A DNA stretch of 64,000 nucleotides from Phycisphaerales bacterium. GTDB lineage: Bacteria > Planctomycetota > Phycisphaerae > Phycisphaerales > UBA1924. Position 1 is the stretch's first letter. Each line of letters starts with the position of its first letter. Below, piece by piece: positions 1 through 64,000 of this stretch. A program made the translations under genes and the position numbers. The DNA is taken from positions 62,001 to 126,000 of the forward strand of contig JASBRY010000009.1 of NCBI GenBank assembly GCA_030149165.1, written 5' to 3'. Below the pieces are notes generated by a model. That model was not told the DNA's origin. It did no database searches and was given only the letters and a program-made list of their open reading frames with translations.

Positions 1-942
1 ATGGGTCACAGCGACAACAACGCGATCGGGATGTCCGCGATGGAGAACGCGATGCTCGAGTTGGGTGGTACGCGTGCGGTGTTGACGCGTGCAGATGATC
101 CCAATGCTCCTGGCGCGAATCCTGAAGCCGGGATTATTGTGATTGGTCCATCGAGTGACCCTGCGAATCAGGTGGTGGTGAATCTGAATCTGATTGGTGC
201 GGAGGGCGCGTATTTCACCCCTGAGCAGCAGTTCTTTGTGCCACAGGTGCACGATGGGTCCAACAGCGCACAGCAGAGTGGGAATCCGACGGGCGAGGGT
301 CAGGAGTTCATGCCTGATGTGCTTGATGCCTGGGGCAATCCGTTGCTCGTGTGGTCGCAGGATCCTGGAGCGCCGAGTTCGCTGCTGCTGAGCAACGATG
401 CTGATGAGGTCTACACGCAGATTGCGCGCGTGAGCAGCGATGGTGACGGCAATCCGGGCGACACAACCGGTCCGGCATGGTTTTATCTTGAGAGCAACTC
501 GGCGTTCCTTGAAGCGCCGGCGTTTGGTTCTGCTGGCATCGATATGAGTGCAGATCCGACAACGGGCAGCGCCAGCGTCATCGGCGCGGCGGTTGCTGAT
601 CTTGAGCGGATCCGTACGCTCGCTTCGCTGCTTGCATCATCGAACTCGTATCAGCTCGATCCGAGCGTCAACGGGCTTTCGAACGCAGAGTTTGAAGAGG
701 TGTTCCCATCACGAGCACGAGGTCGGTTCTTGGTCCAGTCCGCTGGTTCGGATGGTATCTATCTGAACAGCACTGATCCTGGGTGGGCGGAGAACGCGCA
801 CACGGATGGCGGGGAATACCACATCGACTTTGGCAACTCGTTCTTCGATCAGGGGAACATCCGCTACACAGATCAGAACGGTGCGTTCACGAATATTGAT
901 TTGTTCGAGCCGTTTGATGATCTGATCTTCGGGACGAAGTGA
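1..942 (+). CDS. Probable type II secretion pseudopilin (GspG-like), C-terminal part; gene probably begins upstream of the window
   Basis: ORF open from base 1; 'DAWGNPLLVWSQDP' resembles the pseudopilin 'DPWGNPY' motif; no N-terminal prepilin helix in the window. Confidence 0.5.
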   Translation: MGHSDNNAIGMSAMENAMLELGGTRAVLTRADDPNAPGANPEAGIIVIGPSSDPANQVVVNLNLIGAEGAYFTPEQQFFVPQVHDGSNSAQQSGNPTGEGQEFMPDVLDAWGNPLLVWSQDPGAPSSLLLSNDADEVYTQIARVSSDGDGNPGDTTGPAWFYLESNSAFLEAPAFGSAGIDMSADPTTGSASVIGAAVADLERIRTLASLLASSNSYQLDPSVNGLSNAEFEEVFPSRARGRFLVQSAGSDGIYLNSTDPGWAENAHTDGGEYHIDFGNSFFDQGNIRYTDQNGAFTNIDLFEPFDDLIFGTK

Positions 943-966
943 GGTTTAAAAAACTTTGATTTGATG

Positions 967-996
967 ACGGCTCGGGCATTTGTCCGAGCCGTTTTT
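967..996 (+). terminator. Rho-independent terminator downstream of ORF 1..942
   Basis: ACGGCTCGG-gcatttgt-CCGAGCCGT followed by TTTT. Confidence 0.85.
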
Positions 997-1087
997 GCGT
1001 GTGCTGGCGCGGACAGAATCGTGTTTGAGGTGCTCGTAGTTGGGTCTTGGGGTGGTTTGTGGGGTCGATCTCGGATACTGTGGGTCT

Positions 1088-1903
1088 ATGACACAGATGC
1101 AACAGTTTGACGGGACGGAACATATCACGATGTATCATGAGCCGGAGCGGACAAGCATCGCGGCGATACTGGGGCTTGTGTGCTCCTGTATTGGATGCTG
1201 CTTTGGGGTGACGGCGATCATCGGTATCTTCCTGTCGATCTTCGGGATCGTGGGGATTTCACGATCCAAGGGGCGCGTCGGCGGGATGGGCTTTGCGATC
1301 GCGGGTCTGCTCGTTGGTCTGCTCATGGCAGCGCTGTGGGCGGGGATCCTCGGCATGACCAACTTCGGTATGGGATGGATGCGCACAAGCGTCGCGGCGC
1401 CGACTGTACAGATCCTGCAGCACATCGAAGCGGGTGAGTTTGACGAGGCGCGATTGGCGCTGGGTGCTCCGGCTTCGCTTGTTCCCGACGATGTCATGGT
1501 CGAGTTCCGTGACGGGTACATGTCCTCGCTCGGCGGCGCGGTCGCTGAACCAGGCGGGCTCGGCGAGCTCTTCGAGGGCTACGGCGCGATCGGTCAGCAG
1601 ATCCAGAACTACAACGGTCGTCCGAATCACATTCCCGTGCCGGCGATGTTTGATCGAGGGTATGGGCTGTTGGTTGTTGAGATGGATCCAAATCTGCAAG
1701 GCAACGCGAACACGATGGACATCGTCCCGATCCGGATCTTCGTGGTCGACGCGGATGGCAATGAGTATGTGCTCCCGCCGCACGGCTGGGTCGCTCCGCA
1801 GGTGGACTCGAGCGCCGACGACATGAGTGGTGTGGATGTCGAAGAATTCTCTGATGATGGCGACGATTCGGCCGATGATACTCCGGGCGATGACGGCCCT
1901 TAA
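1088..1903 (+). CDS. DUF4190-like membrane protein with acidic C-terminal tail
   Basis: Two hydrophobic segments (AAILGLVCSCIGCCFGVTAIIGIFLSIFGIVGISRSKGRVGGMGFAIAGLLVG); likely start ATG 1088 (MTQMQQ). Confidence 0.6.
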   Translation: MTQMQQFDGTEHITMYHEPERTSIAAILGLVCSCIGCCFGVTAIIGIFLSIFGIVGISRSKGRVGGMGFAIAGLLVGLLMAALWAGILGMTNFGMGWMRTSVAAPTVQILQHIEAGEFDEARLALGAPASLVPDDVMVEFRDGYMSSLGGAVAEPGGLGELFEGYGAIGQQIQNYNGRPNHIPVPAMFDRGYGLLVVEMDPNLQGNANTMDIVPIRIFVVDADGNEYVLPPHGWVAPQVDSSADDMSGVDVEEFSDDGDDSADDTPGDDGP

Positions 1904-1933
1904 GTTCGATGAGGTCTGAGCCATCGGGGATCC

Positions 1934-2863
1934 ATGAGTCAGGATGATCTATATCACGGACGCACAGAAGCACAGCTCTCGCAGGAGCCTGTGGTGCGCT
2001 GCCGAGAGGTGATCAAGCGATTCGGTGATCAGACAGTGCTCAAGGGGATCAACCTTGAGGTGTATCCCGGCGAGACCATGGTGGTGATGGGTGGCTCGGG
2101 TTCGGGTAAGTCCACGCTGCTGCGCTGCATGATCGGGACGCACAAGGTCGATGGTGGAACGATCGAGCTGTTCGGGCAGAACATGGGGGAGCTGGACGAG
2201 GACGGGCTCAACGATGTGCGCAAGAAGTTTGGTATCTTGTTCCAGTCTGGAGCGTTGTTTAACTCGATGACGCTCGCGGAGAATGTGGCGCTCCCGCTGC
2301 AGGAGCACACGGATCTGGATCAGGAGATCATTGATATCCAGGTCAAGATCAAGCTCGAGCTCGTGGGACTGCGTGAGCACGCGGATAAGTATCCGGCGCA
2401 GATTTCGGGGGGTATGAAGAAGCGTGCGGGACTGGCGCGGGCGCTGGCGCTTGATCCGAAGATTCTGTTTTATGACGAACCAAGCGCGGGACTGGATCCG
2501 GTGACGAGCGCGCAGATCGATCAGCTGATCATCGCACTGACCAAGCAGCTCGGTGTGACGAGCGTGGTGGTGACGCACGAGATGGACAGCGCGTTCACGA
2601 TCGCGGATCGGATGGCGATGCTTGATCGGGGGCGGATGCTGTGCGTGGATAAGCGTGAGTGGTTTGAGCATTTGCGAGATCTGGATGACGAAGCGACGGC
2701 GAAACTGGACGAGGATCGTCAGTTGGTGCGTCAGTTTTTGCGTGGTGCTCCGGACGGCCCATTGGCCGCTCGTCGCGATGAACAGGGGTATTCCGAGGAT
2801 CTGTTCGGGATGACGGTGGATCGCGTGACACGGACACCGAGTGTGGAGCCGACTCGTGGCTGA
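1934..2863 (+). CDS. ABC transporter ATP-binding protein, MlaF-like
   Basis: Walker A GGSGSGKST, signature ISGGMKKRAGLARAL, Walker B ILFYDEPSAGLDP; followed by an MCE-domain gene. Confidence 0.9.
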   Translation: MSQDDLYHGRTEAQLSQEPVVRCREVIKRFGDQTVLKGINLEVYPGETMVVMGGSGSGKSTLLRCMIGTHKVDGGTIELFGQNMGELDEDGLNDVRKKFGILFQSGALFNSMTLAENVALPLQEHTDLDQEIIDIQVKIKLELVGLREHADKYPAQISGGMKKRAGLARALALDPKILFYDEPSAGLDPVTSAQIDQLIIALTKQLGVTSVVVTHEMDSAFTIADRMAMLDRGRMLCVDKREWFEHLRDLDDEATAKLDEDRQLVRQFLRGAPDGPLAARRDEQGYSEDLFGMTVDRVTRTPSVEPTRG

Positions 2864-2928
2864 GGCTCCGAATGTGAGAACCGGCGGCGGATGCTGTATG
2901 ATGTCGGTCGGCCGGGAGGTATGAACGG

Positions 2929-4311
2929 ATGAGCATGCGTGCGGTGAATCAGAACAATGTGCTTGCGGGAACCTTTGTGATCGCTGGGATTATCCTCGCG
3001 GTTGCGATGTCGTTTATCCTGGGTGATTTGGGTGGTAAGTTCGGGAGCAAGAACAAGTATGTCGTCCGCTTCCCAACGAGTGTTGGGGTTGTTGGTCTTG
3101 AAGCGGGCGCGGATGTGACCTTCGCGGGATTGTCGGTCGGGAGCGTGACTTCTGTCGGCGTGCACTACATCGAAGATCCTGAGACGGGCACGATGGTTCC
3201 CAGCGCGATGGACGCGTTTATCGAGGTCGAGAGCGATCTGGTGTTGTATGAAGACGCGATCGCGGATCTGTCGCCTCCGATTCTTGGTGGGATCTCTCGG
3301 ATCAATATCGCTTCAGCGGGAACAGGATCGGTCGGGGTTGATGACGAGCGTCACGCGTGGGCGTCGGACTCCAACTCAACACTCGATAGCGGCGAGATCC
3401 TGAAGGGACGCTTCGCGCCGTCGATCCTCACACAGATGGGACTCGGCGCTGAAGAAGCTGAGAAGATCAAGGCGCTCATCGAGCGGTTCCCGGAGTGGTC
3501 GGATCGTGTGTCGAGCACGGCTGAGCACGCGGAAGAGACGATGGCGACAGTCCGGCGGATGACGGAAAAACTCGAACCCAACTTCAACAGCGGCGTGGAA
3601 GATGGTCGGACCACGATGGAGAACATCCGCTTGTTCTCTGAGCGTTTGAGCGCCGAGGGCGGATGGCGCGATCGGATCGATTCGATCATGGACTCGGTCG
3701 ACAATGGCGCGGCGAAGTTTGAGACCACGCTCGATGATGCGAACGCGACGATGGCTTCGGCGCGCGAGCTGATCGATGACAACAGCGGGAAGATCGGCCG
3801 GATCCTGGACAATGTCGAGAACTCGACGGAGCGCGTGCGGCTGGAGACGATCGATCGGATGAACGATTTGCTGGCGCAGGGTTCACTGACCGTTGGATCG
3901 GCGCAGGACACGATCGACGAGGTCAAAGGGGTGATTGTTGAGAATCGTCCGCGCGTTGGGACCACGATGATCAATGTGCGTCAGTTGAGTCTTGACGCGA
4001 AGCTGATGGTGGAGGAGCTGCGTTCGCAGCCTTGGCGGATCATGAGCAAGCCGAGCAAGAGCGATCTGCGGCGTGAGCCTTTGTATGAAGCGGCGCGTTC
4101 GTATGCTCGAGCGGTTTCGGATCTGCGTTCGGCGAGTGAGTCGCTTGATACCGCGGTCCGACTCGCGGGCGGCACGGGCAGTGATCCGGCGCAGAGCGCT
4201 GAGGAACTCACGACTGAGCTGATGCGATTGGCGCAGGTCGTCGAGCAAGCATACGGGCGTTACGAACAGGCCGAGCGTGGACTCTTGGGGTTGTTGGCTG
4301 AGTCGCCATGA
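2929..4311 (+). CDS. MlaD family (MCE domain) protein
   Basis: N-terminal TM helix then MCE-like 'YVVRFPTSVGVVGLEAGADVTFAGLSVGSVTSV'; long helical C-terminus. Confidence 0.85.
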   Translation: MSMRAVNQNNVLAGTFVIAGIILAVAMSFILGDLGGKFGSKNKYVVRFPTSVGVVGLEAGADVTFAGLSVGSVTSVGVHYIEDPETGTMVPSAMDAFIEVESDLVLYEDAIADLSPPILGGISRINIASAGTGSVGVDDERHAWASDSNSTLDSGEILKGRFAPSILTQMGLGAEEAEKIKALIERFPEWSDRVSSTAEHAEETMATVRRMTEKLEPNFNSGVEDGRTTMENIRLFSERLSAEGGWRDRIDSIMDSVDNGAAKFETTLDDANATMASARELIDDNSGKIGRILDNVENSTERVRLETIDRMNDLLAQGSLTVGSAQDTIDEVKGVIVENRPRVGTTMINVRQLSLDAKLMVEELRSQPWRIMSKPSKSDLRREPLYEAARSYARAVSDLRSASESLDTAVRLAGGTGSDPAQSAEELTTELMRLAQVVEQAYGRYEQAERGLLGLLAESP

Positions 4312-5315
4312 TCCGCGGCGGGAGCGGGAGTTCAGCGGCGGGCGATCTGATGGGATTGGTCATTGGTGTGGTCGGGGCGCTGTGCGTCTGGGTTGCGGGT
4401 GTCGGTCCTGAGCAAGCGAAGACATCAACAGTGAGCATGGCGCACGAAGATGGTCATGTGCGCTGGTTTGATGGGGTTGGGTGGACGGCGGACTCAGGTT
4501 TCGGGTGGGATGAGGAAGCAATCGTGGTGTTGGTGCACGGGCTCGATGAGCCTGGCGGGATCTGGGACGAGGTCGCGCCGGCGCTGGACGCGGCGGGATT
4601 CGGGGTGGTGCGCTTCGACTATCCGAATGACCAATCAATCAAACGCAGTGCGATCGGGTTTCACGAGGCGCTCGGGGGGTTGTCGGAATTGGGGATCGGG
4701 GAAGTAGACATCGTGGCGCACTCGATGGGGGGGTTGGTGGCGCGCGAGGCGATGACGAATCCTGAGCTTGGAGCTTCGAGTGGTGAGATCTGTGGGGTGC
4801 GCGTGGATCGGTTGATCTTGTGCGGGACGCCGAATGAAGGATCGGGTTGGGCGCGGCTGCGCGGCGTCGCGGAGGTGCGCGAGCGTCTGCAGCGATGGAT
4901 GGGGTCGGACGATCTGGACTGGACGATCCTGAGTGATCTGGGAGATGATGGGGACGGGCAGGCGGGGGTGGACTTGCTTCCTGGATCTGAGTTTTTGACG
5001 ATGCTGAATGCTCGTGAGATGCCTGAGGGGGTCCGGGTGACTTGCTTGGTGGCGCGGATGATCGAGCCGACGATGATGGCGGCGAGCGAGGGGTTTGAGG
5101 ATGCGGCTCGATCGCTCGGAGACGGCGTGGTCACGATGGATTCAGCGGCGATGGACGGCTGCGAGGATGTGGTGATTTTGGTCGCGAACCATCGGAGCAT
5201 GCTGCGGACAGTAGAGTTGGAAGAGGGGTGGCGCGCGATGGTGGGGGGCGAGCAGGCGCCGGAGCCTGTGGGGATTGCGGTGATTCTGGATCGTCTGACG
5301 GCGGATCGGGATTGA
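4308..5315 (+). CDS. Alpha/beta hydrolase (lipase-like)
   Basis: 'VLVHGLDEPGGIWDEVAPAL' and nucleophile elbow 'VAHSMGGLVAREAM'; ATGA overlap with the upstream gene. Confidence 0.8.
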   Translation: MIRGGSGSSAAGDLMGLVIGVVGALCVWVAGVGPEQAKTSTVSMAHEDGHVRWFDGVGWTADSGFGWDEEAIVVLVHGLDEPGGIWDEVAPALDAAGFGVVRFDYPNDQSIKRSAIGFHEALGGLSELGIGEVDIVAHSMGGLVAREAMTNPELGASSGEICGVRVDRLILCGTPNEGSGWARLRGVAEVRERLQRWMGSDDLDWTILSDLGDDGDGQAGVDLLPGSEFLTMLNAREMPEGVRVTCLVARMIEPTMMAASEGFEDAARSLGDGVVTMDSAAMDGCEDVVILVANHRSMLRTVELEEGWRAMVGGEQAPEPVGIAVILDRLTADRD

Positions 5316-5328
5316 ATGCGAACAAAAA

Positions 5329-5358
5329 TTGACAAATACCATACAAAGACCGTTTAAT
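5329..5358 (+). promoter_or_regulatory. Putative sigma70-type promoter for the HYExAFE gene
   Basis: TTGACA at 5329-5334, 18-bp spacer, TTTAAT at 5353-5358; start codon at 5387. Confidence 0.55.
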
Positions 5359-5386
5359 TTAGCCTTGTTTGGGGTATGCTGGAGTG

Positions 5387-6040
5387 ATGGCACAGCGACG
5401 GCACCATTATGAGCGTGCGTTTGAGGGGTACCTTCGAAAGCAGCGTCTGGCGTATATGGCGGTGAATGAGGCGCGGAGAGCGCTGCTGCCGAGGGACGCG
5501 AAGCTGGTGCTTGAGCGTGGGAAAGACGGTTCAGAGGATCCAAGAGCGATCAAGAACTTCGATTTCGTGGTCTACGGCGATCAGCAGCGCGGGATCGAGG
5601 ACGGGTTTGATGGGGATTCAGCGGACAACTTGCTGGTCGAGATCAAAGGGCGAAGGCTCCCAAGGCTGCGGTTCAAGGACGGCGCTCCGGCGAAGGCTCG
5701 GCTCGAATCGTGGGTCACGATGGATGATGTGGATGCGATGAAAGCGTGGGAGGGGTTGTTCGGGAGTGGATACACGGCGGTGTTTGTGTTTGTGTACTGG
5801 TGTGATGATGTGCCTCCAGATGGATTGTTTACGGAGGTGTTCTCGCACGGCGATCGGTGGTACACGCTCAGGGCGGTGACTTTGCGGGATTACGAGGCGC
5901 ATATGAAGGTGCGTTCTCCCAAATGGCGGACGGTGAATCTGTTGAGCGAGGACTTTGATCGGCTCTGGAGGGGGTTCTGTGGGGGTGGATCGCGAAGGGT
6001 GGTGGGGTTGGATGCGTCCATGGAGTTGAGCGGCGCTTGA
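5387..6040 (+). CDS. HYExAFE family protein; possible PD-(D/E)XK nuclease-like fold (inference)
   Basis: N-terminal 'RHHYERAFEGYLRKQRLAY' matches the family name motif; later 'KNFDFVVYG' and 'LLVEIKGRR'. Confidence 0.85.
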   Translation: MAQRRHHYERAFEGYLRKQRLAYMAVNEARRALLPRDAKLVLERGKDGSEDPRAIKNFDFVVYGDQQRGIEDGFDGDSADNLLVEIKGRRLPRLRFKDGAPAKARLESWVTMDDVDAMKAWEGLFGSGYTAVFVFVYWCDDVPPDGLFTEVFSHGDRWYTLRAVTLRDYEAHMKVRSPKWRTVNLLSEDFDRLWRGFCGGGSRRVVGLDASMELSGA

Positions 6041-6082
6041 GGGCGCGTTTGATTGAGGGGGTCGGGGTGTGTAGCGTAGTGC

Positions 6083-6334
6083 ATGATGGAAGTTCTTCAC
6101 CAACGGGTATCGTCGCTCAGTGCGAAAGCAATGGCGTGGTTCATGATGGCGTCGGTCGCGATGCTGGGCTCGGATGTTTGGGCGCAGGCGGAGGATGCGG
6201 AGCCGTTGCGTCCGCCTCGCGTGGGTGATGCGCCAAGCTCTCCCAAGTTCTTGGTCATGGGTGTGGTGATCGTGCTTCTGGCGCTTGTTGTGGTCGCGGT
6301 GACGCTGAAAACCAAGCGTGGGCACCAAGACTGA
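6083..6334 (+). CDS. Small hypothetical membrane protein
   Basis: 83 aa with two hydrophobic segments, the second FLVMGVVIVLLALVVVAVTL. Confidence 0.5.
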   Translation: MMEVLHQRVSSLSAKAMAWFMMASVAMLGSDVWAQAEDAEPLRPPRVGDAPSSPKFLVMGVVIVLLALVVVAVTLKTKRGHQD

Positions 6335-6497
6335 GTCCGATCGGATCTTGTTCACATCGGGAATGAACTGAATCCATCCGGGCTGTCGTGCGGATCGACT
6401 GTCTGAATGATGGCAGATGGGCTTGTGTGTACGCGCATCGGTGTGGTACGCTTATGCATGCAGAACACTCGCTCCTACACCAAACGGGGATATTGAT

Positions 6498-6809
6498 ATG
6501 AAACGAACTCACAAAGAGGATCGATCAAGAGTTGGTTGGTCTCGCATGAACATGATTCTTGCTGGCGGAGCCGTAGTGCTTGCTGTGGTGGGCATCGCGG
6601 GCGCTCAGTCGGGTGACACGCGGCGTGTTGGCGGGCAGTACACCTGCGTCGGGGGCAAGACGATCGGCGGCTACACCAATGTCATCTATGTGCTCGACTC
6701 GGCGAATCGTGAGATGGTCGGACTGCGATGGAACGACGGGACCAAGCAGCTCGAGGGCATCGGGTATCGCGATCTTGTGGAAGACATCACGCAGGAGAAC
6801 GATCGATGA
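6498..6809 (+). CDS. Hypothetical membrane-anchored protein
   Basis: ATG 6498; one TM segment; 'NVIYVLDSANREMVGLRW'; ATGA overlap with the next gene. Confidence 0.6.
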   Translation: MKRTHKEDRSRVGWSRMNMILAGGAVVLAVVGIAGAQSGDTRRVGGQYTCVGGKTIGGYTNVIYVLDSANREMVGLRWNDGTKQLEGIGYRDLVEDITQENDR

Positions 6810-7153
6810 GCCAGACAATACACAACACACAGAACACACATGAGGTTCGTCCCGCACTGCTGTCAAGCGGATGGATGACCACGGCGTTACTCGTTGTGGT
6901 GGTGTTCCTGCTCGCGAAGGTTGTTGGTGGGATCGAGCAGCCGGCGTATGCGGAGATGGCGGTCAGCGACAGTGGGTACACGATGATGACCACCAACGGC
7001 GGTCCTGACGAGATCCTGGTCTTGGTGGACTCGCGTCAGGAGTCGATTCTGGTGTATCGAGCAGCACAGACGGGCGGGCTCGAGCTGCTGGAGCGGGAGT
7101 CATTGGGTACGCTGTTTATGCGTGCTCGCGCGCAAGCGATCGGCGGGCCCTAA
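6806..7153 (+). CDS. Hypothetical membrane-anchored protein, likely paralog of the preceding gene
   Basis: ATG 6806 overlaps upstream TGA; TM segment then 'EILVLVDSRQESILVYRA...LELLERESLGTLF'. Confidence 0.6.
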   Translation: MSQTIHNTQNTHEVRPALLSSGWMTTALLVVVVFLLAKVVGGIEQPAYAEMAVSDSGYTMMTTNGGPDEILVLVDSRQESILVYRAAQTGGLELLERESLGTLFMRARAQAIGGP

Positions 7154-7162
7154 AGTCTTGCC

Positions 7163-8605
7163 GTGACTATTTCGCCTTTACCCCAGTTTGAAGCGGACCT
7201 CGCGGAGTACCTCAAGGAGAAAGAGGATCGCGAGGCGTACGAGAAGCTCAATGCTCCCTCGTCGATCGTGGTGCGCTTTGGATACTCGATGATGGTGGGG
7301 GAGTTTCCATACAGCGGCGAGGTGAAGCCGGGATGCGGGAGCAAGCTGGTGGTCAAAACACAGCGCGGCACAGAGATCGGCGAGATGCTCACGAGCACTT
7401 GTCGCAACTCTGGGTGCTCCAAGAGCGTGAGCCGAAAGGAGATGCTCGAGTACATCGAGAACTCTGGTGGGCGCAAGTATCCGTTCTATGAGCAGGGGCG
7501 CGTGCTGCGCGTCGCGACAAAGGAAGACCTCGACGAGCAGGCGCGTTTGGAGCAGTCCAAGCACGGCATGCGGACGATGGTGCGTGGACGCATCAAGGCG
7601 CATGGATTGGACATGCGATTGGTGGAGGTGGAGCCGATCCTTGGTGGTGAGCGTGTGGTCGTGTATTTCAGCGCCGAGGATCGTGTGGACTTCCGTGAGC
7701 TGGTCAAGGACCTGCAGGTTGATTTGAAGAATCGCGTTGAGCTCGTGCAGGTGGGGTCGCGTGATGAGGCGCGGATCGTTGCGGATTATGAGCGGTGTGG
7801 TCAGTATTGCTGCTGCAAGAACTTCTTGAAGGTGCTTAAGCCGGTCAGCATGAAGAGTGCGAAGATCCAGAAGGCGACACTCGATCCGCTCAAGATCTCT
7901 GGACGCTGTGGTCGTTTGATGTGCTGCTTGCGTTATGAGGACGAGACCTACGAGCAGCTGCGGAAGAATCTCCCTCATCGCAAGAGCCGAGTGGGGACAC
8001 CTGAGGGTGACGGGATGGTTCTGGATTCGCAGATCCTGACGCAGCTGAGCAAGATCCGATTGGATGACGGCACGATCGTCGCGGTCCCGATCGAGGAGTT
8101 GACGGAACCCAAGCTTGCGAAAGCGCCGGAGGTGGGTGAGCGGAGTATGCGGCGCGAGCCGAGGGGAGATCGTCGAAAAGGCGAAGCGAAATCTGAGAGC
8201 AGGGACAACTCATCGGGTGAGGGCAAGCGCAAGCGTCGTCGGCGCCGATCGAGCGATGATGGCGCCGAGCAGGCACAGGGATCGACGGGATCGACGAGCA
8301 CACGCGATGCGGATTCGGAAAGTGTTACTTCTGAGGACGGCGTGGAGCGTCCACGCAAGCGCCGTCGCCGGCGCAGCAAGAAGCGCACGAAACGCGGATC
8401 GGGTGATGGATCCGCGCCGGCTCAATCGAGCGGCGGTGATTCTGGATCGGATGCTTCAAAGGCGAGCGGATCCGCGAGCGATTCGGGCGAGTCATCTGGG
8501 GGATCGGGTCCCAAGAAGAAACGCCGTCGGCGAAGAAGACGACGCGGCGGTGGATCTGGGGACGGTGCATCTGGTGGTGGGGGCTCGAGTAGCGGAGATT
8601 CGTAA
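7163..8605 (+). CDS. PSP1 domain protein, RicT/YaaT-like, with Arg/Ser/Gly-rich C-terminal tail
   Basis: 'CGQYCCCKNFLKVLKPVSMKSAKIQKATLDPLKISGRCGRLMCCLRYE' is characteristic of RicT; GTG start. Confidence 0.9.
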   Translation: MTISPLPQFEADLAEYLKEKEDREAYEKLNAPSSIVVRFGYSMMVGEFPYSGEVKPGCGSKLVVKTQRGTEIGEMLTSTCRNSGCSKSVSRKEMLEYIENSGGRKYPFYEQGRVLRVATKEDLDEQARLEQSKHGMRTMVRGRIKAHGLDMRLVEVEPILGGERVVVYFSAEDRVDFRELVKDLQVDLKNRVELVQVGSRDEARIVADYERCGQYCCCKNFLKVLKPVSMKSAKIQKATLDPLKISGRCGRLMCCLRYEDETYEQLRKNLPHRKSRVGTPEGDGMVLDSQILTQLSKIRLDDGTIVAVPIEELTEPKLAKAPEVGERSMRREPRGDRRKGEAKSESRDNSSGEGKRKRRRRRSSDDGAEQAQGSTGSTSTRDADSESVTSEDGVERPRKRRRRRSKKRTKRGSGDGSAPAQSSGGDSGSDASKASGSASDSGESSGGSGPKKKRRRRRRRRGGGSGDGASGGGGSSSGDS

Positions 8606-8645
8606 GAATGAACGCTGAGGGGATTGGTTGCGTATTGTTGGGGTA

Positions 8646-10319
8646 ATGAGCAGCAACACTACGAGTAGCAAATCATCGGACACGCACCACAAGCCTTTGG
8701 GTTTCAAAGAGACGGCGACGAGTCTGATCATCGCGTTCATGATGGCGTTTATCTTCCGCGGCTTCGTGGTCGAGGGGTTTCAGATCCCTACGGGATCGAT
8801 GGCGCCGACGCTACTTGGGAAGAATGTTCGATTCTCGAGTCCGCACAATGGGTATAACTGGACGACTGGTCCTTGGACGACGACCTCGCCGAGAAGTCGT
8901 GTGCCGGCGCGTGTGCAGGGACCGATCGAGGTGACCGATCCGATGACGGGGCTCGATCAAGCGGAGACGAATCGGAAGTTGTCGAGCGGCGATCGTGTGT
9001 TCGTGCTCAAGTATCTCCCGATGCTGCATGAGCCGGAGCGGTGGGATGTGGTGGTGTTCAAGAATCCAGGTACGCACGAGAACTACATCAAACGATTGGT
9101 CGGGCTTCCGGGCGAGCAGATCGCGTTTGTGGACGGCGATGTGTTTACACGCAGTTACATCGAGGGACAGACGAGTACTGAGGGGTGGGACTCTTGGGCC
9201 GAGGAGAGCTGGAGTGTGGCGCGCAAGAGCGAGCGCATCCAGCGGGTGATGCTGCAGGATGTTTCACATTCAAGGTACGCGCCTGTGGAGGTGACTCCAG
9301 AGTTCCGCTCTCCTTGGGATGGGGTCGGGAGCGGATGGGACGGTGTGCGGACCGATTCGAGCTATACATTCTCTGGATCGGGCGAAGCAAAACTTGTTTG
9401 GAATGGTGTTCGTCCGCTGACGGATCGCAACTCGTACAACCAGATCTTCAAGGGATTTGATTTGTACGCGAAACCTGAGATGCCGATGCAGTCGTCGTCG
9501 AACTACAGACCGTTTTATGTTTCTGATCTTGCGCTGTCGGCGGATATCCAGATGGATGACTCTGCGGTATCCGCGACTCCGATGATCTCAGCGCGAGGTC
9601 ATCAGTTCCGCGGGATTGTGGATCCGGGTGCTGGCGCGGTGCGTGTTGAAATGCGCGAGGATGTTGAGGGCGCTGAGTGGCGTGTGCTCGATTCCGGGAG
9701 CATCAGCACTCGATCGGGTGGGGTGATCGGCGTGGAGTTTTGGCACATCGATCAGGCGCTGTGGTTGTTCGTGGACGGCAAGCTCGTGTGCGGCGGAGCG
9801 GAGAAGGGCGCGTACGACATGACCCCGATCCAGAGGGCATCGGCGGCGACTGGGATGAGTCCTGAGGAGCTGGCGCGTGATCGCGAATCGGGGGATGGAA
9901 TCCGTGCGCCCGGCGTGTTGTCGCGTCCTGGGATTTATCGTCCGGCGCAGGTCGAGTGGTCGTTTGATGGTGGAGGGTTCACGCTGCACAATGTGCGCGT
10001 GCGTCGCGATATTAGCTACAAGAATATGTCGCGCGAGACGGCTCGGATCGGGATCCGAGGGGGGCATCCGAACAACTATCCCACGCTGCACGATGATGAG
10101 TTCTTTATGTGCGGCGACAACTCGGCGCGTTCACAGGATTCTCGTCTTTGGGAGGACGACTCGATTGTGCCTTGGGTGAGCGAGTTGATTGATGATCGCG
10201 CCGGGATGGTCAACGAGGACCTGATCGTGGGTAAGGCGTTTGTGGTCTATTGGCCGAGCATGCTCAAAGAGGGCAAGGCGCCGGCGCCGGACATCGGGCG
10301 CGTGCGCTGGATCTGGTAA
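8646..10319 (+). CDS. lepB: Signal peptidase I with large internal insertion
   Basis: 'IPTGSMAPTLLG' (catalytic Ser), 'YIKRLVGLPGEQI' (catalytic Lys), 'FFMCGDNSARSQDSRLW' (box E). Confidence 0.85.
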   Translation: MSSNTTSSKSSDTHHKPLGFKETATSLIIAFMMAFIFRGFVVEGFQIPTGSMAPTLLGKNVRFSSPHNGYNWTTGPWTTTSPRSRVPARVQGPIEVTDPMTGLDQAETNRKLSSGDRVFVLKYLPMLHEPERWDVVVFKNPGTHENYIKRLVGLPGEQIAFVDGDVFTRSYIEGQTSTEGWDSWAEESWSVARKSERIQRVMLQDVSHSRYAPVEVTPEFRSPWDGVGSGWDGVRTDSSYTFSGSGEAKLVWNGVRPLTDRNSYNQIFKGFDLYAKPEMPMQSSSNYRPFYVSDLALSADIQMDDSAVSATPMISARGHQFRGIVDPGAGAVRVEMREDVEGAEWRVLDSGSISTRSGGVIGVEFWHIDQALWLFVDGKLVCGGAEKGAYDMTPIQRASAATGMSPEELARDRESGDGIRAPGVLSRPGIYRPAQVEWSFDGGGFTLHNVRVRRDISYKNMSRETARIGIRGGHPNNYPTLHDDEFFMCGDNSARSQDSRLWEDDSIVPWVSELIDDRAGMVNEDLIVGKAFVVYWPSMLKEGKAPAPDIGRVRWIW

Positions 10320-10337
10320 GCCGTTCCTGAACGAGCT

Positions 10338-11288
10338 TTAGGACAAGACGATATCGAGTGATCCCATCACGCCGAGCGTGAGGGAGATGATGCCGTTGAG
10401 TGTGAAGAACGCGATGGGGATCCCGGCTTTGCCTCGCTGAGCGAGGATGATGTGCTCGTAGATGAGCAACAGCGCGGTGAGGATGATCGCGATCAGGAAG
10501 AGTGTTGAGAGTGACGAGGACTGTCTCCAGGTCTGCAGCAGCGCGAGCAGCGCGACGAGGTGGAAGAGGCGAGCGATCCAGATCGCGGACTTCCATCCGA
10601 ACTTTGCGGGGATGGAGTTGAGCTTCGCTTTGCGATCGTGCTCGAGGTCTTGGAGTGCGTAGATGATGTCGAATCCAGCGACCCAGAGCAGGACCATCAT
10701 TGCGAGTGTGAAGACTTCGGGGGTCTCAGGGAGCAGTGAAGGATTAATCGCGATCGCGGCGGCGATGGGAGACGCGGCGAGTGCTCCGCCGAGGAAGAGG
10801 TGACAGAGGAAAGTGAAGCGTTTGGTGAATGAATAGAACCCGATCCATGCGAGGACTGGGATGGCGAGTTGGGTGGGGAGCCAGTTCTCGAAGAAGAATC
10901 CGAATCCGGCGGCGGAGATGACGAACGCGATGGCGCAAGCGCTGAGGAGCAGGAATCCGTCGCGTTTGGAGAGTTGACCTGAGGCGAAGGCGCGGCGCTT
11001 GGTTCGGTCGTTCTCGGCGTCGAGATTCGCATCGGCGACGCGGTTGACGAGCATCGCCCAGGTTCGAGCGAAGACCATGCACAGGATGATGAGGGTGAGC
11101 GTGATCGGGAGGTCGGAGTAGTCGATGGTTCCCGACTCGGTTCTGGGCGCGACGATGAAGGTCGCGAGGATCGCGAAGGGGAGCGCGAACACGGAGTGAG
11201 CGAGTTTGATATCCGCGAGCGCGACGGAGATCCGGCGGGGCCAGCTCAATGTGGGTGCTTGGGTGGTGTTGGTGTTGATCATGCTCAT
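10338..11288 (-). CDS. UbiA-like polyprenyltransferase
   Basis: 'NRVADANLDAENDRTKRRAFASGQLS' and 'DIIYALQDLEHDRKAKLNSIPAKFG' aspartate-rich motifs; multiple TM helices. Confidence 0.88.
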   Translation of the reverse strand: MSMINTNTTQAPTLSWPRRISVALADIKLAHSVFALPFAILATFIVAPRTESGTIDYSDLPITLTLIILCMVFARTWAMLVNRVADANLDAENDRTKRRAFASGQLSKRDGFLLLSACAIAFVISAAGFGFFFENWLPTQLAIPVLAWIGFYSFTKRFTFLCHLFLGGALAASPIAAAIAINPSLLPETPEVFTLAMMVLLWVAGFDIIYALQDLEHDRKAKLNSIPAKFGWKSAIWIARLFHLVALLALLQTWRQSSSLSTLFLIAIILTALLLIYEHIILAQRGKAGIPIAFFTLNGIISLTLGVMGSLDIVLS

Positions 11289-11309
11289 CGAGCGGATTGT
11301 AGGGGAGGG

Positions 11310-11630
11310 CTATTTCTGTTTCAGATTTTGGGTCAGATGATCCAGGAGCGCTTGGGTGCTGTCGTACGGGGTGTCTGTAATGAGCAGAATCTTCTCGGGG
11401 TTGGTGTGTCCTGAATGGATCTCGATGGAAGATGCTTTGATCCCAAGCTCTTGAGCGATGAGCGTGCAGATCGCTTTGTTCGCTTTCCCGGCTTCGGGAG
11501 CGGCGGCAATGCGGACTTTGAGACGCTCTCCGAGCATCCCTGCGATCTGGTCACGCGAGGCGCCGGGGACGGCTTTGATTGGCAGGAGGATGTCGCTCAC
11601 GCGTATTGTTTTTTGATGGTCACTGGCACG
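11310..11630 (-). CDS. DUF167 (YggU-like) family protein
   Basis: 'KAVPGASRDQIAGMLGERLKVRIAAAPEAGKANKAICTLIAQELGI'. Confidence 0.85.
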   Translation of the reverse strand, partial: RASDHQKTIRVSDILLPIKAVPGASRDQIAGMLGERLKVRIAAAPEAGKANKAICTLIAQELGIKASSIEIHSGHTNPEKILLITDTPYDSTQALLDHLTQNLKQK

Positions 11631-13440
11631 CATTGTTGATCGCGTCGACGAAATCGAGGACATCTTGGAACTCGATGATGCCGTCGTTATTGAAGTCGGC
11701 GCTCGGGTCTTGCGTGCGGTACGCGGTCAGCATTTGGCTCGCATCGAAGTAGTTGAGCCTTGCGTCCTGATTGAGATCGGTTGGGTGGAACGCGTTGACG
11801 GTGATCTCTTGGTTTGCTGGGATGTTGTTGAGGATCGTGATTGAGCCGTCGGCCCACTGGATTTCGAGTTCATCGACTTGGGTCGCGAGTCCGAGTCCGA
11901 TGTGGGTGATGATTTCGGACTGAGACAAATAGGACGCATTGTTGTGCGTTGCATGAAGTTGTGTTTGTCCGTTGACGCTTGCGATGATCTTGGTTCCGTA
12001 TCCGTCGGGTGCGAGGCAAGGGTGTGTGGAAGTATCAAAGCGGATGCGAAGGAAGTTGGTGAACCCATCCTCGATTGCGAGGTCGTTGCGGTAGAAGCGG
12101 ACTGGTCCTTGATTATCAATAAACACGAGGTCGATGTCGCCGTCTTTATCGTGGTCGAGTGAGACGAGTCCTCTGCCGTTGATGTTGAAGAGGAGTCCGG
12201 CTTGGATGGGACGATCTGAGAAGTTGGCGTTGCCATCATTGGACCAGAATCGGGTCGTGGCGTTCGGCCAACCGGGCCAACCATTGGTTGCGATGATGTC
12301 TTGGTCGGTATCGTTATCGAAGTCTGCGGCGACGGTCCCCCAACCCCAGCCATTGTTCTGGACACCACGCGGCGCTGCTTGGTCGAAGAAGATTGGGTCG
12401 CCTTCTTGGTCAATCTGCGAGTTGAGGTAGAGGGTGTTTCCGCGAGCTTCTGTTTCAACATAGATATTCGTTTGGAACCAATCGAGCAGCCCGTCACGGT
12501 TGAAGTCTGCAACGGCAGCCCCCATCCCGTTTTCGTCTTCATTGATGTTCGATTTGTTTGTTGTGGTTCTGAAGGTGGCGCGACCGGATTCATTGACTCC
12601 ATTGTTGACAAAGAGTTCAGAAGTGCGGAAGTCAGCGGTTAGCAGGATCTCTGGGTAGCGATCACCTGTGATATCGATGATGTGTGGAGTGAATCCGCGG
12701 ATGACATCTTGGCGATCCGGAGGTGACATCGATTCATTGGTGATATCAATGAAGGTCGGTGAACCTGTTTGCATGAACTGGTTCTCGAATAGACGGTTGC
12801 CACCGTCGTTAAACTGCCAAGTTGCGACGAAGAGGTCGAGGTCTCCGTCTAGATCAATGTCACCGAACGCTGGGGTCATGCCTGCCGGGACGATGTCCAT
12901 GACAGAGTTGACACCTGACTCTACTGCGATGTTGGTGAAGGTGAAGTTGCCTTCTTTCTCCGGGCCGGAGTTAATCAGTAGTTGGCACATCCCTGGCATG
13001 GGTGCGTTCTGTTCCAAGTTTCCAAAGGTGACAAGGTAGATATCTTGATAGCCGTCATTGTTGACATCGGCGCTTGCAACGCCCATGGAGTGGGTGATCT
13101 CAGCAACACCCCATGCTTGTGCTTGTTCGGTGAAGGTTCCGTCTTGATTATTGATGTAGAGTTGGTTTGGGCTCACCCCAAGTGAAGGGATGAACAGGTC
13201 TGGGTACGAGTCGTTGTTGAAATCAGCGACACAGAGGCCGCCGGTCATTCGGTGATGTTGTCCGGGATAACCCATTCCGGTGACGGATTCCGCAGAAATC
13301 CCAACTTGTGAAGTCGCGAGCGTGTAGTTGGGATCTGATCCGAATGCGTCGTGCGGTGCGCAAGCGAGGAGCAGAGCGAAAGAAGACAGAGCATGCATGC
13401 GATCAGCGCGGAGAGATAGATTCAGAATGGGGAACTTCAT
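11620..13440 (-). CDS. CRTAC1-like secreted protein: FG-GAP repeats, ASPIC/UnbV-like region, variant dockerin-like C-terminus
   Basis: Repeated 'DFNNDSYPDLFIPS', 'DVNNDGYQDIYLV', 'DIDLDGDLDLFVA'; C-terminal 'DLNQDARLNYFDASQMLTAY...DFNNDGIIEFQDVLDFVDAINNACQ'. Confidence 0.85.
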   Translation of the reverse strand: MKFPILNLSLRADRMHALSSFALLLACAPHDAFGSDPNYTLATSQVGISAESVTGMGYPGQHHRMTGGLCVADFNNDSYPDLFIPSLGVSPNQLYINNQDGTFTEQAQAWGVAEITHSMGVASADVNNDGYQDIYLVTFGNLEQNAPMPGMCQLLINSGPEKEGNFTFTNIAVESGVNSVMDIVPAGMTPAFGDIDLDGDLDLFVATWQFNDGGNRLFENQFMQTGSPTFIDITNESMSPPDRQDVIRGFTPHIIDITGDRYPEILLTADFRTSELFVNNGVNESGRATFRTTTNKSNINEDENGMGAAVADFNRDGLLDWFQTNIYVETEARGNTLYLNSQIDQEGDPIFFDQAAPRGVQNNGWGWGTVAADFDNDTDQDIIATNGWPGWPNATTRFWSNDGNANFSDRPIQAGLLFNINGRGLVSLDHDKDGDIDLVFIDNQGPVRFYRNDLAIEDGFTNFLRIRFDTSTHPCLAPDGYGTKIIASVNGQTQLHATHNNASYLSQSEIITHIGLGLATQVDELEIQWADGSITILNNIPANQEITVNAFHPTDLNQDARLNYFDASQMLTAYRTQDPSADFNNDGIIEFQDVLDFVDAINNACQ

Positions 13441-13511
13441 GTCTATAGGGTGGCTCGCAAACGCATGGTTTCAAGCAATTTGGGTGTGTTTTGGGGTGAA
13501 TTGGGGTGAAA

Positions 13512-14456
13512 TTAGGGACTCTTGGTCGCTTGAGGCTTCTTCTTGCGTGTTTGGGCTCGGTTTGGAGCGATCGCAGTGGAAATTCCTCGTGCACTTCCAA
13601 GTTCGCGGACGGGTCCGATCTGGACGCGTTCCATCGCGGTTTTGGCGTTGTCTTTGGAGTATTCGGTCCCGATGAAGTGCCGGTTCATGGCGGTTGCGAC
13701 CACGGCGGTGGTCCCAGAGCCGAGGAACGGATCGAGGATCGTGTCGCCGGGATTCGAGGTCGAGGCGATGACACGGTGGAGGTAGGTTTCTGGGAGTTGG
13801 TTGTCGTGCTGTGGTCGTCGTTCTTTGTTGTTGCCTTGGATGCGTCCCCAGTATGGGCCGTACCACACATCCATCGGGACGCGGAGTCCGGCGGGCATCC
13901 CGTCGCGCTTGGACTCGGTGCGGGCATCGGCGTAGATGGCGCGCCGATCGGATTCCTCGAGGATCGGGTCGGGGTTCCAGGTGCGGTTGTTGGGGTCTTT
14001 CGCGAAGTAGAGCGCGTGGACCTTGGAGTTGATGAAGCGGGACTTGGTGTTCTGTCCGAAGCGGTAGTGCCAGACGCACCAGTTGATCATTGTGAGCTCG
14101 CGTGACTTGAGATGCACGACGATCTCGGCGGCCCAGTCGTCTGGGATGTTGATCCAGATCGCGCCGGTGGGTTTGAGCGCATCGACACAGAGATCGATCC
14201 AGTCGTGGGTGAACTGGAGATATTCCTCGGCGGACATCGCGCTGTCGTCCCAGACGCGATTGGATTTGGTGTTGGGGGTCTCGTGCTTGTTGTAGTCGCG
14301 GTTCCAGTTGAACGGCGGATCGGCGAAGACGAGGTCGACGGAGTGCTCTTGGACTTCCGGGATCTTGGGGAGTTGCTGTCGGCAGTCACCAACCCAGACG
14401 CGCGCGGTGGCGTTGTTCTTCAGTGTCAGGGATCGGGTTGGCTTGGTCGGGGGCAT
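13512..14456 (-). CDS. DNA methyltransferase, beta-class N6-adenine/N4-cytosine type, apparently solitary
   Basis: 'VDLVFADPPFNWNRDY' (motif IV) precedes 'GDTILDPFLGSGTTAVVA' (motif I); start MPPTKPTRS at 14456. Confidence 0.88.
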   Translation of the reverse strand: MPPTKPTRSLTLKNNATARVWVGDCRQQLPKIPEVQEHSVDLVFADPPFNWNRDYNKHETPNTKSNRVWDDSAMSAEEYLQFTHDWIDLCVDALKPTGAIWINIPDDWAAEIVVHLKSRELTMINWCVWHYRFGQNTKSRFINSKVHALYFAKDPNNRTWNPDPILEESDRRAIYADARTESKRDGMPAGLRVPMDVWYGPYWGRIQGNNKERRPQHDNQLPETYLHRVIASTSNPGDTILDPFLGSGTTAVVATAMNRHFIGTEYSKDNAKTAMERVQIGPVRELGSARGISTAIAPNRAQTRKKKPQATKSP

Positions 14457-14470
14457 GAGTTGAGTGTATT

Positions 14471-15244
14471 TCAGTTGTCGGCGTCGCGCAAGCCCCATGC
14501 GGATTGAATCATGTGGTATCCGTCTGGATCGTGCGCTCTGAGCTGATCGCGTGAGAAGGGGTAGAAGTCGTTGAATCCGAAGTACGCTTCGGTGAGTTCC
14601 GCGAAGTACTCGGTCTCGTTGTTCATCGCGTAGTGGGGGCGCGGCGTTCCTGAGATGTGGTCGACGAGGTCGTAGGTGCCTGATGCTTTGGCTTGCTCGT
14701 AGGGTTTGGTGACGAGGGGATTGTTGTATCCGAGCGTGGCGTGCTGGTATGCGTGTGCGAGCTCGTGAAGGATCATGCTGGGTTGTCCGGTGTTGACCCA
14801 GTTGACAAAGTTGGTGGTGTTGGCGATCTCGACGCCGGTCGCTTTGTCGGTGTTGTGTCCGTTGTCGGCGAGCCATTTGGGATCGGGGTGGTAGCAGGCG
14901 CAGGGGAAGCGGGGGTTGTTGTGCTCGATCCAGATGGTGGTCTGCTGGAGCGTCGCGTGGGTGTTTGGTGGGGTTTGCGCGAGCGTTTGCTTGAGCTGTC
15001 TTCGGAGGAGTTCAAGCGCTGGAGTGGTGGTGTCGGGGTTGTCCATCGCGGCTTGGGAGATGTGTACGGTGAACCCCTCGATGGTTTGGACGGTGTACTG
15101 GTCGGTGGTTTCGTGGACGAAAGGCGTGGGGACTGATTCGAGCGTTGTGTCGATCATTCTGTCGGTCGTTGGCTGGGTGGCGCACGACGCGAGTACAGCG
15201 GGCGCGAGCATGAGGGATCGGGATAGGTGGGTGAGGATGCGCAT
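14471..15244 (-). CDS. Putative lipoprotein zinc metallopeptidase
   Basis: Lipobox-like 'LASC' and HExxH in 'MILHELAHAYQH', downstream 'ETEYFAELTEAYFG'. Confidence 0.65.
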   Translation of the reverse strand: MRILTHLSRSLMLAPAVLASCATQPTTDRMIDTTLESVPTPFVHETTDQYTVQTIEGFTVHISQAAMDNPDTTTPALELLRRQLKQTLAQTPPNTHATLQQTTIWIEHNNPRFPCACYHPDPKWLADNGHNTDKATGVEIANTTNFVNWVNTGQPSMILHELAHAYQHATLGYNNPLVTKPYEQAKASGTYDLVDHISGTPRPHYAMNNETEYFAELTEAYFGFNDFYPFSRDQLRAHDPDGYHMIQSAWGLRDADN

Positions 15245-15275
15245 GGTGGTGTTTGTGGTGCTAGTCTACTGGATC

Positions 15276-16085
15276 ATGTCGGAAAGCGCAAGACAATCTG
15301 GAGAACAACTCGATCTGAGTGTGATGATTCCGTGTAGGAACAATGTGCGGACGATCGGGCGCGTGCTTGAATCGGTGCGTGGTTTGTGCTCGCAGCTTGT
15401 GGTGATCGATTCGGGATCGACGGACGGGACGCTGGAACTGGTTGAGGCGTGTAGGGAATGGTGTGAGGTCGTTCTGGTGCAGACGCACTGGCGCGGGTTC
15501 GTGCGGACCAAATCTATGGGGCTTGATGCGTGCAATCGCAGGTATGCGCTGTGGCTGGATTCGGATGAGCCGGTGAGCAGTGAGATGGCGGCGTCTGTAC
15601 GACGAGCGGTCGCGGATGGTGTTGATGCGGCGCGGGTTCAGCGCGTTGTGGAGTACAAGGGGAAGCTGCTGATGCACTCGTGGCAACCTGAGTGGCGACT
15701 AAGGCTGGTCAGGATGGATCTGGTACGCGACGGACGAGCACGATTCACAGGGATCGATCCGCATGACTATTTAGAGGTGGACAGGGATGTCCATGTGCGA
15801 GCGCTCGATGGGGTGCTCGTGCATGATTCGTTCGAGACTTTCAGCGAGCACCTTGGGAATCAGCTCCGGCTCTCGCGCACGAGCGCCCAGTCGCTCCACG
15901 CGATGGGCAGGCGCGGGAGTGTGTGGAAGATCATGACCTCCCCGATCGGAGCGTTCTTTAAGCAAGCGATCGTGAAGGGTTCATGGCGCGATGGCTACGC
16001 GGGCTGGCTCGCGGCGACCACGAGCGCGGCAGGGGCGCTGATGAAACACGCGGTGCTGTATGAGTTGGGGCGTACAGAGCAGTGA
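15276..16085 (+). CDS. Glycosyltransferase family 2
   Basis: 'LSVMIPCRNNVRTIGRVLESV', 'VVIDSGSTDGTLELVE', 'LWLDSDEPVS'. Confidence 0.88.
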   Translation: MSESARQSGEQLDLSVMIPCRNNVRTIGRVLESVRGLCSQLVVIDSGSTDGTLELVEACREWCEVVLVQTHWRGFVRTKSMGLDACNRRYALWLDSDEPVSSEMAASVRRAVADGVDAARVQRVVEYKGKLLMHSWQPEWRLRLVRMDLVRDGRARFTGIDPHDYLEVDRDVHVRALDGVLVHDSFETFSEHLGNQLRLSRTSAQSLHAMGRRGSVWKIMTSPIGAFFKQAIVKGSWRDGYAGWLAATTSAAGALMKHAVLYELGRTEQ

Positions 16086-16217
16086 TCGGTTCCTAAATAT
16101 GAGTCGCCTATCATACTTGCGTGCGTTGGCAAGGTGCTGGCGTGGTTGAAGGTGCCGAGGGTTGGTGTTGACCAGTCTGGTTCGGCGAGCGCCCTGATCG
16201 GGGCAGATAGGTTTTCA

Positions 16218-17741
16218 ATGAGCGACAAGTATCGCGACGGCGGTGGGTCCGGCAAGCGTGGGGGATCGAAGAAGGGCGGCCGAGGGGGTGGTCGCAAGGG
16301 CGGGGGACGAGGCAAACGAGAAAAAGATACACCGGAACCCAAGCGGGTCCGGACGGTCAGCGAACCTGAGGGTGGTTGGTCGGAAGAGTCGTTCCGTCTG
16401 GATATGACCTTCGCGGATCTGGGGTTGGGTGATGACATCCTCAAAGCGATCGATGAGCTTGGGTTCAAGCATCCGACGAAGATCCAGGCGGAACTTGTCC
16501 CACTGGCGCTGACGGAGGTGGACATCCTTGGTCAGGCGAAGACAGGAACAGGGAAAACGGCGAGCTTTGCACTTCCGCTGCTTGAGTTGATCGAGCCGGG
16601 GGATTCGATGAGCGCGATTATTCTGGCGCCGACGCGCGAGCTCGCGGTGCAGATCAAGCAGGACATCGAGGAGCTGGCGCCGCACACGGGATTGAGCGTG
16701 TGCGCGATCTACGGCGGACAGTCGATCAATGTGCAAGCGGATCAGTTGCGCAAGCATCCCGAGATCATTGTGGGGACTCCTGGACGCGTGCTGGACATGA
16801 TCGAGCGTGGGTTCTTGTCGCTTGAGCACATCGAGTTTGCGGTCCTCGACGAGGTGGATCGGATGCTCGACATTGGGTTCCGCGACGACATCCGCAAGAT
16901 TCTTGGGAAGTGTCCGAAGGATCGTCAGACGATTTTCGTGTCCGCGACCTTCACGCCTGAGATTGAGAAGCTGGCGCGCAAGTTCATGCAGGATCCTGTG
17001 AAGCTTGAGGTGTCCGCGGGGGCGCTGACGGTGGATCTGGTCAAGCAGGGGTATGTGACGGTTGAGCCTTGGGATAAGCGGCGGATGCTGGCGCATTTGC
17101 TGACGCACGAGGAGCCGGCGCTGACGATCGTCTTCTGTCGGATGAAGCGGACGGTGGACTCGGTAGTACGGTATCTGGAACGCAAAGAGATCCCAGCGCA
17201 CGCGATCCATGGCGATCTTTCACAGTCTAAACGCAACAATGTGATGAGCAAGTTCCGTTCAGGGGGTCTGGCGGTGCTGGTCGCGAGTGATCTTGCATCG
17301 CGCGGGATTGATGTTGAGGGGATCACGCATGTGGTCAACTACGACCTCCCTGAGGATCCGGATATTTATGTGCATCGCATCGGACGGACCGCACGCGCCG
17401 GACGCAACGGGCACGCGTGGTCGCTCGTAACTCCGGCTCAGGGATCGCTGCTGACAGAAATCGAGATGCTGGTCAACGCGGAGATCCCGAAGATGGACTA
17501 TCCGGACTTCGAACCACGCGAGCGTCCTGAGGACTGGAAGGACGAGCCGACAGGTGGTCGTCCGACTTATGAGGTCAAGGGCGTGAAGAAGGAAGCGAAG
17601 AACCGATTCGCGGAGGAGGCACCTCCTGCGGAGAAGGCTATGAGCGATGCGGAGAAAGCCGCGAAGTTCCCTGGAGGGGTGGTTCCGGCGAAGCGTCCTC
17701 CGCGCGTGATGCGTGGCAAGACGCGGACTCGCGGGCGTTGA
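16218..17741 (+). CDS. DEAD-box RNA helicase with RGG-like N-terminus
   Basis: 'AKTGTGKTASFALP', 'PTRELAVQIKQD', 'VLDEVDRMLDIGF' (motif II is DEVD), 'SATF', 'HRIGRTARAGR'. Confidence 0.93.
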   Translation: MSDKYRDGGGSGKRGGSKKGGRGGGRKGGGRGKREKDTPEPKRVRTVSEPEGGWSEESFRLDMTFADLGLGDDILKAIDELGFKHPTKIQAELVPLALTEVDILGQAKTGTGKTASFALPLLELIEPGDSMSAIILAPTRELAVQIKQDIEELAPHTGLSVCAIYGGQSINVQADQLRKHPEIIVGTPGRVLDMIERGFLSLEHIEFAVLDEVDRMLDIGFRDDIRKILGKCPKDRQTIFVSATFTPEIEKLARKFMQDPVKLEVSAGALTVDLVKQGYVTVEPWDKRRMLAHLLTHEEPALTIVFCRMKRTVDSVVRYLERKEIPAHAIHGDLSQSKRNNVMSKFRSGGLAVLVASDLASRGIDVEGITHVVNYDLPEDPDIYVHRIGRTARAGRNGHAWSLVTPAQGSLLTEIEMLVNAEIPKMDYPDFEPRERPEDWKDEPTGGRPTYEVKGVKKEAKNRFAEEAPPAEKAMSDAEKAAKFPGGVVPAKRPPRVMRGKTRTRGR

Positions 17742-17772
17742 TCTCTGGTTAGGGAGTAGGATCGAGTTATGA

Positions 17773-17802
17773 AAAAACCCGAGCAGGTCGCTCGGGCTTT
17801 TT
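17773..17802. terminator. Bidirectional Rho-independent terminator between convergent helicase and HU genes
   Basis: AAAAAA-CCCGAGC-aggtc-GCTCGGG-CTTTTT. Confidence 0.85.
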
Positions 17803-17822
17803 GATTGTGCTTGTGGGGCGGC

Positions 17823-18260
17823 TCAGCTGGATGTGACGGCTTCTTCGCGGCTGATGGAGCCGATGATCGCTGGAGCGGTGCCTTTGGTGACATGGACCTT
17901 TGGTTCGCTCTGGCGGTCCGCTGAGCGGGCGTGCTGGACGGCGTTGGTGTCCGACTTCTTGTCGGTCGCAGGCGGAGTCGCTTCGAGGCACTCACGCATG
18001 CGGCGTCCGGCTTTGAACTTCACGGTGCGCTTCGCTGGGACAGGGACGCGTTCGAGGGTTTTGGGGTTTTGGGCCATGCGCGGGGCGCGTTGTTTGACTT
18101 CAAAGACACCGAAATCGCGGAACTCGAGGCGGTTTCCCTCTCCGATTTCATCGATGACCTGATCAAGAAACTCTTGGATGATCTGCTTTGCGACGACGCG
18201 TTTGTGTCCTGTGCGTTGTGCGATTTGGTCAACCAGTGCTTTCTTGGTGATGGTTTTCAT
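17823..18260 (-). CDS. HU family DNA-binding protein with C-terminal extension
   Basis: 'MKTITKKALVDQIAQRTGHKRVVAKQIIQEFLDQVIDEIGEGNRLEFRDFGVFEVKQRAPRMAQNPKT...VKFKAGRRM'. Confidence 0.93.
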   Translation of the reverse strand: MKTITKKALVDQIAQRTGHKRVVAKQIIQEFLDQVIDEIGEGNRLEFRDFGVFEVKQRAPRMAQNPKTLERVPVPAKRTVKFKAGRRMRECLEATPPATDKKSDTNAVQHARSADRQSEPKVHVTKGTAPAIIGSISREEAVTSS

Positions 18261-18617
18261 CGTTGGTGTCTTTCTTTGTATTGTGGATGAACCGGCGTTG
18301 TGTGCAGTGTTGTGTGCGGTGAGCTGTGCGGACGCCGGCGCGTCGTTTCATTCGGTCCGTGGGAGGGCTTCGGGGGGAGCCTTTTCTTCCCAATCGGTAG
18401 ATGCCCCAAACGAATGGTTGCTGCGTGGTCCTGTGTGGGGAGGCAGCAGGATTGCCCGGTGGGGACGCCGGACGGCGTGCGGGTCAATAGTGATACTCGC
18501 ATGGGCAGTATCGCAGACTAAATCGCTCAGGTCAACGGGGTAGGAAGACTTCTTTGCGACATAAACCAAAAACGATCAAGCACTTGCAATTGGGTCACTG
18601 GTCTGCTATGGCTGGGT

Positions 18618-19073
18618 ATGGAATCTGGTTTTGAGCATCAGAGTGGGGGTGGTTCATCGATCTCGATCGGTGGTGGTCGTGCCGTGGACGCGGGGAAAAT
18701 TCGTTTCAGTTTTGTGCGATCTTCAGGTCCCGGCGGACAGAATGTCAACAAGCGCGCGACCAAGGCGCAGCTGCGCGTTCGTGTCGAAGATTTGGGTTTG
18801 CCGTTCGGCGTGGCGCGTCGTCTGCGCAAGAACGCTGGGAGCTTGTTGACGCAGGATGATGAGCTGTTGATCTCGTGCGATGACACGCGGAGTCAGTCGC
18901 GCAACAAGCAGGGGTGTATCGATCAGCTTCGAGCGATGGTGAACAAAGCGATGGTTGTCCCGAAGACTCGGAAGAAAACCAAACCCACACGCGGATCGGT
19001 TGAGCGGCGGATTGATGCGAAGAAAAAACGCAGTGAGATCAAACGCAGCCGACGATCGCGCGGGGATGACTAG
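18618..19073 (+). CDS. arfB: Peptidyl-tRNA hydrolase, ArfB/YaeJ-like (RF-1 GGQ domain)
   Basis: 'FSFVRSSGPGGQNVNKRATKAQLRV' plus basic C-terminal tail. Confidence 0.85.
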   Translation: MESGFEHQSGGGSSISIGGGRAVDAGKIRFSFVRSSGPGGQNVNKRATKAQLRVRVEDLGLPFGVARRLRKNAGSLLTQDDELLISCDDTRSQSRNKQGCIDQLRAMVNKAMVVPKTRKKTKPTRGSVERRIDAKKKRSEIKRSRRSRGDD

Positions 19074-19078
19074 AGTTG

Positions 19079-19792
19079 ATGATGCACGAACATACAACTC
19101 CACAACCAGGGTCGGGTCGAGATCGCTACGCGATCGGGATCGAGTGCTCGAATCCAGGAGCGTGCGCTGATGGTCGTGGAGAGGTCGGGCTCGCGGAGAT
19201 CACTGATGACGGATCGCTCCGGTGTGTTGGGGTGCGAGCGCTCCCTGAATCTATGCGTGGCAGTGACGGGATGATGAGCGCGATCGATGAGCTGTGTGCT
19301 GAACTGGGGATTGGACGGGATCAGATCGAGCGTGTGGTGGTGTCCATCGGTCCGGGTGGTTACACGGGGTTGCGGGTGTCGGTGACGCTCGCGAAGGTGC
19401 TCGCGATGGCGCTGGGGTGTTCTGTGGTTGGCGTTGAGACGGCGGCGGTCGCGGCCGGGGTTCTTGATTCTGATGGGGTGATCGCGCTGGCATCGAAGAA
19501 CGGCAAGGCGCACTGCACAAAGGTTGAGGGGGGCTCGCTGAGCGTGATCGGTGTGATCGGGGGGCCGGAGATCGCTCAGATGAGCGGCGTGCTCGTCGCG
19601 GATCGGCATCTGCCTGCTCCGATGCGAGAAGCGGCGATCGGCGCGGGTATGCGGATCCAGGAGCTTCGGCTGGGTGTTGAGTCGTGCTTCAGAGCGTCTG
19701 AGGGGTGTTCTGAGACTGATCCGGGGTCGTTGTCTGTGATGTATGCCCGAGAGCCGGATGCGGTGACGCAGTGGCGTGCTCGGCACGGCTGA
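19079..19792 (+). CDS. tsaB: tRNA threonylcarbamoyladenosine biosynthesis protein TsaB
   Basis: 'VVVSIGPGGYTGLRVSVTLAKVLAMALGCSVVGVETAAVAA'. Confidence 0.85.
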   Translation: MMHEHTTPQPGSGRDRYAIGIECSNPGACADGRGEVGLAEITDDGSLRCVGVRALPESMRGSDGMMSAIDELCAELGIGRDQIERVVVSIGPGGYTGLRVSVTLAKVLAMALGCSVVGVETAAVAAGVLDSDGVIALASKNGKAHCTKVEGGSLSVIGVIGGPEIAQMSGVLVADRHLPAPMREAAIGAGMRIQELRLGVESCFRASEGCSETDPGSLSVMYAREPDAVTQWRARHG

Positions 19793-19875
19793 GCGGGACG
19801 CTGATATCACATCAGAAAGTACGGAATGTGGGAGCAGATGTGTTATCGGTGTGAAGTTGGGAGGGTTGGGGGACG

Positions 19876-20535
19876 ATGAGCGGGTGTACGCGTGTCCATG
19901 AGGGACGCGTCAAGCCGAGGTCATCGATGAGCAAGGACAGTCCAGATTGGTCAAACAAGAAGGTCTTCACGACTGGTGAAGCGGCGCAGGTCTGCAAGGT
20001 TTCTCAGCAGACGATTATCCGCTGCTTCGATTCTGGTCGGCTCAACGGTTTCCGCGTTCCCGGCTCGCGATTCCGGAGGATCCCGCGTGAAGAGTTAATG
20101 CGTTTCATGCGCTCCAACGACATCCCATTGGAAATCTTGGAGAGCTCGCTGAAACGGATTCTTGTGGTTGATGATGACAAGCAGATTGCGTCGCTGATCG
20201 AGGATGTGTTCGGTGATGACGGACGATTCGAAGTGCGCGTCGCGCACAACGGCTACGACGCAGGGATGGAGACGGAACGCTTCCAGCCTCATCTGATTCT
20301 GCTGGACTACATGCTCCCCGATATCAATGGCGATGTCGTGTGCCGGCGCGTGCGTGAGCGTGAGTCGCTCGCGGACACGCGTGTGCTGTGTATCTCTGGT
20401 GTGATCGAGTCTGACGAGATCGAGGGATTGTTGGACGCGGGCGCAGATGGGTACATGAAGAAGCCGTTTGATCTTGGGGAGCTGATGTCGCGTGTTGAAT
20501 CGCTTCTGGACATGAATCAGCGGAGCGCGGGGTGA
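19876..20535 (+). CDS. Excisionase/MerR-type HTH domain fused to a response regulator receiver
   Basis: 'VFTTGEAAQVCKVSQQTIIRCFDSGRLNGFRVPGSRFRRIPREEL' followed by 'RILVVDDDKQ...HLILLDYMLPD...GYMKKPFD'. Confidence 0.88.
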   Translation: MSGCTRVHEGRVKPRSSMSKDSPDWSNKKVFTTGEAAQVCKVSQQTIIRCFDSGRLNGFRVPGSRFRRIPREELMRFMRSNDIPLEILESSLKRILVVDDDKQIASLIEDVFGDDGRFEVRVAHNGYDAGMETERFQPHLILLDYMLPDINGDVVCRRVRERESLADTRVLCISGVIESDEIEGLLDAGADGYMKKPFDLGELMSRVESLLDMNQRSAG

Positions 20536-22868
20536 GCATGAGCGCGCAAGTGGATGGACAACAAGAACAGCAGGTGAGCAGCCGACAGGTTGACGCGATC
20601 CTTGCGGGGATCACTCGGCTTCCGACACTCCCAGCCGTCGCAGCAAAGTTGCTATCGATGGGTGCTGATGAAGATGTTCGACTCGATGAAGTGATCGAGT
20701 TGATTGAAGCGGATCCGGCGCTGAGCGCTCGGATGTTGTCGTTGTGCCGGAGTGCGGACGCGGGGTTGGGTGATCGGATCACGACTGTGCGGCGCGCGGT
20801 GATCATGCTCGGTCTTGAAGCGGTGCGCACGGCGGTGCTGAGCGTGCTGATCTTTGATCAGTTGCCCATTGAGGCAAGTGAAACGATCGAAGGGGAACTG
20901 GGGTTCGATATCGAGGGCTTCTGGACGCGCGCGATCGCGGTTGCGTGCGTGAGCGAGTGGGTGGTTAAAAATACAAACTCGATGGGCGTCAAGGCTGACG
21001 AGGCGTACCTCGCGGGATTGCTTCACGGGCTCGGGAAGCTCGCGTTGTACAATGTGCTTCCCAAGTCGTGGGAGAAGGCGCTCGCGATGGCCAAGAGCCA
21101 TCACCTGTCGTTGAGCGGCGCTGAGCGCGCCACGATCGGATTGGATCACCACACTGCTGGGAAACGACTGAGCGAGCATTGGGGGCTCCCTGAATCCATC
21201 CGTGATGTGGTGTGGTTGCACGGTCAACCCAGCGCGGGACTCCCGGAGCATTGCAACATGCAGTTGGTGCTCGTGGTCACGCTCGCGTGCTTGTGGTGCG
21301 AATCGCAGCATCTTGGTTGGTCAGGAGATTCCGCGAGCGGGATCGATATCGATGAGATCGCTTCAGAGCTCGGCGTGGATCTGAGCGTGCTTGATGCACA
21401 ATCAGGGGAGATTGTTGAGCGCGTCAGCGAGCGAGCGAAAATCCTTGGGGTTGGTGAGTTCAGCGCTCCTGAACTGCTGTTCTCGTCGCTCACAAGGGCG
21501 AACACGAAGCTCGCTTCGATCAATCAGGAACTGCGAGGCAAGAAGCAGATCGCGGATCGTTCGCACTCGCTGCTCGCGGCGGTGGATGTATTCTACGACG
21601 CGATTGGTGGATCAGTGGATTCCGAACAGATCGTGTGCGGGATGATCCAATCCGGAGCGAAACTCACAGGGATCAATCACGGCGTGGTTATCCTGCAGGA
21701 TCGTCCAGGTGGTCAGTGGATGAAGTACCAGGTTGTGGACGGGAAGATCGCTGGAGGCAACAGCGCGGGACAGGTTGTTGTTGGGCCGAGCGTTTCGGAT
21801 CAGGGAGAGATCCGTCCCGGTCATATCGCGGGACTCAGCGGCGATCAGGTTCTGGATCTTGCGAATCTGGATTGGTTCCGCACGATGGTGCAATCGGTGC
21901 GTGAAATCGGGGTCGCATCGTTGATCGGGGTTGGTGACTGCGGCGATAAAGGTGACACTGAAGATTCGGTTTCCTGTCTTGTTGTCCTCGTCAAAGCGTC
22001 GAGTGACGCGGCTCCTGAACTGAGCGCCAAGGGATTCCGCGTGGTGCGTCGTGCATGGTCGCGTGCGCTTGAAAACGCGATCAATGCGCAGGGGTCAAGA
22101 GAGCTCGCGGAGGAACTCGCGAGCGCGAATCGTGAGCTTGCTTCGATGCAGCGCGAGCGCACGAAGAATGAATCACTTCTGCGTTTGGGTCAGATGGCGG
22201 CGGGCGCCGCGCACGAGATGAACAATCCGCTTTCGGTGATCAACGGACGCTCGCAGCAGTTGTTCGAGCGTTTGGGTACTCAGCGGGATCGGGACGCGGC
22301 GCAAGCGATTGCGCATGCCGCGGATTCGCTGTCGAGCATGATCACTTCGATGCATCTGCTTGCTGAACCACCAGAACCAACGATTACCTCGACAGATCCT
22401 GTACTTGTCGTGCGTCAAGCGATCGAGCTTGCGAAGAGCAAGGCACATCGTGGCGGGATCCGAGCGAAGGTGAAGCTGCATATTGATGGCGTGCTCGAAC
22501 CGATCGAGGTTGATCGCGAGTTGATGTCGCAAGCGATCAGTGAGCCGATCATCAATGGGGTTTTATCAAATCCTTCTGGGGTTGTGAATGTTTCGATTGA
22601 ACCCGCGGGTGAGGATGGTCGAGTAATGGTACGGATCGTTGATTCTGGTCCCGGCTTGTCGCAGCGGGCACTGAATCATGCGTTCGATCCGTTCTTCTCA
22701 GAACTCAAAGCGGGGCGGCGTCCTGGGTTGGGTCTGGCAAGATCACGGAGTGTCATCGAGTTGCACGGCGGCGCGATCGACATTGCCAACACGCCTGGGA
22801 AGGTTCCGGGCGCGCAAGTCCAGATTGTGCTTCGCGGGAAGCACAAAGCTCGCAAGACTGCGGCATAA
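20532..22868 (+). CDS. HDOD domain sensor histidine kinase
   Basis: N-terminal HDOD-like 'LPTLPAVAAKLLSM...VIELIEADPALSARMLSLCRSA'; 'AAGAAHEMNNPLSVINGRSQQL' H-box and HATPase 'VDSGPGLSQRALNHAFDPFFSE'. Confidence 0.88.
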   Translation: MSMSAQVDGQQEQQVSSRQVDAILAGITRLPTLPAVAAKLLSMGADEDVRLDEVIELIEADPALSARMLSLCRSADAGLGDRITTVRRAVIMLGLEAVRTAVLSVLIFDQLPIEASETIEGELGFDIEGFWTRAIAVACVSEWVVKNTNSMGVKADEAYLAGLLHGLGKLALYNVLPKSWEKALAMAKSHHLSLSGAERATIGLDHHTAGKRLSEHWGLPESIRDVVWLHGQPSAGLPEHCNMQLVLVVTLACLWCESQHLGWSGDSASGIDIDEIASELGVDLSVLDAQSGEIVERVSERAKILGVGEFSAPELLFSSLTRANTKLASINQELRGKKQIADRSHSLLAAVDVFYDAIGGSVDSEQIVCGMIQSGAKLTGINHGVVILQDRPGGQWMKYQVVDGKIAGGNSAGQVVVGPSVSDQGEIRPGHIAGLSGDQVLDLANLDWFRTMVQSVREIGVASLIGVGDCGDKGDTEDSVSCLVVLVKASSDAAPELSAKGFRVVRRAWSRALENAINAQGSRELAEELASANRELASMQRERTKNESLLRLGQMAAGAAHEMNNPLSVINGRSQQLFERLGTQRDRDAAQAIAHAADSLSSMITSMHLLAEPPEPTITSTDPVLVVRQAIELAKSKAHRGGIRAKVKLHIDGVLEPIEVDRELMSQAISEPIINGVLSNPSGVVNVSIEPAGEDGRVMVRIVDSGPGLSQRALNHAFDPFFSELKAGRRPGLGLARSRSVIELHGGAIDIANTPGKVPGAQVQIVLRGKHKARKTAA

Positions 22869-22907
22869 AGAAAGAACACAGTTGTAAACGAGAGAGTTGA
22901 GCACGCG

Positions 22908-24152
22908 ATGAACCACAGTGACACACCATCTGAGCAGCCGAGAGGCAACGAAGCGTTTAGCGATCAGTATGGTGGGCCGATCGAGCACAGCTCGTTCGAG
23001 GGTTCAGAGTCGATGATGCTCGAACCGGTGGGATTGCGTGCACGCGTGCTCGCGGTCAGTCCTCGTCGATCGGTTCGTCGTCGCATCGCTTCGATGCTCC
23101 ACGGGCGTGTCGAGTCCATCGAGTTTGTCGAGAACGCGAGCGAAGCGCTTGAGCACATCAATACCAACGGGACCGATCTGGTCATCATCGAGCGTGCTCT
23201 AACGAGCGGCGATGGGATCGAGTTGCTTGAAACGATCACGCATCATCATCCGATGATGGTTGGGGTCGTGCTTGGAGCGATTCACAGCACAGACGACGCG
23301 GTGCGCGCGATGCGTGCGGGCGCGTGTGATCTGATCCAGATGAGCAGCAAGGAAGCGGACACTGTCCGTCGGCTTGTTGGTGCCGCGGAGCGTGCGGAGC
23401 GCGTTCGTCGGCGCGATGCTCGCGTCGATCGACTCAAGAAGCTCTGCAGCAAGCTGAATAATGCACGCGAGGAAGTGACGGGACAGATCGGTGGGTTGTG
23501 TACCGATCTGACCGATGCGTACAAGGACCTGAGTCAACAGTTCGGGGATGTGAAGATCAAGAGCGAGCTGGAGACGCTGTTGCGTCAGGAGCTTGATATT
23601 GAGTCGTTGCTCCGCACGCTGCTGGAGTTCGCGCTGTCGAAGATCGGTCCTACCAATGCCGCGATCTTTATGCCTACAAGCGGCGGGGATTACTCCGTCG
23701 GCGCGTATGTCAACTACGACATCGCGAAAGAGACGGCTGAGGTCATGCTCGATCAACTCGCGGATGCGATCCCTGAGAGTGTGGAGCATCTTGAAGGTGT
23801 CCGCGCGATGTCGGGACGCGTTGAACTGACGGAGATGCTCGGGACCAGCGCGTACTGGGTCGAAGACTCGACGATGCTGACGATCTCTTGCCGAGAGGAT
23901 AATGAGTGTCTCGCGGTGCTCGCGTTGTTCCGTGATCGTTCACGCAGCTTCAGCGAAGAGGATGTGCGGATGCTCGGGATCATCGGATCGCTCTTCGGCG
24001 ATCAACTTGCACGCGTCATCCAGACACACCATCGTCATCTCCCACGCGATCAGTGGGGGCTGAGCGGCGATTACGGCGTGGATGATGAGCCGGGTGATGA
24101 CTACGGCTTCGATGATGGGTACGGCGACGACTACGGCGGATTCGCGGCGTAA
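22908..24152 (+). CDS. Receiver-like (degenerate) plus GAF-like domain protein
   Basis: Receiver-like 'RARVLAVSPRRSVRRRIASML...TDLVIIERALTSGDGIELLETI' then coiled-coil and GAF-like region. Confidence 0.7.
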   Translation: MNHSDTPSEQPRGNEAFSDQYGGPIEHSSFEGSESMMLEPVGLRARVLAVSPRRSVRRRIASMLHGRVESIEFVENASEALEHINTNGTDLVIIERALTSGDGIELLETITHHHPMMVGVVLGAIHSTDDAVRAMRAGACDLIQMSSKEADTVRRLVGAAERAERVRRRDARVDRLKKLCSKLNNAREEVTGQIGGLCTDLTDAYKDLSQQFGDVKIKSELETLLRQELDIESLLRTLLEFALSKIGPTNAAIFMPTSGGDYSVGAYVNYDIAKETAEVMLDQLADAIPESVEHLEGVRAMSGRVELTEMLGTSAYWVEDSTMLTISCREDNECLAVLALFRDRSRSFSEEDVRMLGIIGSLFGDQLARVIQTHHRHLPRDQWGLSGDYGVDDEPGDDYGFDDGYGDDYGGFAA

Positions 24153-24180
24153 TCAGTCCGACGGCTCACGCAATTAGCAC

Positions 24181-25779
24181 TCAATCATCAAAGTACGCGC
24201 TCGCGTCGTCGGGAAGATCCGCGAGGAATGCGTCGCGATCGATTGCTTCGACGGCCATATCTTCGTCGAAGCGTCCAGAGACTTGATCCGGCGCATGGAG
24301 TTGCTTGCCTGATGTGGACTTGGCGCGTTTCTCGACGCGGCTGCGTGCTCGTAGGATCAGCTTGATCGGGACTTCTCCGAACGGGAGCAGCTCGCGGATG
24401 CGATTCATTAGATAGCGTTCATAGTTGAGCGTGAATCGATCCGGATCGTTCACAACGAGCACGAGTGTTGGTGGGTTGGTCTTGACTTGCGATGCGAAGT
24501 AGACGCGGGCTTCAGCGCCGAGTTTGTTGGATGGGCCGCGTGCTTCGATGATCGAGGAGATGGTGCGGTTGAGCTGTCCGGTCCCAACGCGGTGGGATGC
24601 TTGCTCGAACATCTCCATCGCGATCTCGAGGGTCTCGGTGACATTGAGTCCTTCTTTGGCGCTGATGATCGCGATGGGCGCGAAGGACAACCCTTTGAGT
24701 TCCTTGCGGATGTAGTCTTCGTAGCGCTTTGGGGTGACCTTGCGTCCAGCTTGGTCGGAGCCGTCTTTCGCGATGTCCCACTTGTTGAGGACGATGACCA
24801 CGGGTTTGTGTGAATCGACGACGAGCTTTCCGAGCTGCTCATCGACCTGCGAGATCTCGGTCGTCGCGTCGAGGAGGTACAGCACCACATCGGCGCGGGT
24901 GATCGCACGCTTGGCGCGATCGAGCGCGTAATACTCGATCTTGTCCTGGAACGATTTCTTTCGGCGGAGTCCGGCGGTGTCGATCGCGAGGATGGACTTG
25001 CCGTCGATTTCGATCTTGACATCCACGGCGTCGCGTGTGGTCCCGGCGATTTCCGAGACGATGACGCGTGGCTCTCCCGCAAGAGTATTGACGAGTGTGG
25101 ACTTCCCGGCGTTGCGCTTTCCGACGATCGCGACTTTCATATCGACTTCGGGTTCTGGGTCGCCGTGGTATTCCGGGACGATCTCGAAGAGCTTGTCGAG
25201 CATGTCGCGCCGGAGGTACTTGGACTTGGACGAGCAGATCAGCGGCTGACCAAATCCGAACGCGGCGAGTTCGTACGCGTGGGGTTCCCATCCGGAATCG
25301 TCGCACTTGGTCGCGATGACATGGACTGGGGTGAGTTCTGAATTTTTGGTGCCGTCCTTGTCGCGCCGTCCGAGTTTTTGCTCGCGGAGCATCTGCGCGA
25401 TCGCTTGGTCTTGAGCCGTGATCCCGGCTTGGCAATCGACGGCGAAGAGGATGACATCCGCCGTGGACACGGCTTGGGCGATCTGCTGCTCGATGTCTCC
25501 TGTCAGCGTCGCGAGGTCGGCGCCGATCTCGTTGTAGCGGGCGCCGTCGGCGACATAGACCCCGAATCCGCCGGTATCGGTGAGCTCGATTTGTTTGGCG
25601 GTGCCTCGCTCGTTGGTGGGGTCCTTGGGATCTGGGAGCTCGACGACAGTGGAGATCCGATCGCGCGTGACGCCTGGTGTTGGGTCAACGATCGCGATGC
25701 GCTCCTGAGCGATGAGGTTCAGGAGGGAGGACTTACCGACATTGGGTCGGCCGACGATGGCAACACGAGGGATGGGCAT
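24181..25779 (-). CDS. der: Ribosome biogenesis GTPase Der
   Basis: Two GTPase domains: 'RVAIVGRPNVGKSSLLNLI' and 'KVAIVGKRNAGKSTLVNTLAGE', both with NKWD/TKCD-type motifs. Confidence 0.95.
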   Translation of the reverse strand: MPIPRVAIVGRPNVGKSSLLNLIAQERIAIVDPTPGVTRDRISTVVELPDPKDPTNERGTAKQIELTDTGGFGVYVADGARYNEIGADLATLTGDIEQQIAQAVSTADVILFAVDCQAGITAQDQAIAQMLREQKLGRRDKDGTKNSELTPVHVIATKCDDSGWEPHAYELAAFGFGQPLICSSKSKYLRRDMLDKLFEIVPEYHGDPEPEVDMKVAIVGKRNAGKSTLVNTLAGEPRVIVSEIAGTTRDAVDVKIEIDGKSILAIDTAGLRRKKSFQDKIEYYALDRAKRAITRADVVLYLLDATTEISQVDEQLGKLVVDSHKPVVIVLNKWDIAKDGSDQAGRKVTPKRYEDYIRKELKGLSFAPIAIISAKEGLNVTETLEIAMEMFEQASHRVGTGQLNRTISSIIEARGPSNKLGAEARVYFASQVKTNPPTLVLVVNDPDRFTLNYERYLMNRIRELLPFGEVPIKLILRARSRVEKRAKSTSGKQLHAPDQVSGRFDEDMAVEAIDRDAFLADLPDDASAYFDD

Positions 25780-25864
25780 AGTCGAGGATCATAGACCCGA
25801 TCCTACAAAAGCAAAATTGAAAGTGCTGCAAACCACGATTCTATAGGTATTTGTGGGTGGTTTT

Positions 25865-26314
25865 TTATAAACCAAGTGATTCGATCTTCTGGGCGAGCCA
25901 CGCATTGTCGGTGACATAAGACAGTCCGAATCCTGTAGCGAGTACACAATGGACAGACCCGGCTTCGATAAGGTCGACTAGCACTTCCGGGACATCGGAT
26001 TCTTCATTAAACATGACGCGGTCGTTCGTGAGTTGCGGGCAACAATGAGTCTGCATGTCATTAATGGAGTCCGATGAACATATCCAGATTTCATCAAATC
26101 CACAGAACACATCAGTCATTGCCAGTTCTACAAGGTCTTGCATATTGGATAACGGTCTGCCGATTGCTGTTGATACGACTCGTTCAATCGTTGAGCGGTC
26201 AGCTGTGCTGTCGAATGTCCTTACGAGTGGGCAGCTAGTACCCAACTCAGCTTCAGCTACCTTGATCGCATCCGTAAACTCAATATTGAGATGTCCGCAG
26301 TAGAGTGAACTCAT
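25865..26314 (-). CDS. Hypothetical protein
   Basis: Start MSSLYCGHL at 26314, overlapping the upstream HAD gene stop by 4 nt. Confidence 0.5.
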   Translation of the reverse strand: MSSLYCGHLNIEFTDAIKVAEAELGTSCPLVRTFDSTADRSTIERVVSTAIGRPLSNMQDLVELAMTDVFCGFDEIWICSSDSINDMQTHCCPQLTNDRVMFNEESDVPEVLVDLIEAGSVHCVLATGFGLSYVTDNAWLAQKIESLGL

Positions 26315-27003
26315 GTTATGGATTGAGTGAGTTGGTCGATCAGTTCTTGGTGCGACTCGACGATTTGCGTCGCGCCGGCGTCGCGGAGCGCGTCGGCGGG
26401 GGTCAGCGACGCGAGTCCGATGACTCGCATGTTCGCGTTGCGTGCGGCTTGTACGCCGGAGACGGAATCCTCGACGACGATGGTGTCTTGCGGATCGTGT
26501 CCCATTGTGTTCGCGGCGTGGAGGAATAGCGCGGGATCTGGTTTCCACTTGTTGATCTGGTACGCGCTGAACATCGCGAACTGGGCCGGGTCCTGGGGAT
26601 GCGGGAAGCGGTCGATGAGCTTGGATGCTGTGAGTGTGATCGTTGCTTTCTTGAGCGGCGCGTTGGTTGCGACGCAGCGGTGTTGGGGGGCGGAGTGGTG
26701 GTCGTCGAGGAGGTCGAGCAGCTCGTGGATGCCTTCGATCGCAGGCACTGGATCGGACTGGAGCGCTTCGTACATGCGCTTGCGATAGATATCGAGCAGA
26801 TTGGGGACCTTGAATCCGAGCTTGTCCTCGACATCTTGGTGGATGTCCTTGAGGTTGCGTCCCTTGAAGTGGGTGACGGAGTACTGCGCGTCGATTTCCC
26901 ATCCCGCTTCGGACACAGTCTGCGCGAGTACTCGGTTGGTGAGTGGTTCGGTGTCGACGAGGACGCCGTCGCAGTCGAAGATGATGAGGTTTGCGTTGTG
27001 CAT
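26311..27003 (-). CDS. HAD family hydrolase (phosphatase/phosphoglucomutase-like)
   Basis: 'LIIFDCDGVLVDTEPLTNRVLA', 'VVEDSVSGVQAARNANMRVIGLASL'. Confidence 0.92.
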   Translation of the reverse strand: MHNANLIIFDCDGVLVDTEPLTNRVLAQTVSEAGWEIDAQYSVTHFKGRNLKDIHQDVEDKLGFKVPNLLDIYRKRMYEALQSDPVPAIEGIHELLDLLDDHHSAPQHRCVATNAPLKKATITLTASKLIDRFPHPQDPAQFAMFSAYQINKWKPDPALFLHAANTMGHDPQDTIVVEDSVSGVQAARNANMRVIGLASLTPADALRDAGATQIVESHQELIDQLTQSIT

Positions 27004-27014
27004 GATCGTGTAGT

Positions 27015-27614
27015 CTAGTTTGGGTTCAGGATATTTCTGAAGAGGTCTCTACGATTAAACCAAGCGCCACATTCTGGGCAGTGGGATTCGAGCGGAAGGC
27101 CGTCTAGTGGGTATGAGCATGATGGGCAATCAAGATCGATGCTGCAGATTTCTTCGTTGGTGAGATTCGAGAGGGGTTCGGTTTGTTCGTAGCACACCGC
27201 GAGCGCATCGGGGCCGTGCTGATCGAAGATCATTCGCTCCATGTTGTACGAGGCACCGCATTTGATACACGGGCCAAGCGGACGGGAGACGCAGAGCCAA
27301 GTGTTGCAGGAGGGGCAGGCCGGCACATGTTCCTTGCTGAGCAGTGAGAGGTCGGGGATGGTTTCGTCTTCCCAGCTCTCATCGATGATCGGTGGATTGC
27401 GTTCGAGTTCGTCGATGAGTTCTAAAGCGCGATCGTGCGCCCGCTTCGTGGAAATCACGAGTTCGTACTGTCCGCGCGCGATGGCGGCATTGTAAATCGG
27501 GGTGATCGCGGAGATCGATGCGTCGATGACGCCGGCCATGATCCCGTGCTCGCGTAGATTCGCTGCGTGCAGCTGCGCCATGACTGAGGATGTGAAGTTG
27601 GCAACGCGGTGCAT
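27015..27614 (-). CDS. DUF2007-like protein with zinc-ribbon cysteine clusters
   Basis: 'VMAQLHAANLREHGIMAGVIDASI' and CPSC/CIKC, CPSC/CPEC pairs. Confidence 0.6.
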   Translation of the reverse strand: MHRVANFTSSVMAQLHAANLREHGIMAGVIDASISAITPIYNAAIARGQYELVISTKRAHDRALELIDELERNPPIIDESWEDETIPDLSLLSKEHVPACPSCNTWLCVSRPLGPCIKCGASYNMERMIFDQHGPDALAVCYEQTEPLSNLTNEEICSIDLDCPSCSYPLDGLPLESHCPECGAWFNRRDLFRNILNPN

Positions 27615-27616
27615 GT

Positions 27617-29356
27617 TTACGAGGTCGCCACTGCTTCAGGGGCGGGTTCGTTGGTATCGGCGCGCATGAAGAGAGCGTCGCCCTTTGTGATGGACTGTCC
27701 GGCCTTGATCGAGTGCGGCCCATTCCACTGTGCAAGCTCAATCAACGGCGCGACGAACGATGAGTTGGAATCAGTGGGGTCGCTTAGGTGCTTGCAGTTC
27801 CATGTCGACCAGAGCTGCGCCATCTTCTGAGGCATCGCGGGGGACAGGAGCAGCGAAGCGATGCGGAGTGCTTCGGCGCAGGAGTAGAGGATCGATTCGA
27901 GCGCGTGCTTCGCATCGTCGAGTGTGTCGAGTTGTTTGGCGAGCGTGAACGGAGCGCTGTAGGAGATGAACTCGTCGACTTCGCGGACGATCGAGCGAGC
28001 GGTATCGAGCGCTGTTTCAATATCGACTCGGTCGAGTGCTTCGAGGTACTTGTTCGTTGCTTCTGAAGTGAACTTCGCGAGATCGAAAGTGCGGTTCGGG
28101 TCATCGACTGGTTTCCCCGCGTTCTCGAGTGCTTTGCGAGCGGTCTGCAGCGATGAGCCGTCGGGGAATCCGAACTGTCCGTTGCAGGTCGCGGGGATCG
28201 TTCCATCGAAGTACTTGTTGACCATGTTCCCGACGCGGGACATGGAGTTCCCGACGGAGTTGGCGAGGTCAGCGTTGTAGACCTCGACAAAGCGCGCGTG
28301 CGCGAAGTCCGCGTCGTTGGCGCCCAGCGGGCCTTGCGTAGTAAGGAACCAACGCACGGCGTCGAGTGAGTATTTTTCGGCGTACGCGGCGAGCAGGTCG
28401 ATCTCGATGAAGTTCCCGAGCGACTTGGACATTTTCGTCCCCTCGGCGATCCAGTACGCGTGCGCGTAGACGGTTTTGGGAGGCTGCTTCCCGAGCGCGT
28501 GGAGCATCGCGGGCCAGATGATTGCGTGGAACCAGAGGATGTCCTTAGCCATCAGGTGCGTGACTTCGCCTTCCCAGTACTTGCGACGATTGTCGGTGTC
28601 AACGGTGGTGAGGTAGTTGCACAGCGCTTCGATCCACACATAGATGCGGTGCGAGTCATCGGTGGGCATCTTGATCCCCCAGTCCGCGTCGCCTTCTTTG
28701 ATCTTGCGTGAGACCGGGACCTTCATGAGTCCCTGCTTGAGTCTTCCGAGCACTTCGTTCTTGCGCGCGCTGGGGAGGATCTGGATGGTGTCGTTTGCGA
28801 ACTGCTCTTGGAGCCAGGACTGGTAGTTGTCGAGTCGGAAGAAGTAGTTCTGCTCGACGCGTTTTTCGAGTGGCTTGCCGGTGACGGGGGAGTTGTAGTT
28901 ATTTTCTTTGGCGACGATCTCGGTCAGGTATTCTTCCTGGGATGGGTCATACCAGCCCTCGTAGTCTCCGAGTTCGATGTCTCCCTGGTCGAGGAGTTGT
29001 TTGATGTACGCGGAGGCCTTGTCTTTGTGGCGGTCTTCTGTGGTGCGGACGAAGTCGTCGTTGGAGAAGTTCATGAACTCAAACGCAGCTTTAAAGCGGT
29101 CGGCGTTGATGGTCGCCCATTCGTATGGGGTCTTGTTGTTCTCGGCGGCGGTCTTGGAGACCTTCTCCGCGTGCTCGTCGGTGCCTGTGAGGAAGAAGAC
29201 ATCGCGTCCCACAAGGCGCTGGGCGCGAGCGGCGACATCCGCGATGAGGGTCGTGTAGCAGTGTCCGATATGCGGACGATCGTTCACATAGTAAATCGGG
29301 GTCGTGATGTAGTACGGCGTTTGGTTGGATGCATTGGATGACAGGTTTGAGGTCAT
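27617..29356 (-). CDS. metG: Methionine--tRNA ligase
   Basis: 'YYITTPIYYVNDRPHIGHCYTTLIADV', 'FLTGTDEHAEKV', 'KMSKSLGN'. Confidence 0.95.
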   Translation of the reverse strand: MTSNLSSNASNQTPYYITTPIYYVNDRPHIGHCYTTLIADVAARAQRLVGRDVFFLTGTDEHAEKVSKTAAENNKTPYEWATINADRFKAAFEFMNFSNDDFVRTTEDRHKDKASAYIKQLLDQGDIELGDYEGWYDPSQEEYLTEIVAKENNYNSPVTGKPLEKRVEQNYFFRLDNYQSWLQEQFANDTIQILPSARKNEVLGRLKQGLMKVPVSRKIKEGDADWGIKMPTDDSHRIYVWIEALCNYLTTVDTDNRRKYWEGEVTHLMAKDILWFHAIIWPAMLHALGKQPPKTVYAHAYWIAEGTKMSKSLGNFIEIDLLAAYAEKYSLDAVRWFLTTQGPLGANDADFAHARFVEVYNADLANSVGNSMSRVGNMVNKYFDGTIPATCNGQFGFPDGSSLQTARKALENAGKPVDDPNRTFDLAKFTSEATNKYLEALDRVDIETALDTARSIVREVDEFISYSAPFTLAKQLDTLDDAKHALESILYSCAEALRIASLLLSPAMPQKMAQLWSTWNCKHLSDPTDSNSSFVAPLIELAQWNGPHSIKAGQSITKGDALFMRADTNEPAPEAVATS

Positions 29357-29481
29357 GGTCAGGGATTGTAGATCCGGTGCTTAAAGAAGCGGCACGAATC
29401 GAGAGGATGTTTTCTGAACGACCGGTTTGTAATGTTCATGAAAATGTTCTATTGTTGGAGGTTGCGGGGGAATAGTGTTGG

Positions 29482-30180
29482 GTGCTTGGTCATTTGTCTA
29501 TCTGTCGAGAGGCGGGCGAGTTGGAACGAAAGAAGTTTGAACAACTTGCTCTGTCGCATCTTGATGCGGTGTACCGCATGGCGTTCCACCTGAGCCGGGA
29601 CGCGGAAGCCGCGGACGAGTTGGTTCAGGAGGTCTATGTCCGGGCGTTCCGTCCCGGGACGATCGAGCGCTTTGAGGACAAGAGCGCCGACGATGATCCG
29701 ACTTCGGGGACCGGAGGCATGCGTTCGTGGTTGTTCGCGATCACTCACAATGTCTTCTACTCGAAGATCAAGAAGGACAAGCGTCAGCCGATGGCGGTGG
29801 ATGAGTTCTTCAACGAATCATCGAGCGAGTTGATGCCCGATGAGGCGCCGCCGGTCTGGGATCGTGCGTCGCTGGATTTCGAGCATGTCGATGAGAAGCT
29901 CAAGGAGGTTCTCTTCGGATTGAAGGAGGAGTATCGCGAGGTGCTTTTCATGTGGGCGGTCGATGGTCTGAAGTACCGAGAGATCGCGGAAATTCTGGAA
30001 GTCCCGATCGGGACTGTGATGAGTCGGCTCCATCGCGCTCGCAAGGTGCTCAGTGACGCACTGATGGGTGATGAGCAAGCCGTGGAAGAACTTGGTTTGA
30101 GGGTGATGTCCGGCGGGACGGTTGGTGATTCAGCTGATGGTCGGACAGAAGGGCAAAGCAGGAATCCTGATGGTGCGTAA
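29482..30180 (+). CDS. RNA polymerase sigma factor, sigma-70/ECF family (actual start may be 29521)
   Basis: 'RDAEAADELVQEVYVRAFR' region 2 and 'LKYREIAEILEVPIGTVMSRLHRARKVL' region 4. Confidence 0.93.
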   Translation: MLGHLSICREAGELERKKFEQLALSHLDAVYRMAFHLSRDAEAADELVQEVYVRAFRPGTIERFEDKSADDDPTSGTGGMRSWLFAITHNVFYSKIKKDKRQPMAVDEFFNESSSELMPDEAPPVWDRASLDFEHVDEKLKEVLFGLKEEYREVLFMWAVDGLKYREIAEILEVPIGTVMSRLHRARKVLSDALMGDEQAVEELGLRVMSGGTVGDSADGRTEGQSRNPDGA

Positions 30181-30182
30181 CG

Positions 30183-31148
30183 ATGAATGAACACACTCAC
30201 AACCCAGACATGATCCAAGGATCGGACCTCTCAGCAGAAGAGCTGTGCATCGCGTCGATGCTGCGTGCGTGCGCTGATGGTGAGCTGTGTCCTGAAGGAT
30301 GCGAACGGCTTAAGAAGTACCTCGCGGAGAATCCGGACGCGGCGGCACGCGTCGAGTTCGAGAAGCAACTGCGTGGTTGCTGTGATCGTGTGATGAGTCA
30401 ACCCAAGTGTCCAGATGCGCTGCGCTCCAAGATCCAAGCGCTCGCCGGAGTCGCGGCGGACGCATCCGCGGAGCATGAATCAGCGTCATACATCGAAGCA
30501 TCCAACGAGATGACGCGCCAGAAAAGTTTCTGGCAGCGCAGTCCTGTGATGAGCGCGATGGCGGCGGTGCTGATCCTCGCGGCGGGGGGATTGATCTGGC
30601 AGAGTTCGTCGTTGATCACCAAATCGAGCGGGATCGGGGTCTCCCAGACCTCACCTGCGAGTTATGCCGAGCGCGTGGGTAACTTTGTGGCGCGTGAGCA
30701 CGAGCGATGCTGTGAAGAACAAGCGGCACAGAACAAGCTTGTCTACAACGAGATTGATGAATCGATCGCATACTTTTCGGAACGATTCGAGCACTCGGTG
30801 ACGATGCCTGCATCTCTTGGGGAACAGGAGCAGATCCACTTCTATGGCGGCGGGGATTGTCATCTCCCGGCAACCAACGCTTCGGGACACATGCGATTTG
30901 ATGCCGTGGGTCCTGAGGGGCAGGTGGTCTCGCTGAGTCTGTTTGTCGCTCCGGATCCCGGATTGCTGGAGATGAGCGAGGGGACGACTTATGTGCTCGA
31001 CTCGACGCAGTGCAAAGAACAGGGTGCGAACCTGTTCGCATGGACGCGTGACGGCGTGATGTATCTCCTGGTTTCCGAAGCCGGCGAGGATATGTGCGCC
31101 TCAGTCAGAGGCATGATGCAAGCGCCGGCGGCGCTCAAGCGTTTGTGA
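30183..31148 (+). CDS. Probable membrane anti-sigma factor
   Basis: Immediately downstream of ECF sigma; 'ADGELCPEGCERLKKYLAENPD', single TM 'AAVLILAAGGLIW', Cys-bearing extracytoplasmic domain. Confidence 0.75.
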   Translation: MNEHTHNPDMIQGSDLSAEELCIASMLRACADGELCPEGCERLKKYLAENPDAAARVEFEKQLRGCCDRVMSQPKCPDALRSKIQALAGVAADASAEHESASYIEASNEMTRQKSFWQRSPVMSAMAAVLILAAGGLIWQSSSLITKSSGIGVSQTSPASYAERVGNFVAREHERCCEEQAAQNKLVYNEIDESIAYFSERFEHSVTMPASLGEQEQIHFYGGGDCHLPATNASGHMRFDAVGPEGQVVSLSLFVAPDPGLLEMSEGTTYVLDSTQCKEQGANLFAWTRDGVMYLLVSEAGEDMCASVRGMMQAPAALKRL

Positions 31149-31368
31149 AGCCGACTGGATCTTGCAATAACCACAACGGACCACTCGAGCACCTCGATCT
31201 GGGTTTCCAGTTCGTGGTGTTTAAATGCCGATGTACAGAAGCGAGGGATGACCGGCTTTGTGCGGTGTTTTGCTCTAATTCCGTGCTTTGAAGGCAATTA
31301 TGACCACTTCGAGCGAACCGATCGACAGCGAGCACGAGTATGATCTGTAGACGAGGAAGGATCCACTG

Positions 31369-33096
31369 ATGAGCTTTGATCAACGCACCAAACTCACAAC
31401 TCGGCACGCGATGGTCTCGACGATCTTGATCGGTGTGCTCACACTCTGCAGTGGTCAGGCGCTGGCGCAGAACGCGCTCGGCGACGGCAAGGGCTTGCAA
31501 GCAAATCCGAGACAGGGATCTGGGGGACGCAACTACGAGCGTCCGAGTCTTGAGCGCGAGGTGCAGTTCCGCAACGCGATCGCGACGGGCAATGCGCCAG
31601 GGGGCTTGAGCTTCCGAGGTGATCTGGGATATCGAGCCGCGGGTGAGTTCTCGGCGGAGCTGGGTTCCGACACGCTGTACACCTATCGCAGAGACACGCT
31701 GTACTCTGGGCTCGCGGGGATGGGGATCCGTGGGACCGATGCGCTGCAGTACCAGTTCTCGATGACGACCGGCTCGCGCGTGACGCGGAACATGATGGGG
31801 AACCTCGCGGTATCGCGTGAACTTGGCGCGAGTTCGGCGCAGTTCAGTGGCGGGATCGGCGCGTCCGACTCGATCGCGATTGATCCACAGAGTCAGATTG
31901 GTACGACACGATCCAATGTGAGCGGGACACTTCGTTCGACCTCGACATACTCAGCAACATCGGGGCTCGTTCCCGAACTGATTTCTGTCTATGAGTCTGG
32001 GATCCAGCGTGATCGCTACGGCGTGGTGGCGACTCCTTTGATGGGGCTGGTCTCGACGCCGATGGATACGGGCGTGCGGATCCGTCGTCCGGGCGAAGCG
32101 GAATCGACACGCGTCGAAACCTCGTACACGAAACTCGTTGAAAGCTACAGAGAGCGGGCGCGTGAGCTGCTGGAAACGGAAATAGATCCGATCGATGGCA
32201 CCGAGCAGGGGACCGATCGCGATCCGACTGGGTTCGGAACGCAAGACGAATCAGTAGAAACTGAGACTGAAGCGTGGATCAACGAGCAGATCAGTAAGAT
32301 CCAGCGTCAACTGCTTGGTCTTCCCGAGCAACCTGAACAGGTTGAGCCAGTGACTCAGGATGAGACAGAACAGCCGGAGCAGGACGAGAACGGCGTGATA
32401 ATCCGTGATCCGATGGAGCCGCGCTCGAATGAAGAGGGTGCTCCGACGATTGACTTCGATCGCGGCGAGAACCTTGGTGGTCAGACGAAATACGAGATCG
32501 ATCCCAAGACGCTTGAGTTGTTGCGCAAGAATGGTGATCGCGTGACTTATCTCGTTGATCCCAAAGCGGGAACGACGGATGTCTTCGTGCAGCACATGAA
32601 GGCAGGAGAGCGACTCCTCAAGAACGGACGATTCTTCGATGCAGAGGAACGATTCACCAACGCTCTCGCGGTCCGTCAGGGGAATGTCTCAGCGCAGCTT
32701 GGTAGATTGCACGCACAGATCGGTGCGGGTGTGGTGGTCAGCGCTTCGGTAAACCTGCAGACGCTGATGAGCGAGCACATCGAGATAATCTCAGAACGCT
32801 ACTCAGGAGATCTGCTCCCTTCCGAAGAACGTGTCAAGGAGCTGATCGTGAACCTACGCGAGCGTGCAGGGCTCGAGGAGCGCAGTCCATTGATTGCTGA
32901 GGAACCGACGAGCGTGCGTGTCGCTTGTGCGTTATTGATGTCGTATCTGGGATACCAGATCGACGATCGCACACAAATGGAGGACGGTTTCGCGGTGATC
33001 CGCGAGATCGGTTCGGCATCGGATATCCGATTGGTTGAACTGCTCGACACGATCTGGAGCGCCTCGCTTGATGCTGAGGATGGAACGCAGCCATGA
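31369..33096 (+). CDS. Hypothetical secreted protein with TPR-like C-terminal region
   Basis: Signal peptide-like N-terminus; ATGA overlap with the downstream phosphatase gene. Confidence 0.55.
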   Translation: MSFDQRTKLTTRHAMVSTILIGVLTLCSGQALAQNALGDGKGLQANPRQGSGGRNYERPSLEREVQFRNAIATGNAPGGLSFRGDLGYRAAGEFSAELGSDTLYTYRRDTLYSGLAGMGIRGTDALQYQFSMTTGSRVTRNMMGNLAVSRELGASSAQFSGGIGASDSIAIDPQSQIGTTRSNVSGTLRSTSTYSATSGLVPELISVYESGIQRDRYGVVATPLMGLVSTPMDTGVRIRRPGEAESTRVETSYTKLVESYRERARELLETEIDPIDGTEQGTDRDPTGFGTQDESVETETEAWINEQISKIQRQLLGLPEQPEQVEPVTQDETEQPEQDENGVIIRDPMEPRSNEEGAPTIDFDRGENLGGQTKYEIDPKTLELLRKNGDRVTYLVDPKAGTTDVFVQHMKAGERLLKNGRFFDAEERFTNALAVRQGNVSAQLGRLHAQIGAGVVVSASVNLQTLMSEHIEIISERYSGDLLPSEERVKELIVNLRERAGLEERSPLIAEEPTSVRVACALLMSYLGYQIDDRTQMEDGFAVIREIGSASDIRLVELLDTIWSASLDAEDGTQP

Positions 33097-34757
33097 CTCA
33101 TGACTCCGGCGCTGGGCGCGGCGGATCCCTGCGAGACTACTGGACCGATGGATCGGTGTCCCGATTGTGCGCGGCGCTCAGTGAGTTGTCGGGTGTTTCT
33201 GTGCAGCTTCGTGATGAGCGCGGGATCGTGCTTGGTCCGGACGATGACGCGGAGTTCTTTGGAGGGAAGGTTGAACCGATCGATCCGGGATCGCATGTGT
33301 TCCCGATCCGGATCGGTGGTGATACGGTCATCGGCTCGGTCGTGGTCAGCGCCATAGACAGCGACGGTTCGGGGGATTCACTCGTCGCGAGCGAAGCGAT
33401 CGTCGTGCAGATGGGACAGATGATCGCATCGATGGCAACTGAGATGTGCACCGATGTCTCCGAGCTTCGTATTCGCTACAAAGCGATCGAGGTGCTGTAT
33501 CGGCTCAACGCGGAACTGGTCGCGGGAGGACGCGTGAGCGATACCCTCAAGCTGACGCTGGAAACAGCACTCGAAGCGTTCGGACTCGAAGCGGGCGCGA
33601 TCATGCTGCTCCCAGAGGACTCGGAGGGTCTGGGACGAACAGATCTGGAAGATGAGCTCGAGCGGAGCGCTTCGGTTGGTTTGAGCGAGGATTGGTTGTC
33701 ATCGCCGCTGCCTTTGTCCGCCGGACGCGAGATCGATCGTGCATCACTCGATGGTGAAGTGACGGTCATCGAGGATTTGCACAAGGACGATCGGATTTTG
33801 GCGATCGAGCAGGTTGAACGCGAGGGATTACGATCGTTCATTGGGACAGGGATGGTGTTTGATGGTCGTCCGATCGGGGTGATCCGTTTGTACTCACGCT
33901 CGATGAGAAAGTTTACAGGCGCGGAGCGGAGACTCGTGCGTTCGATCGGTCAGTCCGCAGCGATGGCGGTCGAGCAGGCGCGATTGATCAAGATGAAAGC
34001 ACGCGAGCGCCGCACGCAACGCGCGCTCAAGATCGCGGGAACAGTCCAGCAGCGGATGATGCCCAATCGACTCCCAAAGGTTGAGCATCTGGATATCGCG
34101 GCGAGGTTCCGTCCGAGCTATCAGATCGCTGGTGATTTTTACGATGTCTTCGAGGTCCGCGACAAGATCGGGATTATGGTGGGGGATGTCGTGGGCAAGG
34201 GTATTGTTGCGGGACTGCTGATGAGTGCTGTGCGAGCGACGCTCCGCGCGTACGCGGAGCTCAGTGACGATCTCTCGCGCGTCATGGCGCGGACCAACGA
34301 AGCGATCCATCGCGATACAACGGTCTCAGAATTCGCAACGATCTGGTACGGCGTGTTCGATCCGACCAACAACGAGTTGTGTTATGTGACGGCGGGGCAT
34401 GAGCCCCCGTTGCTGCTGACGATGAGTCCAGACGGCACATGGACGCAGGAACTGCTACGCGGCGAGGGGCTGGTTGCGGGGATCCAGTCTGATGAAGAGT
34501 ACAGCATGCAGCGTGTTGTGCTCAAGAAGGACCAGATCGTTGTTGCGTACACCGACGGTATGATGGACGCGCTGGACTTCACTGGACAACGGTTCGGGCG
34601 TCAGCGATTGATCGAAGCGGTGGTCAGCACACTCAACGAAGAACCAAGCGCCAGCGCCGAGCGTGTTATCGAGCGTATCTTCTGGCACATGCGCCAGTTC
34701 ACCGGTCTGCAGCCTCAGGCGGACGACGAGACGGTTGTTGTGATGCGCGCCAAATGA
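33093..34757 (+). CDS. GAF domain SpoIIE/PP2C-type serine phosphatase
   Basis: 'TVQQRMMPNRLPKVEHLDIAARFRPSYQIAGDFYDVFEVRDKIGIMVGDVVGKGIVAGLLMSAVRATLRA'. Confidence 0.9.
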   Translation: MTHDSGAGRGGSLRDYWTDGSVSRLCAALSELSGVSVQLRDERGIVLGPDDDAEFFGGKVEPIDPGSHVFPIRIGGDTVIGSVVVSAIDSDGSGDSLVASEAIVVQMGQMIASMATEMCTDVSELRIRYKAIEVLYRLNAELVAGGRVSDTLKLTLETALEAFGLEAGAIMLLPEDSEGLGRTDLEDELERSASVGLSEDWLSSPLPLSAGREIDRASLDGEVTVIEDLHKDDRILAIEQVEREGLRSFIGTGMVFDGRPIGVIRLYSRSMRKFTGAERRLVRSIGQSAAMAVEQARLIKMKARERRTQRALKIAGTVQQRMMPNRLPKVEHLDIAARFRPSYQIAGDFYDVFEVRDKIGIMVGDVVGKGIVAGLLMSAVRATLRAYAELSDDLSRVMARTNEAIHRDTTVSEFATIWYGVFDPTNNELCYVTAGHEPPLLLTMSPDGTWTQELLRGEGLVAGIQSDEEYSMQRVVLKKDQIVVAYTDGMMDALDFTGQRFGRQRLIEAVVSTLNEEPSASAERVIERIFWHMRQFTGLQPQADDETVVVMRAK

Positions 34758-34766
34758 TCACATGAA

Positions 34767-34800
34767 AAAGCGTCCGCTGCTTCCTTGCATCAGACGCTTT
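34767..34800. terminator. Weak hairpin/terminator between convergent genes
   Basis: AAAGCGTC...GACGCTTT inverted repeat, A-tract on the left; long loop. Confidence 0.4.
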
Positions 34801-34822
34801 GTGTTGATTGGATAGAGATGGA

Positions 34823-35086
34823 TCAGGCGGCGTATGGGCCGTCGTCGTCATCGTTGGTCCACTGCGCGAAGCTGTAGGACTGGGTTTCTTCTTCCATGAG
34901 TTCGTTGAGCTGCTCCATCTTGGATTCAGCGTCTGCGAGTGCTTGTTGGGCAAACTCGATCGAGTCCATAGTGTCCTCCTTGTTGTCTTTGCCGGCGGCG
35001 CGCCATGATGGCACGCTTGTGAACGGCAATGGTGCGGGGGGATCCTCAATCGTGTCGGTCTCTCGGCAGAGTCTCAGATTCGGCAT
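34823..35086 (-). CDS. Small acidic hypothetical protein with two candidate in-frame starts (35086 and 34969)
   Basis: SD-like AAGGAGGG before ATG 35086 and AGGAGGA before ATG 34969 (MDSIEFAQQALADAESKMEQLNELMEEETQ...). Confidence 0.55.
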   Translation of the reverse strand: MPNLRLCRETDTIEDPPAPLPFTSVPSWRAAGKDNKEDTMDSIEFAQQALADAESKMEQLNELMEEETQSYSFAQWTNDDDDGPYAA

Positions 35087-35271
35087 CGCGGCCCTCCTTG
35101 GACTGGAATGAGTCCAGATGAGTCTGCATAACAGATCGTCATTCGGTTTCGCTCAATGAAGCAGAAACCACACGAAGTGGATGCTTTGGGCAGCAGAATC
35201 CTGACAGATGATCCCATACTGCGTGTTATCGGCACTTGGGAGCATGGATGTTGAGCTTTGGGGGTGCTGGT

Positions 35272-36042
35272 TTACGCGCTGGATTCCGGAGAATCGGGGC
35301 TCGGCGCTGGAGCGGATTGGATCGGTTTGGACTCTCCGAGCTTTGGTTCCGTCCCGGCGAGCGCTCGCATGAGGTTCGCTTTGTGCTTGTAGATCACGAT
35401 GAGCGCGAGCGCGAGGGCGACGATGAAGAACGGCGTGCCGTAGTTGGGGATCATCTGGTCGATCTGATTCGCAGGGGTATCAGCGAACTGCGACTGGGAT
35501 CCGACGCGGCGTTCTTGGAGTGTTTCGTACTGACTGAACGCGTACCAGGTCCAGAGCGGGAGTGACGCGGCGGCGAGCGAGGACGCGGGACCCACCATGC
35601 GCCAGAGCAAGAGCACGACCATGTACACCACAAACGCGCCAGCGGCGGGGATCGTCATCGCGGGCATGACCCCGATCATCGCGCCCAGCGCGGTCGCGAC
35701 GCCTTTGCCACCTTTGAATCCGAGCCAGGGACAGAAGATGTGTCCCAGTGGCGCTGCGAACATGACGGCGAGCCAGATCCATGCATCGCTCGGCGCGATG
35801 TCCATGCGTCCGAGTGTGCCGAGCACAGATCCCGCGACGAGTGTGGGGGTGAGTCCTTTACTCAGATCCAGCGCGAAGCACAGGAAGAAGTAGGGTCTTC
35901 CGAGCACGCGCCCGAGGTTGGTGGCGCCGATGTTTCCTGAGCCGTGGTCTCGGAGGTTGATTCCCTTGGCGCGTGCGATGAGGTATCCGAAGGGGATGGA
36001 TCCCATGAGGAACGCGGCGGGGATGAGCAGGTAGGGGATCAT
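35272..36042 (-). CDS. plsY: Glycerol-3-phosphate acyltransferase PlsY
   Basis: 'FLMGSIPFGYLIARAKGINLRDHGSGNIGATNLGRVLG', 'FKGGKGVATALG'. Confidence 0.93.
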   Translation of the reverse strand: MIPYLLIPAAFLMGSIPFGYLIARAKGINLRDHGSGNIGATNLGRVLGRPYFFLCFALDLSKGLTPTLVAGSVLGTLGRMDIAPSDAWIWLAVMFAAPLGHIFCPWLGFKGGKGVATALGAMIGVMPAMTIPAAGAFVVYMVVLLLWRMVGPASSLAAASLPLWTWYAFSQYETLQERRVGSQSQFADTPANQIDQMIPNYGTPFFIVALALALIVIYKHKANLMRALAGTEPKLGESKPIQSAPAPSPDSPESSA

Positions 36043-36096
36043 TGACCAAGCGTAGGGATTGGTTTGGAGCTTGGCTTGATATACTAGCGAATCAGA

Positions 36097-36228
36097 TCAG
36101 GGGCATCCCGCTCCGAATGCAGAGAGGAACGCGGAGACATCGAGGAAGCTGAGGCGATCTTCGTTGTTGATAATGGCAATGCGGTCGAGTGGGATCTGGG
36201 TTAGTCGACGAAACGCTTCGAGAGCACA
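36097..36228 (-). pseudogene. Orphan GC-type dockerin-like C-terminal tail (remnant)
   Basis: Minus-strand translation ...RIAIINNEDRLSFLDVSAFLSAFGAGCP-stop; in-frame stop at 36229-36231 and no start; matches the tails of the 40-54 kb proteins. Confidence 0.75.
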
Positions 36229-36872
36229 TCAAGGATATTTCCGAACACGCAATCCGGCTTTCCAGCCGCGTCCACTCGGAGGTAACGCTGCTGCTCAGGA
36301 TCGGACGCGATCAGGTCTTGGTATCCCTGACGGACCTTTGCGTGAAAGGCAGCACCCTTGGCTTCCATGCGATCGAGGAGCGGATTGAGTCGCGACGCGG
36401 CGGTGTCCTGATCGACATCGAAGATGAGCGTCGCGTCGGGTTGGGTGCCTTGCATCGCGATTTTGGCGGCTTCGTCGATCTCGGAGATCGGGATGCCTCC
36501 GGCAGTCCCTTGGTACGCGTAAGTGGAGGAGACGAATCGGTCGGCGATGACGAGTTTGCCTTGCTTGAGCGCCGGCGCGATGACCTGCTCGCAGAGCTGG
36601 GCGCGGGATGCCATGTAGAGGAGCATCTCGCAGCGGAGGGACATGGTCTCGCGATCAAGATGGTCGAGGAGCGCATCGCGGATCTTCTCGCCGACCTCAG
36701 TACCTCCCGGCTCGCGGACTTCCGTGACCTCGATCCCGGCGCTGCGGACGGCTTTGAGGAACATCGCGAGTTGGGTGGATTTCCCTGAGCCGTCGGGACC
36801 ATCGAAGACGAGGAACTTGCCTCGGAGGGCGCTGATAAGAGCTTCCGGGAGTTCGTGTGGTGGGGTGGTCAT
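36201..36872 (-). CDS. tmk: dTMP kinase
   Basis: 'FLVFDGPDGSGKSTQLAMF', 'REPGGTEVGEKIRDALL', 'DRFVSSTYAYQG'. Confidence 0.93.
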   Translation of the reverse strand: MTTPPHELPEALISALRGKFLVFDGPDGSGKSTQLAMFLKAVRSAGIEVTEVREPGGTEVGEKIRDALLDHLDRETMSLRCEMLLYMASRAQLCEQVIAPALKQGKLVIADRFVSSTYAYQGTAGGIPISEIDEAAKIAMQGTQPDATLIFDVDQDTAASRLNPLLDRMEAKGAAFHAKVRQGYQDLIASDPEQQRYLRVDAAGKPDCVFGNILDVLSKRFVD

Positions 36873-36904
36873 GACTTCAACGGCTTGGAAGGTGGTTTGT
36901 ACGC

Positions 36905-39568
36905 TCACGGCTCTGAGTGTAGCGTGGATTGTGCTTTGATGAGGCGCGATCGGTACGGTTCTGGTCCGAGTTTTGGATCGATGAGCTTGAGGCGCGTGAG
37001 GTGGGCGCGTGCGTTGTCCTTGTCCGACTCGTTCCCCTGCGCGATGGTGGTTTCGATGATGAGTGTCCACGCGTGCCAGAAGTGTTTGGAGTCGTTGCTG
37101 TTGAGTGCGCTCGTGAGTTGGGTGAGGCGCTCGAGTGCTTTGCTTGGTTGGTCGGCGCCGATCAGCGCTCGAGCGTAGAGCAGTTCGAGCTGGGGATCTT
37201 CGGGATCGACGGAGTTGTGCACAAGACGCGAGAGCCGGATCGTCGCGGATGTGGGATCGGAGTCCACTTCCAGCGCCGCAGCGGTCCGGTGCCAATGCGT
37301 GGACAGGGGTGAACGCAGTCGATCCAGCGCCTCAGCGGTCTGGATCGCGTGCTGGAGCGGATCGGATGGACGCTCATTGAGCGCGTTCTCGTGGAGGATC
37401 TGTGCTCCCAGATCCGATTCGCGTGTCGCAGGTGTGAGCGAGCGGATCAGTGATTCCTGCTCCTGTCCCGAGGTGAGCTCGATGAGCTGGAGTTTCCAGA
37501 GGTCGATCTCGATGCGATCGGGATAGGTGCTGATCGCTTGGCGAAGCAGCGGGGTGATGAGCGGAGATGTGGATGCGGACGCGGTGTCGATCGCGCCGGC
37601 GAGTGCATCGGCGGCGCCTGGATGAGCCGGGAATCGGTCCGCGAGTTTGGATGCGGCTTCGATGAGCACGCTGTGGGAGTCGCGTGTGTTGAGAGCGCGG
37701 GCGCCCAAGCATGCGAGCCAGAGCGAATCCTCGGCGAGTTTCTGATCGTCGGATCGCGCGAGTATCAGGAGCGTTTCGATCGCGTGTTGCTTGTCATCCG
37801 TGTTGGTGCTCGTGAGCCGAGCACGCGCGTCGATGAATCGGACGAGCTGTGGGAGCAGGTTGACTTTGTTGGCGTTGGTTTGATCAAGCCGTAACTCATT
37901 GACCATCGCCGCGATCGAGCGGTCGATGAGCGGCTCAAGGTGGGGGAGCAGCGCCCGCAGATCGAGCAGTGGATCGAACGCGCTGAGTGGATCACGCTTG
38001 AGCATCGACCACGAGCGCGTCTGCGCGTGCAGCAGTGTCCACGCAGGATCGGTCGTGAATGGGGGGGTGTCGAGCAGCTGAGAATCGGGTTCCTCGTGCA
38101 TCGACAGAGCGAGCACAGCACTCGCGGCGGTGAGGTTTGAAATGTTGAGCTGATCGCGTTCACTCAGCAGTGATTTGAGAGATTGAACGCTCTGCACAGG
38201 ATCGCTTTCTGATCTCAGCATCGCGAGGATGATGCGCCGGCGTGCATCGAGTTCAGGGGATACAAACACAGACTCGTCCAGCGTGGTGCGGATGGTGTCC
38301 ATCTGTTCAGCGCTGTTGAACTGGGCGCTTCCCAGCAGGTGTGCCTCAGCGATCAGGAGCGCAGCGCGTGGGTCTTCAGTATCCGCGCTGTCGAGCATCT
38401 GATGGATGCGCCGCAGCGCTTCGTTGATCTTGGATTGGTCATCGTTGAGTGTGTGTGCGTAGAGCGCTCGGTAGTACGCGCCCGACGCTTTGAGTCCGAC
38501 GATCTGATCTTCCGCGCCGCTCAGGCGCGCATCGGCATTGGTCGGAGGGGGGGGGAGTGGCTCAGGATCGGGATTCGAGAGCTGGTTGTAGGTGATGACC
38601 TGGTGATCGTTGTGTCCGTCGCCGTGGAAGACTCCGATGGTGCGCATGATCCCTGTGGGGTCTTCATCGAGGAGCTGGATGGTCTTGATGACGACTGGAC
38701 GCGTCCCTTTGACAGGATCGAGCGGATTGAGTTCATCGAGTCGCTGCCGGACATTCTTGAGTCCGCCGGCCCATGGCGCTTCGGTGCGCTGGATGCCGCG
38801 CGAGATCAGCAGGATCATGTCGGGTTCAAGCTCGATCGCGGCCGCGAGTCCATCGACGGGGTTGGACTGTCCACGCGCCGGCATTTTGGAGAGCCAATCC
38901 GCGACGGCTTGTTTGTTCTCGCGCGTGGCGCGTGGGAGTTTGTTGCGCGAGGTTTGCAGGTTCGGGATCGCGTAGTCGGAGCCTTCGAGTTTGCGGAACG
39001 CGATCACCTGGAAGCGCTGGGTGGGGCTCAATCGATCGATGGACTGGAGCAAGCGCTCGCGGATGTAGCTCAGGGATGTGAGCGTCGCGCCGGAGGTGTC
39101 GACGACATACACGATCGAGCGTGCGGCTCCTGTGGAAACTCCCGCAAAGCTGATCGGAGTCGGCGCCGAGGATGGTTCTGCGGAGAGCGCGGAGGATTGT
39201 TTGGAGAGTTGCTCGAGCGTCGCGGCGCTCATCGCTTGGGACGCGACTGGGGTGGTGTCCGCGAGTGCTCTAGCGCTGCGATCGAGCACGCTCGGCTCTG
39301 ACTGGACGGGTTGATCGTTCGGTTGGTCAGATTGAGCAGAGGAGTTGTCTGATTTAGACTCCTCCTGTTGTTCTGTTGGTGGGGAGCTCTGGATCGGCGC
39401 GGAGAACTCGATCTCCGCGAGCGGGAGTTTGGTTGCTTTCTCGTTCGAATGCGCGAGCGACGCGGCTCGTGATCCGACCACGATAAGCAGCGCGATGAGG
39501 GAGATGTGCACAACGATGGACACGCCGGGGGGGAGAGCCCACCTCAGGATGGAAGCGTTGCGAGGCAC
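36905..39568 (-). CDS. Large vWA-like/TPR-like protein with N-terminal TM
   Basis: 'SIVYVVDTSGATLTSLSYIRERLLQSIDRLSPTQRFQVIAF' degenerate MIDAS; long helical repeat C-terminus. Confidence 0.7.
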   Translation of the reverse strand: MPRNASILRWALPPGVSIVVHISLIALLIVVGSRAASLAHSNEKATKLPLAEIEFSAPIQSSPPTEQQEESKSDNSSAQSDQPNDQPVQSEPSVLDRSARALADTTPVASQAMSAATLEQLSKQSSALSAEPSSAPTPISFAGVSTGAARSIVYVVDTSGATLTSLSYIRERLLQSIDRLSPTQRFQVIAFRKLEGSDYAIPNLQTSRNKLPRATRENKQAVADWLSKMPARGQSNPVDGLAAAIELEPDMILLISRGIQRTEAPWAGGLKNVRQRLDELNPLDPVKGTRPVVIKTIQLLDEDPTGIMRTIGVFHGDGHNDHQVITYNQLSNPDPEPLPPPPTNADARLSGAEDQIVGLKASGAYYRALYAHTLNDDQSKINEALRRIHQMLDSADTEDPRAALLIAEAHLLGSAQFNSAEQMDTIRTTLDESVFVSPELDARRRIILAMLRSESDPVQSVQSLKSLLSERDQLNISNLTAASAVLALSMHEEPDSQLLDTPPFTTDPAWTLLHAQTRSWSMLKRDPLSAFDPLLDLRALLPHLEPLIDRSIAAMVNELRLDQTNANKVNLLPQLVRFIDARARLTSTNTDDKQHAIETLLILARSDDQKLAEDSLWLACLGARALNTRDSHSVLIEAASKLADRFPAHPGAADALAGAIDTASASTSPLITPLLRQAISTYPDRIEIDLWKLQLIELTSGQEQESLIRSLTPATRESDLGAQILHENALNERPSDPLQHAIQTAEALDRLRSPLSTHWHRTAAALEVDSDPTSATIRLSRLVHNSVDPEDPQLELLYARALIGADQPSKALERLTQLTSALNSNDSKHFWHAWTLIIETTIAQGNESDKDNARAHLTRLKLIDPKLGPEPYRSRLIKAQSTLHSEP

Positions 39569-39639
39569 GGTTCTATTCTAGTGATTGAAAGTGTGATTGG
39601 TTCGATGAACAGTGCTGATCCTTTAGACCGTTCAGTCGG

Positions 39640-40644
39640 TCAAGGCGTCGGATTGTTTGTAGGCGGTGGTGGTGGCGGCGTCCGGTCAAACGAAGTCCGA
39701 TCCGCTGCTGGTGCGGGAGGATCCTGCTTGATTTTGGGTTGTTTGCGCTCCGGGGTTCCCGCGACATACGGATCGCGTCGTCCTGGACGGAAAATCAAGC
39801 GGTCCATCGAGAGTGGTCCAGCACCGAGCAAGAACACGCTGAGCGACATCATGATGATCCCGAACTGCCAGAGCAGAATTGAATACGACGCGGGATTCCA
39901 TGGATCAGCAGTGTGTGGGATAAATCCAAGCAACGCATCGGTGGACTGGAGCGCCGCGGGACCGATGTTGGTGGTCCAGATCGCGACAAGCATGACGATC
40001 GTGAGTGAGAGGGCGCTGATGCGTGTGAACAATCCGATGAGCAAGAAGAGTCCTGCCGCGAGTTCTGTGATCGCGGTTGCCCACGCGGCATAGACGGGCA
40101 TCTTCCCGCTTCCCATCCATGTCGGCATCGTTGGGGTGATCGGTTGGGAGTCTTCCGTTAATCCTGGAGATGTTGCGTGGTCGAGCAGGAGTGTGATCTT
40201 GTAGACATTCTTGATTCGGACAGGATCGGGGTAGTCTGATCCGACTGCGGGTGCTGTGGACTGAACGACATGAACGAAGACCGGTTCTTGTGTGTTCATC
40301 ACTCGGCGTTCTGGTGCGTCGTCGTTTGTGCTTTCTTGGGTGGCTTCTGGATCTTCATCGGTTGGGGTTTGCGATTCGAGATCATCGAGTTGCTCTTGAA
40401 CATCGGACTCGGATTCAGGAAGCGGATTCACTGGTTCATCGGGGAGATCAGATTCAGCGTCCTGCTCGGCTGGGGTGTCGGCGAGGAAGGTGACTCCGAG
40501 GTTGGCGAGACGAGCGGCGTTGTCGCCTTGTGTGGTGGTGGTCCCGATGATTTTCCCGGTCCCGGCCCACAGGAAGGTGATCGCGAGGACGAGCCGGAGC
40601 AGCAACGATGGGAGGGTCAGAGCGATGTGGTCGCGGTAGCGCAT
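39640..40644 (-). CDS. DoxX family membrane protein
   Basis: 'LLRLVLAITFLWAGTGKIIG', 'AITELAAGLFLLIGLFTRISALSLTIVMLVAIW'. Confidence 0.8.
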   Translation of the reverse strand: MRYRDHIALTLPSLLLRLVLAITFLWAGTGKIIGTTTTQGDNAARLANLGVTFLADTPAEQDAESDLPDEPVNPLPESESDVQEQLDDLESQTPTDEDPEATQESTNDDAPERRVMNTQEPVFVHVVQSTAPAVGSDYPDPVRIKNVYKITLLLDHATSPGLTEDSQPITPTMPTWMGSGKMPVYAAWATAITELAAGLFLLIGLFTRISALSLTIVMLVAIWTTNIGPAALQSTDALLGFIPHTADPWNPASYSILLWQFGIIMMSLSVFLLGAGPLSMDRLIFRPGRRDPYVAGTPERKQPKIKQDPPAPAADRTSFDRTPPPPPPTNNPTP

Positions 40645-40826
40645 GGTCGGATTCCCGAAAGCGTGTGGATCATGACGGTCGATGGGCGCACGCGGCGTTG
40701 ACCGTGTGTACCATCACTTTACATTGGTGTATCGGCAAGTTGTTCGGAACTTGACCTAGATTCGTGCGGTAAAGTGTGCGGAATGGTGGGTTTGGGTCTA
40801 AAAACACGGCTGGTCCATGATGAGCC

Positions 40827-40909
40827 GCGGGTGTGGCGGAACTGGTAGACGCGCCAGATTTAGGTTCTGGTGGGCATAGCCCGTGCAGGTTCGATTCCTG
40901 TCACCCGCA
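40827..40909 (+). tRNA. tRNA-Leu (anticodon TAG)
   Basis: Acceptor GCGGGTG/CACCCGC; anticodon stem CCAGA/TCTGG with loop TTTAGGT; variable arm TGGGCATAGCCCGT; T-arm CAGGTTCGATTCCTG; no encoded CCA. Confidence 0.95.
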
Positions 40910-40920
40910 TTGACGAAAAA

Positions 40921-40946
40921 AGCCCCCAGTCGATGCTGGGGGCTTT
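40921..40946. terminator. Rho-independent terminator (bidirectional) after tRNA-Leu
   Basis: AGCCCCCAG-tcgatg-CTGGGGGCT flanked by AAAAA and TT. Confidence 0.85.
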
Positions 40947-40981
40947 GTGTTTGCATTCGGCTGATATCTTCGCTGTACAGA

Positions 40982-43900
40982 TTATGGACAGCTCTGTCCG
41001 TAGCTTGCGAGGAACGCGGAGATGTCGAGGAAGTTGAAGTTGCCGTCGTTGTTGACATCCGCGATCGGATCCATGTCGGCGTAGAGGCCGAGGAAGAGGG
41101 AGACATCGAGGAAGTTGAGACCTCCTGAGAAGTCGAAGTCGGTATCACAGATCGCGCCGACACGGATCTCGTTGTCGAAGTATCCGACCTTGTAGCTCAG
41201 TCGAGGATCGCCGGTCGCTGGCGCGATGAGCGTATCGAATGTTCCTGTCACACCACCATCTGCCGTGACGATCGTCGCGACCCACGAGACCTCTGGATCG
41301 AATCCTTCGATGAGCGATAGGTCAAGTGTGCCGTCGGCGTGGAAGGTTGAGGAGGAGTCGATGATGTCGTTGACTCCGAAGTCAGAGACTTCGACCGCGT
41401 ACACACTCGAGTCCGAAAGGGTGATGGGTTGGCTCGCGTCGATCTCACCGACGGAGAGTCCCGGAGCGATGGTGCCGTTCATGTTGAGCGGCGCGTTGAT
41501 CTGTCCGCGTCCCGAGAGTGTTTGATCCGCTCCGATGGTGAGTCCAGCGCCGGTGATCTGTGATCTGTTTGTTGTCCCGGTAAGACGGATCTCGCCCATG
41601 CCCTCGATTGTCGCGGGAGCGGCTGAGGTGACTGCGGTTGCAAACCCACCGTTCGTTGGGTTGATGTTGATGGTGCTGTGGTTGGTGATGATTCCAGAGA
41701 GCGCCAGTGATACACCTGTGTTGAGGGTGACCGGCGAGAGGTTGGTCATGTTTTGGAATGTGGAAGTACCGCTGTTGAGGTTGGTGACTCCTCCGAACAG
41801 CGCGTCCATTGTGCCGCCGTTGATGGTCGTGTTGGTGAGCGTGACCAACCCGTCATTGTTGAGGATCTGTCCGCCGGCGGTTTGATCGATCTCGATTCCT
41901 GTGATCTGGAGACCCTCGGCGGGATTGACTTGGATCAGTGTGTTATTGATCTTGTTGTTTGATAGCAGCGTCAGCGTTCCGTTGGTCGTCTCGATGAGTC
42001 CGTTATTGATGAGCGACGCATTGATCTGTCCGAATCCCTGTACGGTGTGAGAAGCGCCGATCGTGACGGTCTCGCCCGCGACTGTATTGAGCTGGGCTCT
42101 ACTGCCACTTCCAAAGAGGCGTGTCGTGCCGGTGCCTCCGAGTGTGGAGGAGTCGTTGAAGACCAGAGTGGTAGCGAATCCGCCGTTGGTGGGATTGACG
42201 GTCAAGATATCGTTGCTGAGCAATCCATTCGTGATCCCGATCACTGTTCCTGAGTTCATCACAAGCGGCGTGTTGAGTGTGAGCTGATCAAAGTTGCTTG
42301 TTCCGGATGATTGCGTGACCAGTCCGCTGGTTGCATTGATCGCGCCGTTGTTGATGGTTGCAGAGGAGAGGGTGAGCGTGCCATCGTTAACACTGATCTT
42401 GGCGGCGGGATCTTGATCGAGCGTGATCCCTGTGATGTTGATGTTTGCGCCGGGTTGGATCGAGATGGTGTTGTTGTTCACCTTGTCGTTGGTGATCAGG
42501 TCGAGTGATTGACCACTGGTATCAGCATCGACAATCCCGTTGATGATGAGTGACGCGTGGATCTGTCCGAATCCTCGGATGACATGATTGGATGCGAGTG
42601 CGAGGGTTTCGCCTGCTCCGGTGATGAGTTGAGCTCTGCTCCCTGTGCCTCGCATAAGAGTTTGTCCGGTACCTGAGAGGACTGTGGAGACCGGGAACTG
42701 AATCGAGGTCGCGAATCCGCCGTTGGTTGGATTGATGACGAGGTCATCGTTGTTGACGAGTGTGTTGGTGACGATGAGTGCGGTCCCAGAGTTCATGTTC
42801 ACAGGCGCGTTGAGGACGACGCTGTCGAAGTTGTTGGTGCCGCTGCTGATTGTGGTGGTCCCGGAGCCGTTGATTGCTCCGTCCAGGATGGTTGAGGAAG
42901 TCAGCACGAGATTGCCGTTGTCGATACTGAACTGACCCCCGCCGGTTTGGTCAACGGTGATTGATGTCACATTCATCGTTGAAGCGTTAGTGATCTGGAA
43001 GATACTGTTGTTGACCTTGTCATTGGTGTTGAGCAGGAGTGATTGTCCTGCGATGTCGGCGCTGACGAGTCCGTTGTTGATCAGCGGCGCTTGGATCGTC
43101 CCGATGCCTCGGATGGTGTGTGTGGACGCTTGGGTGACGGTGTGGGTCGGATCCAATGAGCGAAGGATTGATCGGTTACCAGTTCCGTCGAGAGAAAGGA
43201 TTCCAGAGCCGTTCAGTGTCGAAGGATTCTGAAACTCTGCGACTGTGGTGAATCCACCGTTGGTTGGGTTGAGACTTAACTGTGCATCATTTTCGATGGT
43301 GTTGATGATCTGGAGAAGCACGCCGGAACTCACTGAACCAAATCCGATGGTGTGAACATTGTTCACGGAGTTGGTCCCGCTGTTAAAGACCCAGTTCGAT
43401 TCAGACATCGATTGGAGTGTCCCGTCTGAGATGTTGACATTGGTCATATTGAGTTGACCGTCATCAACGCTGATCTCACCGCTCGGTCCTTGGCCAATTG
43501 TTACGGCGTTCATGACCATGGTCGAGCCGTTCACGACCTCGAAGCGGTTGTTGTTGGTCCATGTGCCATTGAGAACATCAAGTGTATTTCCAGAAGTGCT
43601 GGCGCTGATGAGTCCGTCGTTGAGAAAATCACCCACGATGCGACCGATGCCGTTGACGGTGTGATCTGTTCCATGTGAGACTACGGCGCCGGTTCCCGAT
43701 GTGAGTGTTGAGCGTGTGCCAGTGCCGTTGAGTGTGACGACACCTGTTCCAGTGAGCGCCGCGGAGTTGTTGAATGTCAGCGTGGACGCAAACCCTCCGT
43801 TGGTGTTGTTGACGACGACCAAGCCGTTGTTGACCATCCCGCCTTGGAGTCCAAGCGCGATGCCTGAGTTGGTACTGAGTGTGCAACCGGCGTCTTGGAT

Positions 43901-44128
43901 GTCGACTGACCCCAGACCAGTGGTCGAGACATTGAGGGTTGTGGTGTAAGTCCCTCCGATGTTGAACTCAGCGGTTTCGGTAGCCATGCTTGGTACAGTC
44001 ATCGGCGACCAGTTCGTCGGGACATTCCACAGACCACCGGCGGGATTGACCCAGTCAATGTTCTGTCCGAGCGCTGTGCCCGCGAGTAAAAAGACGGCGA
44101 GTGTTGATTTGGTGATTGGGGTATACAT
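40982..44128 (-). CDS. Large secreted repeat protein with GC-type dockerin-like C-terminus
   Basis: Signal peptide MYTPITKSTLAVFLLAGTALGQ; five 'NxTNGGFAT/ST'-type repeats; C-terminal 'CDTDFDFSGGLNFLDVSLFLGLYADMDPIADVNNDGNFNFLDISAFLASYGQSCP'. Confidence 0.88.
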   Translation of the reverse strand: MYTPITKSTLAVFLLAGTALGQNIDWVNPAGGLWNVPTNWSPMTVPSMATETAEFNIGGTYTTTLNVSTTGLGSVDIQDAGCTLSTNSGIALGLQGGMVNNGLVVVNNTNGGFASTLTFNNSAALTGTGVVTLNGTGTRSTLTSGTGAVVSHGTDHTVNGIGRIVGDFLNDGLISASTSGNTLDVLNGTWTNNNRFEVVNGSTMVMNAVTIGQGPSGEISVDDGQLNMTNVNISDGTLQSMSESNWVFNSGTNSVNNVHTIGFGSVSSGVLLQIINTIENDAQLSLNPTNGGFTTVAEFQNPSTLNGSGILSLDGTGNRSILRSLDPTHTVTQASTHTIRGIGTIQAPLINNGLVSADIAGQSLLLNTNDKVNNSIFQITNASTMNVTSITVDQTGGGQFSIDNGNLVLTSSTILDGAINGSGTTTISSGTNNFDSVVLNAPVNMNSGTALIVTNTLVNNDDLVINPTNGGFATSIQFPVSTVLSGTGQTLMRGTGSRAQLITGAGETLALASNHVIRGFGQIHASLIINGIVDADTSGQSLDLITNDKVNNNTISIQPGANINITGITLDQDPAAKISVNDGTLTLSSATINNGAINATSGLVTQSSGTSNFDQLTLNTPLVMNSGTVIGITNGLLSNDILTVNPTNGGFATTLVFNDSSTLGGTGTTRLFGSGSRAQLNTVAGETVTIGASHTVQGFGQINASLINNGLIETTNGTLTLLSNNKINNTLIQVNPAEGLQITGIEIDQTAGGQILNNDGLVTLTNTTINGGTMDALFGGVTNLNSGTSTFQNMTNLSPVTLNTGVSLALSGIITNHSTININPTNGGFATAVTSAAPATIEGMGEIRLTGTTNRSQITGAGLTIGADQTLSGRGQINAPLNMNGTIAPGLSVGEIDASQPITLSDSSVYAVEVSDFGVNDIIDSSSTFHADGTLDLSLIEGFDPEVSWVATIVTADGGVTGTFDTLIAPATGDPRLSYKVGYFDNEIRVGAICDTDFDFSGGLNFLDVSLFLGLYADMDPIADVNNDGNFNFLDISAFLASYGQSCP

Positions 44129-44234
44129 GATGATCTCTCTCCGAGCGTGGTCTGCTCTTTTCATCAGTTGGTTTTCGATGGGTCAATGTCCGAATTCGAC
44201 CAGACCCATTGTATAGGGATTTTTATTCAGTCCA

Positions 44235-44261
44235 AGAAAAAACCCGCGATATCGCGGGTTT
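44235..44261 (-). terminator. Rho-independent terminator downstream of 44289..46910
   Basis: Perfect palindrome AACCCGCGATATCGCGGGTT with a minus-strand T-tract. Confidence 0.85.
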
Positions 44262-44288
44262 GGGGGTTTAGGTAAGTTCAGATTGCGT

Positions 44289-46910
44289 TTATGGACAGCT
44301 TTGCCCGTAGCTCGCGAGGAACGCGGAGATGTCGAGGAAGTTGAAGCTGCCGTCGTTGTTGATGTCCGCGATTGGATTCATGTCGGCGTACAAGTTCAGG
44401 AAGATCGAGACATCGAGGAAGTTCAGACTTCCAGAGAAATCAAAGTCGGTATCACACACGGCTCCGACACGGATCTCGTCAGCGAAGTACCCGATCCGGT
44501 AAGTTAAGCGTGGATCCGCTGGGGGTGGTGCGATGAGTGTGTCAAAGGTCCCTGTGACCCCGCCGTCTGCCGTGACGATGGTGACGGCCCACGATTCTGT
44601 TGGAGTGAATCCATCGATGAGCGTGAGGTCGAGTGTGCCGTCGGCGTGGAAGGTCGAAGATGAATCGATAAGGTCATTGATCGTGATTCCAGCAACCTCG
44701 ATTTGAAGAACGCTGGAGTCTGTGAGCGAGAATGGGCTATTGGCGGTCATAATCCCTGCGGAGAATCCCGGCGCGATGGTGCCGTTGTTGACGAGTTCGG
44801 TGTTGATGACCCCAATCCCAGAGATGGTGTGATCCGTGCCGTTGGTTAAGACCTCCCCGCCTGTGTTGCTCGTGATCTGTGATCGTGTGGAAATCCCGCC
44901 GAGTATCAGTTTGCCAGTGCCACTCAGGGTGATGTTCTGTTGGATCTCGACAGTTGTTACTGCGGCAGAGTTCGTAGGGTTTACATTGATGAGTTCGTTA
45001 TTCGTATGTGAACCACTAAGTTCGAGTGTTTGGCCTGGTTCAACAACGATTGATGCGTTGTTGGTGACGCTCGCGAGTTGTGAAGCACCGCCTTGTACAT
45101 TGAACACTCCAGCACCAGACGATTCGATCGAACCACCGGTGATGGTGGTGTTCTGGAGTTCGACCTCGCCGTCATCAGCGGCGATCTTTGCTCCCGATGC
45201 TTGGATGACATTTGATCCAGTGCTCAGTTCGAGGATCGCGTTGTTGTCGGATTGGATCGTGTTGTTGTTCTGGATCGATGCGGTGACGAGGATCTCCAGT
45301 CCGGCTACATCCGCGTTGATGATCCCATCATTGATGACCGGCGTGATAATTCGTCCGTAGCCGTGGATCGTGTGGTTCGCGCCGTTGGTGACGAGCACGC
45401 CGGGTTCTCCTGAGAGCTGAGCGCGAGTGGAGAATCCGTTGAGTGTGAGGGTCCCGTTGCCGTTGAGCGCGCCGGTGTCGAGGAAGTGCAGGTTGGTCTG
45501 CGCGGCACCGTTCGTGGGGTTGACCAGGATCTCGCCGTTGTTCGTGATCGATCCGCTGATTTGCAGAACATCTCCGGCGTTGATCTCGATATCACCCTGA
45601 TTCGTGACAGCGTTGAAAGTGGAGTTTGTCACGATGTCGTGGAATCCGCTGCCGCTTGTGAGGGTTCCTCCGAGCACGGTCGCGGCAGAGTAGAGGATAT
45701 TGCTCGTGTTGGCCGCGAGTGTTCCTCCGCCGGTCTGGTCGAGCGTGAAGCTGTTGAGTTCGATGAGACCGCCGTCAGCGGACATGATGTTGTTGTTGGC
45801 TTTATCGAGCGATACAACGAGGAGGGTTTGTCCTGCGATATCTGCTGAGATTGTGCCGTTGTTGATTACTGGCGCGAAGATGCGTCCGAATCCGTTGATG
45901 GAATGATTGGTGTCGTTGGTGATGGTTCCACCACCTGCCGCGGTGATCTGTGCGCGGGTCGTGAAGCCGTTGAGCCGGACCATCCCTGATCCTGTCAGAA
46001 GCACATTGTTATCAGCGTCCAGAGTCGTCGCGGCGGCGCCGTTGGTTGGGTTGACCAAGATCTCGCCGTTGTTGGTGATGGTGTCGGAGAGGTTCAATGT
46101 TCTGGCAACCGCGACTTCAACACTTCCGTTGACTGTGAGGTCATCGAAGACAGGTGCGTTTGTGGCGACCACTGTTCCGCTGTTGACACCCTCGACTGTG
46201 CCTCCCGAGATGATCGCGTCCTGGACATTCACTGTCCCTCCATCGGCGCGGATCACCCCCGACCCGCTTTGGGTGATGACGAGATCACTGAAGTTGAGAT
46301 TGAGTATGCCGTTGTTGTTAGCGCCAATGACGCTGTTGTTGGTGACATCCCCAAAGCGGAAGTCGAGTGTGTTGAATGCGTTGTTTGCTTCTATGGTGCC
46401 GTTGTTGATGAAGTCTCCGAAGATCTGTCCGAATCCTTCGATGGTGTGGCTCGCGCCATTCGTGAGTGTCGCTCCTGTGTCGACAACAAAGCGGGCGCGT
46501 GTGGTGAATCCGTTGAGCACGATCGATCCTGAACCTGATGTGCTCGCCGTGTCTCTCCAGAAGAGCGTGGTCTGTGCCGCTCCGTTGGTCTGATTAACGA
46601 TGTAGACGCCATCGTTGTCGAGATTCCCGAAGAGTTGGTGCTGACGGCTTGCATCCAACGCGATCGTGGCGTTGGGATTGTCGTTGGTGATGTCGTCTGT
46701 GGAGTAGTTCCCGTTTACGCGGATGGTGTAAGTCCCATTGTTTGGGATGAACGCGTCGTTGGTCGAGTTGATCGGCGCGGTCGATGGTGTCCAGTTGGTG
46801 GGGACGGACCAGAACCCGTCAGTGGTCAGGTTCCAAGTGGATGTCTGCGCGAGACCTGCGGAGGTCATCAGCGTGAGCGCGGATACGGCCGTGATTGTCT
46901 TGGTGTGCAT
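44289..46910 (-). CDS. Secreted repeat protein with GC-type dockerin-like C-terminus; tandem paralog of 40982..44128
   Basis: Four 'NxTNxAA' repeats; tail 'CDTDFDFSGSLNFLDVSIFLNLYADMNPIADINNDGSFNFLDISAFLASYGQSCP'. Confidence 0.88.
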   Translation of the reverse strand: MHTKTITAVSALTLMTSAGLAQTSTWNLTTDGFWSVPTNWTPSTAPINSTNDAFIPNNGTYTIRVNGNYSTDDITNDNPNATIALDASRQHQLFGNLDNDGVYIVNQTNGAAQTTLFWRDTASTSGSGSIVLNGFTTRARFVVDTGATLTNGASHTIEGFGQIFGDFINNGTIEANNAFNTLDFRFGDVTNNSVIGANNNGILNLNFSDLVITQSGSGVIRADGGTVNVQDAIISGGTVEGVNSGTVVATNAPVFDDLTVNGSVEVAVARTLNLSDTITNNGEILVNPTNGAAATTLDADNNVLLTGSGMVRLNGFTTRAQITAAGGGTITNDTNHSINGFGRIFAPVINNGTISADIAGQTLLVVSLDKANNNIMSADGGLIELNSFTLDQTGGGTLAANTSNILYSAATVLGGTLTSGSGFHDIVTNSTFNAVTNQGDIEINAGDVLQISGSITNNGEILVNPTNGAAQTNLHFLDTGALNGNGTLTLNGFSTRAQLSGEPGVLVTNGANHTIHGYGRIITPVINDGIINADVAGLEILVTASIQNNNTIQSDNNAILELSTGSNVIQASGAKIAADDGEVELQNTTITGGSIESSGAGVFNVQGGASQLASVTNNASIVVEPGQTLELSGSHTNNELINVNPTNSAAVTTVEIQQNITLSGTGKLILGGISTRSQITSNTGGEVLTNGTDHTISGIGVINTELVNNGTIAPGFSAGIMTANSPFSLTDSSVLQIEVAGITINDLIDSSSTFHADGTLDLTLIDGFTPTESWAVTIVTADGGVTGTFDTLIAPPPADPRLTYRIGYFADEIRVGAVCDTDFDFSGSLNFLDVSIFLNLYADMNPIADINNDGSFNFLDISAFLASYGQSCP

Positions 46911-47010
46911 TGCTCTCTCCCTCGAATGCGGTTGTAATGTTGGGGATTTCTCCCGTATGACCGGTAATAATAGAGGATTTGCCTTATTTCTTCAAGAAAT
47001 AAACTTTACG

Positions 47011-47044
47011 TCTAAAAAAGCCAGCACCGATCGGTGCTGGCTTT
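47011..47044 (-). terminator. Rho-independent terminator downstream of 47071..49347
   Basis: AAAGCCAGCACCGATCGGTGCTGGCTTT palindrome with a minus-strand T-tract. Confidence 0.88.
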
Positions 47045-47070
47045 GAAATAGTCAAGGTTTGTTATTGGTC

Positions 47071-49347
47071 TTACGGGCAGCCGTTTCCGAATGCACTGAG
47101 GAACGCGGAGACATCCAGGAAGTTGAAGCTGCCTTCGCCTGTAAAGTCTGCGGCTGGATCCTGGTTCCCGAACGCTGTCAGGAACGCGGAGACATCGAGG
47201 AAGTTCAAGCTGCCTTCTCCAGTGAAGTCCGCTGGACATGGGTTGCTCGCGTTCTCGCACGAGACGAGTTCGATCTGCACGGCGTCAACGGCTGCTTCAA
47301 CAACCGAACCAACACCAGTGTCTCCGGCGCGGAATCGGATGCGGACCTGATTCGAGGGGTTGGTGAAGACCTGGGACAGATCGAACGAGTACTCGTTCCA
47401 TCCGCCTCCGGCTGCAGGATCACCAGGTCCGATGGTATCGAGGGATTGCCAGCTCCCGCCGTTATTGTTGGAGATGTCCACGAACATGGTGTCGTCGACT
47501 TCTCCGACATTGTTGGAGTACCAGAGTGCATAGGTGAGCATCGGGATGCCTTCGCCAGTCGCGTCCATCGCTGGAGAGGTGAGTGTGGTGGTTCCGCCGT
47601 CAACATCGGAGTTGCCTTCGACATTGTCTGTGAGGTAGCAGCGTCCTGATCCGTCGAAATCTGATGCTGGATCGCCGCGTCCGCCTCCGCCTGCTGGGAT
47701 GCCTCGTTCCCATGCGCCGTCAGAGACGGATCCAGTGACGGACCATCCTTGATTGGTTTCAAAGTTGTCCGCGAAGACTTCAACGAAGTCCGACGCGACG
47801 CTCGCGGAGAAGAATCCGCTCGGCGCGTTCGCTGGGAGGCGCTTGGTGGTGTCGCCGTCGCTTGCTTCGAAGTAGTAATCGAGTGTTTCTCCACAGTCGA
47901 TCATCGGAGATGCGGCGCTGTAGGTGCCGTCGCCGTTGTCGCTCATCGCGATGGGTGTGAATCCCGATCCTGTGTCAGCGAACATGGTCACGCCGTTGAT
48001 CGAAGCGCCCTCGCGTGTGATCGCGTTGACGCTGATCGGATTGCCTCCTGCAGGCGCAACGGTGCTCGGCAAATCGTCACGCTGCTGGAGCGCGAAGCCG
48101 TCGAGGTCCGCATCCAAGCGGACAAGGAACAGTCCGCGCTCGATGTCGGAGATCGCGATGGTTCCCGAAGGGAAGAACGGATAGTTGGACCACGCGCCGT
48201 TGAAGCTCGCGGCATCGGATCCTGGATAGGTGTCAAAATACGCGACCTCGACTGGATTGGTTGGGTCCAGACCATCAAAGACACGCAGACCTGATCGGTA
48301 GTTGGACTGGTAGATCACATAATCCTTGGTATACAGGTTGTGATCGATCGCGGCTTTGCCGGTCGTGAATGTCCCGACGAAGAACGGATTCGCTGGATCT
48401 TCGACATTGATCACGCGCGTTGTGGTGACGGAGACGGAGTTGCCTTCATCGAGTTCGTCGTTGAGGTAGAGGTACTTGCGATCAGTGGAGAGCCAGCACT
48501 GGTGCGAGTATCCAGCGTTTGGATAGAAGAGCGTCGCGAGCGTGACTGGATTGTTCGGATTGGTGACATCCGCGATGCGGAGCCCGGTCTCGGAGAACCC
48601 ACCAGAGAAACCTGAGGACAAGAACGCGAGTTCGCGTCCGGCCAAGGCGCCGTCCTGCCAGGTCACAACCTGCGCATCGTGGACATACATCTCGGTCCAT
48701 CCACCGTCGATTGATGGGAGTTCTGGATTGGAGAGGTCGATGTGGACGAGTCCGCCGTTACCGACATTTGATCCAACGATCCAGAGCGAGCCGGTCTCTT
48801 CGTTGGCAACGATGTTGTGTGTCGTGGAGTATCCACCACCGGTCCAGTTGCGGACGAGTGAGACATTCCCTGAGTCAATGTTGGAAAGGTCCATGACCTG
48901 AATACCGGAGCCGCCTTCGGACACGCCGTACGCGTACTCTCCGACGACTTTGACATCGTGCCAATCGGAACCTGGTCCGACGACCGTGTCGACGATCACT
49001 GGACTGATTGGGTTGGTGATGTCAACGAACGCGTATCCGCCGTAGAGTCCCATGATGACATACTCGCGTCCCGATGGGGAGACATATCCCCAGCAGTCGT
49101 TGCCGAAGGTGGAGTTGACGCCGCTGAAGTTGTTGAGCGGGATCTGCGCGAGGAAGGTCATGTTCTGCGAGTCGAAGAGTCCGCGTTGCACATTCTCAGA
49201 GTCCGCGGTCCAGATCGGTCCGATCACGGCGGATTGCTTGTCGAGCAGTTTCCGATAGTCGTCGTCGTGCGCGATCGCGGTGGATGTGAGCCCGCACGCG
49301 AGCGCGAGTGTGAGTGACAATGATCGCCGAGAGGGCATGGAACGCAT
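47071..49347 (-). CDS. Choice-of-anchor B-like (LVIVD-type repeat) secreted protein with GC-type dockerin-like C-terminus
   Basis: 'YAFVDITNPISPVIVDTVVGPGSDWHDVKVVGEYAYGVSEGGSGIQVMDLSN'; tail 'CPADFTGEGSLNFLDVSAFLTAFGNQDPAADFTGEGSFNFLDVSAFLSAFGNGCP'. Confidence 0.85.
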   Translation of the reverse strand: MRSMPSRRSLSLTLALACGLTSTAIAHDDDYRKLLDKQSAVIGPIWTADSENVQRGLFDSQNMTFLAQIPLNNFSGVNSTFGNDCWGYVSPSGREYVIMGLYGGYAFVDITNPISPVIVDTVVGPGSDWHDVKVVGEYAYGVSEGGSGIQVMDLSNIDSGNVSLVRNWTGGGYSTTHNIVANEETGSLWIVGSNVGNGGLVHIDLSNPELPSIDGGWTEMYVHDAQVVTWQDGALAGRELAFLSSGFSGGFSETGLRIADVTNPNNPVTLATLFYPNAGYSHQCWLSTDRKYLYLNDELDEGNSVSVTTTRVINVEDPANPFFVGTFTTGKAAIDHNLYTKDYVIYQSNYRSGLRVFDGLDPTNPVEVAYFDTYPGSDAASFNGAWSNYPFFPSGTIAISDIERGLFLVRLDADLDGFALQQRDDLPSTVAPAGGNPISVNAITREGASINGVTMFADTGSGFTPIAMSDNGDGTYSAASPMIDCGETLDYYFEASDGDTTKRLPANAPSGFFSASVASDFVEVFADNFETNQGWSVTGSVSDGAWERGIPAGGGGRGDPASDFDGSGRCYLTDNVEGNSDVDGGTTTLTSPAMDATGEGIPMLTYALWYSNNVGEVDDTMFVDISNNNGGSWQSLDTIGPGDPAAGGGWNEYSFDLSQVFTNPSNQVRIRFRAGDTGVGSVVEAAVDAVQIELVSCENASNPCPADFTGEGSLNFLDVSAFLTAFGNQDPAADFTGEGSFNFLDVSAFLSAFGNGCP

Positions 49348-49544
49348 CGGATTTCCTTTCTGAGCGGCACGATCACGACCTGATCGGCGCACAAAGATAT
49401 TGCAGAGTCCTCGAATGAGGCGATATTCTATTCGGCAGATCGACATTCCCGGTTGCTTTTTTCGCTCAATTCAGGGATTCATTGCGATCTTTATCTGTTT
49501 TTATCGTACCGAAACAGCACGAACGCGCGAACGGAGTGGTCTTG

Positions 49545-50453
49545 ATGTACTCAACTTGTAAACGCTATGGATTGGCTCTTGTTTGCGTGCTCATCGCTGT
49601 ATGTGGACAGCAGGTCTACGCGCAGGAGGATCAAGTTGATCAATCGGATTCCGGTTCAGCGGGAACGGAACAATTGACTCGCAAGATCCTGCTCGTTGAT
49701 GAGCAGATTCATCCAAGTGTGCTCATCAGTTGGGAAACCAACGACGGCGAGCGACAACTCACAGGAAAGCTCGCGTACACGGCCCCGGTGGGTGGGGAAC
49801 TGCTCGATGGGGCTGAGGACGATGAGAATGTGCTCGCGTATCTGACGCTTGGAGGCACGCGCGTCGAGACTGGCGCGGGACACCCCAAGGGATTGGTCAT
49901 CCGATTGGGACTCACGAAGCGCGACAACGCGCTGCCATTCTTTGAGGACATCAAAGCGGGGGGGTTCATCGAGATGCATGTGTCGAGAGTCGTGGTCTCT
50001 GAGCCCGTGCAGTATCACGAGGGGACAGGGATGATGCACCTGAAGTACGCGATCGGTGATCTGCTCGCGTGCTCACTCCCAGGGACGGCACGCAATCAGT
50101 ACCTGCTCTCGGATCCGAAGGACACATTGGGTGGACGAGTCGTCGCGGGACTCAACGCAACTCCAGGCGCTCTGTCTGGAGAAGATGAGCAGTCCGGCTC
50201 GTTCGAGTTTCAGTTCGACAAAGACGAACCCAACACGCTTGGATTCACGGTCCGTATTCCCTATGGCTTGCTCCGACATCTCCAAGATCCTTGGCAATCC
50301 ACGCTCCCCAACACCTTCTTTGAACCGATCCACTTGCATGCAGAAGCGGAGGTGATCCCAGTGTGGACCGAGCCATTCGATCGGGAGTGGGAACTGGAGA
50401 CGAATGAACCCGATCAATCGGACATGGATGGATCAGAACCAAGCGACGATTGA
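49545..50453 (+). CDS. Hypothetical secreted protein
   Basis: Signal peptide MYSTCKRYGLALVCVLIAVCGQQVYAQ. Confidence 0.6.
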   Translation: MYSTCKRYGLALVCVLIAVCGQQVYAQEDQVDQSDSGSAGTEQLTRKILLVDEQIHPSVLISWETNDGERQLTGKLAYTAPVGGELLDGAEDDENVLAYLTLGGTRVETGAGHPKGLVIRLGLTKRDNALPFFEDIKAGGFIEMHVSRVVVSEPVQYHEGTGMMHLKYAIGDLLACSLPGTARNQYLLSDPKDTLGGRVVAGLNATPGALSGEDEQSGSFEFQFDKDEPNTLGFTVRIPYGLLRHLQDPWQSTLPNTFFEPIHLHAEAEVIPVWTEPFDREWELETNEPDQSDMDGSEPSDD

Positions 50454-50477
50454 TCCGCGCTGTGGTACAGTGTTGGC

Positions 50478-50942
50478 ATGACACTCAACGAGCATGATCA
50501 GCGGGCGATGGACGCTGCGTACGAGCAAGCGATCAAATCGAAGAACGAGGGCGGGATCCCAATCGGCTCAGCGCTGATGGCACGCGACGGGACGATCGTC
50601 GCGGTGGGTCACAACGAGCGAGTACAAAGCGGAGATCCCACAGCGCACGCGGAGACGGTGTGTATCCGCAACGCCGGGAGAAGACGCGATTGGCACGAGC
50701 TGACTCTTGCATCAACGCTATCACCTTGCGCGATGTGCACTGGGACGGCGGTGCTTCATCGCATCCCGCGTGTGATCATCGGAGAGCACGAGACATTCAT
50801 GGGACGCGAGGATTGGCTCAAAGGGGAAGGTGTTGAGGTTGTGCTCGCCGATGACGAGCGTTGCATCGAGTTGATGCGATCATTCATCGCAGAGCGACCT
50901 GAGTTGTGGGACGAAGATATCGGCGTGCCACCCACTGAGTGA
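50478..50942 (+). CDS. Nucleoside/cytosine deaminase (Fcy1-like)
   Basis: HAE in 'DPTAHAETVCIRNAGR', 'LSPCAMCTGTAVLHRIPRVIIGE', C-terminal 'VVLADDERCIELMRSFIAERPELWDEDIG'. Confidence 0.85.
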   Translation: MTLNEHDQRAMDAAYEQAIKSKNEGGIPIGSALMARDGTIVAVGHNERVQSGDPTAHAETVCIRNAGRRRDWHELTLASTLSPCAMCTGTAVLHRIPRVIIGEHETFMGREDWLKGEGVEVVLADDERCIELMRSFIAERPELWDEDIGVPPTE

Positions 50943-50945
50943 TGG

Positions 50946-51602
50946 TTAGACAGTGCCGTACATTCGATCCCCGGCGTCTCCGAGTCCTGGGACGATGTAG
51001 CCCTTCTCGTTGAGATGGTCGTCGAGAGCCGCGGCGTAGATCGTGACATCCGGATGATCCTGCTGTAATCGCTCCACACCTTCAGGCGCCGCGACGAGAC
51101 AGATCATGCGCAGGTCTGTTGCGCCGGCGTCTTTGAGCATGCTGATCGCGGCCGAGGCGCTCCCTCCTGTCGCGAGCATCGGATCAACGAGAATTACAGG
51201 TCCCGCGGAGAGATCCTTCGGGAGTTTGTTGAGGTACGCGACAGGTTCCAGCGTGGATTCGTCACGCGCCATCCCGAGGTGTCCGACGCGTGCTTCAGGC
51301 ATGACCTCGAGGATGCCGTCGATCATCCCGAGTCCGGCGCGGAGCACAGGGACGATGGTGATGGTTCCCGCGAGCTGATGCGCCGTGGTTGTGGTGATCG
51401 GGGTCTTGATCTCGATCGGATTGGTTTTGAATGAGCGGGTCACTTCGTAAACCATGAGTCCGGCGATTTGAGAGAGCACGGCTCTGAACGGTCGGTGCGT
51501 TGTGGTCTCGTCTCGGATCGTGGTCATCTTGTGCGCGATGAGCGGGTGATCAAAGACAATGACGCGTGTGTCGGTACTCGATTGATTGCTCGGCATGCAC
51601 AA
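50946..51602 (-). CDS. upp: Uracil phosphoribosyltransferase
   Basis: 'VPVLRAGLGMIDGILEVMPEARVGHLGMARDE', PRPP motif 'ILVDPMLATGGSASAAI', 'IVPGLGDAGDRMYGT'. Confidence 0.95.
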   Translation of the reverse strand: MCMPSNQSSTDTRVIVFDHPLIAHKMTTIRDETTTHRPFRAVLSQIAGLMVYEVTRSFKTNPIEIKTPITTTTAHQLAGTITIVPVLRAGLGMIDGILEVMPEARVGHLGMARDESTLEPVAYLNKLPKDLSAGPVILVDPMLATGGSASAAISMLKDAGATDLRMICLVAAPEGVERLQQDHPDVTIYAAALDDHLNEKGYIVPGLGDAGDRMYGTV

Positions 51603-51632
51603 GTGTACGGCACGGTCGAGGTGGGGGGAAAG

Positions 51633-51664
51633 AAAAACCCCGAGGCCAGCGAGGACCTCGGGGT
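51633..51664 (-). terminator. Rho-independent terminator downstream of 51710..53023
   Basis: ACCCCGAGG-ccagcgagga-CCTCGGGGT with a minus-strand T-tract. Confidence 0.85.
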
Positions 51665-51709
51665 CGTGATGTTTAAACGCTCATCCCGGCAGATCCGGGT
51701 TGAACTCGA

Positions 51710-53023
51710 TTATGGGCAGCCCTTGCCGAAAGCAGCAAGGAATGCGGAGACATCGAGGAAGTTGAAGTCGCCTTCGCCCGTGAAGTCTGCAGAGGACTCG
51801 CCGTTACCGAAAGCAGCGAGGAACGCGGAGACATCGAGGAAGTTGAGGTCGCCTTCGCCGGTGAAGTCTGCAGGACATGCAGGTGCGCCGGATGGGACCA
51901 CGCCTTCGATGACGAGGGTAAGGTCATCCTTGAACGAACCGATGGTGGTGTCGCCCATGGTTGGTGGGGAATCGGTTTCGAACCAGAAGTTGTACATGGT
52001 GCCCCAACGGACCGCGTTGCCCCACTGGGACTGTGCGAAGGTTTGGGTGTTCCATGTGACGCTGGAGCCACCTTCGGTGACGGCCCAGTCGGTGCCATCA
52101 ATGTTGCCGTCGACGACATCGTAGTAATCGATATCATTGAAGCCATGGTTCGCGGTTGCGGTGCTCACAGGAACCGAGAACGATGCCGCAGCGAGGTCGG
52201 AGTTCTGGTTGTACACGCCGTAGTCGTAGCGCCAAGTGCCGTTACCGAGATCGGTTGCCTTGGAAGCAACGATCATGCGGCCTTCGCCTGGCCACTCAGT
52301 CTCGTTGACGACAACGCTTGGGTCTTCAGCTTGCCAAGCGTAGATCGCTGGGATCTCGCGGAAGGTCTGGCCGGAAGTGCTCGCGTTGAAGGTCGACTGG
52401 TTGATGTTGAAGCGCTTGTAGGAAGCGTTGTTGAAGTTGGTGCCGGCTGCGAAGTCGTCCTTGTTGGTGTAAACACCTTCGCAGTAGAAGGTCGCGGTCG
52501 CATCAGCGATGTCCGACTGCTTAACCTTGATGCGCTTGAAGATGTTGCTCCCGCTCTGGTTGATACCAGTGTACGGGTAGACATACTGAGCAGTGAATGG
52601 GTTGACTTCCGAGCGAGGACCGAGGTCGCCCTGGGTACCGTTGAGGCTCGCGCCGTATGGATCGGAGCAGCCTGGGCCGAGAGCTTGGAAGGTGCCGCCG
52701 GGTTGACATGGCTGACAAACAGATCCCTGGAGGGAAGCAAACGAGTGCTTCAGGTGAGAAACACCGAGCTGTGTCAAGCGAGCGGTTTCGTGGTCATATT
52801 TCCAGATCGTGACGCCGATCACTGGGTGATTCGGGGAGTTGTCGATCCAGTCAGCGTTCGAGGTACCGATGTTACATGCGGTTGTACCGACTGAGTACGC
52901 ACGGATACCGTTCGATGTGCCGTAGTTATTGACGCCGTCGAGCGAGCCACAGATAACGTCCGGGGTTGCGACAGCGGTACCAGTGCAGGCAGCCAACACG
53001 GCCGCGAGAGCAATGCGATTCAT
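51710..53023 (-). CDS. Secreted protein with GC-type dockerin-like C-terminus
   Basis: Signal peptide MNRIALAAVLAACTGTAVA with GGAGG SD; tail 'CPADFTGEGDLNFLDVSAFLAAFGNGESSADFTGEGDFNFLDVSAFLAAFGKGCP'. Confidence 0.85.
   Translation of the reverse strand: MNRIALAAVLAACTGTAVATPDVICGSLDGVNNYGTSNGIRAYSVGTTACNIGTSNADWIDNSPNHPVIGVTIWKYDHETARLTQLGVSHLKHSFASLQGSVCQPCQPGGTFQALGPGCSDPYGASLNGTQGDLGPRSEVNPFTAQYVYPYTGINQSGSNIFKRIKVKQSDIADATATFYCEGVYTNKDDFAAGTNFNNASYKRFNINQSTFNASTSGQTFREIPAIYAWQAEDPSVVVNETEWPGEGRMIVASKATDLGNGTWRYDYGVYNQNSDLAAASFSVPVSTATANHGFNDIDYYDVVDGNIDGTDWAVTEGGSSVTWNTQTFAQSQWGNAVRWGTMYNFWFETDSPPTMGDTTIGSFKDDLTLVIEGVVPSGAPACPADFTGEGDLNFLDVSAFLAAFGNGESSADFTGEGDFNFLDVSAFLAAFGKGCP
51726..51873. 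repeat. Two 67-nt direct repeats (51726-51792, 51807-51873), period 81 nt, encoding the two dockerin-like units
   Basis: ccgaaagcagc[a/g]aggaa[t/c]gcggagacatcgaggaagttga[a/g]gtcgccttcgcc[c/g]gtgaagtctgcag: 63/67 identical by direct comparison. Confidence 0.92.
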
Positions 53024-53152
53024 TTCTTTTCCTCCAGGTAGGATTATGTGGTTGGTATTCGGTTCAAGAGTACAGGATACACGAGGCAATTGGTAGGGTA
53101 AATCAGCGGGAAAACGCAGAAATATACCCAAACATACACCTACTTTGTTTAG

Positions 53153-54592
53153 TTATGGACATCCCTGAGCATAAGCCGCGAGGTAGGCGCTGATGTCGAG
53201 GAAGTTGAAGGACCCGTTGTTGTCCCAATCGGCGACCCCATCCTGAGCCGAGAAAGCAGTCAGGAATGTGCTGATATCCAGGAAGTTGAGGGATCCATCT
53301 TCCAAGACATCCGCCGCGCAAGCTTCGACTGTGAGGTCGCAGTTCGCGTCGTTCTCCAAGTACGACAGGATGCGAGTCTGGACACGCTCGTCGAAGCGGA
53401 GGTCAATGTTGGAGAGTCCGCCGGGGCAGAGATGGCAGTAGGACATGATGGTCGCATTGAGTCGATCTGAACAGTCGCCGTTTCCACAGCCATCGATCGG
53501 TGGTGCGTAATCATCGTGTGTGTGTCCAGTTCCGAAGTTATGACCCATCTCGTGCGCCGCGACGATGACATCCCAGTTGTTGTGTGAGTTGTCCTGAAGC
53601 GGATTCGGGAAGAATCCTTCGAGATTGGCACTGACTCCGATTCCCCAGAAGTCATCGCACGCGCCTGGGAGGTACGCGACCCCGCCGCCAAGGTTTCGGG
53701 CGCTGAGTCCTTGAACCACGGCTCGTTCGATGTTCGCTTCGGCTCCAGAGTTGAACTCGGATTGGACATCTTGGAGGAAGTCGATGATGTCGCTTCCGCC
53801 ATACGGATCGTTGTTCGATGCGTATGTGCGGAGGAAGGGCACTGAGAGTGTCATATTGAGGTCGCGGTCATAAATGGTTGAGATCGCGGCAAGGAGCGTG
53901 GATGCGTATGACGCAGACGCTGTGGTGTTGCCTCCGAAGAGCGAGTTCGTGAACTCGTAGTCTGTTTCCACAGCGACCTTCGCGTCGCGTTGTGGTGGAT
54001 TCCCTTGCGGGATGAATGCGCCTCCAGTGCTTGTGAAGTCTTCTGATGGGAGACGCCCTGATGGGCTGAACACTGGATTGTTCATGTCCACAGCACAGTT
54101 CAGACCAGCAGGCTCGAGTCCGAGTTGTTCCGATGGAGTGATCACCAGATCAGCAGCGGTCTTTGCTTGTCCATCAAAGCGACCAGTCGAGATCACATGG
54201 CTCTCGTTGGCAACTTCAATGAAACCGGAAGTCCCGAACTGAGTGATTGAGATGTATGCGATTTGCGAGTCGTCCTCAGCGAGGTGACCACGCAGGTGGA
54301 TATCTGATGAGAGATCAATCGGATGCTCGTTGCCCTTCGCATCGACGGAGACGATGCGTGCGTCTGGAGTGAAGGGTGAGAAGCGTGTGAGTTCCAGTTC
54401 GGCGCGTGTGCCGTCTTGCAGAGTCACACTCAGTTCAACGATGTCGCCAATGCGGACCTGTTGAAATGAATCGACGCTCGTGAGCGCCGCGGGACTCGCT
54501 TGGATGGAGAACGCGTGGGCGTGTGGAGCCGCAAGTACTGAGAGGTTCAGAGCGGATGTTGCCGCAATAGCGAGAAGGGTCGACGAACGCAT
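53153..54592 (-). CDS. Metzincin-type zinc metalloprotease with GC-type dockerin-like C-terminus
   Basis: HExxHxxGxxH in 'AAHEMGHNFGTGHTHD', Met-turn-like 'ATIMSYCHLC'; tail 'CAADVLEDGSLNFLDISTFLTAF...DWDNNGSFNFLDISAYLAAYAQGCP'. Confidence 0.88.
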   Translation of the reverse strand: MRSSTLLAIAATSALNLSVLAAPHAHAFSIQASPAALTSVDSFQQVRIGDIVELSVTLQDGTRAELELTRFSPFTPDARIVSVDAKGNEHPIDLSSDIHLRGHLAEDDSQIAYISITQFGTSGFIEVANESHVISTGRFDGQAKTAADLVITPSEQLGLEPAGLNCAVDMNNPVFSPSGRLPSEDFTSTGGAFIPQGNPPQRDAKVAVETDYEFTNSLFGGNTTASASYASTLLAAISTIYDRDLNMTLSVPFLRTYASNNDPYGGSDIIDFLQDVQSEFNSGAEANIERAVVQGLSARNLGGGVAYLPGACDDFWGIGVSANLEGFFPNPLQDNSHNNWDVIVAAHEMGHNFGTGHTHDDYAPPIDGCGNGDCSDRLNATIMSYCHLCPGGLSNIDLRFDERVQTRILSYLENDANCDLTVEACAADVLEDGSLNFLDISTFLTAFSAQDGVADWDNNGSFNFLDISAYLAAYAQGCP

Positions 54593-54807
54593 TGATAGAT
54601 ACTCCGTGATCGGTTTGGATTCAGGATCAGCAGCTCGGTCTTGATGCGCGCGACCACGCACACATCAGCCTTCCGGCTTTCCGAATCGGTCTTGAGATGT
54701 CGAAAACACACAACGCGGGGAGAGTTCCCCAGTTTGACACCACCCGATTCGGTCCAGAATCGGGGGTGGTTCCACGATAGTGGGTCTTTTTGACTGATGC
54801 AACGCTA

Positions 54808-54838
54808 ATAAAAAACCCGCTGCACCAAGACTGCGGGT
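54808..54838 (-). terminator. Rho-independent terminator downstream of nhaA
   Basis: ACCCGC-tgcaccaagact-GCGGGT with a minus-strand T-tract. Confidence 0.65.
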
Positions 54839-54866
54839 CTCATTTGAGTTTGAAATAGCTGTTTAA

Positions 54867-56480
54867 TCAGTCTTCATCGTCATCGACGAGTGGTCCCATC
54901 GTTTCAGGTTCCGGCTCGGGACGCGCTTTGCAAGTCAGCAGGATCACAGCTCCAGCAATCGCGGAGATCGCGGACGCGACGAGGATCGCGAGCTTCGCGT
55001 GCTCAAGGTGCGCGATGTTGTTTGCATACGCGAGATTTGCGATGAAGATCGCCATGGTGAAGCCGATCCCGCCGAGGCATCCCGCGCCGAGGATGTGGCG
55101 CCACGACACACCACGAGGGAGCGATGCGATACCCATCAAGTACGCGATGTAGCAGAGGAGGATGATCCCGAGTGGTTTACCGATGACCAAGCCGAGGATA
55201 ATCCCGATCGCGGCTGGATCGGAAAGGTTCTCAGTGATCCCGCCGTGGATGGGGATCCCGGCGTTGGCGAGTGCAAAGACCGGGATGATGACGAACGCGG
55301 CCCAAGGATGGAGCACATGCTCGATGCGATGGAGTGGTGGCATGACCAGTCGCGAGTTGTGCATGATCGCGTTCACCGCGGCGCGCCGTTCGGATGATTC
55401 GGTCACATCGTACTCAGGATCATCGTGGGCGTTTGCGAACACATCGAGTGCCTTGCGTGTCGAGAAGACATAGTTGACCGCATTGACGCGTGCGTGCGCT
55501 GGGATAGTCAATGCGAGCAGCACGCCTGCGATGGTCGCGTGGACTCCAGACATGTACACGAAGTACCAGAGCGGGAGTCCCATCACGAGATAGAGCGTTA
55601 TCCAGCGCACACGCAGAACATTCATGAACATGAGGACCGCGACGATGGAGCCGGCGTATCCAAGATACGCGAGCTCGAGATTCTCAGTGTAGAACACCGC
55701 GATCACGACAAGCGCTCCAAGGTCATCGACAATCGCAAGACTGGTGAGGAAGACTTTGAGCGAGTTCGGGATGCGCGATCCGAGCATCGCAAGGATACCG
55801 ACAGCGAACGCGATGTCGGTCGCCATCGGGATCCCCCAACCCCCAATGGTTTCTTTGCCGAAGTTGAACGCGACGAAGATGAGTGCCGGACCGATCATCC
55901 CTCCAAGAGCACCAAAGATCGGGAGTGCGGCACGCTTGGGTGAAGCGAGCTCGCCGACGAGGATCTCGCGTTTGATTTCCAGTCCAACAACGAGGAAGAA
56001 GATCGCCATGAGCAGATCGTTAATCCACAGCGCCGAGGAGTGCTGCTGATACCACATGGGTTCTTCGGTCACCGGAATCCAGCCGTGCCCGCCGTGCCCA
56101 TCATCTGCGTGATCGTCTTCGCCGCCGGCGACCATCGAGAGGTCTTCAACTGCTTCTTCGATCTCGTCAGCGGCGTGTTCAATCGCGGATTCGCTGTGAT
56201 CAGTTGCGTGTGAGTCTGTTTCACCGTGATGCGCTCCAGAGTCTGCATGATCCGGTTCGATTGAGACGGCGATGGTGGTCTTGGTCTTGTAGAAGATGTC
56301 GTTGTAGGTATCGGCGTACTTGGAGTTTGCCCAGATCATCGCGATCGCGGTCATGAGCAGCAGGACGATCCCGCCGGAGCTGGAAAGCTTGGCGAATCGT
56401 GTGAATGGTCGCGCCAGTCGTTCGCTCGGCTCGGGATTCAAGCCGTGCGCTGCAGTTGGGACATGATGGTCGTCGGACAT
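54867..56480 (-). CDS. nhaA: Na+/H+ antiporter NhaA with His/Asp/Glu-rich insert after TM1
   Basis: 'ALWINDLLMAIFFLVVGLEIKREILVGELASPKRAALPIFGALGGMIGPALIF', 'MATDIAFAVGILAMLGSRIPNSLKVFLTSLAIVDDLGALVVIAVFYT'. Confidence 0.95.
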   Translation of the reverse strand: MSDDHHVPTAAHGLNPEPSERLARPFTRFAKLSSSGGIVLLLMTAIAMIWANSKYADTYNDIFYKTKTTIAVSIEPDHADSGAHHGETDSHATDHSESAIEHAADEIEEAVEDLSMVAGGEDDHADDGHGGHGWIPVTEEPMWYQQHSSALWINDLLMAIFFLVVGLEIKREILVGELASPKRAALPIFGALGGMIGPALIFVAFNFGKETIGGWGIPMATDIAFAVGILAMLGSRIPNSLKVFLTSLAIVDDLGALVVIAVFYTENLELAYLGYAGSIVAVLMFMNVLRVRWITLYLVMGLPLWYFVYMSGVHATIAGVLLALTIPAHARVNAVNYVFSTRKALDVFANAHDDPEYDVTESSERRAAVNAIMHNSRLVMPPLHRIEHVLHPWAAFVIIPVFALANAGIPIHGGITENLSDPAAIGIILGLVIGKPLGIILLCYIAYLMGIASLPRGVSWRHILGAGCLGGIGFTMAIFIANLAYANNIAHLEHAKLAILVASAISAIAGAVILLTCKARPEPEPETMGPLVDDDED

Positions 56481-56674
56481 AACAGGGACTCCTGAGAAAA
56501 CGCAGAACGGTCACCCCTGATTTGGGGGCGATTTATGCCAGTGTGTCCATGTTCTATCGGGCGTTGGGATATGTACGGTTTATTGAGAGCGAGCAAGTGG
56601 GGTACAAAACCGACTCGCGAATGGTCGGAGCGATCCGGAGCGTCTCGTGCGGGCGAAAACTGCGCGGGCGGGGT

Positions 56675-58015
56675 TCAGTGCTGGAATGGATACAGACCAG
56701 GCATGTCCAGAATAGAGGTCAGCTCATCGAGGATCGAAAGACATTGCTGAGCGAGCTTCGGATCCAGCAGATCATGTTTCGTGAGCTCGTCGGGATAGGT
56801 CCGTTCGACAAACTCAACCAATCGAGCGTGGAGATCGTTGGTCATGATGACACCTTGGTGGACGGCACTCAGTTCAGTATCCGAGAGCGGGACGCGGAGC
56901 CGCAAGCACGCAGGACCTCCGCCGTTGCGCATCGACTCGCGGACATCGAGGTAGTGGACGGCGTTGATGGGATTCGTTGAGTCCCCAATCATCTGATCGA
57001 TGAAAGCTTTGACGCTCGGATTCTCGCTGGACTCGAGCGGCGCGATCAGTGCCATGGATCCATCGGGGAGTGTGACGATCTGAGAGTTGAAGAGGTAGCT
57101 TGTGACCGCGTCTTCGAGCGAGAAGTCGGTGTCGTGTGCCTCGATGGTGGTCAGCGGCTTGCCCAATGGGCCAGCGAGGTCTGTCAGCATCGAACGCGAG
57201 GTCGCGAACGCTTGCTCGTGGTAGAGGAACACGGACTCGTTCCCCGTTGCGATGACATCGTTGTGGAAGACTCCCGCATCGATCGCGTCGGGATGCTGAC
57301 GCGCGAAGATCACACGCGATGGATCGAGCTGATGCGTGCGTGCGATCGCTTCGCACGCGGCTCGCGTTTGTCGTGATGGATAGTTGCGAGCGCTGTTGGT
57401 TGGATCGTGGACATCAACGCCGTAGACAAAGAGCTCGATTCCCGGCTGATCGTGTGATGGTGTAAATCGGATGTGGTTCGCGGCTCCCTCATCGGCGAAG
57501 CGTGCTTGATCTGGGAGCGGATCATGCACGACAAAGTGCGAGTCGTCTTTGAAGATCATCCGCAGCGCGCGTGTCGTGGTAGGGTGCTCAATCGATCGGT
57601 GGAGATTGGAGACGAGGTTCGCTGGAGTGAGGTGGACTTTGTGGTCCTTGGTGTCGGGACTCGGAGAAACAGTCGCGGCATTCGCGGCCCACATGCTGCT
57701 GGCGCTCCACGCCGCGGCGAGGAGCGTGGGGTCCGCGTCATTCGCTTGTGCGAGCAGATGTGCCTCAGAGCCCTCGAATCCGATGCGCCGCAGGAAGCTC
57801 AGATCTGGACGCTGCTGAGGGGGGAGCACGCCTTGGGTTAGCCCCAAGTCCATCAGTGCCTTCATTTTGGAGAGTCCCTGCAGAGCAGCAGCTTTGGGTT
57901 TGGAAGTTCCTCCCGCGTTGGAGAGCGAGGCGATGTTCCCGGCGGAGAGTCCGGCGTAGTTGTGGGTTGGTCCGATGAGACCATCGAAGTTGACTTCCTG
58001 AAAATTACTCGGCAT
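56675..58015 (-). CDS. astB: N-succinylarginine dihydrolase-like (AstB family)
   Basis: 'EVNFDGLIGPTHNYAGLSAGNIASLSN', 'RNYPSRQTRAACEAIAR', 'MRNGGGPACLRLRVPL'. Confidence 0.9.
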   Translation of the reverse strand: MPSNFQEVNFDGLIGPTHNYAGLSAGNIASLSNAGGTSKPKAAALQGLSKMKALMDLGLTQGVLPPQQRPDLSFLRRIGFEGSEAHLLAQANDADPTLLAAAWSASSMWAANAATVSPSPDTKDHKVHLTPANLVSNLHRSIEHPTTTRALRMIFKDDSHFVVHDPLPDQARFADEGAANHIRFTPSHDQPGIELFVYGVDVHDPTNSARNYPSRQTRAACEAIARTHQLDPSRVIFARQHPDAIDAGVFHNDVIATGNESVFLYHEQAFATSRSMLTDLAGPLGKPLTTIEAHDTDFSLEDAVTSYLFNSQIVTLPDGSMALIAPLESSENPSVKAFIDQMIGDSTNPINAVHYLDVRESMRNGGGPACLRLRVPLSDTELSAVHQGVIMTNDLHARLVEFVERTYPDELTKHDLLDPKLAQQCLSILDELTSILDMPGLYPFQH

Positions 58016-58328
58016 AAAGACAGCGTAGGTCTGAGCGACACAGGACAAGGCTCAAGAGCATCATTCAGAGGCGGGAATGCTTGATTTGAGCACATTGAGC
58101 GGGATTTGGGGCACTCAAGCACGCAAGCCTGAGCACGCGGGAATGATTGGGTGTTATCGGACATTCACTGGTTGAATGATGGTGGGTGGACTTGACAAAT
58201 GCTCCGATCGCGCGTTCCGTGTCGGCTCAGGCTATCTATATAGAGATCGCGATCCGGCTGGAGTTGGTTGGGAATGCGGGTCCTGATTTGAGCAGTTTGT
58301 GAGCAGATGGTCCCAACGAGAGGCGTTC

Positions 58329-61187
<2,859 letters not shown>

Positions 61188-61232
61188 TCTGTTTCCAATC
61201 TGATCAAAAGTCAATGCTCAGACGCGCGTACC

Positions 61233-63098
61233 ATGTCAGCGATGAGCAGCTTTCTGATGAGCACCAACACCAAGCAGTATGTCCGCAGGATCGGACGCTG
61301 GGTGCACGACCATCCCGACGGCTGGTTGAACATCATCGGCGCCGCGATCGGGATTCTCACAGCGCTCGCCGCGATCGGATTCGCGTGGGCGCTCGAGCGC
61401 GTTGAGCACTGGACACAGCACCTGCAAGGCGAGTTGCAGGGCGTGGACGATTCTCGATTATGGTTGATGCCTCTGATCCCGATGGTGGGGGCGTTGATAT
61501 CTGGAGTTCTGGTCTATTACTTTGCTCGTGAAGCGGCGGGTCACGGCGTCCCTCAAGTGCTCGACGCGATCGTGCGCCGAGGGGGGATTCTCAAGAAGCG
61601 CGTCGGGTTCATCAAAATCGTTTCGTCCATCTGCACAGTGGGTACCGGCGGTTCAGCGGGTGCGGAAGGTCCAATTGTGCAAGCGGGTTCCGTGATCGGT
61701 TCGAGCTTGGCGCAGCGTTTGGGTGTGGAACGCAAGCACATCAACACGCTCGTCGGATGCGGTGCCGCGGCGGGGATCGCGAGTATCTTCAACGCACCCA
61801 TCGCGGGGGTATTCTTCGCGCTGGAGATTTTACTGCGTGATTTCTCGCTCAGGACTTTCACTCCGATCGTGATGGCATCGGTCTTTGCGACCGCGTTTAC
61901 GCAGGTCGTGCTCCCGAGCGAGGACGCGATCTTCGCGTTTGAGCTGTCGGGATATTTGTTTACGCTGATCGAACTCCCGAGCTACATGATCCTCGGATTC
62001 GTGTGTGCCGTCGCATCGTGGATGTTTGTCGAGATGCTGCATATTTCGGAGGACGCGTTCGGACGCATCAATCTGCATCGCATCTTCAAACCAGTGCTTG
62101 GCGCCTTGCTGCTGGGGATGCTGGGTATGGTGGGTCAGCGTGCGTGCGTGGCGCTCGATACCAGTTCATTGGTCCCGACGGATTCTCCGGTCCCTGTGTT
62201 CTTTGGGAATGGATACGCGATGATCCGCTCCCTCTTGGATCCGTCGCACTTTACCGCCGCGGATGTGACCTGGACGGCGGTGATCACGCTCGGATTGTTG
62301 TTGTTTGCGAAGATCGTCGCGACGAGCTGCACGCTCGGATCGGGAGGTTCCGGAGGTGTGTTCGCGCCGGCGCTATTCATCGGCGCGACCGTCGGCGGGA
62401 CCTACGGCTTGGTGCTCGAGATGCTCGGACTGATCCCCTCCGGCGGATCTCCCGCGAGCTACGCGCTTGTTGGGATGGCGGCGGTCGTCGCGGGATCGAC
62501 CTTTGCGCCGATGACTTCGATTCTTATGCTGTTTGAACTCACGCGTGAGCCGAGGGTGCTGGCACCGATTATGCTCGCGGCGATCATTTCCACGATGTTC
62601 TCGCGGATGTTCATGCCCAACTCCATCTACACCGCCAAGCTCCGACGAGCGGGCGTGCGGATCGGGACAGGGCGCGATCTTGGGATCTTGCGTCATGTCC
62701 CTCTCGCGAGCGTGAAGTACGACGCGCTCCCGAGCGAGCCGGTCTACGCGTCTGATCCGCTCAGCAAACTCATTACCCTTCACGCGCACCACAATGTTCC
62801 TGATTTCCCTGTGATTGATCACGAGGGGCATTACATCGGGATGGTCACAGGACGCGACATGCGATCGGCGCTGATCGATCGAGAAGCGATCCCGCTGCTG
62901 CTCGTCGCGGAGCTGATGCGTTCGGATATCCCGACTGTGTCTGCTGGAGAGCATCTCGACACGGTGCTCGACAAGTTCAGCAAGTCCGATGTGTCGAGCT
63001 TGTGCGTCGTGGATCAGTTCGGACAGATGAATCCGGTGGGACTGGTGACGCGCGAGCAAGTCATGAAGCGCCACAACGAGGTGCTTGACGAGGCGTGA
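61233..63098 (+). CDS. ClC-type chloride channel/transporter with C-terminal CBS pair
   Basis: 'GTGGSAGAEGPIVQAGSVIGS', 'GGSGGVFAPALFIGATVGG', C-terminal CBS-like 'YIGMVTGRDMRSALIDR'. Confidence 0.9.
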   Translation: MSAMSSFLMSTNTKQYVRRIGRWVHDHPDGWLNIIGAAIGILTALAAIGFAWALERVEHWTQHLQGELQGVDDSRLWLMPLIPMVGALISGVLVYYFAREAAGHGVPQVLDAIVRRGGILKKRVGFIKIVSSICTVGTGGSAGAEGPIVQAGSVIGSSLAQRLGVERKHINTLVGCGAAAGIASIFNAPIAGVFFALEILLRDFSLRTFTPIVMASVFATAFTQVVLPSEDAIFAFELSGYLFTLIELPSYMILGFVCAVASWMFVEMLHISEDAFGRINLHRIFKPVLGALLLGMLGMVGQRACVALDTSSLVPTDSPVPVFFGNGYAMIRSLLDPSHFTAADVTWTAVITLGLLLFAKIVATSCTLGSGGSGGVFAPALFIGATVGGTYGLVLEMLGLIPSGGSPASYALVGMAAVVAGSTFAPMTSILMLFELTREPRVLAPIMLAAIISTMFSRMFMPNSIYTAKLRRAGVRIGTGRDLGILRHVPLASVKYDALPSEPVYASDPLSKLITLHAHHNVPDFPVIDHEGHYIGMVTGRDMRSALIDREAIPLLLVAELMRSDIPTVSAGEHLDTVLDKFSKSDVSSLCVVDQFGQMNPVGLVTREQVMKRHNEVLDEA

Positions 63099-63134
63099 GT
63101 GAAACCCCAGATTCGGTTTCCCATACACTGTGGT

Positions 63135-64000
63135 ATGAACATAACAACAGCGATCACTCTGGTCACGCTCGCTTCTGTTTCATGGATCGCACATGCGGAT
63201 GATCCGATCCAGGACGCGGTGCATAAACACATCGAGCCGTTGATCGAAACGAAGCTCGTTCCCAGTGCCGTGGTGGGGGTGTACAAGGATGGCAAGGAGT
63301 CGTACTACACGCTCGGAACAATCGCGCTCGATGGAGACGAATCACCATCGATCGACACGCTCTATGAGATCGGTTCGATCTCCAAAGTCATGACCGGTGT
63401 GCTCTTTGCAGATTCAATCCGTCGCGGTGAGGTGACCAAGCACACGCTCCTCGATGAGCTTCTACCTGAGGGGGTTGACGCGAAGGACTATGAGGGAACG
63501 GAGGTCGAACTCTGGCACCTGACGACGCACTCATCGGGTTGGCCGACGGCTCCGGCGAATCTGCGTCCGACTGATCCCGATAAGCCGTTCATGGGGTACA
63601 CACAGGAGATGCTGTTTGAGTACATCTCAAAGGTTCGTCCAAAGCGCACTCCCGGAACAGAGTTTGAGTACTCGAATCTTGCGGTTGGACTGCTCGGCGA
63701 TCTGATTGCGGATCAAGCAGGGATGAGTTACGAGGAGGCGGTGATCCAGCGAGTATTTGAGCCGATGGGAGTCGAGGGGTTCCAGATCATCCTCGATGAG
63801 GAACAATCCAAGCGGCTCGCTCCAGCGACTTCGAGCGGACGCTCGACGAAGCCTTGGGAAGACATCGGACCGATGAATCCCGCAGGGATGTGGGTCGCAT
63901 CCGCGCCGTCACTGCTGGACTTTGCGATCGCGAATCTGAGCGATGAGCAGGATGGAATCTATGAGTCTCTAATGCTCTCGCGCGAGCCGATGTTCGAGAG
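63135..64000 (+). CDS. Serine hydrolase of the beta-lactamase/DD-peptidase family, truncated by the window edge
   Basis: Start ATG 63135 with signal peptide; SxxK in 'YEIGSISKVMTGVLFAD'; 'FEYSNLAVGLLGDLI' YxN motif; 'LTTHSSGWP'. Confidence 0.85.
   Translation, partial: MNITTAITLVTLASVSWIAHADDPIQDAVHKHIEPLIETKLVPSAVVGVYKDGKESYYTLGTIALDGDESPSIDTLYEIGSISKVMTGVLFADSIRRGEVTKHTLLDELLPEGVDAKDYEGTEVELWHLTTHSSGWPTAPANLRPTDPDKPFMGYTQEMLFEYISKVRPKRTPGTEFEYSNLAVGLLGDLIADQAGMSYEEAVIQRVFEPMGVEGFQIILDEEQSKRLAPATSSGRSTKPWEDIGPMNPAGMWVASAPSLLDFAIANLSDEQDGIYESLMLSREPMFE

Follow-up and report, generated by a model that had tools for sequence, protein, structure and literature searches.

HYExAFE, a planctomycete protein family with a predicted PD-(D/E)XK nuclease fold like that of archaeal Hjc-type enzymes

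The HYExAFE locus

The stretch of DNA analysed here (the window, 64,000 nucleotides of contig JASBRY010000009.1 from a Phycisphaerales bacterium) holds an intact open reading frame (ORF) of 217 codons with an ATG start (Table 1). The encoded protein matches NCBIfam family NF038001, HYExAFE, with 191.7 bits (8e-57), which is above the curated cut-off of 60 bits. According to the translation, both the ORF coordinates and all four peptides quoted from the protein in an earlier note are exact: HYERAFEGYLRKQRLAY corresponds to residues 7-23, KNFDFVVYG to residues 56-64, LLVEIKGRRLPR to residues 82-93 and TAVFVFVYW to residues 130-138. No significant Pfam match was obtained for the window protein, and a hit to PufX was discarded as noise (E 0.19, under the PufX cut-off). 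Neither the single protein nor the family profile matched any solved structure in the PDB by sequence. Literature searched under the family name HYExAFE yielded no paper naming the family, and the literature on planctomycete signature proteins contained nothing relevant. HYExAFE fusion proteins were considered and rejected, since the long frames in which some homologues lie, the longest of 615 aa, run from stop to stop and are at most putative extensions. A compact homologue at locus L123 has 165 aa.

Upstream of the window gene lie an ABC-type ATPase, an MCE-like protein and an alpha/beta hydrolase, the names ABC and MCE being assigned by reading of the sequence and not by database matches. 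Small ORFs, ricT and a signal-peptidase-like protein, the last again named from sequence reading, are found downstream. Directly 3' of HYExAFE, an 83-aa ORF (6083-6334, plus strand) encodes two hydrophobic stretches and has no Pfam or NCBIfam match. Parts of the window's gene order are shared by as many as 39 related loci. In the arrangement most often seen elsewhere, hisS (named from sequence reading) stands directly upstream on the same strand. Of 110 distinct loci, 23 have it at a distance of no more than 300 nt, some with a gap of 3-15 nt, and 28 have it within 1 kb. Neither the window nor most relatives from its order show this linkage. No restriction, defence or recombination partner, no methyltransferase and no recurrent recombination neighbour was recognised in the HYExAFE neighbourhoods. 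The setting of HYExAFE is a housekeeping one.

A near-consensus promoter had been proposed to precede the gene and had been taken as a hint of independent expression. The sequence in question consists of TTGACA (5329-5334), an 18-nt spacer and TTTAAT (5353-5358), which misses the key A of the -10 box. Moreover, a promoter scan upstream of the window gene reported no site, and in the nearest relative (L032) ATGACA stands in place of TTGACA. The match to sigma-70 is therefore weak, and independent expression, as argued from this promoter, is not supported. Closer to the start codon, a TAnnnT element may serve as the -10 box of a leaderless transcript (Table 1). Of 113 HYExAFE upstream regions, 37 have a TAnnnT that begins exactly at -12. 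Within the window, 15 of 44 long ORFs have one at that distance upstream of a candidate start, versus 2 of 43 internal controls. Window starts with TAnnnT about 12 nt upstream include 8646 (+), 11288 (-) and 50478 (+). Leaderless transcripts have been suggested for planctomycetes by a comparative study (PMC5397173). The recurrence of TAnnnT about 12 nt before starts suggests that such transcripts may be common in this lineage.

Table 1. Positions of the HYExAFE gene, its putative active-site codons and upstream elements in the window, and of related proteins at loci L084-L087
Feature	Position	Strand	Basis
TTGACA-N18-TTTAAT, poorly supported as promoter	5329..5358	+	missed by promoter scan; imperfect in L032
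TATGCT, TAnnnT element, candidate -10 box of leaderless transcript	5375..5380	+	12 nt before ATG
HYExAFE protein, 217 aa, predicted PD-(D/E)XK nuclease, Hjc-type fold	5387..6040	+	NF038001 8e-57; AlphaFold; Foldseek
E9 codon, putative motif I carboxylate, helix 1	5411..5413	+	E 90 / D 23 of 113; helix 7-18 in model
D59 codon, putative motif II Asp beside strand 2	5561..5563	+	D in 113/114; pairs with Hjc D33
E85-I86-K87 codons, putative motif III (D/E)xK, strand 3 (81-91)	5639..5647	+	85 acidic in 114/114, K87 in 113/114; pair with Hjc E46, K48
D114 codon, putative motif IV Asp, start of helix 2 (112-125)	5726..5728	+	D in 112/114; pairs with Hjc D61
Type III Res-like proteins, ~940 aa, C-terminal core common with HYExAFE	L084 782-3628; L085 3244-6054; L086 3730-6525; L087 3448-6258		profile match

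Predicted fold

An AlphaFold model of the window protein was built on an alignment with 108 relatives and reached a pLDDT of 83.4 and a pTM of 0.81. Its elements are a helix (7-18), strands 23-25, 60-62 and 81-91, a second helix (112-125) and a strand at 129-139. The model of a relative about 26% identical to the window protein (L094) shows the same element order (pLDDT 88.7, pTM 0.86); the two models are not fully independent because the underlying alignments overlap. In Foldseek searches against the PDB, archaeal Hjc was the top match for both models. The window protein retrieved it with E 6e-4 and TMt 0.64-0.68; for L094, archaeal junction resolvases took all of the top 17 places, with a best E of 4.7e-5 and TMt values reaching 0.75, and SwaI, RecU-type structures and HincII came next. 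Among predicted viral structures, several named Foldseek matches are Holliday-junction resolvases or other nucleases. The earlier note had read a restriction-endonuclease-like, PD-(D/E)XK layout from the order of motifs, and the predicted fold agrees with it. We are confident, on the strength of the models, that HYExAFE folds like archaeal Hjc-type enzymes. Hjc is near the bare minimal PD-(D/E)XK fold, so a structure search with any compact protein of this superfamily might rank it first.

Active-site residues and their conservation

Conservation was counted over 114 distinct HYExAFE relatives. D59 and K87 are each kept in 113 and D114 in 112 of them, whilst residue 85 is Asp in 73, Glu in 41 and nothing else. 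Residue 9 is acidic in all 113 sequences having this position (Glu in 90, Asp in 23). K56, G88, R89, W109, F135, S177 and W180 are near-invariant too, the conserved aromatic residues include W121 besides W109 and W180, and a family-specific RSxxWxT motif is present. HYExAFE thus has the motif II Asp and the motif III (D/E)xK of PD-(D/E)XK enzymes, and its predicted core helices bear the accessory residues of motifs I and IV. The D, E and K proposed from the single sequence turned out to be essentially invariant across the family, and in the alignment their pattern exceeds chance. A conserved Glu in the first helix had also been proposed as motif I. Such a Glu is indeed conserved, but motif I is better assigned to E9 of HYE than to E13 of AFE, since E13 is replaced by Ser in 10 members. 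The putative motif IV Asp, D114, is a further active-site residue beyond those named before.

The sole relative of the 114 without D59 and K87 is L088 (397-924, minus strand, contig 69 of genome G138), a second HYExAFE-like copy which has no recognisable N-terminal motif. It sits a few hundred bases from an apparent tRNA-like stretch and is possibly a degenerate paralogue on an island.

Distribution and inheritance

HYExAFE was found in 115 of 392 genomes of the phylum (107 of 282 among the best genomes) and in none of 14 well-known control genomes. Nearly all genomes sampled from the window's class carry it, one family, f4, excepted: it occurs in 45 of 47 outside f4 and in 1 of 17 inside. Family f4 belongs to the window's order; its 16 sampled genomes without HYExAFE keep RuvC, and neighbouring families nearly always have HYExAFE. 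The absence from f4 is a family-level loss. A scan of species genomes gave 52 HYExAFE loci, nearly all titled Planctomycetota or Phycisphaerae-type, and one titled Proteobacteria, which may be misassigned. The description of the family as lineage-specific therefore holds at the level of the phylum in the collections searched.

The window's 2.84-Mb genome carries one HYExAFE copy, and most positive genomes likewise have a single one. A tree of 63 members includes 10 host families represented more than once; 6 of these are monophyletic and the rest mix solely with a few other planctomycete families. Inheritance therefore looks mostly vertical. No copy was found in phages, plasmids and viral contigs, the viral scans detecting close relatives only, and a mobile or phage gene was rejected on this basis. 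RuvC is present in 366 of the 392 genomes of the phylum, including the window's genome and nearly all HYExAFE carriers, which led us to reject HYExAFE as a replacement for missing RuvC. Since RuvC and YraN occur in the same genomes, no unmet resolvase need is visible.

Proposed function

We regard HYExAFE as a chromosomal, mostly vertically inherited PD-(D/E)XK nuclease with a minimal Hjc-type fold, and assign this reading a probability of about 0.8. As judged from the models, it is a new family within the known PD-(D/E)XK superfamily, and by analogy it is probably a housekeeping DNA-cutting enzyme. From what applies in the superfamily, the carboxylates of the site formed by E9, D59, (D/E)85 and D114 would bind Mg2+ and K87 would position the attacking water, so that phosphodiester bonds in DNA would be cleaved in a metal-dependent manner at a canonical site. 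More weakly, since its nearest structures are Hjc, Hje and RecU and its surroundings are housekeeping, not defence, we infer a role in recombination or repair, in which HYExAFE, probably dimeric, may work beside RuvC and YraN on DNA that is branched or damaged. Branched DNA as the substrate is a guess by analogy.

The role of a second, phylum-wide junction-cleaving enzyme of Planctomycetota, that is a chromosomally inherited Hjc-type resolvase beside RuvC, is proposed as a tentative idea with odds clearly below even. The chances come close to even for an active PD-(D/E)XK DNase of another kind, be it nicking, lesion-specific or end-processing, which would have no special preference for Holliday junctions. 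Fold and active site are equally compatible with such an enzyme, the phylum, the window's genome included, is already well supplied with RuvC, and the profile link to a Res-type nuclease domain is firmer than that to Hjc; junction resolvases, however, outrank other PD-(D/E)XK enzymes in the structure search. Loss of nuclease activity with retention of the fold, leaving a DNA-binding or scaffold protein, appears improbable. Membership of a fold is no guarantee of activity, and the many conserved aromatics (W109, W121 and W180) may have other roles, but strong constraint is evident at every catalytic motif position in 113 of 114 relatives, and the sole copy without the catalytic residues is a degenerate second one.

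The profile similarity to the C-terminal domain of type III Res-like proteins, together with weak sub-threshold PADLOC matches (HEC-02B, best 0.001), would also suit a restriction or anti-phage nuclease. Such genes would hardly be expected to behave like HYExAFE, which is usually single copy, tracks host families and has housekeeping neighbours, with no methyltransferase or defence gene recognised nearby and none of its copies in phages or plasmids; we consider a defence function very unlikely. The least likely reading is an action on RNA, for example tRNA, as the hisS gene close upstream in 23 of 110 loci might suggest: the window and most relatives from its order lack the linkage to hisS, and the nearest structures are DNA enzymes.

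With the present analysis, a family listed by NCBI by name only gains a predicted fold and a predicted active site. Should HYExAFE prove to cut branched DNA, it would be a further small chromosomal nuclease of planctomycetes, next to RuvC and YraN, and would open a part of their recombination and repair, which have been little studied, to direct tests.

Comparison with known nucleases

Archaeal Hjc and Hje (PDB 1gef, 2wcw, 2wiw, 1ob8, 4tkd) have the overall fold in common with HYExAFE along almost the entire domain (TMt reaching 0.75), and the residues of motifs I-IV (PMC1913061) stand in the same order in HYExAFE. A Hjc profile was made from four Hjc/Hje sequences of the PDB search, the Pyrococcus furiosus Hjc sequence being identical to 1gef. 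Its comparison with the HYExAFE profile by hhalign gave a weak match (prob 13, E 2e-3), the alignment of which pairs D59, E85, K87 and D114 with D33, E46, K48 and D61, residues given as Hjc motifs II, III and IV (PMC1913061). In contrast to this likeness, identity to HYExAFE amounts to 10-14%, and Hjc gave no match among the Pfam families listed for 109 HYExAFE members. Moreover, R10, invariant in the four Hjc/Hje sequences, is Arg in just 48 of 114 HYExAFE relatives. HYExAFE has the RSxxWxT motif in addition, and is bacterial and planctomycete-restricted in the searches made.

RecU (PDB 1zp7, 1rzn) likewise has a PD-(D/E)XK resolvase fold and was retrieved with E 4e-3 to 7e-3; its structural score is under that of Hjc, and it has no sequence match to HYExAFE. 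A firmer sequence link than that to Hjc leads to type III Res-like proteins. The HYExAFE profile weakly matches (E ~1e-3) the C-terminal end of ORFs some 940 aa long. These ORFs have a ResIII helicase domain as well as weak DUF1064 and TnsA-like matches, and profile-profile comparison with their C-terminal domain gave prob 81 and E 1.3e-5. The endonuclease-like domain of these proteins (Table 1) has a PDF...(E)VKG core in common with HYExAFE. It is fused to the ResIII helicase there, whereas HYExAFE is small and stands alone.

YraN (UPF0102, PF02021) resembles HYExAFE as a small chromosomal PD-(D/E)XK-like protein with a D + EVKxR core. HYExAFE gave no match to PF02021, and its comparison with the YraN profile was not significant (prob 2.9, hhalign). 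Identity of the two was rejected, since 372 of the 392 genomes of the phylum, that of the window included, have YraN as a gene of its own. The COG4636 putative nucleases, which have been reported in Rhodopirellula too, show a migrated catalytic Lys, and their genes proliferate and move horizontally (PMC551604). HYExAFE, in contrast, has the canonical K87, is usually single copy and tracks its host.
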